A DNA stretch of 51,135 nt from Actinomycetota bacterium (GTDB lineage: Bacteria > Actinomycetota > Actinomycetes > Nanopelagicales > Nanopelagicaceae): positions 1 to 51,135 of the forward strand of contig CANBVO010000002.1 of NCBI GenBank assembly GCA_947372915.1, written 5' to 3'. A model generated the notes under the pieces. That model saw nothing but the letters and a program-made list of their open reading frames with translations, was not told where the DNA came from and ran no database searches. Within the stretch, counting starts at the first letter, position 1. Each line of letters starts with the position of its first letter. Shown one piece after another: positions 1-51,135 of the stretch. A program made the position numbers and the translations under genes.

Positions 1-698
1 GAATGCTCGGTAAAGACTTTACGTACTGCATCTAAATCATTGAACGGAACGACATGAACGGTTCCTGGGTTGGTGCCGGCGGTAGGAACTGGAATTGGCG
101 CATCAGCAGGGCCGGCCTCAGAGAGAGCGGGCTTAGCTGACACAGTCAATGAGTCGTGGGAGCCGTGATAGCCGCCCTCCATCTTGACGATGGCGTTCTT
201 ATTGGTGAAAGCCTTAGCTACGCGAATTGCGTACATCGTGGCTTCAGTTCCCGAGTTAGCAAAGCGAACCTGATCAATATTGAAACGCTTACAGAGTCTT
301 TCAGCGGCATCACGAGAAATCGGTGAAGGGGTTACAAAGAGCATTCCCTGCTTGAGGGCAACATTAATTTCTTCGATCACAACTGGATTCAGGTGGCCAG
401 CAAGCATCGCGCCAAAGCCCATGGATAAATCCAATAACTTACGACCATCGACATCAGTCATATAAGCGCCTTCAGCCGAGACAATACTGATGGGGTACGG
501 ATCCCAATATTGGAAGCTAGAAGTAACGCCCATCGGAACTGACTTATGAGCAATCTCGCTCTCGCGCTCAGAACCGCCAGTCTCTTTAGTGAAGCGTTCC
601 CATTCCTGCGCGATGAGCTCTTTTACTCTGGCGCGTGGGACGGGAAGTGGATTGTCAGGCAACTTACGAAATGTTTGAGGTTCAAGTGTTCGGGTCAT
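1..698 (-). CDS. Class-III aminotransferase (glutamate-1-semialdehyde aminomutase/4-aminobutyrate aminotransferase-like), partial, C-terminus outside window
   Basis: Reverse-strand translation MTRTLEPQTFRKLPDNPLPVPRARVKELIAQEWERF...YPISIVSAEGAYMTDVDGRKLLDLSMGFGAMLAGHLNP...VRFANSGTEATMYAIRVAKAFTNKNAIVKMEGGYHGSHD; typical class-III fold-type I PLP motifs. Confidence 0.88.
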   Translation of the reverse strand, partial: MTRTLEPQTFRKLPDNPLPVPRARVKELIAQEWERFTKETGGSERESEIAHKSVPMGVTSSFQYWDPYPISIVSAEGAYMTDVDGRKLLDLSMGFGAMLAGHLNPVVIEEINVALKQGMLFVTPSPISRDAAERLCKRFNIDQVRFANSGTEATMYAIRVAKAFTNKNAIVKMEGGYHGSHDSLTVSAKPALSEAGPADAPIPVPTAGTNPGTVHVVPFNDLDAVRKVFTEH

Positions 699-909
699 TT
701 TGGAATAGGTACCTTTTGTTGAGCCTTAAAAATGCGACTCCTTTTAGGTACTTACGCTCCCCTTTGTTTAACGTTCGAATAAAACCTTTTGGTTTCCTTA
801 TGAGAGCCAAGGTATCAGAACTCAGTTATTTACGCACACATCAGGCGCTTCCTGCGTGGCTTTTAGACTTTTTTTCAAAATTCTTCAAACTCACACATAA
901 TATTCCACT

Positions 910-1626
910 ATGAAACCGGTTCTTTTAGCAATCCAAAACGACCCCACTGATCCACCACATTTAGTTGGTCGTTGGTTGATGGAGCTTGGTTTCGAAATAA
1001 AAATTTTGCGCGCATATGATGGTGAAGCGGTGCCAGTAACTGTTCCTGAAAATATTGCAGGCCTTATTCCACTCGGCGGTCACATGGGTGCGCTTGATGA
1101 TCACATCGCACCGTGGCTACCCAACGAACGTGCATTACTGCTTGATGCAGTCAATCGTGATATTCCCATCTTTGCTATTTGCCTAGGAGCACAACTCTTG
1201 GCTGCAGCGGCCGGTGGCGAAGTGACACGTGCTGCAATATCTGAGATCGGCGTATACGACCTCACTCCAAATAAAGATGCTTTAACCGACCAGATTTTCA
1301 ATCTCTCATCGGCTGTACCCGTCGCACAATGGCACGAAGACCAAGTGGCCAAACTACCTACCGGAGCAACCTTGCTCGCCAGCAGCGAGCTCTGCCTAAA
1401 TCAGGTCTATCGAATCGGTGCTGCGCAGTATGCGGTGCAGTTCCACCCAGAAATTGATGCCTCCATTATCAATACTTGGGAAGCAAATGCCGATAACGCT
1501 TTTCTGGAATCAGGAAAGAGCAGCGTGGAATCTGAAGTCAAAGCGGCCGAGGATCAACTCTTTGCAACCTGGAAACCAATCGTTCAACGTTGGGGCCAGA
1601 CAGTTCTCTCACTAACAACTGTCTAA
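910..1626 (+). CDS. Class-I glutamine amidotransferase (GMP synthase-like GATase1 domain)
   Basis: GGHMGALDD..., nucleophile elbow CLGAQLLA, catalytic VQFHPEID. Confidence 0.88.
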   Translation: MKPVLLAIQNDPTDPPHLVGRWLMELGFEIKILRAYDGEAVPVTVPENIAGLIPLGGHMGALDDHIAPWLPNERALLLDAVNRDIPIFAICLGAQLLAAAAGGEVTRAAISEIGVYDLTPNKDALTDQIFNLSSAVPVAQWHEDQVAKLPTGATLLASSELCLNQVYRIGAAQYAVQFHPEIDASIINTWEANADNAFLESGKSSVESEVKAAEDQLFATWKPIVQRWGQTVLSLTTV

Positions 1627-2394
1627 TTATTGAGCGGTCATTCCGCCATCAGCCGAGACAATTGAGCCTGTCATAAAGGATGCTTCATCGGAAGCTAAGA
1701 AGAGCACGAGGTTTGCTATCTCGCGCGGGGTACCCGGGCGACCTATCGGCTGGAACGAATCAATAGTTTTATACACGTGATCCAATCCCCCAAGCATCTG
1801 TGCGTGAGCATGATTGATTGGCGTATCCACCCAACCAGGGCAGATCGCGTTGCAGCGAATTCCAGTCTTTGCGTAATCCAAAGCGATTCCGCGAGTGAAC
1901 ATAACGATTGCACCCTTAGATGCAGAATAAACACTTAGGAAAGGTTCGGAGACCAGACCATTAACGCTCGACATGTTGACGATGGATCCGCGTGAATTCT
2001 TGAGCATATGCGGCAGCGCCGCACGAGTTAAATACATAGCGCCCATGACATTGACTGAAAGCGTCTTTTCGATAGTTGCATTGGTGACTTCATGAAATAC
2101 ACCAGGAAGATTGACGCCGGCATTGTTGACGAGAATATCGATTGAACCGTATGCCTCGACCGCCTTGGCGACAATTGCATCGCATTGCGCAGAATCAGAG
2201 ATGTCGATGGTGTACGCCAGAGCACGGCCACCAGCAGCATTGATATCAGCTGCAACTTTGGCGGCACCTTCAGAATTGAGATCCGCGCAAATAACCGCAG
2301 CGCCTTCTTCAGCAAGCCGCACTGCACTTGCTTCACCGATTCCAGAAGCGGCTCCAGTAACTATTGCTACGCGACCTGCAACACGATCAGACAT
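1627..2394 (-). CDS. SDR family NAD(P)-dependent oxidoreductase
   Basis: TGAASGIGEA nucleotide motif, NNAG, S...YSASKGA catalytic motif; SD GAGGAG upstream of ATG. Confidence 0.92.
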   Translation of the reverse strand: MSDRVAGRVAIVTGAASGIGEASAVRLAEEGAAVICADLNSEGAAKVAADINAAGGRALAYTIDISDSAQCDAIVAKAVEAYGSIDILVNNAGVNLPGVFHEVTNATIEKTLSVNVMGAMYLTRAALPHMLKNSRGSIVNMSSVNGLVSEPFLSVYSASKGAIVMFTRGIALDYAKTGIRCNAICPGWVDTPINHAHAQMLGGLDHVYKTIDSFQPIGRPGTPREIANLVLFLASDEASFMTGSIVSADGGMTAQ

Positions 2395-2414
2395 ATCTAC
2401 TCCTCATGAATATA

Positions 2415-2455
2415 AAAAATTAGCCCGCCTCACCGAAGTGGGACGGGCTAATTGT
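2415..2455. terminator. Hairpin between SDR and APC permease genes
   Basis: ATTAGCCCG...CGGGCTAAT inverted repeat around CGAA loop. Confidence 0.6.
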
Positions 2456-2466
2456 AGTTCTGTTAT

Positions 2467-3954
2467 TTACTTATTGAGAGTACTAACCGCTCCCTTGAAG
2501 TGCTTGTGAGCAGATACCCACCACCAAATCATTGCGCCACCGATAACAGCGAGGAAGGCAACAGGTGTGTAGTTAGCAGCCTTGAGGCTGAACTCTGAAC
2601 CCCACCACACTCCAGCTGGAGTAGTTGGCATACAGAAGTAGACCGACATGATGACGATTTCGAGAACAGCGATAGGGGCCATCCACTTCCACTTGTTTCC
2701 AAGATTCCAATCGCCTTGCTTGAAGGCATCGCCCTTGCGCCAGCGCAACCAGATTGGAATTGCGAAGGAACCAAAGAGACCGATGACAGCCATGGAGGTA
2801 ACAGCGAAGAACGCTACTGCTGACCAGATTGCTGGAATTGTGACGACAAGTGCTGCAGCGCCCAAACCAAATGCTGCATGAGATGGGTTGCGATTCTTAT
2901 CTAGCTTGGTCCATTGCTTGTGACCAGGAACAGCGCGGTCACGAGAGAAGGCGAACAACATACGTGAGCCAGCAGTAACGCATGACATTCCGCAGAAGAA
3001 CTGACCGACGCAAGTGATGATCAAGATGATCTTTGCCCAGCCAGTAGAAAGCGCGGTAACAAAGATTGCCTGTGAAATTCCGCCGGCCTTAGTGATGCCC
3101 GCTTCATCAGTTGCGGCATAAAGAAAGGCAAGAAGCATGACCCAGCCTGCAACTGCAGAGTAAGCAATTGACTTCCAGAGACCTTGTGCAGCTGCTTTAG
3201 TTGCTTGGCCAGTCTCTTCCGAAACGTGAGCTGAGGCATCAAAACCAGTGATGGTGTACTGGGTAAGCAAGAAACCAATAGGAAGAACGTAGAACCAGTA
3301 GTTGTGGAATCCACTGTTATTGATCTGGTGGGTAAAGACCCATGATGTTGATTGGTGCTTTGCAGGAATCAAAACGAGAATCAGGATTACTGCTGCAACT
3401 CCGCCTACGTGCCACCAGACGTTGATGCTCTGGAGCTTGTGGATGATATTTGCACCATAGATGTTCATTGCGATGTGAAGTAGAAGTGTGACTGCAAAAA
3501 CAAGGAAAACTAACTTGAGATTTGTTGGGTCAATGGAGTTATTGAAAAGGTTTGCGGTGTAGACGAAGAAGTTAGCGAAGCCATAATCCACGCCAGCGGT
3601 TACAGCGACTAGACCCAAGAGGTTTAACCATCCGGTTACCCATCCATGTACTGGCTTTCCGAGATTCAGAGCCCAGTAATAAATTCCGCCCGCAGTTGGC
3701 ATTGCCGAAAGCAGCTCAGCCATGACAAGTCCAATAATCATGATCAGGCTTGCAATGATTGGCCAGCCCACAGAAATCGCTACCGGGCCACCGTTGTTCC
3801 AGGCCTGTGCGAATGTGGTGAAGCATCCGGAGAGAATTGAGATGATGGAGAAGGAGATTGCAAAGTTGTGAAAACCACTCCACTTGCGATCAAATTCTTG
3901 CTTGTAACCTAGCTCTGCCAACTTTTGTGCGTCGGCATCATGGGTATTAACCAT
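2467..3954 (-). CDS. APC-family amino acid/amine permease
   Basis: 495 aa polytopic protein; ...KWSGFHNFAISFSIISILSGCFTTF...TAGGIYYWA...; typical GABA/choline-like APC permease N-terminus. Confidence 0.88.
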   Translation of the reverse strand: MVNTHDADAQKLAELGYKQEFDRKWSGFHNFAISFSIISILSGCFTTFAQAWNNGGPVAISVGWPIIASLIMIIGLVMAELLSAMPTAGGIYYWALNLGKPVHGWVTGWLNLLGLVAVTAGVDYGFANFFVYTANLFNNSIDPTNLKLVFLVFAVTLLLHIAMNIYGANIIHKLQSINVWWHVGGVAAVILILVLIPAKHQSTSWVFTHQINNSGFHNYWFYVLPIGFLLTQYTITGFDASAHVSEETGQATKAAAQGLWKSIAYSAVAGWVMLLAFLYAATDEAGITKAGGISQAIFVTALSTGWAKIILIITCVGQFFCGMSCVTAGSRMLFAFSRDRAVPGHKQWTKLDKNRNPSHAAFGLGAAALVVTIPAIWSAVAFFAVTSMAVIGLFGSFAIPIWLRWRKGDAFKQGDWNLGNKWKWMAPIAVLEIVIMSVYFCMPTTPAGVWWGSEFSLKAANYTPVAFLAVIGGAMIWWWVSAHKHFKGAVSTLNK

Positions 3955-4130
3955 TGGATAAGTTCCGCCCTTCTAGAAGTTAAGGAATAGTGTGACGCCC
4001 GCCTCAGCGAAAAGGAAGCACCTAGCGCCCTTAATTGGGCTTTTTGCGACCGTCAAAGCGTTGCCCTCCGCGTGCCGAGCCGAGTAACCTCGGGGTCTAG
4101 ATAGCACTTCCCACAACCCTGGAGGATCTC

Positions 4131-5480
4131 GTGGCCCTAAGCCTTGAGCAATTACGCAAGGAAATCGAAGCCGGCACTATCGACACGGTCGTCGTCGGCG
4201 CCACCGATATGCAGGGCCGCTTACAGGGCAAGCGCATTCACGCGCCATTCTTTCTCGCCGATACTCTCAAGAACGGCACTGAAGGCTGCAACTACCTGCT
4301 CGCTGTCGATATCGATATGAATACGATTCAAGGCTATGCCGTCTCTTCCTGGGAGACCGGATATGCCGATATGGGAATGTCCCCCGATCTCGACACGCTT
4401 CGCTTTCTGCCGTGGCAAGAGGGATCAGCCTTTGTTATCGCTGACTTTGTAGATCACCATCACGAGGGAATTTCAGTCTCCCCCAGAACTATTTTAAAGA
4501 AACAGCTCGAGCGACTCGATAAAGCTGGAATGGTCGCCTTGTGCGGAACCGAACTTGAATTCATTGTTTTCAAAGATACTTATGAAGAGGCGTGGGATAA
4601 AGGCTATAAAGATTTGATTCCTGCCAACCAGTACAACGTAGATTATTCACTCGGCGGAACTGCGCGCGTCGAGAAATTGCTTCGCGAGATTCGCGTCTCG
4701 ATGGATAAGGCAGGTCTCATTGTTGAATCCGCTAAGGGTGAATGCAACTTAGGACAACATGAAATCGCATTCCGCTATGAAGAAGCTCTCCGTACCTGCG
4801 ATAACCATTCCGTCTACAAAATGGGCGCGAAGGAAATCGCTTCGGCACAAGGTTGCTCACTTACCTTCATGGCAAAGTTCAATGAACGCGAAGGTAACTC
4901 TTGTCATATTCATCTCTCCTTCCGCGATAAGAACGACAATGCAGTTATGGCGGGCGATGCCGGCGATGGTATGTCTGCTCTCGGGCGTTCATTTGTGGCT
5001 GGCCAGCAATTGCATATGCGCGAGCTCACTCTTCTCTTTGCCCCAAATATCAATTCGTACAAGCGCTATCAAGCCGGAACCTTTGCACCAACAGCAATTA
5101 AGTGGGGCCGCGATAATCGCACCTGCGCTCTTCGCTTAGTGGGTCAAGGCCATGCCTTGCGCATTGAAAACCGCGTACCTGGTGGCGATGTCAATCAGTA
5201 CCTTGCAGTTGCCGGAATGGTGGCGGCAGGACTCGATGGCATTGAACGTAACCTTGAACTCGAACCAATATTTACTGGCAATGCTTATGCAGTTGAGACC
5301 GATCGCGTACCTACCTCCCTCAAGGAGGCGCGTGACCTGTGGGCTAATTCGGCCTGGGTGACCGAGACCTTCGGTAAAGATGTTCAGGATCATTACACCC
5401 ATATGGCTGATACCGAGCTCGATGCGTTTGGTCGTGCAGTGACTGATTGGGAGCGCGTCCGCAGTTTCGAACGTATGTAA
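4131..5480 (+). CDS. Glutamine synthetase family protein (gamma-glutamylpolyamine/amine ligase-like, PuuA/GlnA-like)
   Basis: GTG start after GGAGG; GTELEFIVF, GECNLGQHEI, SCHIHLSF, RIENRVPGGDVNQYLAVAGMVAAGLDGI GS catalytic motifs. Confidence 0.9.
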   Translation: MALSLEQLRKEIEAGTIDTVVVGATDMQGRLQGKRIHAPFFLADTLKNGTEGCNYLLAVDIDMNTIQGYAVSSWETGYADMGMSPDLDTLRFLPWQEGSAFVIADFVDHHHEGISVSPRTILKKQLERLDKAGMVALCGTELEFIVFKDTYEEAWDKGYKDLIPANQYNVDYSLGGTARVEKLLREIRVSMDKAGLIVESAKGECNLGQHEIAFRYEEALRTCDNHSVYKMGAKEIASAQGCSLTFMAKFNEREGNSCHIHLSFRDKNDNAVMAGDAGDGMSALGRSFVAGQQLHMRELTLLFAPNINSYKRYQAGTFAPTAIKWGRDNRTCALRLVGQGHALRIENRVPGGDVNQYLAVAGMVAAGLDGIERNLELEPIFTGNAYAVETDRVPTSLKEARDLWANSAWVTETFGKDVQDHYTHMADTELDAFGRAVTDWERVRSFERM

Positions 5481-5509
5481 TTTAAGTCGACCACTACTTC
5501 AGGAGATTC

Positions 5510-6874
5510 ATGTCTAACTACACCATCATCAGTCCGGTTACCGAAAAGCCTGTCCAAGAACTTCACTTGGCCGATGTAGCCGAGACAGATGCAGTTATTT
5601 CCAAGGCTGCCAAGGCATTTGAAACCTGGCGCCTGGTCGCACCTGGAGATCGCGCGAAGCTACTTCGTAAATTTGCTGCAATTGTGGATGCGCACAATGA
5701 AGAGTTGGCACAACTTGAAGTTCTTAATTCAGGCCACACCATCGGCAACGCTCGCTGGGAAGCCGGCAATGTTCGCGATGTCCTTAATTATTACAGCGCT
5801 GCGCCAGAGCGACTTTTTGGTCGCCAGATTCCAGTTCCCAATGGAATCGATATCACCTTCAAAGAACCCCTGGGCGTTATCGGAATTATTGTTCCTTGGA
5901 ACTTTCCAATGCCGATTGCAGGCTGGGGTTTTGGCCCGGCACTCGCTGCCGGAAACACCGTTGTTCTAAAGCCTGCAGAACTCACTCCTCTAACTGCGAT
6001 TCGCTTAGGCGAGCTGGCACTCGAGGCCGGTATTCCAGAGGGTGTATTTAACGTCATTCCTGGCAAGGGAAGCGTTGTCGGAAATCGTTTTGTCACACAT
6101 CCACTCGTCCGCAAGATTGTTTTCACTGGTTCTACTGGCGTTGGTAAAGAAATCATGCGTGGCTGCGCCGATCAAGTAAAACGTCTGACCCTTGAACTCG
6201 GTGGCAAGAGTGCAAATATCATTTTTGCGGATGCTGACATTGAAAAGGCCGCAGCGGGAGCTCCTGGAGCAGTATTCGACAATGCGGGTCAAGATTGCTG
6301 CGCTCGTTCGCGCATCCTGATTCAACGTTCTGCGTACGACAAATTTATGGAACTCTTCGAAGTTGCGGTGAAAAAATTCCGCGTCGAAGATCCATCACTC
6401 GATACCGCCGAAATGGGTCCGCTGATTTCTGCCACCCAATATCAACGGGTATCTGAATTCCTTCCTGAAGGAACTCCGATCGCCTTCCAAGGAAGTAAGC
6501 CATCCGGACCTGGCTACTGGTTTGCACCAACAGTCTTGGCACCAAAGGATTCAAATGACCGCGCTTACCGCGAGGAAATCTTCGGGCCAGTTGTTTCGGT
6601 TCTTCCCTTTGAAGATGAGGCAGATGCTATTCGTATCGCCAATGATTCCGAATACGGCTTGTCAGGTTCTATCTGGTCACGCGACTTAGGTCGTGCCGTA
6701 CGAGTCTCTCGCGCAGTTGAGGCCGGCAATCTGTCCGTGAACTCCAATTCCTCTGTTCGTTATTGGACGCCATTTGGCGGATATAAGCAATCCGGCCTTG
6801 GCCGCGAACTTGGTCCAGATGCGTTGGATTCCTTTACTGAAACGAAGAACGTCTTCTTCGATACGCAAGGATAA
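5510..6874 (+). CDS. Aldehyde dehydrogenase family protein (PuuC-like candidate)
   Basis: VPWNFPMP, FTGSTGVGKEI, LELGGKSANIIF, GQDCCARSRI (catalytic Cys), EIFGPVV; SD AGGAG. Confidence 0.93.
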   Translation: MSNYTIISPVTEKPVQELHLADVAETDAVISKAAKAFETWRLVAPGDRAKLLRKFAAIVDAHNEELAQLEVLNSGHTIGNARWEAGNVRDVLNYYSAAPERLFGRQIPVPNGIDITFKEPLGVIGIIVPWNFPMPIAGWGFGPALAAGNTVVLKPAELTPLTAIRLGELALEAGIPEGVFNVIPGKGSVVGNRFVTHPLVRKIVFTGSTGVGKEIMRGCADQVKRLTLELGGKSANIIFADADIEKAAAGAPGAVFDNAGQDCCARSRILIQRSAYDKFMELFEVAVKKFRVEDPSLDTAEMGPLISATQYQRVSEFLPEGTPIAFQGSKPSGPGYWFAPTVLAPKDSNDRAYREEIFGPVVSVLPFEDEADAIRIANDSEYGLSGSIWSRDLGRAVRVSRAVEAGNLSVNSNSSVRYWTPFGGYKQSGLGRELGPDALDSFTETKNVFFDTQG

Positions 6875-6886
6875 AGAGGAGCAGCT

Positions 6887-7624
6887 ATGTGCCGACTTAT
6901 GGGTTATGTCTCGCCAGAGAAACACACTATCTCTGAAGTTGCTGGCCCTGATTTCGCACAATTTACTGAGCTATCTACAAAACATGGCGATGGCTGGGGT
7001 TATGCAAATGTTAATTCCGCAGCGGATCACTCACTCACCTTAGAAGTTGCACGCGCCAAGGAAAGCCCAAAGTTTGCAGAGCTCACGCAGTCGCTAGAAA
7101 GTACTGGCGCGCTCTTGCATCTGCGTTGGGCAACTCTTAATTTGGATATCACTGAAGGAAATACTCATCCATTCAAACATGGGGATTTTTCCTTCATTCA
7201 TAATGGTTCTATCAAGCCACCGCAGTCCCTAGATGCCTATATCGACGTTGCCTACCTCGATAAGTTACGTGGCGCTACCGATAGCGAGCGATATTTCTAC
7301 GTTCTTCTGAGTTTCATCGACAAACTCGGATTGCACGAAGGAATCCATCAGGGTATTAAGACAATTACTTCTCATTGCGATTTTTCAAGCCTCAATGCAA
7401 TGTTAATGACGCCGGATACATACATCACCATCAGCGAGCACAATTACTCTCGCATTCCTGAGGGCGAAGGTCCTGAGTACTACGACTTGTTCTATCGCCA
7501 AGATGATCGAGGCGTATTAGTCGCCTCATCTGGATGGAATCAACCCGGCTGGAAGCAGATTCCTAATCACCACTATCTCGAAGTAAATCGAAAAACTTTT
7601 GAGGCTACCCTCACTAAGTTTTAG
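6887..7624 (+). CDS. Class-II glutamine amidotransferase (EgtC/YafJ-like gamma-glutamyl hydrolase)
   Basis: MCRLMGYVS (Cys2 nucleophile), HGDGWGYA, HLRWAT, THPF...FIHNGSI; SD GAGGAG. Confidence 0.88.
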   Translation: MCRLMGYVSPEKHTISEVAGPDFAQFTELSTKHGDGWGYANVNSAADHSLTLEVARAKESPKFAELTQSLESTGALLHLRWATLNLDITEGNTHPFKHGDFSFIHNGSIKPPQSLDAYIDVAYLDKLRGATDSERYFYVLLSFIDKLGLHEGIHQGIKTITSHCDFSSLNAMLMTPDTYITISEHNYSRIPEGEGPEYYDLFYRQDDRGVLVASSGWNQPGWKQIPNHHYLEVNRKTFEATLTKF

Positions 7625-8134
7625 CTAGCTGCGCCTTCTGCGGTAAGCCCAAATGCCGAAGAGCATGGTGAGAACAATTAGAACTGTCGATGCACCATAG
7701 ATTGCCGTATTGTCTTTTTTCTTCACGGCTAGATACGGCGCCGAGCTGACTGTCTTCTTTCCAAAGGTGAAGGTGTACTCCCCTTCAACCACGTGCCCAT
7801 CTGCAGATGCGACCCGATAACTCACCAGGACTAGTCCTTGGGTGGAGTTTGCCTTTAATGGGACTGAAATAGTCGACCCAGAAACAGTTGCATTTCCATC
7901 GCTTACTTCCTCGGCAATTGCATTGTGCGCTGTGAGTTGCATGGCACTGCTCTGACTCAGGGAAGCGAGATCCTCATTGAAGGTCAATTGAATTTTGGAA
8001 GGCCAAGAATCAACTACCGAGTCCACCGCCGGAATGGCCGAGACCAGTTCTGTATGTGCCACTGCTGGCGCGACCGGAGTGGTGAAGGCGAATAACGATA
8101 AGGCGAGAACCAAGGCTCGTTGACGTGAACTCAT
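7625..8134 (-). CDS. CopC-domain copper resistance protein with N-terminal signal and C-terminal TM anchor
   Basis: MSSRQRALVLALSLFAFTTPVAPAVAHTELVSAIPAVDSVVDSWPSKIQLTFNEDL...YRVASADGHVVEGEYTFTF...; start placed at 8134 (TACTAT-N6-ATG) rather than 8368. Confidence 0.88.
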   Translation of the reverse strand: MSSRQRALVLALSLFAFTTPVAPAVAHTELVSAIPAVDSVVDSWPSKIQLTFNEDLASLSQSSAMQLTAHNAIAEEVSDGNATVSGSTISVPLKANSTQGLVLVSYRVASADGHVVEGEYTFTFGKKTVSSAPYLAVKKKDNTAIYGASTVLIVLTMLFGIWAYRRRRS

Positions 8135-8203
8135 GAGGAGATAGTAAGGGGAAAGCAATGCAGAAACTTCGCAGATGCAAACGATTTGCAGTAGCCTATG
8201 CCG

Positions 8204-9340
8204 ATGAGCAAACCCTCCCTCCGCCAGCATCTCAAGTTCACGCGCGATGAGATACCCGCTCTGGCCGGCGTTCTGGGCACTGTTATCGGCCTTCACGTTA
8301 TTGGCTGGGGCTTGTTCATCCACTACAACTCCATGCCGCAATTCCACAGCCTGACCGATGGAAATCACGCCCTGGTTTATGCCGGCGCTGGCGCTCTCGC
8401 CTATTCATTTGGTCTGCGACATGCGTTCGATGCCGATCACATCTCGGCAATTGATGACACCACTCGTTTGATGTTGGCAAAAGGCAAGAAGCCGCTCGGC
8501 GTGGGGCTCTTCTTCTCCCTCGGTCACTCCACCATTGTTCTCGCGCTCTCCATCGGTATCGCTTTTGCTGCAAAGAGCGCTGTTAAATTTCAAAATAACT
8601 TCGCCGCGACCGGCAGCATTATCGGAGCAAGCGTTTCGGCCTTCTTCCTCTACCTGGTTGGAATTCTCAACCTCGTCATCATGTTCGGAATCGTGAAGGT
8701 ATGGAAACAGGCGAAGTCCGGAAAATTTAGTCACGAACATTTACAACAACTTCTTAACGAGCGCGGATTGATGAATCGAATCTTTCGTGGATTTTTCAAA
8801 AAGGGTTTCGATCATTCCTGGCAGCTCTATCCCATCGGCGTTCTCTTTGGTCTTGGTTTTGATACCGCGACTGAAGTGGGTCTCTTAGGTCTTTCCGCAA
8901 CTGCTGCCATCGGAACCGTGGGTGGAACTTTGCCACCACTTGCCATCATTGCTCTACCTATTATTTTTGCAGCTGGCATGTCCATGATGGATGCTGCTGA
9001 TGGCATATTTATGACCAAGGCCTATGCCTGGGCTTTTACATCACCACTGCGCAAGATTTATTACAACCTCACCACAACAGGAATCTCGATCTTCGTCGCT
9101 CTATTCATCGGGACTATTGAGCTAGTCGGCGTTCTCTCCGAGAAGACAAATATTGGTGCTTACCAACCCTTTACCTTTATCGCCAGTATCGAACTCAACA
9201 AGGTGGGGTTCTTCATCGTAGGCTCATTTGTGGCAACGTGGGTTGCTTCAGTTCTGATCTGGAAATTCGGACGATACGAAGAAAAATACTCATCGGGAAT
9301 CGTTGAAACTGAGCATGATCACACCGAAATTAGTATTTAG
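8204..9340 (+). CDS. HoxN/NixA-type nickel/cobalt transporter (NiCoT)
   Basis: LRHAFDADHISAIDDTTR (NiCoT signature), FFSLGHSTIV, LGFDTATEVGLL; start 8204 chosen by TAGCCT-N6-ATG, in-frame ATG also at 8198. Confidence 0.92.
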   Translation: MSKPSLRQHLKFTRDEIPALAGVLGTVIGLHVIGWGLFIHYNSMPQFHSLTDGNHALVYAGAGALAYSFGLRHAFDADHISAIDDTTRLMLAKGKKPLGVGLFFSLGHSTIVLALSIGIAFAAKSAVKFQNNFAATGSIIGASVSAFFLYLVGILNLVIMFGIVKVWKQAKSGKFSHEHLQQLLNERGLMNRIFRGFFKKGFDHSWQLYPIGVLFGLGFDTATEVGLLGLSATAAIGTVGGTLPPLAIIALPIIFAAGMSMMDAADGIFMTKAYAWAFTSPLRKIYYNLTTTGISIFVALFIGTIELVGVLSEKTNIGAYQPFTFIASIELNKVGFFIVGSFVATWVASVLIWKFGRYEEKYSSGIVETEHDHTEISI

Positions 9341-10167
9341 TCGAGGAAAAAATCCAATAAGAAATCGGTAGTTCCGGGTACGACTGCGTACTTATCTAAA
9401 TCCGTGACACCCTCGGATGCCAAGACTTCATCATCAACAAAGAAGTTGCCAGTTGCTTCTGCGCTTGGGCGATTGAGAATGATGTAGGCCGTATCTGCCA
9501 AAATCTCTGGTTTTCTGCAGAAAGCGGTATCGATCCCAGGAATCATTGCTAGAGCAGCAGTATCGATGGCGGTGCGTGGCCAGAGTGCATTGACGGCGAT
9601 TCCGTCGCGCTTGAACTCTTCTGCCATGCCAAGAACGCACATGCTCATTCCATATTTGGCCATCGTGTAGGCCACATGATTCTTAAACCATTTGGCCTTC
9701 ATTGAAAGCGGCGGCGAGAGTGTCAGGATGTGTGGGTTGCGACCTTGCTTCGCGCTCTCGCGAAGATGGGGAATCGCTGCCTGGCTAGTCAAAAAAGTGC
9801 CACGCACATTGACATCAAACATGAGGTCAAAACGCTTTGCCGGCGTCTTCTCGGTGGGAGTTAAATTAATTGCACTGGCGTTGTTGATCAGAATATCTAT
9901 ACCGCCGAATTCAGCGACGGTCTTGGCGATTGCTGCCTCGATCTGTTCTTCTTCGCGGATATCGCATTGGATGGGCAATGCCTTGCCGCCGGCTGCCTCG
10001 ATCTCCTTGGCGGCGCTAAAAATAGTGCCGGGCAAAGTGGGATGTGGATCGGTTGTCTTCGCCGCAATGGCAATTTGAGCGCCATCAGCGGCGGCTTTGA
10101 GTGCAATCGCTAAACCAATTCCACGGGAACCGCCAGTGATAAAGATTCGTTTTCCGGCTAGTGACAT
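9337..10167 (-). CDS. SDR family oxidoreductase (HSDL2-like)
   Basis: FITGGSRGIGLAIALKAAADGA, NNASAINL, YTMAKYGMS. Confidence 0.88.
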   Translation of the reverse strand: MSLAGKRIFITGGSRGIGLAIALKAAADGAQIAIAAKTTDPHPTLPGTIFSAAKEIEAAGGKALPIQCDIREEEQIEAAIAKTVAEFGGIDILINNASAINLTPTEKTPAKRFDLMFDVNVRGTFLTSQAAIPHLRESAKQGRNPHILTLSPPLSMKAKWFKNHVAYTMAKYGMSMCVLGMAEEFKRDGIAVNALWPRTAIDTAALAMIPGIDTAFCRKPEILADTAYIILNRPSAEATGNFFVDDEVLASEGVTDLDKYAVVPGTTDFLLDFFLD

Positions 10168-10920
10168 TTACTTACCCTTCTTCTCGAGGAATTTCATAAA
10201 TGCTATTTGTGCCTCTTCAGATTCCAAAGCAATTCTAAAGAGTTCGCCCTCAACTGCCATAACTTGCTCAATGGCGAGATGGTCTTTGCTCTTCAGTAGC
10301 GCCTTGGTATTAATGACAGATGTGGGAGGTTGATCACCAATAACTGTGGCAACCTTGATAGCAGTCTCCAGTGGCGAATCAGTTATTTGATTAATCAACC
10401 CCATATCGAGCGCCTCCTGCGCGCCGAAAGAGCGTCCGGTCAAGAAAATTTCAGAAGCTTTAGCATGACCAACCAATCGTGGAAAGAGCAGGCTTGACCC
10501 AGCTTCGGGAACGAGTCCCAAATTCACAAATGGCATCTGAAACTGAGTGTCGAGAGCTGCATAGACCAAGTCGCAATGCAAGAGCGCTGTTGTTCCAATT
10601 CCGACCGCACTCCCCTGCACTGCCGCGATTAACGGCTTAGGAAAGTTATGCAGAGCTGCAAGGAATTGAAAGCCAGGCGCACTCTCATCTTTCGCAGGCT
10701 CATTCATGAAATCGAAGATGTCATTACCTGCCGTGAAAGTTCCACCCGCACCCGTGAGAACAACAGAGCGAATCTCAAAATCTCCGGCTGCCTCAGAGAG
10801 CGCTGCCGTGAGCTCTTGATACATGGCCGAGGTGATCGCATTCTTCTTGGCCGGACGATCGAGGGTGAGCACCAAAATATTGCCTTGACGCTCGCGAGAG
10901 ATGTTAGAGAGATCAGTCAT
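10168..10920 (-). CDS. Enoyl-CoA hydratase/isomerase family protein
   Basis: MTDLSNISRERQGNILVLTLDRPAKKNAIT...AAVQGSAVGIGTTALLHCDLVYA; start at 10920 (TAGACT-N7-ATG), upstream ORF extension rejected. Confidence 0.88.
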   Translation of the reverse strand: MTDLSNISRERQGNILVLTLDRPAKKNAITSAMYQELTAALSEAAGDFEIRSVVLTGAGGTFTAGNDIFDFMNEPAKDESAPGFQFLAALHNFPKPLIAAVQGSAVGIGTTALLHCDLVYAALDTQFQMPFVNLGLVPEAGSSLLFPRLVGHAKASEIFLTGRSFGAQEALDMGLINQITDSPLETAIKVATVIGDQPPTSVINTKALLKSKDHLAIEQVMAVEGELFRIALESEEAQIAFMKFLEKKGK

Positions 10921-11002
10921 GAGCAGGAGTCTAGCCACGCCTCTGTGACTCAGCTGAAGGTGGATAGCGAAAAAATAGAGCAGAATAGGCATATTCCACC
11001 GA

Positions 11003-11326
11003 ATGGAGAGATTCTTGGATATCCGAATTTTGTCGCGGGAGCTGACCCCGTTCGAGCGTCTAGTCGCCGAACACCTCTGTGACGGGCTCTCCAATGTCGC
11101 GATCGCTAATGCCACTGCTCATACCGAAAAAGTTATTGAAAATACCGTCTCTCGCATGGCCCGCGCCTTTGGAATTAAATCAAATTCCGATACAAATATT
11201 CGAGTTCTTCTCGCTCTGGCTTATCGCGCACATTTTGGTGATGCCTCATTCGATAAATTGAAAGTTCCTTGCCAACATTTTGAAGTTGGCCCAGATGGAA
11301 AGCAGTACTGCTCCCGTCACATCTAG
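11003..11326 (+). CDS. Small LuxR-type HTH protein with C-terminal Cys/His tail
   Basis: ELTPFERLVAEHLCDGLSNVAIANATAHTEKVIENTVSRMARAFGIKSNSDTNIRVLLALAYRAHF resembles GerE/LuxR HTH; tail CQHFEVGPDGKQYCSRH. Confidence 0.68.
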   Translation: MERFLDIRILSRELTPFERLVAEHLCDGLSNVAIANATAHTEKVIENTVSRMARAFGIKSNSDTNIRVLLALAYRAHFGDASFDKLKVPCQHFEVGPDGKQYCSRHI

Positions 11327-11357
11327 GCTCACTAGTCTCAAAGTGTGACCTACGACT

Positions 11358-11398
11358 GAGTGCTACCCCCTATACCTTTTCGCATAGGGCTAGCACTC
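11358..11398. terminator. Long hairpin, probable terminator downstream of the LuxR-type gene
   Basis: GAGTGCTA(11358-11365)/TAGCACTC(11391-11398) plus inner CCCTAT/ATAGGG, followed by GCCCTTTT. Confidence 0.55.
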
Positions 11399-11498
11399 GC
11401 CCTTTTCATATCGCTCTCTCAACAACTGTTGCACACTTCAATCATCACGAAATCAATCCAGATTTCGGACCGAATATTCGGAGAGCGAAGGTAAGAAA

Positions 11499-12089
11499 AT
11501 GAAAAGAAAAACATTCGACAAAATCGCAAGCATGATTGGCGCAATGCTCGGCATTGGCCTACTTGTTGCTGGCGCACTCCTTTCTTGGGGTGGCAACTTT
11601 GCAGCCTCACAAGTTAAAGATCAGCTCAGCCAACAGAAGATTCAATTCCCAGCTGTCGCAGATCTTGCAAAACTTCCACCCGCTGATGCAGCAGCAATGA
11701 AGGTCTATGCCGGTCAAATGATGACAACTGGTGCGCAAGCAAATACTTACGCTAACCACTACATCAAGGTGCACATGGGCTTTATCGCTGGCGGAAAGAT
11801 GTACGAAGAAGTTTCAGGTGAATTTATGGGCAAGAATGCCGCGCTTGCAGCAGATCCGAACAACAAGGCTCTCGCAGCTGAAGTAGCCACTCTCGGGGGG
11901 CAGCGCACAACATTGTTCATGGGCTCAACACTTCGTGGATTACTTGGATTTACATACGCATTCGCGACGCTCGGCTCCATCGCGATGATTGCATCCTATG
12001 TTGCCTACGTTGGAGGAATCGTCTTCCTCATCCTCGCACTTCTCGGTTTCGCTCACTTGCGTAGAGCAGCTACAGATTCCGAGATCTAA
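11499..12089 (+). CDS. Membrane protein of unknown function (N-terminal TM, soluble segment, two C-terminal TMs)
   Basis: 196 aa with hydrophobic segments IGAMLGIGLLVAGALLSW and GFTYAFATLGSIAMIASYVAYVGGIVFLILALLGF. Confidence 0.75.
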   Translation: MKRKTFDKIASMIGAMLGIGLLVAGALLSWGGNFAASQVKDQLSQQKIQFPAVADLAKLPPADAAAMKVYAGQMMTTGAQANTYANHYIKVHMGFIAGGKMYEEVSGEFMGKNAALAADPNNKALAAEVATLGGQRTTLFMGSTLRGLLGFTYAFATLGSIAMIASYVAYVGGIVFLILALLGFAHLRRAATDSEI

Positions 12090-12118
12090 TCCCCAACTCT
12101 CCGTGGGGTAAGTAAGAA

Positions 12119-12146
12119 GCCCCCGTTCTCGAAAGAGAACGGGGGC
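12119..12146. terminator. Strong bidirectional hairpin between convergent genes
   Basis: Perfect 12-bp stem GCCCCCGTTCTC-GAAA-GAGAACGGGGGC. Confidence 0.85.
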
Positions 12147-12160
12147 TATCTCTTTAATAA

Positions 12161-13204
12161 TTATTTTGCTGGGATCTCTCCCGAACCACGAAGATTTAAA
12201 GTTGTGGGAATTTCAACATGCTTAGGTGCGCTCGTGTCTCCATTCAGTCGAGAAAAAAGTAAGTTTGCGGCAGCCTCTCCCATCGCCAGTACATCTTGCG
12301 CAACTAATGTCACTGGCGGATCAAACAAATCGGCGCCCGGAATCTCATCGAAACCAACCAATGCGACTCGGTGTTGCAAATTGCTATGGTGCAACGCTCG
12401 GAGTGCACCAATGGTTACCAAGTTTTGGCTAGCAAAAATTGCGGTTGGGCGATCTGGACGATTAAGCAAAGCTCGCAACGCAATCTCTGCTTCTTCTGGT
12501 GAGTGATATCCCTGAAGCACGTAATCCGGGTTGTAGGCAATCTTGTTTTCCTTCAACGCCCGTTTGTAGCCTTCCAATCGCTCGGCACCGGTATAAATTG
12601 TGGCATAGTCACCCAAATAAGCGATTTTGGTGTGGCCGTGATGAATGAGGTGCATGGTCGCCTCATGCGCACCCTTGGCATTGGTCGACACCACGGTGTC
12701 GGCAGCTACACCCGTTGGGGCACGGTCCACAAAGACCAGAGCGGTACCGGAATCAATTTCGCTTTGCAGATAACTTTGATCATCGCCTGCGGGAACAACA
12801 ATGAGGCCGTCGACCCTTCGAGAAACAAACGCCTCTGTGAGTTCTCGTTCGCGCTCGGGATCTTCGTCTAATGAGCCAGCCAGAACAATTACCTCGTGTT
12901 TGCGAGCAATCTCCTCAATCGCTCTGTGCAAAGAAGAGGAGAAAGGGTTGGCAATATTTTCAAGCAAAAGTCCAATGGTCTTGGTTTTCCCACCACTTCT
13001 GCGAAGTGAACCAGCGGAGAAATTAGGACGGTACCCTAATCGTTCAGCGGCTTGGCGAACTTTCTCGGCCGTATCCTGTGCAACATTTTCTTCACCATTA
13101 ATAACGCGCGAGACGGTCTTAAGGCTCGTTCCAGAAAGATCTGCGACATCACGCATGGTTGCTCTCACCCGGAGAGGGCGATGCGTTGAATTCTCTAAGC
13201 TCAT
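12161..13204 (-). CDS. LacI-family transcriptional regulator
   Basis: ATMRDVADLSGTSLKTVSRVINGEENVAQDTAEKVRQAAERLGYRPN HTH plus periplasmic-binding-like domain. Confidence 0.95.
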   Translation of the reverse strand: MSLENSTHRPLRVRATMRDVADLSGTSLKTVSRVINGEENVAQDTAEKVRQAAERLGYRPNFSAGSLRRSGGKTKTIGLLLENIANPFSSSLHRAIEEIARKHEVIVLAGSLDEDPERERELTEAFVSRRVDGLIVVPAGDDQSYLQSEIDSGTALVFVDRAPTGVAADTVVSTNAKGAHEATMHLIHHGHTKIAYLGDYATIYTGAERLEGYKRALKENKIAYNPDYVLQGYHSPEEAEIALRALLNRPDRPTAIFASQNLVTIGALRALHHSNLQHRVALVGFDEIPGADLFDPPVTLVAQDVLAMGEAAANLLFSRLNGDTSAPKHVEIPTTLNLRGSGEIPAK

Positions 13205-13213
13205 GTGGGAAGG

Positions 13214-14005
13214 CTACTTAGTTTCGATGAGGCCCGTGATAGTTCCTAGGAGTTTTTCAGCATCAAATGTAGAAGTTGGTGCATCTGCCACCACGCGACC
13301 AAGACGTAGCACGACAATTCGATCAGTTACTTGCAAAACGTGGGGCAAAGTGTGGGAAATGAAAACCACACCCAGACCACGTTCTTTGGCGCGCTTAATA
13401 ATCTGAAGTACTTCTGCCGCCTGGCGAGCACCAAGATGGTTGGTTGGTTCATCAAGAATGATGACCTTTCTCGCCCACGACACTGCTCTTCCGATAGCTA
13501 CGGCTTGACGCTGGCCACCGGAAAGTTGGGAAACTGACCTATTTGACGCTGGAACAGCAATACCCACACGTTCCAAATCTTCGTGAGCTTCTTTGTCCAT
13601 CTGCTTCTGCGAGAGAAAGCCCAATTTTCCAAGGATGCCCGAAACAACCTTTTCGCGACCAAGAAAGACGTTAGCGCTGACGGAAAGATCCGGCGCTAAT
13701 CCGGAATCTTGGTAGAGCGTCTCGATTCCCGCTTCAAGAGCGTCGTGTGGAGATTTCCAGACCACTGGCTTACCTTCGAGCAAAATCTCACCGCTACTTG
13801 GCTGGTGAGCGCCGGAAAGAGCCTTAACAAGTGTTGACTTGCCCGCGCCGTTATCGCCAACCAGACCAATAACTTCACCAGCGTGAATCTTAAAATTAAC
13901 GCCATCTAGCGCAACGACGGAGCCGTATTGTTTTCCGATATTACGAACTTCATAAAGCGGAGTTGTCGAATTACTCATCTCTCCCCCTCTTAATCTTTCG
14001 TCCAT
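13214..14005 (-). CDS. Sugar ABC transporter ATP-binding protein (single-NBD, FrcA/RbsA-like)
   Basis: GDNGAGKSTLVKAL Walker A, LSGGQRQAVAIGRA signature, VIILDEP Walker B; about 263 aa, one ATPase domain. Confidence 0.93.
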   Translation of the reverse strand: MDERLRGGEMSNSTTPLYEVRNIGKQYGSVVALDGVNFKIHAGEVIGLVGDNGAGKSTLVKALSGAHQPSSGEILLEGKPVVWKSPHDALEAGIETLYQDSGLAPDLSVSANVFLGREKVVSGILGKLGFLSQKQMDKEAHEDLERVGIAVPASNRSVSQLSGGQRQAVAIGRAVSWARKVIILDEPTNHLGARQAAEVLQIIKRAKERGLGVVFISHTLPHVLQVTDRIVVLRLGRVVADAPTSTFDAEKLLGTITGLIETK

Positions 14006-14958
14006 GTGCGAAAACCTTGAATAAAGACTGCTCCGGCAATCAGAACCGCAACAACAACTTGGTTCCAGTTAGGGGCAACACCGATAATGATCAAACCGCT
14101 AGTTACAGTGGTGAGAATGAGCGAACCAAGAACAGTGCCAGACATGCGGCCTACACCGCCTGATAGTGAAGCGCCACCAATAACTACTGCAGCAATCGCC
14201 ATGAGCTCACCGCTTGCTCCTGAACTTGGCGAACCTGAACCTAAGCGAATATACAGATACATGCCTGCTAGACCAGAGAGAACACCGGAGAGAACATAAA
14301 TTTTAGCGAGGTGAAGTTTTACGTTGATTCCGGCGCTACGAGCCGCGAATGAGTTAGAACCAATTGCGTAGGTATAGCGACCTAATTTAGCCTTGTGCAT
14401 AAAGAGCCCGCAGATGGCGACAATAACGATGATGATAATTCCTGGCGTATTGAGTGGACCAAACCAAGGAACTGAATATGAGATGGCTTTCTCTGGGCCT
14501 TCGCCTATTGGACCGCCGCCGGTGGTCACAATGCAGAGTCCGCGGGCAGCGCCCAACGTTGCGAGTGTCGCGACAAAGGGCACCATGCGCGCCTTGGTGA
14601 TGAGAAAAGCGTTGACGAGTCCGATGAGCAACCCGACACCCATCGCAATAAACGTTCCGACAAGAATTGTGAAATTTTGATTTTGACCGGCTGTGGTCAT
14701 AGAGCGCATTACAAATGCCGCCGCAACACCAGAGAGACCTACAGTTGAACCAACGGAGAGATCAATTCCACCCGACATAATGACGTAGGTTTCGCCGACA
14801 GCCATAAGAACAACTGGCGCCCAATCGGAGAGGATATTTCCAAAGACCGGGATACTAAAGAAAACTGGATTCTTAATACTAAAAAAGGCAACCATTACTG
14901 CAAGTGCGAGAACCAAGATGAACTGCTGATTCTTCAGCACTTCGCGTATGCGATTCAT
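13990..14958 (-). CDS. Sugar ABC transporter permease (RbsC/FrcC family)
   Basis: GETYVIMSGGIDLSVGSTVGLSG...GAARGLCIVTTGGGPIG...GSNSFAARSAGINV...AAVVIGGASLSGGVG. Confidence 0.93.
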   Translation of the reverse strand: MNRIREVLKNQQFILVLALAVMVAFFSIKNPVFFSIPVFGNILSDWAPVVLMAVGETYVIMSGGIDLSVGSTVGLSGVAAAFVMRSMTTAGQNQNFTILVGTFIAMGVGLLIGLVNAFLITKARMVPFVATLATLGAARGLCIVTTGGGPIGEGPEKAISYSVPWFGPLNTPGIIIIVIVAICGLFMHKAKLGRYTYAIGSNSFAARSAGINVKLHLAKIYVLSGVLSGLAGMYLYIRLGSGSPSSGASGELMAIAAVVIGGASLSGGVGRMSGTVLGSLILTTVTSGLIIIGVAPNWNQVVVAVLIAGAVFIQGFRTWTKD

Positions 14959-15007
14959 GTTCCGCCCTTCGAGCTAATAAATTCACGAGATTTTGGATAA
15001 GTGAAAA

Positions 15008-15042
15008 CTGGCCGCCTGGTCAGTCTAGGACTGGGCGGCCAG
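15008..15042 (-). terminator. Intercistronic hairpin between substrate-binding protein and permease genes
   Basis: CTGGCCGCC(15008-15016)/GGCGGCCAG(15034-15042) with inner CAGTC/GACTG; minus-strand 3' side runs into TTTTC. Confidence 0.7.
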
Positions 15043-15066
15043 ATTTCCACCTATTTCAGGTAGTTA

Positions 15067-16059
15067 TTACTTCTGTACGTATGTGTACTTTGCTACATCT
15101 GCAGCAGAAGTAGAAGCGCTGATTACGAAGTTAGGGATAACTACGTTCTTTGCAGTCGCTGTCTTTCCGGTCTTGATGTATTCAACGAGGGTCTTGATTG
15201 CAAGCTTTGCTTCTGCAGCTGGATCTTGCGCAACAAGAGCGGTGATAACACCAGACTTGATGAGCTTGACGTTCTTTGCGTAAGCATCGTAGCCAACGAG
15301 AGCTACCTTGCCCTTGAGGCCCTTAGCTTGAATTGCGGCAGATGCGCCATCAGCGTTGGTTCCATCAATTGCGAAGATGCCGTTGAGCTTAGGGAACTTG
15401 GTCAACCAGTTGTTTACGTTTGTGTTAGCAACTGAAGGCTGTGATGAAGAGTAAGCCTTGTCGACGATCTTGATTCCTGGGTACTTCTTGGCGATAGCCT
15501 TTGAGAAGCCTTCGAGGCGAGCAACGTTTGTTGTTGCTGTTGCAGAAGTAAGACCAACAGCTACTTGGTAGCTGCCACCCTTCTTGTATCCAATGGCCTT
15601 TGCCATTGCATCTGCAGCCTTTGCGCCACCATCAGCGTTGTCGCCGGTGATGAATGAAACAACATCGGTAAGATCATTGACGTGAGTATCAACGTTGACC
15701 ACTGGAATGCCAGCTGTCTTTGCCTTTGTTACTGTGTTTTGAAGAGCAACTGGATCCGTTGGAATAAGAACCAAACCTGATGGATTTTGGGCAAGAACTT
15801 GGTCAGCAATAGGAATTTGTGTTGCTGGTGAGTAGACCGATGGGTCTCCCTGCCAGATAAGTGTGACGCCTGATGCCTTAGCTTGTGCTTCAGCGCCAAC
15901 CTTCATTGCTTGGAAGAATGGGTCTGATTCTGCGCCCATTACGAATGCGATGGTGATTTTGTCTGCTGCGCGAGCTGCAGTTGCAGTTACGCCAGCAACG
16001 AGTGCACCAGCAGCTGCAAGAGCTACGAGAGCTGCAGCTTTCTTTGATGTACGGATCAT
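15067..16059 (-). CDS. Sugar ABC transporter substrate-binding protein (RbsB/FrcB-like)
   Basis: Signal peptide ...AAALVALAAAGALVAGVTATAARAADK, ITIAFVMGAESDPFFQAMKVGAEAQAKASGV; SD AAAGGA. Confidence 0.93.
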   Translation of the reverse strand: MIRTSKKAAALVALAAAGALVAGVTATAARAADKITIAFVMGAESDPFFQAMKVGAEAQAKASGVTLIWQGDPSVYSPATQIPIADQVLAQNPSGLVLIPTDPVALQNTVTKAKTAGIPVVNVDTHVNDLTDVVSFITGDNADGGAKAADAMAKAIGYKKGGSYQVAVGLTSATATTNVARLEGFSKAIAKKYPGIKIVDKAYSSSQPSVANTNVNNWLTKFPKLNGIFAIDGTNADGASAAIQAKGLKGKVALVGYDAYAKNVKLIKSGVITALVAQDPAAEAKLAIKTLVEYIKTGKTATAKNVVIPNFVISASTSAADVAKYTYVQK

Positions 16060-16144
16060 GTATATGTTCCTTTCAGAACCTTTTCACTGTCAGGAACCCC
16101 CGTTGAGCCCTGGACCTTCGCCTTCAGCGGGGTGGTGCCCCACT

Positions 16145-16158
16145 TGACAACGATGTCA
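16145..16158. promoter_or_regulatory. LacI-type operator O1 (TGACAACGATGTCA)
   Basis: Near-palindrome with central CG; overlaps predicted transcription start of the ABC operon. Confidence 0.75.
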
Positions 16159-16162
16159 ACGG

Positions 16163-16191
16163 ATTACACACTTGTCTGACAACGATGTCAA
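16163..16191 (-). promoter_or_regulatory. Sigma70-type promoter for the sugar ABC operon
   Basis: On minus strand TTGACA (16191-16186), 17-nt spacer, TGTAAT (16168-16163). Confidence 0.7.
16177..16190. promoter_or_regulatory. LacI-type operator O2 (TGACAACGATGTCA)
   Basis: Second identical copy, 32 bp from O1, overlapping the -35 hexamer. Confidence 0.75.
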
Positions 16192-16259
16192 TCGTTTTCT
16201 CGCCTAGGGGAGATAACGAGTTGATAACAAATAGATGCGAGAGATTGGCGGAAACAGAG

Positions 16260-16691
16260 ATGAGCAGCGAGCGACCAGCGTGGAAAACGGAACTCCAGGC
16301 TCAATGGGAGGTCATCAACCTTTCGAAGTTCTGCGCGGAAATCGGCATCGATTATCAGAGCGCCTTTGTCGATTCACTTGCCCGCTCCAACTCCCCTGCC
16401 TATGAAGGCTACGTCTGGGAAATATTGCCCAACACCAAAATCAATCCAGGCGTGCTTCATGCCTACCCAGCTTCGTCATTGCGTGACCGTCCCGACGCCC
16501 CTGTTATCTGGGAGGAATGGTTCTTTGTTGATGGCGAGATGCACCATCACGTCCTCGCAAACTTTGCAAACGATCGGGCAACTGATACTTGGCAAGGAGA
16601 TTCCAGCGACGTAGATCATCCTGTAGAAGTTCTCAATATCCAATGGCGCCATTTCAATGACGCGAAATTAATTCCACACTATTTTCAGTAA
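16260..16691 (+). CDS. Hypothetical protein
   Basis: ORF MSSERPAWKTELQAQWEVINLSKFCAEIGIDYQSAF...HHHVLANFANDRATDTWQGD; start uncertain (TTG 16221 or upstream also in frame); no family recognised. Confidence 0.65.
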   Translation: MSSERPAWKTELQAQWEVINLSKFCAEIGIDYQSAFVDSLARSNSPAYEGYVWEILPNTKINPGVLHAYPASSLRDRPDAPVIWEEWFFVDGEMHHHVLANFANDRATDTWQGDSSDVDHPVEVLNIQWRHFNDAKLIPHYFQ

Positions 16692-16705
16692 TAATCAAGA
16701 AACGA

Positions 16706-16736
16706 AAAAGGCCCCTGAAATGTCAGGGGCCTTTTT
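16706..16736. terminator. Bidirectional rho-independent terminator
   Basis: AAAAGGCCCCTGA-AATG-TCAGGGGCCTTTTT. Confidence 0.92.
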
Positions 16737-16751
16737 GCTAGTGCAAGAGAA

Positions 16752-17843
16752 TTAGCGCTCAAGTGATCCAGCGATAAATGCTTCAGTCTTCTCATGAGCT
16801 TGCTCATCGGTGTATTGCACCGGTGGCGACTTCATGAAGTAGCTGGAAGGTGAGAGAAGCGGTCCACCAATCTTGCGATCCAAAGCGATCTTTGCGCAAC
16901 GAAGTGCATCGATGATGACGCCAGCAGAGTTTGGTGAATCCCATACTTCAAGCTTGTATTCGAGGTTAAGTGGAACGTCACCGAAGGCGCGGCCTTCAAG
17001 GCGAACATATGCCCACTTGCGGTCATCGAGCCATGGAATGTAGTCAGAAGGTCCGATGTGAACATTCTTTGCACCCATGTCGTGATCGAGCTGAGAAGTA
17101 ACAGATTGGGTCTTAGAAATCTTCTTTGACTCTAGGCGATCGCGCTCAAGCATGTTCTTGAAGTCCATGTTTCCACCAACGTTGAGCTGGTAGGTGCGAT
17201 CAAGGTGCACGCCGCGGTCTTGGAACAACTTAGCCATGATGCGGTGAGTAATGGTTGCGCCAACCTGTGACTTGATGTCATCGCCGACGATAGGAATTCC
17301 GGCCTTAGTGAACTTATCTGCCCAAACTGGGTCTGATGCGATAAAGACAGGAAGAGCGTTGACAAATGCCACGCCAGCGTCAATTGCACATTGTGCGTAG
17401 AACTTGGCTGCTTCTTCTGAACCTACAGGGAGGTAGCAGATGAGAACATCTACCTTCTCGGCCTTGAGGGTTGCAACGATATCTACTGGCGCTGCTGATG
17501 ATTCAGTGATGGTCTCCTTGTAGTAACGACCTAGGCCGTCCAAAGTGTGACCACGTTGTACGACGATGCCAGTCTTGGCAACATCGCAGAACTTAATGGT
17601 GTTGTTCTCGCTCGCCCACATGGCGTCTGCGATATCAAGGCCGACCTTCTTAGCATCTACATCAAATGCAGCAACGAAGTTAACGTCGCGCACATGGTAG
17701 CCACCAAGAACAGCGTGCATGAGACCTGGGATCTCTTTATCTGCAGCTGCGTCCTTGTAGTAAGTAACGCCCTGGATCAGGGAGTTAGCGCAGTTTCCAA
17801 CGCCAACAATCGCTACGCGGATTTCTCCTTTAGAAGTGGTCAC
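16752..17843 (-). CDS. ino1: Inositol-3-phosphate synthase
   Basis: [25 protein letters not shown]...[12 protein letters not shown]...[39 protein letters not shown] start at 17843 overlapping the padR stop. Confidence 0.93.
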
Positions 17844-18382
17844 GAGGATTTCCTTTCGGTATTTATCATTTCTTCCAACCAGGCGATTTCGCGCTCGGAG
17901 GATTCCAAAGAGTGACGACGCCACTCCGCGAGGTACTTATCGATCCCGGCTGGAGATTTCTCCAACTCGTTACGAAGAATGGCTGCCTTCTCAGAAAGGC
18001 GGCGAAGTCGGCCTTCCAAAATTTGCAACCGGTTATTTTTTGGAGTTGGTCCGAAAAATGCGAACCGAACTTCAAAACTTTCATCGTCCCATGACTCGGG
18101 ACCAGTGCTGCCAGCAAGGTCAGCAAAGCGCTTCTCCCCTTTTGGGGTGAGCGCGTAGACAATGCGCGAGCGCCGAGATCGTCCAACGACTTCCGCGATA
18201 GATTCTTCAATAATTCCAGCTTCGAGCATCCGGCGAAGTTGCGGATAGAGAACAGAAAATGAGAGCGCGCGAAATGGGCCATAGATGGCGATTAAGCGCT
18301 TGCGGAGTTCATAGCCATGGAGAGCGCCCTGACTAAGCAGGCCGAGGAGGGCGAATTCCAGTGCTTCAGAACGTGAGCGCAT
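17840..18382 (-). CDS. PadR-family transcriptional regulator
   Basis: [22 protein letters not shown]...[18 protein letters not shown]...[14 protein letters not shown] winged HTH; SD AAGGAG. Confidence 0.92.
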
Positions 18383-18424
18383 ACCGGACTCCTTCCCTCA
18401 TATGATGACTAGTTATAACGAGCG

Positions 18425-18445
18425 GATATATCGTTTCGATATATC
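18425..18445. promoter_or_regulatory. Candidate PadR operator upstream of padR-ino1
   Basis: Perfect dyad GATATATCG-TTT-CGATATATC. Confidence 0.65.
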
Positions 18446-18664
18446 GATGCGATAGTTAAGCCTAAATCCCCTCGGGAGTGCAACTTCTGACCCCCAAAAC
18501 TCCTCCGCGTGTCGGTTGTCTCAGGCGGGAGATGTGGGCAGGGCCACCTTTACCCTTAATTTTCAACGCCCTCCTTTCCCAGCCGCATCAGGCTCGAGGT
18601 CCCATTAAAGCTAAGCGTTGAACTCTCATGCGCCTAGCCCTATGCACGAGGAAAGGCATATTTA

Positions 18665-19906
18665 ATGAGCATGTTCAGTTGGAAAGTAAATAACTCAGGT
18701 GGCGTGATCGCCCCAGACGAGCGTCTCTCCTGGCCACGCACTATCGGCACCGGACTACAACATATCGCCGCCATGTTTGGCGCCACCTTCTTGGTCCCCA
18801 TCATCACCGGCTTCCCACCAACCACCACACTCTTTTTCTCGGGCGTGGGCACCATGTTGTTCCTACTCATTACTCGCAACAAGCTTCCTTCCTACCTTGG
18901 TTCTTCCTTCGCATTCCTTGCTCCTATCGCGGCATCTGTTAAAGCCGGTGGCATGGCCGAGGCACTTGGTGGCGTAGTCATCACTGGAGTTCTTCTCGCC
19001 ATTGTTGGCTTCGTAGTTAAAGCGGCAGGCATCAAGTGGATTGACTGGCTTCTCCCTCCAGTAGTTACTGGCTCGATTGTTATGGTCATCGGTCTGAATC
19101 TTGCTGGCGCGGCGAAGAACAACTTCGTTGCTGGCCCAACCGTTGCCATCATCACTCTTGCTGCAGTCGCATTGATTTCGGTACTTGCTAAGGGCTTCCT
19201 CTCTCGTATCGCTATCTTTGGTGGTCTTGTTGTCGGATATCTCTATACCTGGCTCACTGGAGATCTCCACACCGAAGGCATTAAGGCAGCGAAGTGGATT
19301 GCCATGCCAACATTCACTGCACCTTCCTTCAAAGTTTCCGCAATTGTTCTCTTCTTGCCAGTGGTCCTTGTTCTTATCGCAGAAAACGTTGGCCACGTCA
19401 AAGCAGTTGCTGCTATGACTGGTCGCAATCTCGATGATGTTATGGGAGATGCACTTGTTGCAGACGGTGCTGCGACCGCACTTGCGGGTATCGGTGGCGG
19501 ATCTGGCACAACAACATATGCCGAAAACATCGGCACTATGGCAGCGACAAAGGTCTACTCGACCGCTGCTTATTGGATTGCTGCTATTGGCGCAGTCCTT
19601 CTCGCACTCTGCCCTAAGTTCGGCGCAGTTCTGACCGCAACTCCAGCTGGAGTTCTCGGTGGTTTGGGCGTTGCACTCTACGGAATGATTGGCGTTCTCG
19701 GCGCACGTATTTGGATTGAATCCAAGGTCGATTTCTCCAACTCCACCAACCTCATCATCGCAGCCACTTCTGTGATTATCGGAATCTCCGATCTCTCATG
19801 GACCCGTGGCCAATACACCTTTAACGGCATCATCAATGCAACTCTTGTTGCTGTTATTGGCTACCGCGTACTTCATGCAATTGCGAAGTCACGTGGTAAC
19901 GATTAA
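18665..19906 (+). CDS. NCS2 uracil/xanthine permease
   Basis: LQHIAAMFGATFLVPIITG...GTMLFLLITRNKLPSYLGSSFAFLAP...NIGTMAATKVYS; SD GAGGAAAGG; possible promoter TTGAAC-N17-TATGCA at 18618-18646. Confidence 0.92.
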   Translation: MSMFSWKVNNSGGVIAPDERLSWPRTIGTGLQHIAAMFGATFLVPIITGFPPTTTLFFSGVGTMLFLLITRNKLPSYLGSSFAFLAPIAASVKAGGMAEALGGVVITGVLLAIVGFVVKAAGIKWIDWLLPPVVTGSIVMVIGLNLAGAAKNNFVAGPTVAIITLAAVALISVLAKGFLSRIAIFGGLVVGYLYTWLTGDLHTEGIKAAKWIAMPTFTAPSFKVSAIVLFLPVVLVLIAENVGHVKAVAAMTGRNLDDVMGDALVADGAATALAGIGGGSGTTTYAENIGTMAATKVYSTAAYWIAAIGAVLLALCPKFGAVLTATPAGVLGGLGVALYGMIGVLGARIWIESKVDFSNSTNLIIAATSVIIGISDLSWTRGQYTFNGIINATLVAVIGYRVLHAIAKSRGND

Positions 19907-19919
19907 CAAGTAATTAGAC

Positions 19920-19958
19920 AGAGGGGCGGGGCTATTTAGCTTCGCCCCTCTTTGCTTT
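19920..19958 (+). terminator. Rho-independent terminator after NCS2 permease
   Basis: AGAGGGGCG...CGCCCCTCT TTGCTTTT. Confidence 0.85.
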
Positions 19959-19974
19959 TCGGTATTCTTGAGGA

Positions 19975-20634
19975 ATGCTCTTCGGATTAGTTGCTGTACC
20001 CAGTCGAATCTGGGAATACGTAGCAGCGGCGATGGTGATTATTTTGGCGCCGGGCCCTAGCGTTCTCTTTGTAGTCGCTCGAGCAATTGCTTGGGGGCGA
20101 TCAACAGCGGTTGCAACCGTCGCCGGAAATGTAGTCGGTGCATTTACGCTTTCTATTGTCGTCGCGGTAGGGCTCGGCCCGCTCTTGCAACGGTCGCACC
20201 TGTTCTACATCGTCGTGCAGATCCTTGGCGGCCTCTATTTGATGTACATGGGTTACGACGCCATCAAACATAGTTCGATGCACGCTGAAGATATGACCAA
20301 TCAAGGCGATATCCGCCCCGGTAAATGGAAGTCCATCCGCGATGGTTTCTGGGTAGGTTCACTTAATCCCAAAGGAATGGTCTTCTTTGCCGCGATCCTT
20401 CCCGCCTTTGCCGACGAGAAGAAAGGCCACATCACTTCCCAGCTGATTTTGATGGGCGCAATCTTCTCGCTTCTGGCCTTCTTCTCCGATGGCGCGTGGG
20501 GCGTGCTTGCCGGCACCATCCGAAACTGGTTGGCGACCGAGATGAAGCGATTGGTTCGCATGCGTATTGCCGGTGGCTGCGTCATGATCTTGCTGGGGCT
20601 CTTCACCATTTACAACGCAATCTCTCACCGCTGA
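19975..20634 (+). CDS. LysE/RhtB-family amino acid exporter
   Basis: MVIILAPGPSVLFVVARAIAWGR...LGGLYLMYMGYDAIK...FWVGSLNPKGMVFFAAILPAF. Confidence 0.93.
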   Translation: MLFGLVAVPSRIWEYVAAAMVIILAPGPSVLFVVARAIAWGRSTAVATVAGNVVGAFTLSIVVAVGLGPLLQRSHLFYIVVQILGGLYLMYMGYDAIKHSSMHAEDMTNQGDIRPGKWKSIRDGFWVGSLNPKGMVFFAAILPAFADEKKGHITSQLILMGAIFSLLAFFSDGAWGVLAGTIRNWLATEMKRLVRMRIAGGCVMILLGLFTIYNAISHR

Positions 20635-20730
20635 ATCAACGCGTGGCGAAGGCGCTGCCTGTCAGTGGCACGGGGCAGAATTAGGTCACCAACAAAATGC
20701 TTCTACTGAAGAAGCGCGAAATGAGTAGCC

Positions 20731-21417
20731 ATGATTCAACTCTCTGAAAATGCTCGAGCAAATATCAGCCCTAGTGATCTCACCTTTTCCTGGAACGGCT
20801 GTCATCGCTGTCTCTGGCTCTATTACAACGAGCAGATCAAGGCGCCGCTCTTTATGCCACTTGTCTCTGAAATTGCAGAGATGCAAGAAGTTTCATGTAT
20901 CGGCAAAACCTCGGCCGATCTCCACCCTGATATTCCAGAAGGAAAAGTTCTCCAACATGGTGGCTTTGTTATGTCTAAGCCCATTGAAGTAGATGGCGTT
21001 GCCACCCCGTTTGCTATCAAAGGTAAATATGACTTGGTGATGGAATTTCCCGATGGCACGTATGGCGTCATTGACTGTAAATTCCAAGCTCGCGCCAGCG
21101 ATAAGGGTCAGTTCTACTCCCCCCAGCTCGAGGCATACGCATTCGCGCTTGAAAATCCAGCTAAGGGTGAAGCAAAGACCATCTCTTCTCTCGGCTTGTT
21201 GGTCTGGTCACCGGTCAAGATTCGCGGAAACTCATCCGGAAATTTCGGCATGGAACTCTCGTGCAACTGGTATCCCATCAAACGCGATCCGGCAGCACTT
21301 CAGGCGCGCTTGGCAGAATTTATTGGGGTTATTACTGGCGAAGTGCCTGAGTCAAAATCAAATTGCGATCAATGTAAATACATCGCCAATCGACAGGCAA
21401 TTCTCGGAAGTAAGTAG
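20731..21417 (+). CDS. PD-(D/E)XK-like nuclease with four conserved-looking cysteines (Cas4/RecB-like)
   Basis: GKYDLVMEFPDGTYGVIDCKF (D..DCK), QLEAYAFAL (QxxxY), CHRC near N-terminus and CDQC near C-terminus. Confidence 0.75.
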   Translation: MIQLSENARANISPSDLTFSWNGCHRCLWLYYNEQIKAPLFMPLVSEIAEMQEVSCIGKTSADLHPDIPEGKVLQHGGFVMSKPIEVDGVATPFAIKGKYDLVMEFPDGTYGVIDCKFQARASDKGQFYSPQLEAYAFALENPAKGEAKTISSLGLLVWSPVKIRGNSSGNFGMELSCNWYPIKRDPAALQARLAEFIGVITGEVPESKSNCDQCKYIANRQAILGSK

Positions 21418-21419
21418 TA

Positions 21420-22193
21420 CTACTCTTTCGCCTTCTTCTTGGCGCTCTTCTTCACAACTTTCTTCTCGCGGTGTTCTTCTTTGATGCGTTCGCGAATCTG
21501 TTGTGCAATCAAGACCTTTGCCTCTGAGGCATACATATCGACATACTCTTGGCCAGAAATCTTGCCGATGGCATCCATGATTTGATCGGTAATGCTGCGC
21601 AGTAATTTGAGATCCGATGAATCGCCCTCGAAGTACATTGCTTCGCCAAAAATCATCTCGACTTGCTGCACCTTGGGAACGACTTGTCCGGTGGGTTGAA
21701 TCTCAGCGGTATTAAACATGGCTACTGGTACAACAGCAGCGCCTGACTCCAACGCCATGCGCGCGATTCCAGTGCGGCCTTTGTAGAGCTTGCCATCTGG
21801 AGAGCGAGTACCTTCTGGATAAATTCCGATGCATGCGCCATCGGCGAGCAACTGCAAACCAGTGTGAAGCGCCGCCTCACTTCGACGACCACCTGAGCGA
21901 TCAACCGGGACTTGTCCGAGCGCTTGGAAGGTCTTCTTCTTGGCAAAGCCCTTCACTCCTGGTGAAGTGAAGTACTCGCTCTTGGCGAGAAAGGTGACCT
22001 TACGCGGAACCACTAATGGCATAAAGATCGAATCGCTAAACGACAAGTGGTTGGAGGCAATGATGACGGGCCCATTTTGTGGAACGTTGCGAAGACCGGT
22101 GACCTTGGGACGGAAGAGCAGGGTCAGGATGGGAATCAGGAAAGATTTCAACGCTTGATAGACCACTTCAACCCCTTCCTCATTCTTAGCCAA
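21420..22193 (-). CDS. plsC: 1-acyl-sn-glycerol-3-phosphate acyltransferase
   Basis: NHLSFSDSIFMP, YPEGTRSPDGKLYKGRTGIARMAL, VPVAM; Lys-rich C-terminus. Confidence 0.92.
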   Translation of the reverse strand: MAKNEEGVEVVYQALKSFLIPILTLLFRPKVTGLRNVPQNGPVIIASNHLSFSDSIFMPLVVPRKVTFLAKSEYFTSPGVKGFAKKKTFQALGQVPVDRSGGRRSEAALHTGLQLLADGACIGIYPEGTRSPDGKLYKGRTGIARMALESGAAVVPVAMFNTAEIQPTGQVVPKVQQVEMIFGEAMYFEGDSSDLKLLRSITDQIMDAIGKISGQEYVDMYASEAKVLIAQQIRERIKEEHREKKVVKKSAKKKAKE

Positions 22194-22255
22194 TGTTCAT
22201 AAAGCCGTAGAGGGATAATTTAGGGCTTCTTTGGCATCTGTGACACCATCTGAGC

Positions 22256-23389
22256 GTGAGCGATACCCCACAAAGAGCGGCAATTGAGCTCTCCGGCTCA
22301 AAAATCGGAATCCTGCTCCTCCATGGCTTTCTGGGATCGCCCGCCTCAATCGCACCATGGGCACATGGCCTTCACGATGCCGGATTCACTATCTCTGCGC
22401 CATGCTTGGCCGGCCATCATGAAAGTTGGCATGGACTCAATCAAAGTTCTTGGGAAGATTGGTATGACTCGGCAGAGAAATCTTTCCTTGAACTAAAGAA
22501 GAAATGTGATGTCGTATTTGTTGCCGGATTTTCGATGGGTGGCGCACTTGCACTTCGACTTTCACAAATTCGCGGTTCAGAAATCGCCGGCACAATTTTG
22601 TTGAACGCATCGATCTACGATGATCGCCATATCTTTAAAGTTCTTCCGGTTATCTCTCGCTTCATTCCCTCGCTACCGGGAGGACCTACAGATGTTGCCA
22701 AACCCAACCCGCCGAAACATGTCTTTAATCGAATCCCACTTCGCGCACTTAATTCGCTCCGCCAGTTATGGCGAGTGACAGAGGAAAATCTCTATCTCGT
22801 TGATCTGCCGTTGATGGTTGCATATTCAGTAGAGGACCACACTGTTCATCCCACCAATAGCGAGACCATTATCGATAATGTCTATTCAGCCGATATTCGC
22901 GAAGTCATTTTTGAGAATTCATTCCATAATGTTGCACTTGATTATGATGCCGAACTCCTTGTGGAAGAGAGCGTCATATTTATTCACGATGTGCTTTCTG
23001 GCGAACTCAGCCGTGGCGAGAGCTTTGAAGAAGTCGATGAGCGTGAACTGATTGATGCCGAATTTAACTCAATAGTGAGTGGACTTTCACTCGATCAATC
23101 CTCGCCATCAACCTACCTGGATGAGTTGGAAGCAATCTTAGAATCGGAGAAATTTGTACCGCCCAATCCCCAATTAGAAAGTGCTGATAAGACCGCTCGG
23201 CTAGCGACCTTAGGTATAGCTGGCGGACTTTCGTATATCGCCGCCGAACAAATTTTCCATTTCGATCTTCTTGGCCTGGGCTCATGGCCAGGAATTATTA
23301 GTTTTCTTGCGGGTATCGCTACTTATATTTGGAATACTGCAAAAGATGATGAAGAAGTAGATGAGGGCGACGACGGGGCAGTAATTTAG
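22256..23389 (+). CDS. Alpha/beta hydrolase (carboxylesterase-like) with C-terminal hydrophobic/acidic extension
   Basis: GILLLHGFLGSP, VAGFSMGGALALRL (GxSxG), Asp/His region VEDHTVH...SFHNVALDYD. Confidence 0.85.
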   Translation: MSDTPQRAAIELSGSKIGILLLHGFLGSPASIAPWAHGLHDAGFTISAPCLAGHHESWHGLNQSSWEDWYDSAEKSFLELKKKCDVVFVAGFSMGGALALRLSQIRGSEIAGTILLNASIYDDRHIFKVLPVISRFIPSLPGGPTDVAKPNPPKHVFNRIPLRALNSLRQLWRVTEENLYLVDLPLMVAYSVEDHTVHPTNSETIIDNVYSADIREVIFENSFHNVALDYDAELLVEESVIFIHDVLSGELSRGESFEEVDERELIDAEFNSIVSGLSLDQSSPSTYLDELEAILESEKFVPPNPQLESADKTARLATLGIAGGLSYIAAEQIFHFDLLGLGSWPGIISFLAGIATYIWNTAKDDEEVDEGDDGAVI

Positions 23390-24333
23390 CGACGAGCTAA
23401 ATCTGCAACACCGACTAGGCCGGCTTCATTTCCCAACTGCGCTGCGACAATTTGTGGGGTCGGATGCTTACCCGCAAATGGCATATAACGATCTAGCGCT
23501 TCGCGAGTGGGTTTGAGCAAAATTTCTCCGGCATCAATGACTCCCCCACCAATAACTACAACTGCTGGATCGAGAATGACCGAAAGCGTTGCGATTCCCG
23601 CACCCAACCATTGTCCGGTGGTTGTAAAGGCTGCAAGTGCAACTGCATCACCATCGCGAGCAGCATCGGTGATGTGTTTGCCAGTAAGCCCAGCGATTGT
23701 GCCATCGCCACGTGCCAATAAATTATGAGCCATATCCGGGGTAGCAGAAATCGATTCGCGCGCATGGCGCATCAGTGCATTACCGGAGGCATATTGTTCA
23801 AAGCAGCCACGTGCGCCACATCCGCAGAGGTGGCCTTCTGGCAAGACACGTAAGTGACCGAATTCGGCAGCAGTGCCAAATGCGCCACGATAAATCTCAC
23901 CGTTAACGACAATTCCACCACCAATGCCGGTTCCAATAGTGAGCATCATCAAATGATCTTGATTGCGACCGGCGCCATGCTTTGCCTCGCCCCATGCTGC
24001 GGCGTTTGCGTCATTCTCGATAATGACATTTAACCCAGTGCGCGAACCAATCTCTTCCTGCAAATTAACGCCATTCCAACCCGAGATGTTTGGTGTCGCC
24101 AACATGGTTTTGCGATCACTCGAAACAAACCCGGCGGCGGAAATACCCACGGAATCAACCGGGTGCGAAGCGACGAGTTCGGTGATGACATCGGCGATTG
24201 CATCTGAAAGAGCTGCGCCACCTTGTTTTGGAGTGTCTCGTCGAGAGCGAAGAAGAATTGATCCGGACTCGTCGACAACGCCGCCCAATACTTTTGTGCC
24301 ACCGACATCAACGCCGATACTGAGTGAGGACAA
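23386..24333 (-). CDS. ROK-family sugar kinase (glucokinase-like)
   Basis: IGVDVGGTKVLGGVVD, TIGTGIGGGIVVNGEIYRGAFGTAAEFGHLRV, CGCGARGCFEQYASG; TTG start. Confidence 0.93.
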   Translation of the reverse strand: MSSLSIGVDVGGTKVLGGVVDESGSILLRSRRDTPKQGGAALSDAIADVITELVASHPVDSVGISAAGFVSSDRKTMLATPNISGWNGVNLQEEIGSRTGLNVIIENDANAAAWGEAKHGAGRNQDHLMMLTIGTGIGGGIVVNGEIYRGAFGTAAEFGHLRVLPEGHLCGCGARGCFEQYASGNALMRHARESISATPDMAHNLLARGDGTIAGLTGKHITDAARDGDAVALAAFTTTGQWLGAGIATLSVILDPAVVVIGGGVIDAGEILLKPTREALDRYMPFAGKHPTPQIVAAQLGNEAGLVGVADLARR

Positions 24334-24335
24334 AA

Positions 24336-24773
24336 TTAACCTTCGAGCTTCTGCTTCATTTGATTGAGCGCAAGATCAATGGTCGAACGCTCTGCCTTAG
24401 TACGCATCATCGCAGGGACGGGCATCGATAGCGCGACTGTCAGTTGCGATTTAACAGTTGTGGTGTCATCGCCGTTATCAGAAATAATGTAAGCGCCAGT
24501 CATCTCGGTGAGGAGATCTGCATCGTCAAGTGAGAATGAAAGTTCACTCGGAGCCTTGCTCCAGTCGTAATCCAATGTAACGCGATCTTTCATGACTCCG
24601 GCATCAATCGAAATCTTGACCTTGGTTGGACGAGATTGTTCATCGCTCTCCACGACCTCGACAGATTTAATCGCAGTCGACCAGCTTGGGTATCCCGGTA
24701 GGTCGAGAAGGATGGCCTGCACCTCAGAAACCGGTGCCTCGATGGTGATGGAGTTTTCAGATGCTTCGCTCAT
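24336..24773 (-). CDS. SRPBCC (polyketide cyclase/START-like) family protein
   Basis: SITIEAPVSEVQAILLDLPGYPSWSTAIKSVEVVESDEQSRPTKV. Confidence 0.85.
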   Translation of the reverse strand: MSEASENSITIEAPVSEVQAILLDLPGYPSWSTAIKSVEVVESDEQSRPTKVKISIDAGVMKDRVTLDYDWSKAPSELSFSLDDADLLTEMTGAYIISDNGDDTTTVKSQLTVALSMPVPAMMRTKAERSTIDLALNQMKQKLEG

Positions 24774-24834
24774 GGGGCAAGGTTACCCGTCAAATATCTA
24801 GCGATTTGCCCTGAACTCGCACTACCGTGGGGGC

Positions 24835-26619
24835 ATGAATGAGTTCACGACTCCCGCCATTGTCCCGCCAGCGACCACTGGCAACCTCACCAACCTCATC
24901 ACCGAACGGGCATCGCTCGAACCCAATCGCACCATGCTCTCCCGTCCCGTAGGAGAGGCCTGGCAGCCAGTGAGCGCAAAAGAGCTGGAAGATGAGATTC
25001 GTACTGCAGCAAAAGGATTTATCGCAGCTGGAATTCAGCCCGGTGATCGAGTGGCACTCATGGCTAAGACTCGATACGAGTGGACGATTCTTGATTTCGC
25101 TATTTGGTTTGCTGGCGCAGTCACCGTTCCTATCTATGAAACCTCTAGCGCCGAACAAATTCAGTGGATTTTGAGTGACTCAGGGGCAACCGGACTCATT
25201 GTGGAAACTCCCCTGCTTCGCGAATTAGCCCAGAGCGTGCTGCCCGCAGAATGCAAACATGTCTGGACGATTACCGATAATGCAATTCTTCATTTAACTG
25301 AAGGCGGCGCAAATATTTCGGATGCGGAAGTAGAGAACCGTCGCAATTCCAGAGATCCCGATTCACTTGCCACCCTTATCTATACATCTGGCACAACTGG
25401 AAAGCCCAAGGGTGTTGAACTCACCCACGGAAACTTCCTCAGTGAATGTGGCAACGTAGTTCAAGGCGCGAGTGATCTCTTTTTGAAGCCCGGTGGTTCC
25501 ACTCTTCTCTTCCTTCCGATTGCACACGTCTTTGGTCGCATGGTTCAGATTGGCGCTATAACTGCCGGCCTACACCTCGCTCACTGTGGTGACATCACTC
25601 GCCTACAGAATGATCTCGGAACATTTAAGCCAACCTTCGTTTTAGCAGTTCCCCGAATCTTCGAAAAGATTTACAACGGCGCAGAAGCGAAGGCAGATGC
25701 TGCTGGCAAAGGAAAGATTTTCCGCAAGGCAGTTGCTGTCGCTATTGCATATAGCGAGGCGCAAGATACTGCCAAAATTCCACTTGCACTTCGTCTCAAG
25801 CATCTGCTTTTCGATAAGTTAGTCTTCTCCAAAATTCGCGCCGCCATGGGCGGAAATGTTGAGGCAGCCATCTCAGGTGGCGCTCCACTGGGAACTCGCC
25901 TCGGACACTTTTATCGTGGCGCCGGAATTAATATTTTGGAAGGTTATGGCCTCACTGAAACAACGGCTGGCTCTAACCTCAATCTCACAACTGCGCAGCG
26001 CGTTGGTTCCGTCGGTCGACCTGTTCCAGGAACAACAATAAAGATTGCGGACGATGGCGAAGTTCTCATTAAAGGCGCAATCGTAATGCGTGGCTATTGG
26101 AAGAATCCAGAAGCAAACGCCGAAGCATTTTCCAGTGATGGTTACTTCAAAACCGGCGATCTCGGCGCAATCGACAATGATGGCTTCCTTTCTATCGTTG
26201 GTCGCAAGAAAGAGTTAATTGTGACCGCTGGTGGAAAGAATGTTGCTCCCGCCGTTCTCGAAGACCGCGTTCGCGCACATCCCCTAGTCAGTCAATGTTT
26301 AGTGGTTGGCGATAACAAACCATTCATTGCCGCACTTGTCACCCTCGATGCGGATGCCATGAAGGGTTGGGCAACTGCGAACAAAAAGGATGGCGCCACC
26401 ATCGCAGAGTTAGCTAATGACCCAACGCTGATTGCAGTCATTCAAACCGCTATTGACGAGGCAAATAAGGCAGTAAGTCGCGCCGAATCAATTCGAAAGT
26501 TCACCATTTTGCCGACTGACTTCACCGTCGCGGGCGGTCAACTCACGGCCAAGATGTCGGTCAAGCGCCACGTTGTAGGTCAAGAATATGCATCGGAGAT
26601 TGAAGCGCTCTTTGCCTAA
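24835..26619 (+). CDS. Long-chain acyl-CoA synthetase (AMP-dependent, FadD15-like)
   Basis: TLIYTSGTTGKPKGVELTHGNF, GYGLTETTAGSNL, GYFKTGDLGAIDNDGFLSIVGRKKELIVTAGGKNVAP. Confidence 0.95.
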   Translation: MNEFTTPAIVPPATTGNLTNLITERASLEPNRTMLSRPVGEAWQPVSAKELEDEIRTAAKGFIAAGIQPGDRVALMAKTRYEWTILDFAIWFAGAVTVPIYETSSAEQIQWILSDSGATGLIVETPLLRELAQSVLPAECKHVWTITDNAILHLTEGGANISDAEVENRRNSRDPDSLATLIYTSGTTGKPKGVELTHGNFLSECGNVVQGASDLFLKPGGSTLLFLPIAHVFGRMVQIGAITAGLHLAHCGDITRLQNDLGTFKPTFVLAVPRIFEKIYNGAEAKADAAGKGKIFRKAVAVAIAYSEAQDTAKIPLALRLKHLLFDKLVFSKIRAAMGGNVEAAISGGAPLGTRLGHFYRGAGINILEGYGLTETTAGSNLNLTTAQRVGSVGRPVPGTTIKIADDGEVLIKGAIVMRGYWKNPEANAEAFSSDGYFKTGDLGAIDNDGFLSIVGRKKELIVTAGGKNVAPAVLEDRVRAHPLVSQCLVVGDNKPFIAALVTLDADAMKGWATANKKDGATIAELANDPTLIAVIQTAIDEANKAVSRAESIRKFTILPTDFTVAGGQLTAKMSVKRHVVGQEYASEIEALFA

Positions 26620-27067
26620 GGTTACGAAAGAACCTCGGCTAGAAATTGCCCAATCCCTCCACGACGGGCTGGCGGTCAAGATTGATTCGATTGCCGCAGA
26701 TCTGGCAGAAGTAATCGGGCGGCGTGGCTTGACCCCCGCTACGCGAACTAAGCTTCGAGAAATTGCAGCAGCGCAGAACAATCTCTCTAGCTCGCTGCGC
26801 GCAGAAATTCTTAAACTCAAAGGTGCGACTCCAGCGGAGATTGATCAGCTCATTAATATTCGAGAGCTCGCTCCGTTAACAAAGAAAGAGCGTGAGATTC
26901 TCACATATCTAGCCCAGGCGCTGACTGCGAAAGAAATTTCTGTGAAACTCTTCGTGAGTACCGCAACCGTGAAAACCCATCTTGCGGCGATTTATCGAAA
27001 ACTTGGCGTAACAAATAAGACTGCCGCCCTCGCTCGAGCAACTGAGTCAGGGATTTTAACTCTCTAA
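26588..27067 (+). CDS. HisKA_3-like (DHp) segment fused to LuxR-type HTH; no kinase or receiver domain
   Basis: LEIAQSLHDGLAVKIDSIAADL followed by LTKKEREILTYLAQALTAKEISVKLFVSTATVKTHLAAIYRKLGVTNKTAAL; start may be TTG near 26612 rather than 26588. Confidence 0.8.
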   Translation: MHRRLKRSLPKVTKEPRLEIAQSLHDGLAVKIDSIAADLAEVIGRRGLTPATRTKLREIAAAQNNLSSSLRAEILKLKGATPAEIDQLINIRELAPLTKKEREILTYLAQALTAKEISVKLFVSTATVKTHLAAIYRKLGVTNKTAALARATESGILTL

Positions 27068-28213
27068 CAACTCTTCAAAACGCTCTCCCCAGATCTGCCA
27101 ATTCCATTCTTTAACCGCCCACTCTCTACCGGCAGCGCCCATCGCTTTTGCTTTGGGAAGGTCACTGAGAATCTGAATTGCACCAGCTGCAATCGCCTGA
27201 ACATCGGTGCCATCCACACAAATTCCGGTAACGCCATCTAAGACGGCATCGGGAGCTCCACCGGATGCACCAGCCATCACTGGAATTGCGCAGGCACTAG
27301 CCTCCAGATAAACGATACCGAGCCCTTCCACTTCTAATCCAAAGAAGCGGGAGCGAGATGGCATTGCAAAGAGGTCGGCTAATTGAATATGTTCAGGAAG
27401 TTGGTTGTATTGCAAGCGACCAAGGAATTGAATATTTTCCGCTACCCCATTCTTTCGAGCGCGCGCTCGAAGTTTTTCTTCATAGGGTCCAACTCCAATA
27501 AAGAGAAGTTCAACATTGGGAAGCTGCGCGAGAATTAACGGCATAGCATCAATCAACCGATCTTGACCCTTGCGGTGAACTAATCGTCCCACCGAGAGCA
27601 AGACTATTTTATTCTCTAGCTTGTAACGTTTTACTAAATCTGCAGGTTTGGCACCAGAAGCGCTAGGCACGAAATGATCGATAGAAATCCCTGGAGCGAT
27701 TCGAACTAACTGAGGATGCGGTCCTAATGATTTCTTCATCGCGTTGCGGGTGAAATCTCCCAGATACGTCACTACATCCAGCGCATTGCCCATGCGACGG
27801 AGTGCCCAGGAAAATGGCCAAAGTTTTGCCCACCAGACCTCATGTCCGTGAGTCATCCCAATCTGCTTGCGCACACCAATCTTTTTAAAGAACGGCGCTA
27901 GCCACGCCAACGGGGCGGTTGCTCCGTACCAAATGACATTTGATTGATATGTGCGCAGGACTTTCACGATATCGGCATATACCCGCGGCGTGGGAAGGAG
28001 AACCTTGGCCCGGTCACGGATGACCACAACGCCAAATTCTTGCGCTAACTCTTGATCAAACTCATGGTCGCCCGGTTGCGAGGAGGTGTAGATAACTATT
28101 TTCTTACCATCGAGTTGCGAAATCAGTCCGAGAATAAATGTCTCAATGCCACCTGCCCTTGGACCTAAATCATTGGTGATGAGCAAGTAAGGCCGCGCTT
28201 GTGCCTCTGACAT
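27056..28213 (-). CDS. pimB: GT4-family glycosyltransferase, likely phosphatidylinositol mannoside mannosyltransferase (PimB-like)
   Basis: GGIETFILGLISQL, VSVGRLVHRKGQDRLIDAMP, E-x7-E GLEVEGLGIVYLEASACAIPVMAG; synteny fadD15-pimB-NlpC/P60. Confidence 0.82.
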   Translation of the reverse strand: MSEAQARPYLLITNDLGPRAGGIETFILGLISQLDGKKIVIYTSSQPGDHEFDQELAQEFGVVVIRDRAKVLLPTPRVYADIVKVLRTYQSNVIWYGATAPLAWLAPFFKKIGVRKQIGMTHGHEVWWAKLWPFSWALRRMGNALDVVTYLGDFTRNAMKKSLGPHPQLVRIAPGISIDHFVPSASGAKPADLVKRYKLENKIVLLSVGRLVHRKGQDRLIDAMPLILAQLPNVELLFIGVGPYEEKLRARARKNGVAENIQFLGRLQYNQLPEHIQLADLFAMPSRSRFFGLEVEGLGIVYLEASACAIPVMAGASGGAPDAVLDGVTGICVDGTDVQAIAAGAIQILSDLPKAKAMGAAGREWAVKEWNWQIWGERFEELLES

Positions 28214-29232
28214 TAAATTCGACGAGCTCCGACAAATGTGAGTCGACCAAAGTGGCTACCAAATGATTCCACTCGTACTCTCGCGCCAGAGTGTGGAGCA
28301 TCCACCATCTGTCCGCCGCCGAGATAAATTCCAACGTGTGTGATGGGGCGACCAAAGAAGACAAGATCTCCGGGCGCCATTGAGCCACGCGGAACACTCT
28401 TGCCAAAGTGGTATTGGTAGGCCGCTGAATGCGGGAGCGAAACACCAGCTGCGCCGAAAGCACGAAGGGTTAAACCAGAGCAATCCCAATAGGTTAAACC
28501 AGCTGCGCCGAATACATATCGATCGCCGATTTGTTTGATTGCATAACGAAGTGCTATAGCGCCACGGCCAGAACCAATCTTTGCGCGCGCAATAGCCGCC
28601 TTGGAATATGCGGCATCAGCGCTATCTTGATTATCTGCCAGCGCAGCTAACCGTGCCTGCTCTTCCTTGGTGAGTTTGGAGAGAATCGCTTTTGCTTGAG
28701 CTAATTTCTTATTTGCCTCTGCTTGACGGGCCACAAATTTTTCGTGCGCTGCCTTAACTAAGGCCAGCTTGTCATTGACGACAAGTGAGGTTGCCTGCAA
28801 GCGCTGCTTAGCGACTGAATACTGACGGAGCTTTGCGGCCTTCTTCTTGGTGATGAGTTCCAAGGAGGCAGCTTCTGTTAAATAGAGAGTGGGGTTTGCA
28901 GAAAAGAGGAGCTGTAGACCCTGCCCCAATCCCCCAGTTTTATATTGGTCGGCAGCAATTGATCCCAAGGTCTTGGAATATGCGGCGACCGTCGCCTGAT
29001 CGGCTGCAGCCTGATTTTGTACAGTCGCTAACTTTCGAGTCAGATTGCTCATCTCAACGCCAGCTTGCTGGGCGCTCTCGGCAATGCTGGTTGCTTCTTG
29101 CTGAAGCGAAATTACTTGGGCGCGAATTTGTGCGAGGTTAGCGGCTTGCGCTGGGGTGCTGGTAAAGAGAAGCGCAGAGATCGCCATTGCGCTGGCGGCA
29201 GTAGTCGCTGCTACCTTGACTCGAAAATGCAC
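28213..29232 (-). CDS. Secreted NlpC/P60 peptidoglycan endopeptidase with N-terminal coiled coil
   Basis: Signal peptide, coiled coil, YWDCSGLTLRAFGAAGVSLPHSA...GDLVFFGRPITHVGIYLG; GTG start with TACCCT-N6. Confidence 0.92.
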   Translation of the reverse strand: MHFRVKVAATTAASAMAISALLFTSTPAQAANLAQIRAQVISLQQEATSIAESAQQAGVEMSNLTRKLATVQNQAAADQATVAAYSKTLGSIAADQYKTGGLGQGLQLLFSANPTLYLTEAASLELITKKKAAKLRQYSVAKQRLQATSLVVNDKLALVKAAHEKFVARQAEANKKLAQAKAILSKLTKEEQARLAALADNQDSADAAYSKAAIARAKIGSGRGAIALRYAIKQIGDRYVFGAAGLTYWDCSGLTLRAFGAAGVSLPHSAAYQYHFGKSVPRGSMAPGDLVFFGRPITHVGIYLGGGQMVDAPHSGARVRVESFGSHFGRLTFVGARRI

Positions 29233-29284
29233 AGCAGAAGGGTACCAGCCGGACTTTTTACGCTTGAAGTGAGCGAGTAGGTGG

Positions 29285-29401
29285 CTATTGAGCGTAACGA
29301 AGTGGCGGAACTAAACCATTCTCAGCTAATACAGAGATTGCTTTCACTTGGTTATCTGAGATTTCTGGAGCAGGTGTTGTGATCTCAAGGAGAACCGACA
29401 T
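29285..29401 (-). CDS. Candidate small ORF, 38 aa
   Basis: MSVLLEITTPAPEISDNQVKAISVLAENGLVPPLRYAQ*; below 60-aa ORF-track cutoff; fills an otherwise empty divergent gap. Confidence 0.4.
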   Translation of the reverse strand: MSVLLEITTPAPEISDNQVKAISVLAENGLVPPLRYAQ

Positions 29402-29520
29402 TACGCACTCTTGGCAGGCAAGGTCCCTCATGAGGCAGGAATCGCAATTGATCTTCATGCCCTAAATGTAGAAGCGAGCACTGACAGTGAGTCGATACCC
29501 GATGCCGTAGATTTACTGGC

Positions 29521-30018
29521 ATGTGGATTCGCGCCAATCTCGTACTCGGCGCCTCGGGGCAGACCACTTTTCACGGCACATCTAAAGGGTTAAGTTCTCG
29601 CTTTGATCGAGCCCGCTTCCACGAAATTCGCGCTCAGAGTCAAGCCATTGTGATTGGCGGTGAAACCGCACGACGAGAGCCCTATGCAAAAACACCGGTC
29701 CGACTGATCATTCTCAGCAACTCTGGCGATATTCCAGAGGCTGTTCGCACCAACCCATTGGCCGAAGTGTGGGAGCTCTCCCCCGTATTAGCGATAGCGC
29801 TATTGCGCAATCAGGGAGTTGAGCGGATATTGGTCGAAGCCGGGAAGTCGATGCTCTTCGAGATGTCGAAAGCTGGTTTACTCGATGGAATCTATCTCAC
29901 CCAAACGACTTCAGAGATTGGTGAAAATCCCCTTGATATTGAGTGGTTGACCCGCGACATGGAGATGGTGAGCGCAGAGGATAGCGATGGCGAAAGTTTT
30001 ATCTTTTATAGTAAATAA
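29521..30018 (+). CDS. RibD C-terminal/dihydrofolate reductase-like domain protein
   Basis: RANLVLGASGQTTFHGTSKGLSSRFDRARFHEIRAQSQAIVIGGETARREPY...ILVEAGKSML. Confidence 0.8.
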   Translation: MWIRANLVLGASGQTTFHGTSKGLSSRFDRARFHEIRAQSQAIVIGGETARREPYAKTPVRLIILSNSGDIPEAVRTNPLAEVWELSPVLAIALLRNQGVERILVEAGKSMLFEMSKAGLLDGIYLTQTTSEIGENPLDIEWLTRDMEMVSAEDSDGESFIFYSK

Positions 30019-30023
30019 TTAAA

Positions 30024-30860
30024 TTACAGCGAGATTAAAGCAACGCCAGTGACAGCACAAATGATTCCTAGATACTGAACCTTGTGCAATCTCTCATGCA
30101 AGAATTTAAAGGCAAGTAGCGAAGTCACGATGGGAAAGAGTGATCCTAAAATCATCGCCACCGAGACTAGGCCTTTAGTGGTGGCAATTCCTAGGAAATA
30201 GTTCGCCAAAAAGTCGCTTGAACCAATAACTGCCAGCATCACAATATTGTTTCGTTTAAATCCACCGATAGTTCGAAGCTTGAGGGCAAGTACGACGCAG
30301 ACGGAAACTGATGTCACGCGCATCGTCGTCATCGTCAGCAATGAACTGGTCTTCGAACCCTGTGCCATCAATGCCAATGCAGTTCCGAAACCAAGCGCTG
30401 CGCAGAGACCAAGAAGTAATGGCTTTACAGGAAGGCCTTTAACAATTTCTGGACCCGAAGCGCAAAAGGCACCAATAAAGGCGATTGCCATTCCAATATA
30501 TTGAATCTGTTGTGGTCGCTCACCACTCGCAAATGCAACGGAGAGCGGAATGATTGCACTCAGCGAACTAATCGGTGAGACCACGCCCATCCGCCCCGTC
30601 GCAAGGCCAGCATAAAAGGCGGTAAGTCCAATAAATCCGGCGATGCCGGCGCCAACACCGGGCAGAAAATATCCGCTCCACGAAAGTGTCGGTGCCATGA
30701 ATCCACGAGTGATAATGAGAAGAAAGAGGCCGAGCGCAAGTCCTACAGTTTGCGAGACGCCCGTCACCGCCATGGATGGAAAGCGCTTTGCAAGCTTGCC
30801 ACCAAAGAAATCCGAGGTTCCCCATAAAACACTGGAGAAGAGGGCGAGTATCGAAGCCAT
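30024..30860 (-). CDS. EamA/DMT-superfamily transporter
   Basis: ASILALFSSVLWGTSDFFGGKLA, two repeats of about five TMs. Confidence 0.85.
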   Translation of the reverse strand: MASILALFSSVLWGTSDFFGGKLAKRFPSMAVTGVSQTVGLALGLFLLIITRGFMAPTLSWSGYFLPGVGAGIAGFIGLTAFYAGLATGRMGVVSPISSLSAIIPLSVAFASGERPQQIQYIGMAIAFIGAFCASGPEIVKGLPVKPLLLGLCAALGFGTALALMAQGSKTSSLLTMTTMRVTSVSVCVVLALKLRTIGGFKRNNIVMLAVIGSSDFLANYFLGIATTKGLVSVAMILGSLFPIVTSLLAFKFLHERLHKVQYLGIICAVTGVALISL

Positions 30861-30888
30861 TTGAATACTCTACCTTTACCATTAGCAA

Positions 30889-31449
30889 GTGCGCGAAAAG
30901 AGCTTTGATCAAATAGTTGCAGATATCCGCGCAATCTCTACTCGTAATGAAATATTTCTCGAGGAAGTTCCCGCACCGCAAAAATTAGCCCCGTTTGCCT
31001 TTGCCCTCACTGCTGACGTCGAACTTGATCCTGAAGCAGATGAAGATGTGGCAACTGGCCGTTTTGTACTTCTCCACGATCCCGCCGGTCAAGATGGTTG
31101 GTCTGGAAAGTTTCGATGTGTCACTTTTGTTCGTGCTGCGATTGATCAGGAGATGGCAAACGATCCACTACTTATTGATTTAGGGTGGAGTTGGTTTTTA
31201 GAAGCACTTAAGAAAGAAAACTGCGAATATCTTGCGCCCTCCGGAACAGTGACGCGAGTTGCAAGCGCCTCATTTGGCACGCTAGAGAATCGCGAAAATG
31301 ATAGTGAAGTAGAAGTTCGCGCATCGTGGACTCCGATTGATGGCTCGGATATTGCCGCGCATGTTCGAGCCTGGCTCGACCTTCTAGAAATTTCCTCTGG
31401 TATGCCGCCTATCCCCGAAGGCGTCACTCAGCTTTCGCGGCACAATTAA
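30889..31449 (+). CDS. DUF3000 family protein
   Basis: GWSWFLEALKKENCEYLAPSGTVTRVASASFGTL...SWTPIDGSDIAAHVRAWLDLL; upstream of rnd as in other Actinobacteria; GTG start. Confidence 0.85.
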   Translation: MREKSFDQIVADIRAISTRNEIFLEEVPAPQKLAPFAFALTADVELDPEADEDVATGRFVLLHDPAGQDGWSGKFRCVTFVRAAIDQEMANDPLLIDLGWSWFLEALKKENCEYLAPSGTVTRVASASFGTLENRENDSEVEVRASWTPIDGSDIAAHVRAWLDLLEISSGMPPIPEGVTQLSRHN

Positions 31450-31454
31450 TTCCG

Positions 31455-32708
31455 ATGCCTGAGCCTTTACTTGCACCCCGGGCGGGATTGCCAGAACTCG
31501 TCACCACGCCAGATGAGTTGCGCGAGGTCATCCATCAATTGAAAGCTGGTAGTGGCCCCATCGCCATCGATGCCGAACGCGCTTCTGGCTATCGCTACAG
31601 CCAGCGGGCATATCTCATTCAAATCTTTCGCCGTGGCGGCGGACTACATCTGATTGACCCAGTAGAGACTGATGCGCCAGAGCTATGGCGCGAGATGGGC
31701 AATGAATTCGCAGATCAAGAATGGATTATTCACGCAAGCACACAAGACCTCCCCTGCCTACGCGAAGTTGGACTCCAGCCCAAGCGATTATTTGATACGG
31801 AATTAGGCGGTCGAATTGCTGGTTGTGAACGCGTAGGACTGGGTCCTCTTGCGGAATCACTTCTCGATCTCTCGCTCGCCAAAGAACATAGCGCGGTCGA
31901 TTGGTCAATTCGCCCACTGAAAGAAGAGTGGCTGAAATATGCAGCGTTGGATGTTGATGTCCTTATTGATCTGCGCGACAAAGTCGAGGAACTCTTGCGA
32001 TCACAAGGAAAACTAGAATGGGCCTTGCAAGATTTTGCAGCCATTCTCAATGCGCCACCTGCAGCACCAAAGAAGGATGGTTGGCGACGCACCTCTGGAA
32101 TGCACAAAGTGCGCGATCGTTTAATGTTGGCAATCATTCGAGATTTGTGGGCTGCCCGAAATGAGTTTGCCCAAGAGATTGATATCGCTGCTGGTCGAGT
32201 CTTTAATGATGATGCACTTGTCGAAGTTGCAACCAAGCGTCCGAAGGTCATTAATGACTTCGCGCATATTTTGACCAAGCGCACACGAGTTACTGGCCAG
32301 CCCATCGAGAAATGGTTTGATGTCTATCGCGCTGCACTTCTCACGCCCGTGGAGGATCAACCAGAGTTACGCGTCCCATCGACCGGTCTGCCACCGGTCA
32401 AAATTTGGAGTACTCGAAACGCCCCTGGCTATGCCCGTGTCACCCACGCCCGAGCCGCAATGGCGGAGCTCGCAGAATCCCAACTCATGCCGACTGAAAA
32501 CCTGATCTCCCCCGAAGTGGTCCGTCGCGTCGCCTGGGCGCCCGCTCCAAACCTCGATGACCTTGGCTCCCAACTCGCCGAATTAGGGGCTAGACCGTGG
32601 CAAATAGAGCTCGTCACGCCCGCCCTTAGGCTGGCAATGACCCAGACCGAGCCGCTCATTGTTGAGCTTCCCGAAGCTGCTACCGAAGGCGAGAGCGAGG
32701 CAGAGTGA
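31455..32708 (+). CDS. rnd: Ribonuclease D-like 3'-5' exonuclease with HRDC domain
   Basis: IAIDAERASGYRYSQRAYLIQIFRRGGGLHLIDP, FDTELGGRIAG, KYAALDVDVLIDL, HRDC-like C-terminal part. Confidence 0.9.
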   Translation: MPEPLLAPRAGLPELVTTPDELREVIHQLKAGSGPIAIDAERASGYRYSQRAYLIQIFRRGGGLHLIDPVETDAPELWREMGNEFADQEWIIHASTQDLPCLREVGLQPKRLFDTELGGRIAGCERVGLGPLAESLLDLSLAKEHSAVDWSIRPLKEEWLKYAALDVDVLIDLRDKVEELLRSQGKLEWALQDFAAILNAPPAAPKKDGWRRTSGMHKVRDRLMLAIIRDLWAARNEFAQEIDIAAGRVFNDDALVEVATKRPKVINDFAHILTKRTRVTGQPIEKWFDVYRAALLTPVEDQPELRVPSTGLPPVKIWSTRNAPGYARVTHARAAMAELAESQLMPTENLISPEVVRRVAWAPAPNLDDLGSQLAELGARPWQIELVTPALRLAMTQTEPLIVELPEAATEGESEAE

Positions 32709-32716
32709 CGAATTAC

Positions 32717-32732
32717 GCAACATTTAGGTTGC
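32717..32732. promoter_or_regulatory. Inverted repeat upstream of FTR1
   Basis: GCAAC-N6-GTTGC, overlapping possible -35 TTGCTT (32729-32734), N18, -10 TAGGCT (32753-32758). Confidence 0.45.
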
Positions 32733-32764
32733 TTAATTCCCGCCAAGGTGCGTAGGCTCTTCTC

Positions 32765-33577
32765 ATGCTCAGCACCCTACTTATTGCATTGCGTGAAGGC
32801 CTCGAGGCCTCCCTGATCATTGGAATTTTGGTTGCCTATCTAGTTCGCAGCGACCGTCGTCGCTCACTTCCCTTCCTCTGGATCGGCGTCTTCGCCGCCA
32901 TCGCACTCAGCTTGGGGCTCGGTGCATTTCTCTCCTTTACCTCCAACGAACTCTCCGCAACCGGTGAACAAGTTTTTGCTGGCACAAGTTCTATTGCTGC
33001 AGTTGTCTTGGTGACCTGGATGGTCTTCTGGATGAAAGCTAATGCTCGCTCATTGCGCGACTCGCTTCACTCGAAAGTTGATGAGAGTAGTTCGCTCGGA
33101 AACATTGGACTCGTAGCCGCTGCTTTTTTCGCAGTCGCTCGCGAAGGCCTCGAAACAGCGCTCTTTATCTATTCAAATTTCAAAACAGTTTCCTCCAACT
33201 CAGCTCCAACAATTGGGCTCTTCATTGGATTAGCGATTGCAGTTGGTCTCGGAATTGGAATTTATCGTCGCAGCATCAAACTCAATTTGGGCAAGTTTTT
33301 CACCATCACCGGAACTGCGCTGATTGTGGTTGCCGCTGGCGTTCTCTCTCACGGCATCCTTGAATTTCAGGATTTCGGTGCCATCCCAGGCGCTCATAGT
33401 TACGCATGGAACTGGTTGAGCGGCTCTGATTCCGTTCTCACGACAATCTTGGATGGAACTATTGGAATCTCTACCTCGATCACTTGGGTCCAGCTCCTTA
33501 CCTGGGCGCTTTACCTCGGCCTGACGCTTCGCTTCTATCTCAAGAAGGCGCCAGTTCGTACCCCAATCGCCGCCTAA
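32765..33577 (+). CDS. FTR1-family iron permease (EfeU-like)
   Basis: Two REGLE motifs: REGLEASLIIGILVAYLVR and REGLETALFIY. Confidence 0.93.
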   Translation: MLSTLLIALREGLEASLIIGILVAYLVRSDRRRSLPFLWIGVFAAIALSLGLGAFLSFTSNELSATGEQVFAGTSSIAAVVLVTWMVFWMKANARSLRDSLHSKVDESSSLGNIGLVAAAFFAVAREGLETALFIYSNFKTVSSNSAPTIGLFIGLAIAVGLGIGIYRRSIKLNLGKFFTITGTALIVVAAGVLSHGILEFQDFGAIPGAHSYAWNWLSGSDSVLTTILDGTIGISTSITWVQLLTWALYLGLTLRFYLKKAPVRTPIAA

Positions 33578-33597
33578 CTAGGTTCTTCCCTAAATCA

Positions 33598-33611
33598 TTA
33601 CCCGCGAGTAA
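33598..33611. promoter_or_regulatory. Near-palindromic operator upstream of fadAB
   Basis: TTACCCGCGAGTAA overlapping candidate -10 TAACAT (33609-33614). Confidence 0.55.
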
Positions 33612-33655
33612 CATAAGAGAGCACTCCCAATTTCTCAGCGTTAGGGGCACTCCTC

Positions 33656-34864
33656 ATGGCCGCATCAACCAATCAACTTCATGACGTCGTCTTAATTGAT
33701 GCCGCTCGTACCCCATTTGGAAAAGCAGGCAGCCTCTATGCCGGCACCCGCGCCGATGACATCATGATTCGTTGCCTCCGTGGATTGCTCGAGCGAAATC
33801 CCAAGATTAATCTCGCTGAAATCGATGATGTTGCAATCGCTGCTGCTTCACAAGTTGGCGATCAAGGAATGAACATTGGTCGCTCCGTTGCCATCCTTGC
33901 TGGTCTTCCTAATACCGTCCCTGGCTATTCCATAGATCGCTGGTGCGCTGGCGCACTGACCGCACTTACAACTATTGGATCTGCAATTGCAATGGGACAG
34001 TACGACCTTGGAATTGCTGGTGGCGTTGAACATATGGGCAACCACCCCATGGGAGATCTCATGGATCCCAATCCACGTTACTTGGCCGAGAAGTTGGTAG
34101 ATCCAGATGCGATGGCAATGGGCAACACAGCAGAGCGGCTCCACGATAAATTTCCACATTTAACAAAAGAGCGCGCAGATAATTATGCGTTGGGCTCTCA
34201 ACATAAAACCGCAGCTGCATACCAGGCCGGAAAAATTCAACGAGATCTCATCCCCGTTGCAGTGCGCAGTGTTGAACTTGGCTGGGGCATGGCAACAGTT
34301 GATGAACCACCACGTCCCGGCACCACCTTGGAAGCACTGCAAGCACTGAAAACACCGTTCCGCCCCGCAGGTCGAGTGACTGCTGGAAATGCTGCCGGCT
34401 TAAATGACGGCGCAACCGCAGCCATTCTCGCTAGCGCCGAAAAGGCGGCAGAACTCGGCGCACCTATCAAGGCGAAATTAGTCTCCTTCGCTTTTGCTGG
34501 AGTAGAGCCAGAGATCATGGGGTACGGCCCAGTTCCGGCAACTATTAAAGCGTTGAAAAAAGCTGGCTTAAAGATTGAAGATATTGGTCTCTTTGAAATC
34601 AATGAAGCATTTGCTATTCAAGTTCTCTCTTTCCTCGATCACTTCGGAATCGCCGACAATGATCCGCGGGTTAACCTTTATGGTGGCGCCATTGCAGTGG
34701 GACATCCACTCGCATCTTCAGGAGTGCGCCTACTTATCAACTTAGCTCGAGGATTTGAAGAACATCCAGAAGTTCAATATGGAATCACCACTATGTGCAT
34801 CGGCCTAGGTATGGGTGGCACCATCATCTGGGAGAACCCACATTTCACCGGAAAGAAGGCTTAA
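33656..34864 (+). CDS. fadA: Acetyl-CoA acyltransferase (thiolase)
   Basis: DAARTPFGKAGSLYAG, SIDRWCAGALTALT, NEAFAIQVLSF, GGAIAVGHPLASSGVRLL, CIGLGMGGT. Confidence 0.94.
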   Translation: MAASTNQLHDVVLIDAARTPFGKAGSLYAGTRADDIMIRCLRGLLERNPKINLAEIDDVAIAAASQVGDQGMNIGRSVAILAGLPNTVPGYSIDRWCAGALTALTTIGSAIAMGQYDLGIAGGVEHMGNHPMGDLMDPNPRYLAEKLVDPDAMAMGNTAERLHDKFPHLTKERADNYALGSQHKTAAAYQAGKIQRDLIPVAVRSVELGWGMATVDEPPRPGTTLEALQALKTPFRPAGRVTAGNAAGLNDGATAAILASAEKAAELGAPIKAKLVSFAFAGVEPEIMGYGPVPATIKALKKAGLKIEDIGLFEINEAFAIQVLSFLDHFGIADNDPRVNLYGGAIAVGHPLASSGVRLLINLARGFEEHPEVQYGITTMCIGLGMGGTIIWENPHFTGKKA

Positions 34865-34866
34865 TC

Positions 34867-36975
34867 ATGAGCGATATCAAACTTCCAGACGGTGCACCAG
34901 AAGAGGTAATCACCCAGGCTCTCGTCCGCGAACTTGACCTCACGCCATTTGGTCATTCCGGCACACTCTCATTGATCACACTCGATAATGGAATGGACCA
35001 TAACCGTCCAAGTACATTCGGGCCGCAATCACTTGCCTCCCTCAACAACGCAATTACCACTGCCCTTGAAAGTAATTCAGTTGCAGTTGCTATCACTGGC
35101 AAGCCGTTCATTTTCGCAGCTGGCGCAGATCTATCCGCATTGGGATTTCTGCAAGAGAAGTCGCAAGCTCTAGCCATTGGAAAATTAGGTCACGATGTTT
35201 TCCGACGTCTAGGCGAAAGCGCCAAACCCACCTTCGCATTTGTTAACGGCTTAGCACTGGGCGGCGGACTTGAAGTGGCGTTGCACTCTCACTATCGCAC
35301 TGCAGCAACCACCGCTTTCACGGCGCTGCCTGAATGCTTCTTAGGCTTGGTGCCAGGTTGGGGCGGTGCGACTCTTCTCCCCCGACTCATTGGTCCCGAG
35401 AAAGCTGTTCAAGTCATCATTCTCAATGCACTCAACAACAACACCATGATGAAATCCAAGGATGCAATAGCGCTAGGTGTGGTGGACGCCGTCTTTGCCC
35501 CTGCTGATTTCCTTGAAAAATCTATTGGCTTCGCCGCAGGTGTACTCAATGGGTCAATCACCGTGCCTCGCGTGGATCACACTGGAGATCCGAAAGCTTG
35601 GGATACAGCGATCGCTACCGGCAAAGCTGCCATCGCCAAGAAATATGGCGGGGCTGATATCACCGCCCCCCATCGTGCGCTTGAACTCATCGCAGCCGCT
35701 CGCACCAACACGCTCAGCCAAGGCTTCGACGCCGAAGATATTGCACTTGCTGAATTAACAATGAGCAACCCACTTCGAGCATCGCTCTATGCCTTTAACT
35801 TGATCCAAAAGAAGCGCAAGAAAGTAGAGGGCGCACCAAAGGCGGCACTTGCCCGCAAGGTGACCAAGGTTGGCGTCGTCGGCGCCGGTCTGATGGCTTC
35901 ACAGCTAGCGCTGATTATTCTTCGCAATCTCAAAGTTCCGGTTGTAATAACCGACCTAGATCAAGAACGCGTCGATAAAGGCCTGGCATATATTCGCACC
36001 GAACTCGCCAAATTAGTCGAGAAGCGTCGCATCACTCCGGAATCTGGAGCATGGTTATCTTCTATCGTCACTGGCTCCACTGATAAGAAGGTCTTTGCTG
36101 ATGCTGGCTTTGTTATCGAAGCAATCTTTGAAGAGCTTGAACTCAAGAAGAAGCTATTTACAGAACTTGAATCCATTGTCTCCCCCGAATGTGTATTGGC
36201 AACAAATACATCCTCGCTCTCTGTGACCAAAATGTCCGAGGGTTTGAAAAATCCCGAGCGGGTAATCGGCTTCCACTTCTTTAATCCAGTTGCAGTTATG
36301 CCTCTGCTCGAGATTGCTCGCACCTCGGCTACCGATGATGCGACCACTGCCACTGCAGTTTCGGTCGGCAAGGAACTCAAAAAGACAATGGTGATTGTCA
36401 AAGATTCACCTGCCTTTGTCGTTAATCGACTTCTCACTCGCTTCATGGGCGAAATCACCGATGCCATCGATGAAGGCACTCCTCCAGAAATTGCTGATGC
36501 CGCGATGAAACCACTGGGACTGCCTATGACCTCACTCGAACTTTTGGGATTGGTCGGTCCTGGCGTCGCGCTCCACGTAGCCGAAACTCTCCATGAAAAT
36601 CTTGGGCCGCGCTATCGCATCTCCCCCACCATGCAGCGCTTCGTTAAAGAGGGAGTCCGCACTTTCTATATTAAAAATGAGGATGGAACTCTTGCTGCAA
36701 ATCCGGCCGCAGTTGCGCTTCTTGAAAAGGGAACTAAACCGTCAACAGTGGAAGAAGTTCGCCACCGCGCGTTAACCGCCCTCGCTGAAGAAGCGCGAAT
36801 GATGTTGGATGAAGGTGTCGTTGCAACCGCTGCCGAAATTGATTTATGTATGTTGCTCGGTTGTGGCTGGCCACTGCACTTAGGTGGAATCTTGCCGTAC
36901 TTGGATCGAGAAGGATTTAGCGAGGCTGCTGGCGGTTCACGTTTTCATCCGCCGGGAGTTGCTTCTCTTCTCTAA
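34867..36975 (+). CDS. fadB: Bifunctional enoyl-CoA hydratase/3-hydroxyacyl-CoA dehydrogenase
   Basis: [72 protein letters not shown]; start at 34867 2 bp after fadA. Confidence 0.94.
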
Positions 36976-38851
36976 AACTTTCATCTTTAATCGCGCTGCT
37001 CCATGAAACGAGCTCACGTGCAATATTTTGCGATGTGATTCCAAGGTCGGAGAGAATCTCGCCCCGCTTGGAATGTTCGATGAAAGACAATGGCACGCCA
37101 ATGGAATGGATGGGGATCTCTAATCCAGCATCCCTAAACATCTCTGAAATCGTGCTTGCAATTCCGCCATGGCGAATTCCATCCTCGACCACAACGACGC
37201 TCTTGTAACGCTGTGCCATGGTGACTAGCGATGCCGGTAGCGGCTTGACCCAGCGAGGATCAATGACTGTCACGCCGACGCCTTCGCGATATGCCTGCGA
37301 TGCGGCCTCCACTGACATGGCTGCCATTGCGCCAATACTGACCAACAACACATCCGCGCTTTCACCGCGGTAGAGCACATCAACACCGTCACGGCGTTCG
37401 AAGGCTGGAATATCACTTTGGACTTCGCCCTTAGGAAAGCGAAGCAGAGAAGGCGCATCAGTGATGTTAAGTGCTTCAGCAAGAGTCTCTTTTAAGCGCG
37501 CACCATCACGTGGGGCGGCAACATGAAGCGTGGGAACAATTCCGCTGAGCGCTAAGTCCCAGATTCCGTGGTGGGAAGGACCATCATCACCAGTGATTCC
37601 GGCGCGGTCTAATACAAAGGTAACGCCCGCTTTGTGAAGCGCAACGTCGAGCAAGAGTTGATCAAAGGCGCGGTTTAAGAAAGTGGAATAGAGCGCAACG
37701 ACTGGATGCAGCCCAGCGAAAGCCATTCCGGCAGCGCTCGTGACTGCATGTTGTTCAGCAATGCCCACATCGAAAGTTCGGTCTGGAAATTCTGCTTGGA
37801 ACTTATCTAAACCGGTTGGACCCAACATCGCTGCGGTAATTGCGACTACATCTGCTCGCTCGCGACCAACCTTAAGCAATTCGTCTGAAAAAACACTAGT
37901 CCAACTCTGCACCGATTTGCTGACTGGAACACCGGTATTGGGATCAACGATACCGACGGCGTGAAATTTCTCGGCTTCATCATTAACAGCGGGCGCGTGA
38001 CCGCGACCCTTTTCGGTAATCACATGAACAAGTACTGGCGCACCGAAGTTCTTCGCATGCGTGAGAGCAGCTTCCATCGCCTCAATATTGTGTCCATCAA
38101 TAGGGCCCACATATTTCAAACCTAAATCTTCAAACATTCCTTGAGGAGCGATGATATCTTTGATGCCCTTCTTCACGCCGTGAAGAGTTTCGTATATTGG
38201 GTTGCCGACTACTGGAGTTTTTTCGAGTACGCCCTTACCCCAATCAAGGAATTTTTCGTACCCGCGGGTGGTGCGTAATGTCGAAAGATATGTTGCAACG
38301 CCACCAATGGTTGGCGAGTAAGAGCGTTCATTATCGTTGACGACTATTACTAAACGAAGATTCTGTGCAGAGGCAATATTGTTCAGCGCTTCCCATGACA
38401 TTCCGCCAGTCAGGGCGCCATCACCAACGACCGCAACAACTGTGCGATCTGTAATACCTTGGACTTTAAATGCTTGCGCAATTCCATCTGCCCACGAGAG
38501 CGCAGTAGAGGCGTGAGAATTTTCAATAACATCGTGAACGGATTCGCTGCGATTGGGATATCCAGCCAATCCCCCACGCTGACGTAATTTTTCAAAGCCA
38601 GCTGCTCGGCCAGTTAAAATCTTATGGACATAGGATTGATGGCCGGTATCGAAGACGACCACATCTTTGGGTGATTCAAATACCCGGTGTACGGCGATTG
38701 TTAATTCAACAACGCCAAGGTTCGGGCCAAGGTGGCCGCCCGTTTTCGAGACTTGATCAACGAGGAAAGTACGGATCTCGGCCGAGAGTGCATCGAGCTC
38801 GGGATATCCCAAGCGCGCAAGGTCGTCCGGACCTCCGATAGATTCCAACAT
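36917..38851 (-). CDS. dxs: 1-deoxy-D-xylulose-5-phosphate synthase
   Basis: [82 protein letters not shown]. Confidence 0.97.
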
Positions 38852-38878
38852 GCGATAAGTCTAATTCAGCTCTGAGTA

Positions 38879-41533
38879 TTAGAGAAGTGAACGGAGCACG
38901 TATTGCATGATGCCACCGTGGCGGTAGTAATCCGCTTCGCCTGGTGTATCGATGCGAACGATTGCATCAAAACTCTTATCCCCTGCCGTAACTTTGAGAG
39001 TCTTAGGAACTCCGCCAGTGTTGAGGGCTTCGATTCCCGCAATGGTGATGGTCTCTTCGCCAGTGAGTCCTAGCGTTTGTGCATTTACACCAGGTGCGAA
39101 TTGAAGTGGGATAACACCCATGCCAATCAAGTTAGAGCGGTGAATACGTTCAAAAGATTCTGCAATTACGGCTTTAACACCGAGAAGTGCAGTTCCCTTT
39201 GCTGCCCAGTCACGTGATGATCCAGAACCGTATTCCTTACCCGCCAAGATGACGAGTGGAACTCCAGCTGCTTGATAGGCCATCGATGCTTCATAGATTG
39301 TGGTCTGCTCGCCATTGCTGAGGAAGTTGCGAGTAAATCCACCCTCAACCCCATCGAGCAATAAATTCTTTAATCGAATATTGGCGAATGTTCCACGAAT
39401 CATTACTTCGTGGTTTCCGCGGCGGGAACCATAAGAGTTGAAATCAACTCGAGCAATCCCGTTCTCTGCCAAGTATTTTCCAGCTGGTGAATCAGCCTTG
39501 ATATTTCCAGCAGGCGAGATGTGGTCGGTGGTGACTGAGTCCCCGAGGATTGCCATCACGCGCGCACCAACAATATCTTTAACTGGTTCTGGGTTACGTG
39601 GCATGCCCTCGAAATAAGGTGGCTTGCGGACGTAAGTTGACTTGGTATCCCATTCGAAGACCTTGCCCTTAGGGGTATCCAATGACTTCCAGCGATGATC
39701 ACCTTCAAATACAGATGCATAATCCTTGCTAAACATTTCAGAGGAGATTGAAGTATCAATAACGCTCTGAATTTCTTCAGCAGTTGGCCAGATATCAGCA
39801 AGCATGACTGCCTTGCCGTCCTTATCGGTGCCAATCGCATCAGATGCGAAGTCGTGATCCATTGTTCCGGCAAGCGCGTAGGCAACAACAAGCGGAGGTG
39901 AGGCTAAGAAGTTCATCTTTACATCAGGGCTGATGCGACCTTCGAAGTTTCGGTTGCCAGAAAGAACTGCAGAAACTGCAAGATCATTCTCATTAATTGC
40001 CTTGCTAATTTCGACTGGAAGTGGACCCGTGTTACCAATACAAGTAACACACCCATAGCCCACCAAGTTAAAGCCGAGCTGCTCCATATAAGTGGTTAAG
40101 CCAGCACGATCGTAGTAATCGGTAACTACCTTGGAACCAGGGGCAAGTGAAGTCTTCACCCATGGCTTGGACTTAAGGCCCTTCTCTACCGCCTTCTTCG
40201 CAAGAAGTGCCGCGCCAATCATGACTGAAGGGTTGGAGGTATTTGTACACGAAGTAATAGATGCGATAACAACATCGCCGTTCTTCACTGAAGTTGCATT
40301 GCCATTTACATTGGCCGCAATGCTTTCTTGTGAAGTCTTGTCCGAGAAGTACGAAGGAAGAACCTTTTCAAATGACTTCTTTGAATCAGAGAGCGCGATG
40401 CGATCTTGTGGTCGCTTCGGACCAGCGATAGAGGGAACAACGGTGGAAAGATCTAGTTCGATAGTCTGTGAGAAGCGAGGTGTTGTTTCTGGGTTATGCC
40501 AGAGTCCAATGCGCTTTGCATATTTTTCGACAAGCTCGAGTTGAGCAGGTGTGCGACCAGTGAGTGCTAAGTAGCGGATTGTTTCGTCATCGATGGGGAA
40601 GATGGCACAGGTAGAACCATATTCCGGAGACATGTTGCCAATCGTGGTGCGGTTAGCCATAGGAAGTTCAGTCACTCCTGGGCCATAAAATTCTACGAAC
40701 TTTCCGACTACGCCAAGTTTGCGAAGCATTTCGGTAATAGTTAATACGAGGTCGGTAGCGGTTGTGCCAACCGGAAGTTTTCCGAACAATTTAAATCCGA
40801 CAACTTGTGGAATCAACATAGAAACTGGCTGTCCGAGGAGAGCTGCTTCGGCTTCAATGCCGCCAACGCCCCAGCCCAATACGCCGAGACCATTGACCAT
40901 TGTGGTGTGTGAATCGGTTCCAACAACAGTGTCTGGATAGGCGCGAAGAACACCATCTACAGTGCGCGGCATAACTACGCGAGCGAGGTATTCAATATTT
41001 ACTTGGTGAACGATGCCAGTGCCGGGTGGAACAACCTTAAATTCATCAAATGCTGACTGTCCCCAGGAGAGGAAGCGGTAGCGCTCACTATTGCGCTCGT
41101 ATTCAATATCAACATTCTTTTCAAATGAATCTTTTGCGCCATAGTTGTCAGCCATCACCGAGTGATCGATTACAAGTTCTGCAGGTGCGAGTGGATTTAC
41201 CTTGGTGGGATCGCCGCCAAGTTCAGCAATAGCTTCGCGCATGGTTGCGAGGTCCACGACGCAGGGAACGCCGGTGAAGTCCTGCATAATGACGCGGGCA
41301 GGCGTGAATTGAATTTCAGTATCTGGAGTGGCATCTGGATTCCATTGCGCAAGAGATTTGATCTGTTCTGCGGTGATATTCGCACCATCTTCGGTCCGAA
41401 GCAGGTTCTCGAGAAGAACCTTGAGGCTAAATGGAAGTGTCGCTGAGCCTTCAAGAACAGAGAGATCGAAGATCTCATAGGTTGATCCTGCTGCTTCTAG
41501 CGTGGTCTTGGCATTAAAGGAATTTTTGCTCAT
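38879..41533 (-). CDS. acnA: Aconitate hydratase A
   Basis: [71 protein letters not shown]. Confidence 0.97.
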
Positions 41534-41542
41534 GGCCCAATC

Positions 41543-42751
41543 TTAGCCTCGGATAAAACGAGCCACGCATTCCACATGCTGAGTCATCGGAAAGAGGTCG
41601 AAGCCGGTGAGGTAATCGAGGTGATATCCCGCCTTCTCTAAGAGATGTGCATCACGTGCGAGCGAGGCTGGATCACAGGAGACGTAGACGATGGTGCGAG
41701 GCTTTGCTGCCACCATGGATTTCACAACCATCTCCCCCGCCCCGGTACGAGGTGGGTCAAGGAGAATGACATCAATCTTTCGAATCAATGGCAGCTTTTG
41801 CTCTACCCGACCAGAATGAATTTCTACATTTTTTTGAGACGCAAATATCTTTGATGCATCGAGAGTTGCGCGATGACTAGATTCAATCAAATGCACCTTT
41901 CCGATGTCGCCAACTTGTGCGGAAATTGCTGCAGTAAATAATCCAACTCCACCATAGAGATCAGCAGCATGGTCGCCAGCGCGAAGCGCCATTAAATCAA
42001 TGGCAATTTTCATCAAAGTTATTGGTGCATTTTTATGCGCTTGCCAGAAAGAAGTAGGAGATATTTCGTAAGTGAATTCGCCAACTGTTTCGTGGAGTTG
42101 GGTGGGGCCAGAAATGCTTCGGCCTCCGCGGGAAACATTGAGTTCGCCTGCACTGGAGAGTGCAACTTCTAGACGATCATCACCTTTCCAGATGCGATCA
42201 AAGAACTCGGGCTTATCCATCTCCTTCGCGGCAATTAAGCATTTATCGATCTCGGTAATCTCTTTACTTCGAGAGGAGAAGAGTCCGGCTCTTCCATTGG
42301 GGGAAATTGCAAAATCCATTCTGGTGCGCCAATGCAATCCATCAGCTGGTTCAACGGCAACTACATCTAAATCTAATTCAATCTTTCCGAGGCGTGAGAA
42401 TTGTTCCTGGACAACCTGGCGCTTGAGTTCGTGCTGATAGTCGATATCGATATGTTGGAAGTCGCAACCGCCACAGCCGCCAGGGACGGCAAATTTGCAG
42501 GGAGCTTCAACGCGATGTTCGGAAGCAACTAAAATTTCGACCGCATCGCCGCGCGCCATCTTGGATGAGACCGAGGTAATTTCAACAACTGCCTTCTCCC
42601 CCGTGATTGCGTGGCGAACAAAGATGACCGCCCCTTCATGGCGGGCAACAAAGTGTCCCCCATGTGCAACCGGGCCAATATCGACAGTTACTCGCTGCCC
42701 CACCTCAAGTTTTTTCGGTGAACTGCTATCAAGGGGGGTGGTTGTTTCCAT
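41543..42751 (-). CDS. TRAM-domain class I SAM-dependent RNA methyltransferase (TrmA/RlmD-like)
   Basis: TRAM-like N-terminus, CGGCDFQHIDIDYQHELK, DLYGGVGLFTAAI, VILLDPPRTGAGE, VYVSCDPASLARD. Confidence 0.93.
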   Translation of the reverse strand: METTTPLDSSSPKKLEVGQRVTVDIGPVAHGGHFVARHEGAVIFVRHAITGEKAVVEITSVSSKMARGDAVEILVASEHRVEAPCKFAVPGGCGGCDFQHIDIDYQHELKRQVVQEQFSRLGKIELDLDVVAVEPADGLHWRTRMDFAISPNGRAGLFSSRSKEITEIDKCLIAAKEMDKPEFFDRIWKGDDRLEVALSSAGELNVSRGGRSISGPTQLHETVGEFTYEISPTSFWQAHKNAPITLMKIAIDLMALRAGDHAADLYGGVGLFTAAISAQVGDIGKVHLIESSHRATLDASKIFASQKNVEIHSGRVEQKLPLIRKIDVILLDPPRTGAGEMVVKSMVAAKPRTIVYVSCDPASLARDAHLLEKAGYHLDYLTGFDLFPMTQHVECVARFIRG

Positions 42752-42783
42752 GGAGCTAACCTTATGGGTGTAAGTTCTCCCTC

Positions 42784-43446
42784 GTGCACATCGTCATCAT
42801 GGGTTGCGGTCGAGTTGGCTCTGGATTGGCTCTCGAACTTGAGGCAGCAGGTCACAGCATTTCTGTTATTGATCAGAGCCGAGAAGCATTTCGCCGATTA
42901 GGCGCAGATTTCCAAGGTCGAACCGTTGTTGGCGTCGGCTTTGATCGAGATACATTGCTAGAAGCCGGCATTGAGAGCGCAGATGCCTTTGCCGCCGTCT
43001 CTAATGGCGATAACTCCAATATCTTGGCGGCACGTGTTGCTCGCGAAACTTATGGCATTCAAAATGTGGTTGCTCGTATCTACGATCCAGCTCGCGCCGA
43101 AATTTATCAGCGCTTAGGTATTCCCACTGTTGCCACTGTGCTCTGGACGACCGATCAAATTATTCGCCGCCTTACCCCCGAAGGTTCTCGCTCAGAGTGG
43201 CGCGACCCTTCCGGAAAAATCGCATTAGTTGAAGTTCACTTGCACCGAGATTGGTTTGGCAAGCCCTCCAAAATGGTTCAGCGCCTCACGCCTGCACGCG
43301 TTGCATTTATTACCCGATTTGGCGAGGGCATGATTCCTAACGTGAATACCGTTCTTCAAGAAGGCGACCTCGTTCACATCATGGTTCACGAGAGTGATTT
43401 AGCCGCAGTTGAAGCCGCACTCGCTAAATCTCCCGAGGAGGCATAG
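42784..43446 (+). CDS. TrkA/RCK potassium-uptake regulatory subunit (CeoB-like)
   Basis: HIVIMGCGRVGSGLALELEAAGHSISVIDQ; TrkA-C domain; GTG start. Confidence 0.93.
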   Translation: MHIVIMGCGRVGSGLALELEAAGHSISVIDQSREAFRRLGADFQGRTVVGVGFDRDTLLEAGIESADAFAAVSNGDNSNILAARVARETYGIQNVVARIYDPARAEIYQRLGIPTVATVLWTTDQIIRRLTPEGSRSEWRDPSGKIALVEVHLHRDWFGKPSKMVQRLTPARVAFITRFGEGMIPNVNTVLQEGDLVHIMVHESDLAAVEAALAKSPEEA

Positions 43447-43448
43447 CT

Positions 43449-44105
43449 ATGAAGGTTGCAATTATTGGTGCCGGAAATGTCGGTCGCGCTATTGCGAAAG
43501 AACTTATCGGCAATGGTCATCACGTACTTCTTATTGATCGCGATCCCAAGGCACTCAAGATGGAGAGCGTCCCCACTGCCGAATGGCTTCTCGCAGATGG
43601 CTGCGAAATTACCTCACTCGATAATGCCAAGCTCGACCAATGTCAGGTGCTCGTTGCAGCAACCGGTGATGACAAGGTCAACTTGGTGGCCTCGCTTCTG
43701 GCTAAGACTGAATATGGCGTACCTCGCGTTGTTGCCCGGGTTAACCATCCAAAGAATGAATGGCTCTTCGATAACTCCTGGGGTGTCGATGTATCCGTTT
43801 CAACTCCACGCATTATCGCCGCGATTGTTGAAGAAGCAGTCAGCGTCGGTGATGTGGTTCGCCTCTTCTCGCTCCGCGCAGGTCGGGCCAACCTCGTTGA
43901 AATTACTCTCCCGGATGGAGCGAACTGCGTCGGTAAGACCGTGGGCGAAGTTTCACTTCCGGAAGATGCCACTCTTGCTGCGATTGTTCGCGATAGCAGC
44001 GTGATCACGCCACATAGCCATGATCTCTTCTCGGCCGGCGATGAACTTTTGTTTATTGCTACCGCTGCTGCAGAAGAAAAATTAAAGAGCTGCTTTATTT
44101 CTTAA
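43449..44105 (+). CDS. TrkA/RCK potassium-uptake regulatory subunit (CeoC-like)
   Basis: KVAIIGAGNVGRAIAKELIGNGHHVLLIDRD; TrkA-C domain. Confidence 0.93.
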   Translation: MKVAIIGAGNVGRAIAKELIGNGHHVLLIDRDPKALKMESVPTAEWLLADGCEITSLDNAKLDQCQVLVAATGDDKVNLVASLLAKTEYGVPRVVARVNHPKNEWLFDNSWGVDVSVSTPRIIAAIVEEAVSVGDVVRLFSLRAGRANLVEITLPDGANCVGKTVGEVSLPEDATLAAIVRDSSVITPHSHDLFSAGDELLFIATAAAEEKLKSCFIS

Positions 44106-44712
44106 CCGTCGGCACTTTTCGCAGTATCAACCAGGTCCACCACGCAGCAAGTATGAAAAGTGGATATCCCATTGCTAATTTGGCGGTACCCAGCCAGTTC
44201 ACTTGATTGGAACGGTAGAGCGGATATTGAACAACTAAGCGCGCGATGAAAAGACCGCACCACAACCAGCCGGCTCGGATATAAGCCGCCTTACGCGCTG
44301 GGTGTAGCCGCCATTTTAAATCTTCGCCAAGAATTGGCCCCAACATAATCCCGAGCAACGGCCAACCAATTAAATTGGTCACTGCATACAGAATTGCATA
44401 TGCCACATTAATAATGAGACCTGGCAAGTAAAAATCTTTTGCCTGTCCAGAATGCCGCGAGAAAAGGGCGCAAATTCCAACACCAATTAAGCCAGAAATC
44501 GCATGCTGCAGTGTCTCTCGCTTAATTAAGCGAGCAATGGTCAGGATTGCTGAGGAAATAAGTGCGGCAACGACTGAACGATTGAGATTGTGAGAAAAGT
44601 TGAAGAAGAGAAGAAAAATGATGGAAGGTACGCCGGAGTCAATGACGCCGCGGGTTCCACCAAGGGCTCCCATTACCTTTTCTCGATCTTCCTGATGACC
44701 TTCGTAACTCAC
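44095..44712 (-). CDS. DUF3159 family membrane protein
   Basis: GALGGTRGVIDSGVPSIIFLLFFN..., polytopic; syntenic with trkA pair and dut as in mycobacteria. Confidence 0.8.
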   Translation of the reverse strand: MSYEGHQEDREKVMGALGGTRGVIDSGVPSIIFLLFFNFSHNLNRSVVAALISSAILTIARLIKRETLQHAISGLIGVGICALFSRHSGQAKDFYLPGLIINVAYAILYAVTNLIGWPLLGIMLGPILGEDLKWRLHPARKAAYIRAGWLWCGLFIARLVVQYPLYRSNQVNWLGTAKLAMGYPLFILAAWWTWLILRKVPTVKK

Positions 44713-45167
44713 TTACTCTCCTTTGTGCTTGCTATACCTGTAGAACCAAAGCCACCAGAGCCACGATCGGTGCCGGGCAAGGAATCAACTTCAATAAATT
44801 CGGCGTTTTCTACCTTTTGAATAACTAGTTGAGCTATTCGATCTCCCGCTTTAATCACAAAGTCTGCACTCGGGTCGTGGTTGATGAGAATAATTTGAAG
44901 CTCACCGCGATAACTCGCATCGACTGTTCCTGGAGTATTGACCATCGAAATTCCATGCTTAATTGCTAAACCAGAACGAGGATGAACGAAAGCTACATAT
45001 CCCGCTGGCAACGCAATGGAAAGGCCGGTCGGAACGAGCGCCCGCTCTCCTGCCTTGAGCACCATATCTACGCGCGAGGCTATATCTGCGCCCGCATCTC
45101 CCGGCTTTCCATACTTAGGAAGTGGCACCGTGGAATCAAGGCGCGTAATCAAAACTTTTACACTCAT
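44709..45167 (-). CDS. dut: dUTP diphosphatase
   Basis: PLPKYGKPGDAGADIASR, HPRSGLAIKHGISMVNTPGTVDASYRGEL, ERALVPTG, GDRIAQLVIQ, RGSGGFGSTG. Confidence 0.96.
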   Translation of the reverse strand: MSVKVLITRLDSTVPLPKYGKPGDAGADIASRVDMVLKAGERALVPTGLSIALPAGYVAFVHPRSGLAIKHGISMVNTPGTVDASYRGELQIILINHDPSADFVIKAGDRIAQLVIQKVENAEFIEVDSLPGTDRGSGGFGSTGIASTKESK

Positions 45168-45748
45168 GGATTAATTTCAAAATCCGGATCAACAAATGCC
45201 AGGAGTTCGGGATGCTTGGTTACATATTCAATGTATTCCTTTGGCGCATTATCTAAGAAGTGCTGCATGCTCACGATGATGTAGAGCGAGGCGGCGCGAA
45301 CAGCGACTGGTCCATCAGGGCCACCTAGTCGACCTTCCGCTGAGGCGTAGACCTTGCGATTTACCTGCCCAGTAATTTCAGCGGTGATGTAGAGAACGGT
45401 TCCGATCGGTACTGGCAAAATGAAATCTGTTTCTAGGCGAGCAGTGACGGCTGGTGCGCGAAGCAACCACATCAGCTTTCCGAGTGCTTCATCAAAAGCG
45501 AGCGAGAGCAATCCGCCGTGAGCAAGACCCGGTGCTCCTTGATGATTGTCAGTTACAGTGAATTCAGCGGTGATGTTCTGACCATCCCCCACATGTGCGA
45601 CGAGATGTAATCCGGTCGGATGCAACTCTCCGCATCCGAAACAATGTCCGAAGTGAGATGGGATCCTGGTGCCCGACGCAGGAGCCTTGGGGTGGCGTTT
45701 TGGAATAACTGCTCCCTCTGGCGGCACGGTGCTGGGAACTCTGCTCAT
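45164..45748 (-). CDS. Hotdog-fold thioesterase (PaaI-like)
   Basis: HFGHCFGCGELHPTGLHL, QGAPGLAHGGLLSLAFDEALG; start 45748 from TACTCT-N6-ATG. Confidence 0.87.
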   Translation of the reverse strand: MSRVPSTVPPEGAVIPKRHPKAPASGTRIPSHFGHCFGCGELHPTGLHLVAHVGDGQNITAEFTVTDNHQGAPGLAHGGLLSLAFDEALGKLMWLLRAPAVTARLETDFILPVPIGTVLYITAEITGQVNRKVYASAEGRLGGPDGPVAVRAASLYIIVSMQHFLDNAPKEYIEYVTKHPELLAFVDPDFEINP

Positions 45749-45770
45749 GGAGCAAGAGTAACCTTGAGCC

Positions 45771-46253
45771 ATGAATAAATCAGCGCGCCATCGAGATAAG
45801 AATTATGGCGTAGCGCTCTTTCACGAAAAATTACGGGCACCTATCTGGGTTATCGCCTTTCTGCTCTTCTTAATGTCCTCGCTCTCCATTGCAATCTGGG
45901 CAGCGGTGGGGTTCTGGCCATTAGTTGCAGCATCCGCTGTGGAGCTCATGATTATTGCCCTATACATCCGCGCGACCACACTGGAAATTACTATGACTAA
46001 GGGCTGGCTGCTAGTTGGGGCCGCTGCCATCGAGCGGGCATATATACATCAATTTGAAGTATTAGATTCTGCAACGATGCGCAGAGCTCGCGGAGTCGAT
46101 TTTAATCCTGCTGCATTCTTGGAGATCCGATATTGGGTATCGACCGGAATCAAGCTGGCAATCCGCGATCCTAAAGATCCAACGCCGTATTGGTTAATCA
46201 GTTCTCATCGAGCCAGTGAATTGGCGAAGTTGCTGAACCTCGCCGATCACTAA
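45771..46253 (+). CDS. DUF3093 family membrane protein
   Basis: YGVALFHEKLRAPIWVIAFLLFL...RGVDFNPAAFLEIRYWVSTGIKLAIRDPKDPTPYWLISS; adjacent to dut and DUF4193 as in mycobacteria. Confidence 0.82.
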   Translation: MNKSARHRDKNYGVALFHEKLRAPIWVIAFLLFLMSSLSIAIWAAVGFWPLVAASAVELMIIALYIRATTLEITMTKGWLLVGAAAIERAYIHQFEVLDSATMRRARGVDFNPAAFLEIRYWVSTGIKLAIRDPKDPTPYWLISSHRASELAKLLNLADH

Positions 46254-46259
46254 TTTAAA

Positions 46260-46556
46260 TTACTCGCAATCCTTGCACACTGCTTTAGCGCCTTCGCCCT
46301 TTGCTAATTGAGAGCTGTGGTGAACGAGGAAGCAACGTGAGCAGGTGAACTCATCTTCTTGCTTTGGCACAACTCGAACTGTGAGTTCTTCACCAGAGAG
46401 ATCTGCTCCAGGAAGTTCAAGGCTCTCTGCCGCTTCTTCTTCGTCAATATCTACTTGACCAGATTGCGCATCAGCACGACGAGCTTTGAGCTCTTCGAGG
46501 GATTCCTCGTGTAATTCTTCATCCGTTTTTCGCGGGGTGTCGTAATCAGTTGCCAT
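46260..46556 (-). CDS. DUF4193 family protein with C-terminal Cys-rich zinc-ribbon-like end
   Basis: MATDYDTPRKTDEELHEESLEELKARR...FTCSRCFLVHHSSQLA...CKDCE. Confidence 0.9.
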   Translation of the reverse strand: MATDYDTPRKTDEELHEESLEELKARRADAQSGQVDIDEEEAAESLELPGADLSGEELTVRVVPKQEDEFTCSRCFLVHHSSQLAKGEGAKAVCKDCE

Positions 46557-46664
46557 GGGGCGGATAGTGTCCTATTCCAGAGGTATATGCCTAATCAACA
46601 GTCGGCGTGTCGAGATTATTCCCTTATTCAGTGCGTGAGATGGCGCACCTGAGAAATCCGTGAG

Positions 46665-47633
46665 TTATTGGAGGCGAAGTGGCTCTTGCCCGCGTGCAAC
46701 AAGTCGCTCGAAGTGATGCTCGCGCTTTTCTGTAAAGCGTTCGACCTCAACTGCCATGTTGTCCATGAAGGCCTTAAGTTCGGCTTGTGCCGCCTTGCCA
46801 TCATCATCGAGTCCATCAACGTTATAAATATCCCAAGCGCGTAATACTGGGTTGAGAACGTCGGTGAGGTGCAGTGGAAGATCATAAATTCCGGCAAGTG
46901 CAATCTGAACCGATTTGCGACCCCAACCAGGCATGCCTGCACCTGGCATCTGGAAATTGGTAACTACATCTGTAATTGCTCGCATCGCTGCGCTGGGCTC
47001 TAGTTTGATTGCTTCAGCAAGAAGATTTCTATAAAAAAGCATATGGAGGTTCTCATCCAGTGCTACACGTGCCAGCATTCCTTCGCAGACCTCATCGTGC
47101 GATATGCGTCCAGTGTTTCGGTGAGATACTCGAGTAGCAAGTTCTTGAAAAGAGACATAAGCGACGGTATGCAACATATCGTTCTCATAGGGAGTCTGAT
47201 ACCCAACTTGCATATGAGCCATGCGCAAATCTTCAAGTTCATCGGGATTGACGCCACGAGTTGCCATCAAATAATCGCGAAGCACAATGCTGTGCCTGGC
47301 CTCTTCTGCCGTCCAACGATTAATCCAAGTGCCCCATGCGCCATCGCGTCCCATGGAGAGAGCAATTTCAGTGTGATAGCTAGGGAGGTTGTCCTCAGTC
47401 ATTAAGTTGAGAACGAGTGAATCTTGCGCAACGGTTGTTAATTTTGAATCTTTTGCTTCCCAAGCATCGCCGTTAAGGGGTCCAGAGAATGTTCGACCCT
47501 CAGACCACGGGACATACTCGTGTGGGTACCAATCTTTTGTTGTCGCTAAGTGGCGATCGAGTTCCTTTGCAACAGCTGGTTCGAGATCACGAATGAGACG
47601 TGACTGAATCTGGGGGTCGATCGGCTTAACCAT
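46665..47633 (-). CDS. Acyl-ACP desaturase (ferritin-like, DesA family)
   Basis: DLEPAVAKELDRHL, GAWGTWINRWTAEEARHSIVLRDYL (EExxH), ALDENLHMLFYRNLL (ExxH). Confidence 0.94.
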   Translation of the reverse strand: MVKPIDPQIQSRLIRDLEPAVAKELDRHLATTKDWYPHEYVPWSEGRTFSGPLNGDAWEAKDSKLTTVAQDSLVLNLMTEDNLPSYHTEIALSMGRDGAWGTWINRWTAEEARHSIVLRDYLMATRGVNPDELEDLRMAHMQVGYQTPYENDMLHTVAYVSFQELATRVSHRNTGRISHDEVCEGMLARVALDENLHMLFYRNLLAEAIKLEPSAAMRAITDVVTNFQMPGAGMPGWGRKSVQIALAGIYDLPLHLTDVLNPVLRAWDIYNVDGLDDDGKAAQAELKAFMDNMAVEVERFTEKREHHFERLVARGQEPLRLQ

Positions 47634-47660
47634 AAGGCGAGATTACTTCATGCCTATGGG

Positions 47661-47674
47661 TTACTCGCGAGTTC
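47661..47674. promoter_or_regulatory. Palindromic operator upstream of acyl-ACP desaturase
   Basis: TTACTCGCGAGTTC with perfect core ACTCGCGAGT; covers expected -35 for -10 TAATCT (47645-47640, minus strand). Confidence 0.5.
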
Positions 47675-48395
47675 AGGAGCCTTGGTGTCGAAGCTTTTGA
47701 GTGCGAGCACTTGCCTGCTCCGCTCTCCATTTTTCAATCAATGCATGATTTCCGCTGAGTAGGACTTCTGGTACAGGTAATCCACGCCACTCGGCAGGTT
47801 TGGTGTAATTGGGATACTCGACCAAAACTTCGCCGGATTGCGTCATTATTGAATGGGATTCTTCAATGATTGAGTCTGGATTTCCGAGAACGCCCGGAAT
47901 TAACCGAATAATTGCCTCCATCATCACCAAGGTGGCAACTTCTCCCCCGCCTAAGACGTAATCTCCAATGGATACTTCGCGAACGTTAAATCCAGGAGCA
48001 TCCCGATAATAATCGGTTACTCGAATATCAATTCCCTCATAACGGCCACAAGCAAAAATCAGATGATCGAGCGTGCTCATCTCGTGTGCCATCGCTTGGC
48101 TAAATTTCTCGCCAGCAGGAGTTAGCACAATCAGAGTGTGAGTGAGATCCGGCTTAGCTGCCGCGACTTCGTCAATCGCCTTGCCCCACGGTTCGGGCAT
48201 CATCACCATTCCTGCGCCACCACCATATGGGGTGTCATCTACTGAGTTATGTACTCCGACAGAGTGTTTACGAAGATCATGAATAGCAATATCTACCAAT
48301 CCCTTCTCTTGGGCCTTGCCCATGAGCGAGAGATTGAGCGGATTCATATAGTCCGGAAAAATTGTGATGACATCAAAAGCAGGTTTAGTCAACAT
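47673..48395 (-). CDS. trmD: tRNA (guanine-N1)-methyltransferase
   Basis: FDVITIFPDYMNPL, DDTPYGGGAGMVM, CGRYEGIDIRV, SIGDYVLGGGEVA. Confidence 0.97.
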   Translation of the reverse strand: MLTKPAFDVITIFPDYMNPLNLSLMGKAQEKGLVDIAIHDLRKHSVGVHNSVDDTPYGGGAGMVMMPEPWGKAIDEVAAAKPDLTHTLIVLTPAGEKFSQAMAHEMSTLDHLIFACGRYEGIDIRVTDYYRDAPGFNVREVSIGDYVLGGGEVATLVMMEAIIRLIPGVLGNPDSIIEESHSIMTQSGEVLVEYPNYTKPAEWRGLPVPEVLLSGNHALIEKWRAEQASARTQKLRHQGS

Positions 48396-48894
48396 TCAAT
48401 AGCCCTTCCTGCTCAATAACTGTAATCAGCTTGTTCTTCACATCTACAGTGGGGACGATGGCGCGAACAAAGGGAATCAGTATCTCTTTTCCTGCGTTGT
48501 CCACAGCCAATAAATCCTGACCCGGTAGCGGAACCACATCGGTCACCAATCCAATTTCGGTGCCTGATTCCGTAACAACTCTGCACCCTAAGAGTTGTTG
48601 AATATGAAAATCATCTTCATCAAAACCCTCGGCATTCACATCAACATCGGCAACAAGCAGGACGTCGCGAAGTTTTTCTGCGGCATTGCGATCTAAAATT
48701 CCTTGGAAGCCAAGCAGGAGGATTCCGTTGTGATTGCGCACCGAGGTGATGGTCAACGGCCCAAATGAAGCTGGCTCTGTCGCAAGGACAGAGCCAATAA
48801 AGAAACGTTCATCTGGTTCGTCAGTACGAACCTCGATAGTTACTTCACCAAGAACTCCATGTACGCGCCCGATGCGAGCGACGGTGAGGAGCAC
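48385..48894 (-). CDS. rimM: Ribosome maturation factor RimM
   Basis: VARIGRVHGVLGEVTIEVRTDEPDERF; trmD-rimM-KH-rpsP operon context. Confidence 0.95.
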   Translation of the reverse strand: MLLTVARIGRVHGVLGEVTIEVRTDEPDERFFIGSVLATEPASFGPLTITSVRNHNGILLLGFQGILDRNAAEKLRDVLLVADVDVNAEGFDEDDFHIQQLLGCRVVTESGTEIGLVTDVVPLPGQDLLAVDNAGKEILIPFVRAIVPTVDVKNKLITVIEQEGLLNVD

Positions 48895-48896
48895 TG

Positions 48897-49136
48897 TTAT
48901 CGAGCCTCGTCGGCCTCGATGAGATCTACGCGAACTGAGCGACCAGCAAGTGCGCTGACAACTGTGCGAAGTGCACGAGCAGTGCGTCCATTGCGACCGA
49001 TAACCTTGCCGATATCTTCTGGATTAACGCGAACTTCAAGCGTTGTTCCACGGCGATGATTTTTCTCAGTGATCACAACATCCTCGGGATTATCGACGAT
49101 GCCTTTGACGAGGTGTTCTAGAGCCTCATCGATCAT
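48897..49136 (-). CDS. khpA: KH-domain RNA-binding protein
   Basis: LEVRVNPEDIGKVIGRNGRTARALRTVVSA. Confidence 0.95.
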   Translation of the reverse strand: MIDEALEHLVKGIVDNPEDVVITEKNHRRGTTLEVRVNPEDIGKVIGRNGRTARALRTVVSALAGRSVRVDLIEADEAR

Positions 49137-49138
49137 AA

Positions 49139-49690
49139 TTATTCAGCTGCACTTTCTTCAGCAGGAGCTTCAGCAACAACTTCAGCTACAGCTTCAGCGG
49201 CTGGTGCCTCTTCAGCAACAACTTCTGGAGCAGATTCAACTGGAGCTTCAGCAACAGGGGCTACTTCTTCAACAGCAGGAGCAGACTTAGCAGCAAGCTT
49301 CTCTGCCGCCTTCTTCTTCATTGTTGTAGCGCCATCCTTTGGCTCATCCATTGCATCTTTAACAGCTGCTTCGTAAGCAAGACGCTTGTGTGGCTTTTCA
49401 GCGGCCTTCTTGAGAGTGCCTTCTGTGCCAGGAAGGCCCTTGGCCTTCTGCCAATCGCCAGTAATCTTCAAAATTACCTCTACTGCTTCAGTTGGCTGTG
49501 CGCCAACGCCCATCCAGTATTGCGCGCGCTCTGAATTTACCTCGATGAAAGATGGCTCGCTTGCTGGTGAGTAGCGACCAATCTCTTCAATCGCGCGACC
49601 GTTACGAGCGGTGCGAGCATCTGCAACAACAATACGGAAATGAGGTGTGCGAATCTTTCCGAGACGCATTAACTTAATTTTTACGGCCAC
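49139..49690 (-). CDS. rpsP: 30S ribosomal protein S16 with long Ala/Glu-rich C-terminal extension
   Basis: [43 protein letters not shown] start with AAAGGA. Confidence 0.96.
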
Positions 49691-49853
49691 GAAGGCTTTT
49701 CCTTTTCATTAGTCGAACCGATTAATTCTCGTGACAGTGGGAGCGTCACTCGAACAATAAGTCCTAGTTATATTTCAATTCTCGCAGAAGGGGTAGAGGG
49801 CCCTTAAGCAGATGGCTAATCTTGCCAGCCCCGCTCTCATGCGCCAAATCGGG

Positions 49854-51135
49854 CTAAATCGACTCTTCGGCCGCTCGTTTAGCCGGGTTCCCGGACTTAG
49901 ATTTCTTCTTGGGGGGCGAATTTTTGATGGGCGCCTTTCCCATCGATGGCATCGCAGGCATGCCAGCCATTCCGGGAATTGCAGGCATTCCCTTGCCGGA
50001 TCGCATAGCCTTCATCATCTTTTGAGCACCAGTAAAGCGCTCCATCAGTGAGTTCACTTCTGAAACTTGGCGACCACTGCCCTTGGCGATGCGTGCTCGG
50101 CGTGAGCCATTAAGAACTTTGGGATCACGACGCTCAAGTGGTGTCATGGATTGAACAATTGCTTGGGTGCGCACCAATTCCGACTCATCAAATTGTTCGA
50201 GTTGCTTCTTCATAGCGCCTGAATTCGCACCGGGCAACATGCCAAGTAACTTGGTCATAGAACCCATCTTCTTCATCGCCTCTAGTTGCGAGAGAAAATC
50301 ATCAAGCGTGAATTCTTCGCCGCTGGCAAATTTTGTTTCGAGTTTGCTAGCTGTGTCAGAATCAAAGGCGCTCTTCGCCGTCTCTGCCAGGGTAGCAATA
50401 TCGCCCATTCCCAAGATGCGAGAAGCCATACGCTCGGGATAGAAGAGATCGAAATCGCCAACTTTTTCACCGGTCGATGCAAACATAATGGGCTTACCAG
50501 TTACTTGGGTAATGGAGAGAGCAGCACCGCCTCGTGCATCGCCATCAATTTTGGTGAGAACTACTCCATCAAAACCAACACCCTCCTGGAATGCAAGAGC
50601 GGTACGTACCGCATCTTGACCAATCATTGCGTCAACTACAAAGAGAATTTCATCTGGTGAAATTGCGTCACGAATTTTTGCCGCTTGTTGCATTAACTCG
50701 GAATCAACGCCTAATCGGCCCGCGGTATCGACGATTACGACATTGTGTAATTTTTCTTGGGCAAATTTCAGACCTGATTTTGCAACCGCGACCGGATCTC
50801 CGACTCCATTACCGGGTTCGGGTGCAAATACTGGAACGCCAACGCTCTCCCCCACTACTTGCAATTGAGTAACAGCATTGGGGCGTTGCAGATCAGAGGC
50901 AACCAATAACGGAGTATCGCCTTGATCTTTCAAATATTTTGCAAGCTTGCCGGCGAGCGAGGTCTTTCCAGCTCCTTGTAAACCGGTGAGCAAAATGACG
51001 GTTGGCGGCTTCTTGGCAAAGCGAATTCGACGTGCGCTGCCCCCAAGGATTTCCGTAAGTTCTGAATTAACAATTTCAAAAATTGCCTGCGACGGATTAG
51101 TGCTCTTATTGAGATCCGGAAGAGCCTGGCGGGAA
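49854..51135 (-). CDS. ffh: Signal recognition particle protein, N-terminus outside window
   Basis: LLTGLQGAGKTSLAGKLAKYLK, VDTAGRLGVDSELM, TKIDGDARGGAALS, M-domain KGSGRQVSEVNSLMERF; open frame continues past 51135. Confidence 0.97.
   Translation of the reverse strand, partial: SRQALPDLNKSTNPSQAIFEIVNSELTEILGGSARRIRFAKKPPTVILLTGLQGAGKTSLAGKLAKYLKDQGDTPLLVASDLQRPNAVTQLQVVGESVGVPVFAPEPGNGVGDPVAVAKSGLKFAQEKLHNVVIVDTAGRLGVDSELMQQAAKIRDAISPDEILFVVDAMIGQDAVRTALAFQEGVGFDGVVLTKIDGDARGGAALSITQVTGKPIMFASTGEKVGDFDLFYPERMASRILGMGDIATLAETAKSAFDSDTASKLETKFASGEEFTLDDFLSQLEAMKKMGSMTKLLGMLPGANSGAMKKQLEQFDESELVRTQAIVQSMTPLERRDPKVLNGSRRARIAKGSGRQVSEVNSLMERFTGAQKMMKAMRSGKGMPAIPGMAGMPAMPSMGKAPIKNSPPKKKSKSGNPAKRAAEESI

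Follow-up and report, generated by a model that had tools for sequence, protein, structure and literature searches.

A sugar ABC operon of the CUT2 type in an actinobacterial genome is very probably controlled by its own LacI-family repressor acting at two operators, O1 and O2, the second of them specific to one lineage, with a likely second input of the GlnR or MtrA type entering at a direct repeat further upstream. The operon lies in what we call the window, the whole stretch of 51,135 nucleotides that was analysed, and its features are listed in Table 1. The source organism is taken to be a small-genome actinobacterium, probably one of the freshwater Nanopelagicales; the window and most of the related genomes compared with it come from draft assemblies.

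Table 1. Features of the sugar ABC operon and of its upstream region (window coordinates).
Feature	Position	Strand	Basis or remark
O1, predicted LacI-family operator	16145-16158		exact sequence; spans about -2 to +12 of the predicted start
O2, second predicted operator, identical to O1	16177-16190		overlaps -35 box; orientation as O1
-35 hexamer TTGACA	16186-16191	-	sequence; TTGAC also in most O2-less relatives
-10 hexamer TGTAAT	16163-16168	-	sequence; 17-bp spacer; predicted start about 16156
11-bp direct repeat, candidate GlnR-type (GlnR or MtrA) box	16213-16228		GTTATCAACTCGTTAT (minus strand), ATAACGAGTTGATAAC (plus strand)
Sugar substrate-binding protein (Peripla_BP_4)	15067-16059	-	profile match
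Sugar ABC permease (BPD_transp_2)	13990-14958	-	profile match
Half-size sugar ABC ATPase, 263 aa	13214-14005	-	profile match and alignment
LacI-family repressor, last operon gene	12161-13204	-	9 bp after ATPase gene
Terminator-like hairpin after lacI, 13 pairs	12118-12147
Divergent small gene, 143 aa	16260-16691	+	without known family; conserved at same place in relatives

Results

The genes run on the minus strand in the order substrate-binding protein (SBP), permease, ATPase and LacI, so that the initial annotation was correct in describing a sugar ABC operon with a LacI regulator as its last gene. The transporter is of the CUT2 type, with a Peripla_BP_4 SBP, a BPD_transp_2 permease and a half-size sugar ATPase, whose alignment with full-size sugar ATPases covers roughly the first 240 of their about 500 positions. 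The LacI protein has a helix-turn-helix domain (PF00356) and a periplasmic-binding-type sensor domain (PF13377), both above cut-off. Because lacI follows so closely behind the ATPase gene, it is expected to be co-transcribed with the transporter genes, and the reading of the system as autoregulated follows from this expectation. The divergent small gene, which has no Pfam or NCBIfam match, adjoins the operon in 15 of the 18 regions from the family and is possibly also affected by the intergenic sites that it shares with the operon. A start codon at 16185 for this open reading frame was ruled out, as the similarity in relatives starts at or after 16260.

A check of the sequence confirmed that TGACAACGATGTCA occurs twice as an identical 14-mer at O1 and O2; the identity extends to a 15-mer, TGACAACGATGTCAA, at 16145-16159 and 16177-16191. 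The start-to-start spacing is 32 bp, or ~3.05 helical turns, which bears out the three turns originally noted. Both sites are even palindromes with a central CG at the promoter of their own operon. We also ran the genome scan for further sites that had been proposed earlier. The 1.3-Mb draft genome holds no exact copy of TGACAACGATGTCA beyond O1 and O2, and the near-matches (one site with one mismatch and all sites with two) each lie within an open reading frame. The regulator, thus, looks dedicated to the sugar operon. Within the literature collection searched, no paper contained the literal operator TGACAACGTTGTCA.

The predicted promoter, which is flanked by O1 and O2 and reads into the operon, agrees with the consensus at all six positions of the -35 hexamer and at five of six of the -10 hexamer, the mismatch being at position 2. 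A strict sigma-70 scan did not list it, because the scan required an A at that -10 position; the same departure could mean that the promoter is of low strength or lies at a slightly different place. Its predicted start is about 97 bp upstream of the ATG of the first gene at 16059. In the upstream regions of the family, the -10 equivalents TGTAAT, TTTGAT, TATCTT, TACCTT or TTTAAT occur at the same place. The consensus-like promoter proposed initially is supported by retention of the -35 element where O2 is missing. Two features of the leader (16060-16156, minus strand) are conserved in three relatives: a CAGGGCTCAtCGGGGG stretch and, surrounding the ribosome-binding site, GTTCTGAAAGGAAC. Its predicted RNA fold was unremarkable (z = -1.5), and the sole match in an Rfam search of the leader was a chance lncRNA below cut-off.

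Comparison with relatives supports the operator. A LacI orthologue is present in 24 of the 296 genomes of the family, in 4 of its 17 genera, with the same gene order. All 18 complete upstream regions contain the operator with at least 12 of 14 matches (shuffled mean 0.06, maximum 2). In each of them one operator, a GACAACGTTGTC-type site at the position of O1, stands just after the -10 element, in keeping with the earlier placing of O1 over the predicted start; the commonest form in the relatives is GGACAACGTTGTCT. Conservation extends well beyond the family: TGACAACGTTGTCA, with at most one mismatch, is found upstream of lacI in 59 of 80 GTDB loci (permuted half-sites, mean 0.01), which range from Nocardioides, Actinoplanes and Amycolatopsis to Acidimicrobiia and a few Chloroflexota. 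Nearly all of these 80 LacI proteins share the recognition helix S[LI]KTVSRV, a conservation that is not independent, as the helix was partly requested by the search pattern. The presence of O1 in 18 of 18 family regions and of the operator beside LacI homologues across Actinomycetota supports the placing of a LacI operator at the start site as well as autoregulation by the LacI of the operon, as had been suggested before.

The genome encodes at least two further LacI proteins, about 32% identical to that of the operon, and one of these paralogues could in principle occupy the operators instead. We consider this very improbable, since the operator accompanies the linked LacI throughout the family and the phylum, and no other intergenic site of the genome contains it. 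It is the LacI of the operon, then, that probably binds both identical sites.

O2 has a far narrower distribution than O1. In G023 it is exact, in the same orientation and at the same 32-bp spacing; in G017 each site has one mismatch and the spacing is 33 bp. These two genomes and that of the window (G000) form one LacI subclade (support 94/91), consistent with a single origin of O2 on the LacI tree. At the place of O2 the other regions have 5-10 of 14 matches, and none exceeds 10; G094, one member of the sister group of the carriers, has 10 of 14 at 33 bp. Most family regions without O2 retain the TTGAC of the -35 element. O2 is not essential, because most relatives have O1 alone. It could be argued that only O1 functions in the window too, and that O2 arose by chance where the -35 TTGACA coincides with the TGACA half-site, since most orthologues lack O2 and have TTGAC anyway as part of the -35 box. 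This appears improbable. The match is 14 of 14 in G000 and G023 and 13 of 14 in G017, including the half that points away from the -35 box and the same asymmetric centre, and the LacI proteins of the O2-bearing genomes are only about 66% identical to one another. As TTGACA already provides one half of an operator and O2 is limited to one subclade, a functional O2 probably grew on the -35 hexamer. One further relative, G014 (L027), belongs to the same genus as the window, yet its LacI clusters with those from other genera, an indication that its operon was acquired by horizontal transfer.

The spacing is close to a multiple of the helical turn in all three carriers, and cooperative binding at O1 and O2, proposed in the initial annotation, is plausible. 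LacI-family regulators surveyed previously show peaks of intersite distance at 13, 22 and 32 bp, and the two longer distances were interpreted as cooperative binding; 72% of them are autoregulated, and about 20% of operons have more than one site (PMC4052901). The arrangement in the window is, thus, of a known type, because 32 bp is a published peak. Residues 15-341 of the 347 of LacI align with CcpA and RbsR, and the protein also aligns over its full length with PurR. This alignment leaves no extension, so that the C-terminal tetramerisation tail of the E. coli LacI type is absent. Since there is no room for such a tail, any cooperativity would be between neighbouring dimers.

Upstream of the operators lies an 11-bp direct repeat, GTTAT-N6-GTTAT, which has at least 9 of 10 letters in 12 of the 18 family regions (shuffles, 0.08). 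It is 69-71 bp upstream of O1 in most orthologues, and 72 bp from the promoter-proximal operator in G094. The element resembles a GlnR-type box. The amtB promoters of the genus carry GTAAC-N6-GTAAC, and TGTAACGAGTTCGTAACA of amtB resembles GATAACGAGTTGATAACA on the plus strand of the window; the polarity of the repeat in the window differs from that of the amtB repeat. Both candidate regulators are encoded in the genome. The GlnR protein (G000:C97) has as its best PDB match 8hih (7e-82), a GlnR-RNA polymerase complex, and also matches 4o1i and 4o1h, the last of these named GlnR; MtrA (G000:C3) scores above its NCBIfam cut-off. The MtrA box has been described as GtnAcC-n5-GTnAcn (PMC13189361), and GlnR boxes are also bound by MtrA (PMC6988585).

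Alternatively, the repeat might be recognised by some regulator apart from GlnR and MtrA, or might serve the divergent small gene. The last letter of the half-site is unlike the published GTnAC boxes, the repeat is about 30 bp from the start of the small gene, and six OmpR-type proteins are encoded in the genome. On the other hand, G023, G264 and G241 retain the repeat while lacking the small gene, and its 11-bp direct-repeat design and TAAC-N7-TAAC core match both the amtB boxes of the genus and the GlnR box of Streptomyces venezuelae, GTnAC-n6-GTnAC (PMC10704036). We regard this alternative as rather doubtful, if far from negligible, and read the repeat as a probable GlnR/MtrA-type box through which the promoter likely receives an extra, global input.

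Similar or triple repeats also precede other transporter operons in the family, including sugar transporter genes. A loose search for triple repeats over the family gave 25 matches, which can serve as supporting evidence only, because they are of mixed kind and some are simple tandem repeats; with a tighter pattern, two of the six matches in the genus (G001 and G021) lie inside an orthologous coding gene. A strict GTTAY repeat search in the genome of the window gave one other match, within a gene. Many sugar ABC transporters are under GlnR control elsewhere, including malEFG beside the MalR repressor.

Triple GTTAY-N6 repeats occur in two genera upstream of another sugar SBP gene (near position 1501 in L154, L160, L169 and L173, and at 638 in L172), and the gene divergent from this SBP gene resembles, by eye, a sugar isomerase. 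GTTAT repeats with an 11-bp period are found directly upstream of a permease-like gene in L163, L166 and L168 (genus g10).

Ribose, fructose, inositol and xylose had been listed as candidate sugars, and the gene neighbourhood narrows this list weakly towards a ketohexose such as fructose. A fructokinase-like PfkB gene directly follows lacI in G265, G267 and L071, and a gene of the mannitol-dehydrogenase family adjoins the operon in G014. A Shinella plasmid operon (L219), with an SBP 48% identical to that of the window, has PfkB, LacI, HUMPS-family and SIS-domain genes, a set that suggests a hexulose-phosphate route. SBP relatives with solved structures are binders of ribose, allose and related sugars. 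The genome of the window encodes a related PfkB elsewhere, with no operator nearby, and a mycothiol-type inositol phosphate synthase.

Discussion

In the mechanism that we infer, LacI dimers would, in the absence of the sugar, occupy O1 at the start site and O2 at the -35 box and block RNA polymerase, and the imported sugar or a product of it would release them. The three-turn spacing would let the two dimers sit on the same face of the helix, and the repressor, made from the same transcript, would limit its own supply. The GlnR- or MtrA-type repeat, at about -65, would add a second input reporting global nutrient status, most likely an activating one.

The order SBP, permease and half-size ATPase is that of the FrcBCA-type fructose (CUT2) transporters. 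The likeness to these extends to the fructokinase-like PfkB found beside lacI in some relatives; the predicted regulator of the window, in contrast, is of the LacI type, and fructose is a candidate substrate only.

The predicted LacI autoregulatory promoter with tandem sites is an ordinary, already known design. It shares with LacI-family local regulons the even palindrome with a central CG, autoregulation, the 32-bp intersite distance and a site in the range of 30-140 bp from the start codon (PMC4052901). It differs from the tandem regulons of that survey in that O2 has letters in common with the -35 box and is limited to one subclade. The closest parallel to the combined control is the malEFG-malR promoter of Saccharopolyspora erythraea and Streptomyces coelicolor, where sites for the sugar-responsive repressor MalR and a GlnR-type box likewise share one intergenic region upstream of a sugar ABC operon (PMC6988585). 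In the window, however, lacI is itself one of the genes of the transporter operon instead of diverging from it, the sugar differs, and the candidate GlnR-type box lies further upstream, clear of the operators.

The results provide a supported regulator-operator pair for a LacI lineage that spans Actinomycetota, which should aid the prediction of regulons in mostly uncultured bacteria. A broader idea, which we put forward tentatively as quite conceivable, is that in these small-genome actinobacteria the altered GTTAT-N6-GTTAT repeat of the GlnR/MtrA type is a family-wide control of sugar uptake genes, coupling the import of carbon to nitrogen status; LacI repression would be superimposed on this control, and one lineage would have gained a second operator out of its -35 box. 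Should the GlnR-type repeat prove real, sugar uptake in the family would be predicted to respond to nitrogen status.
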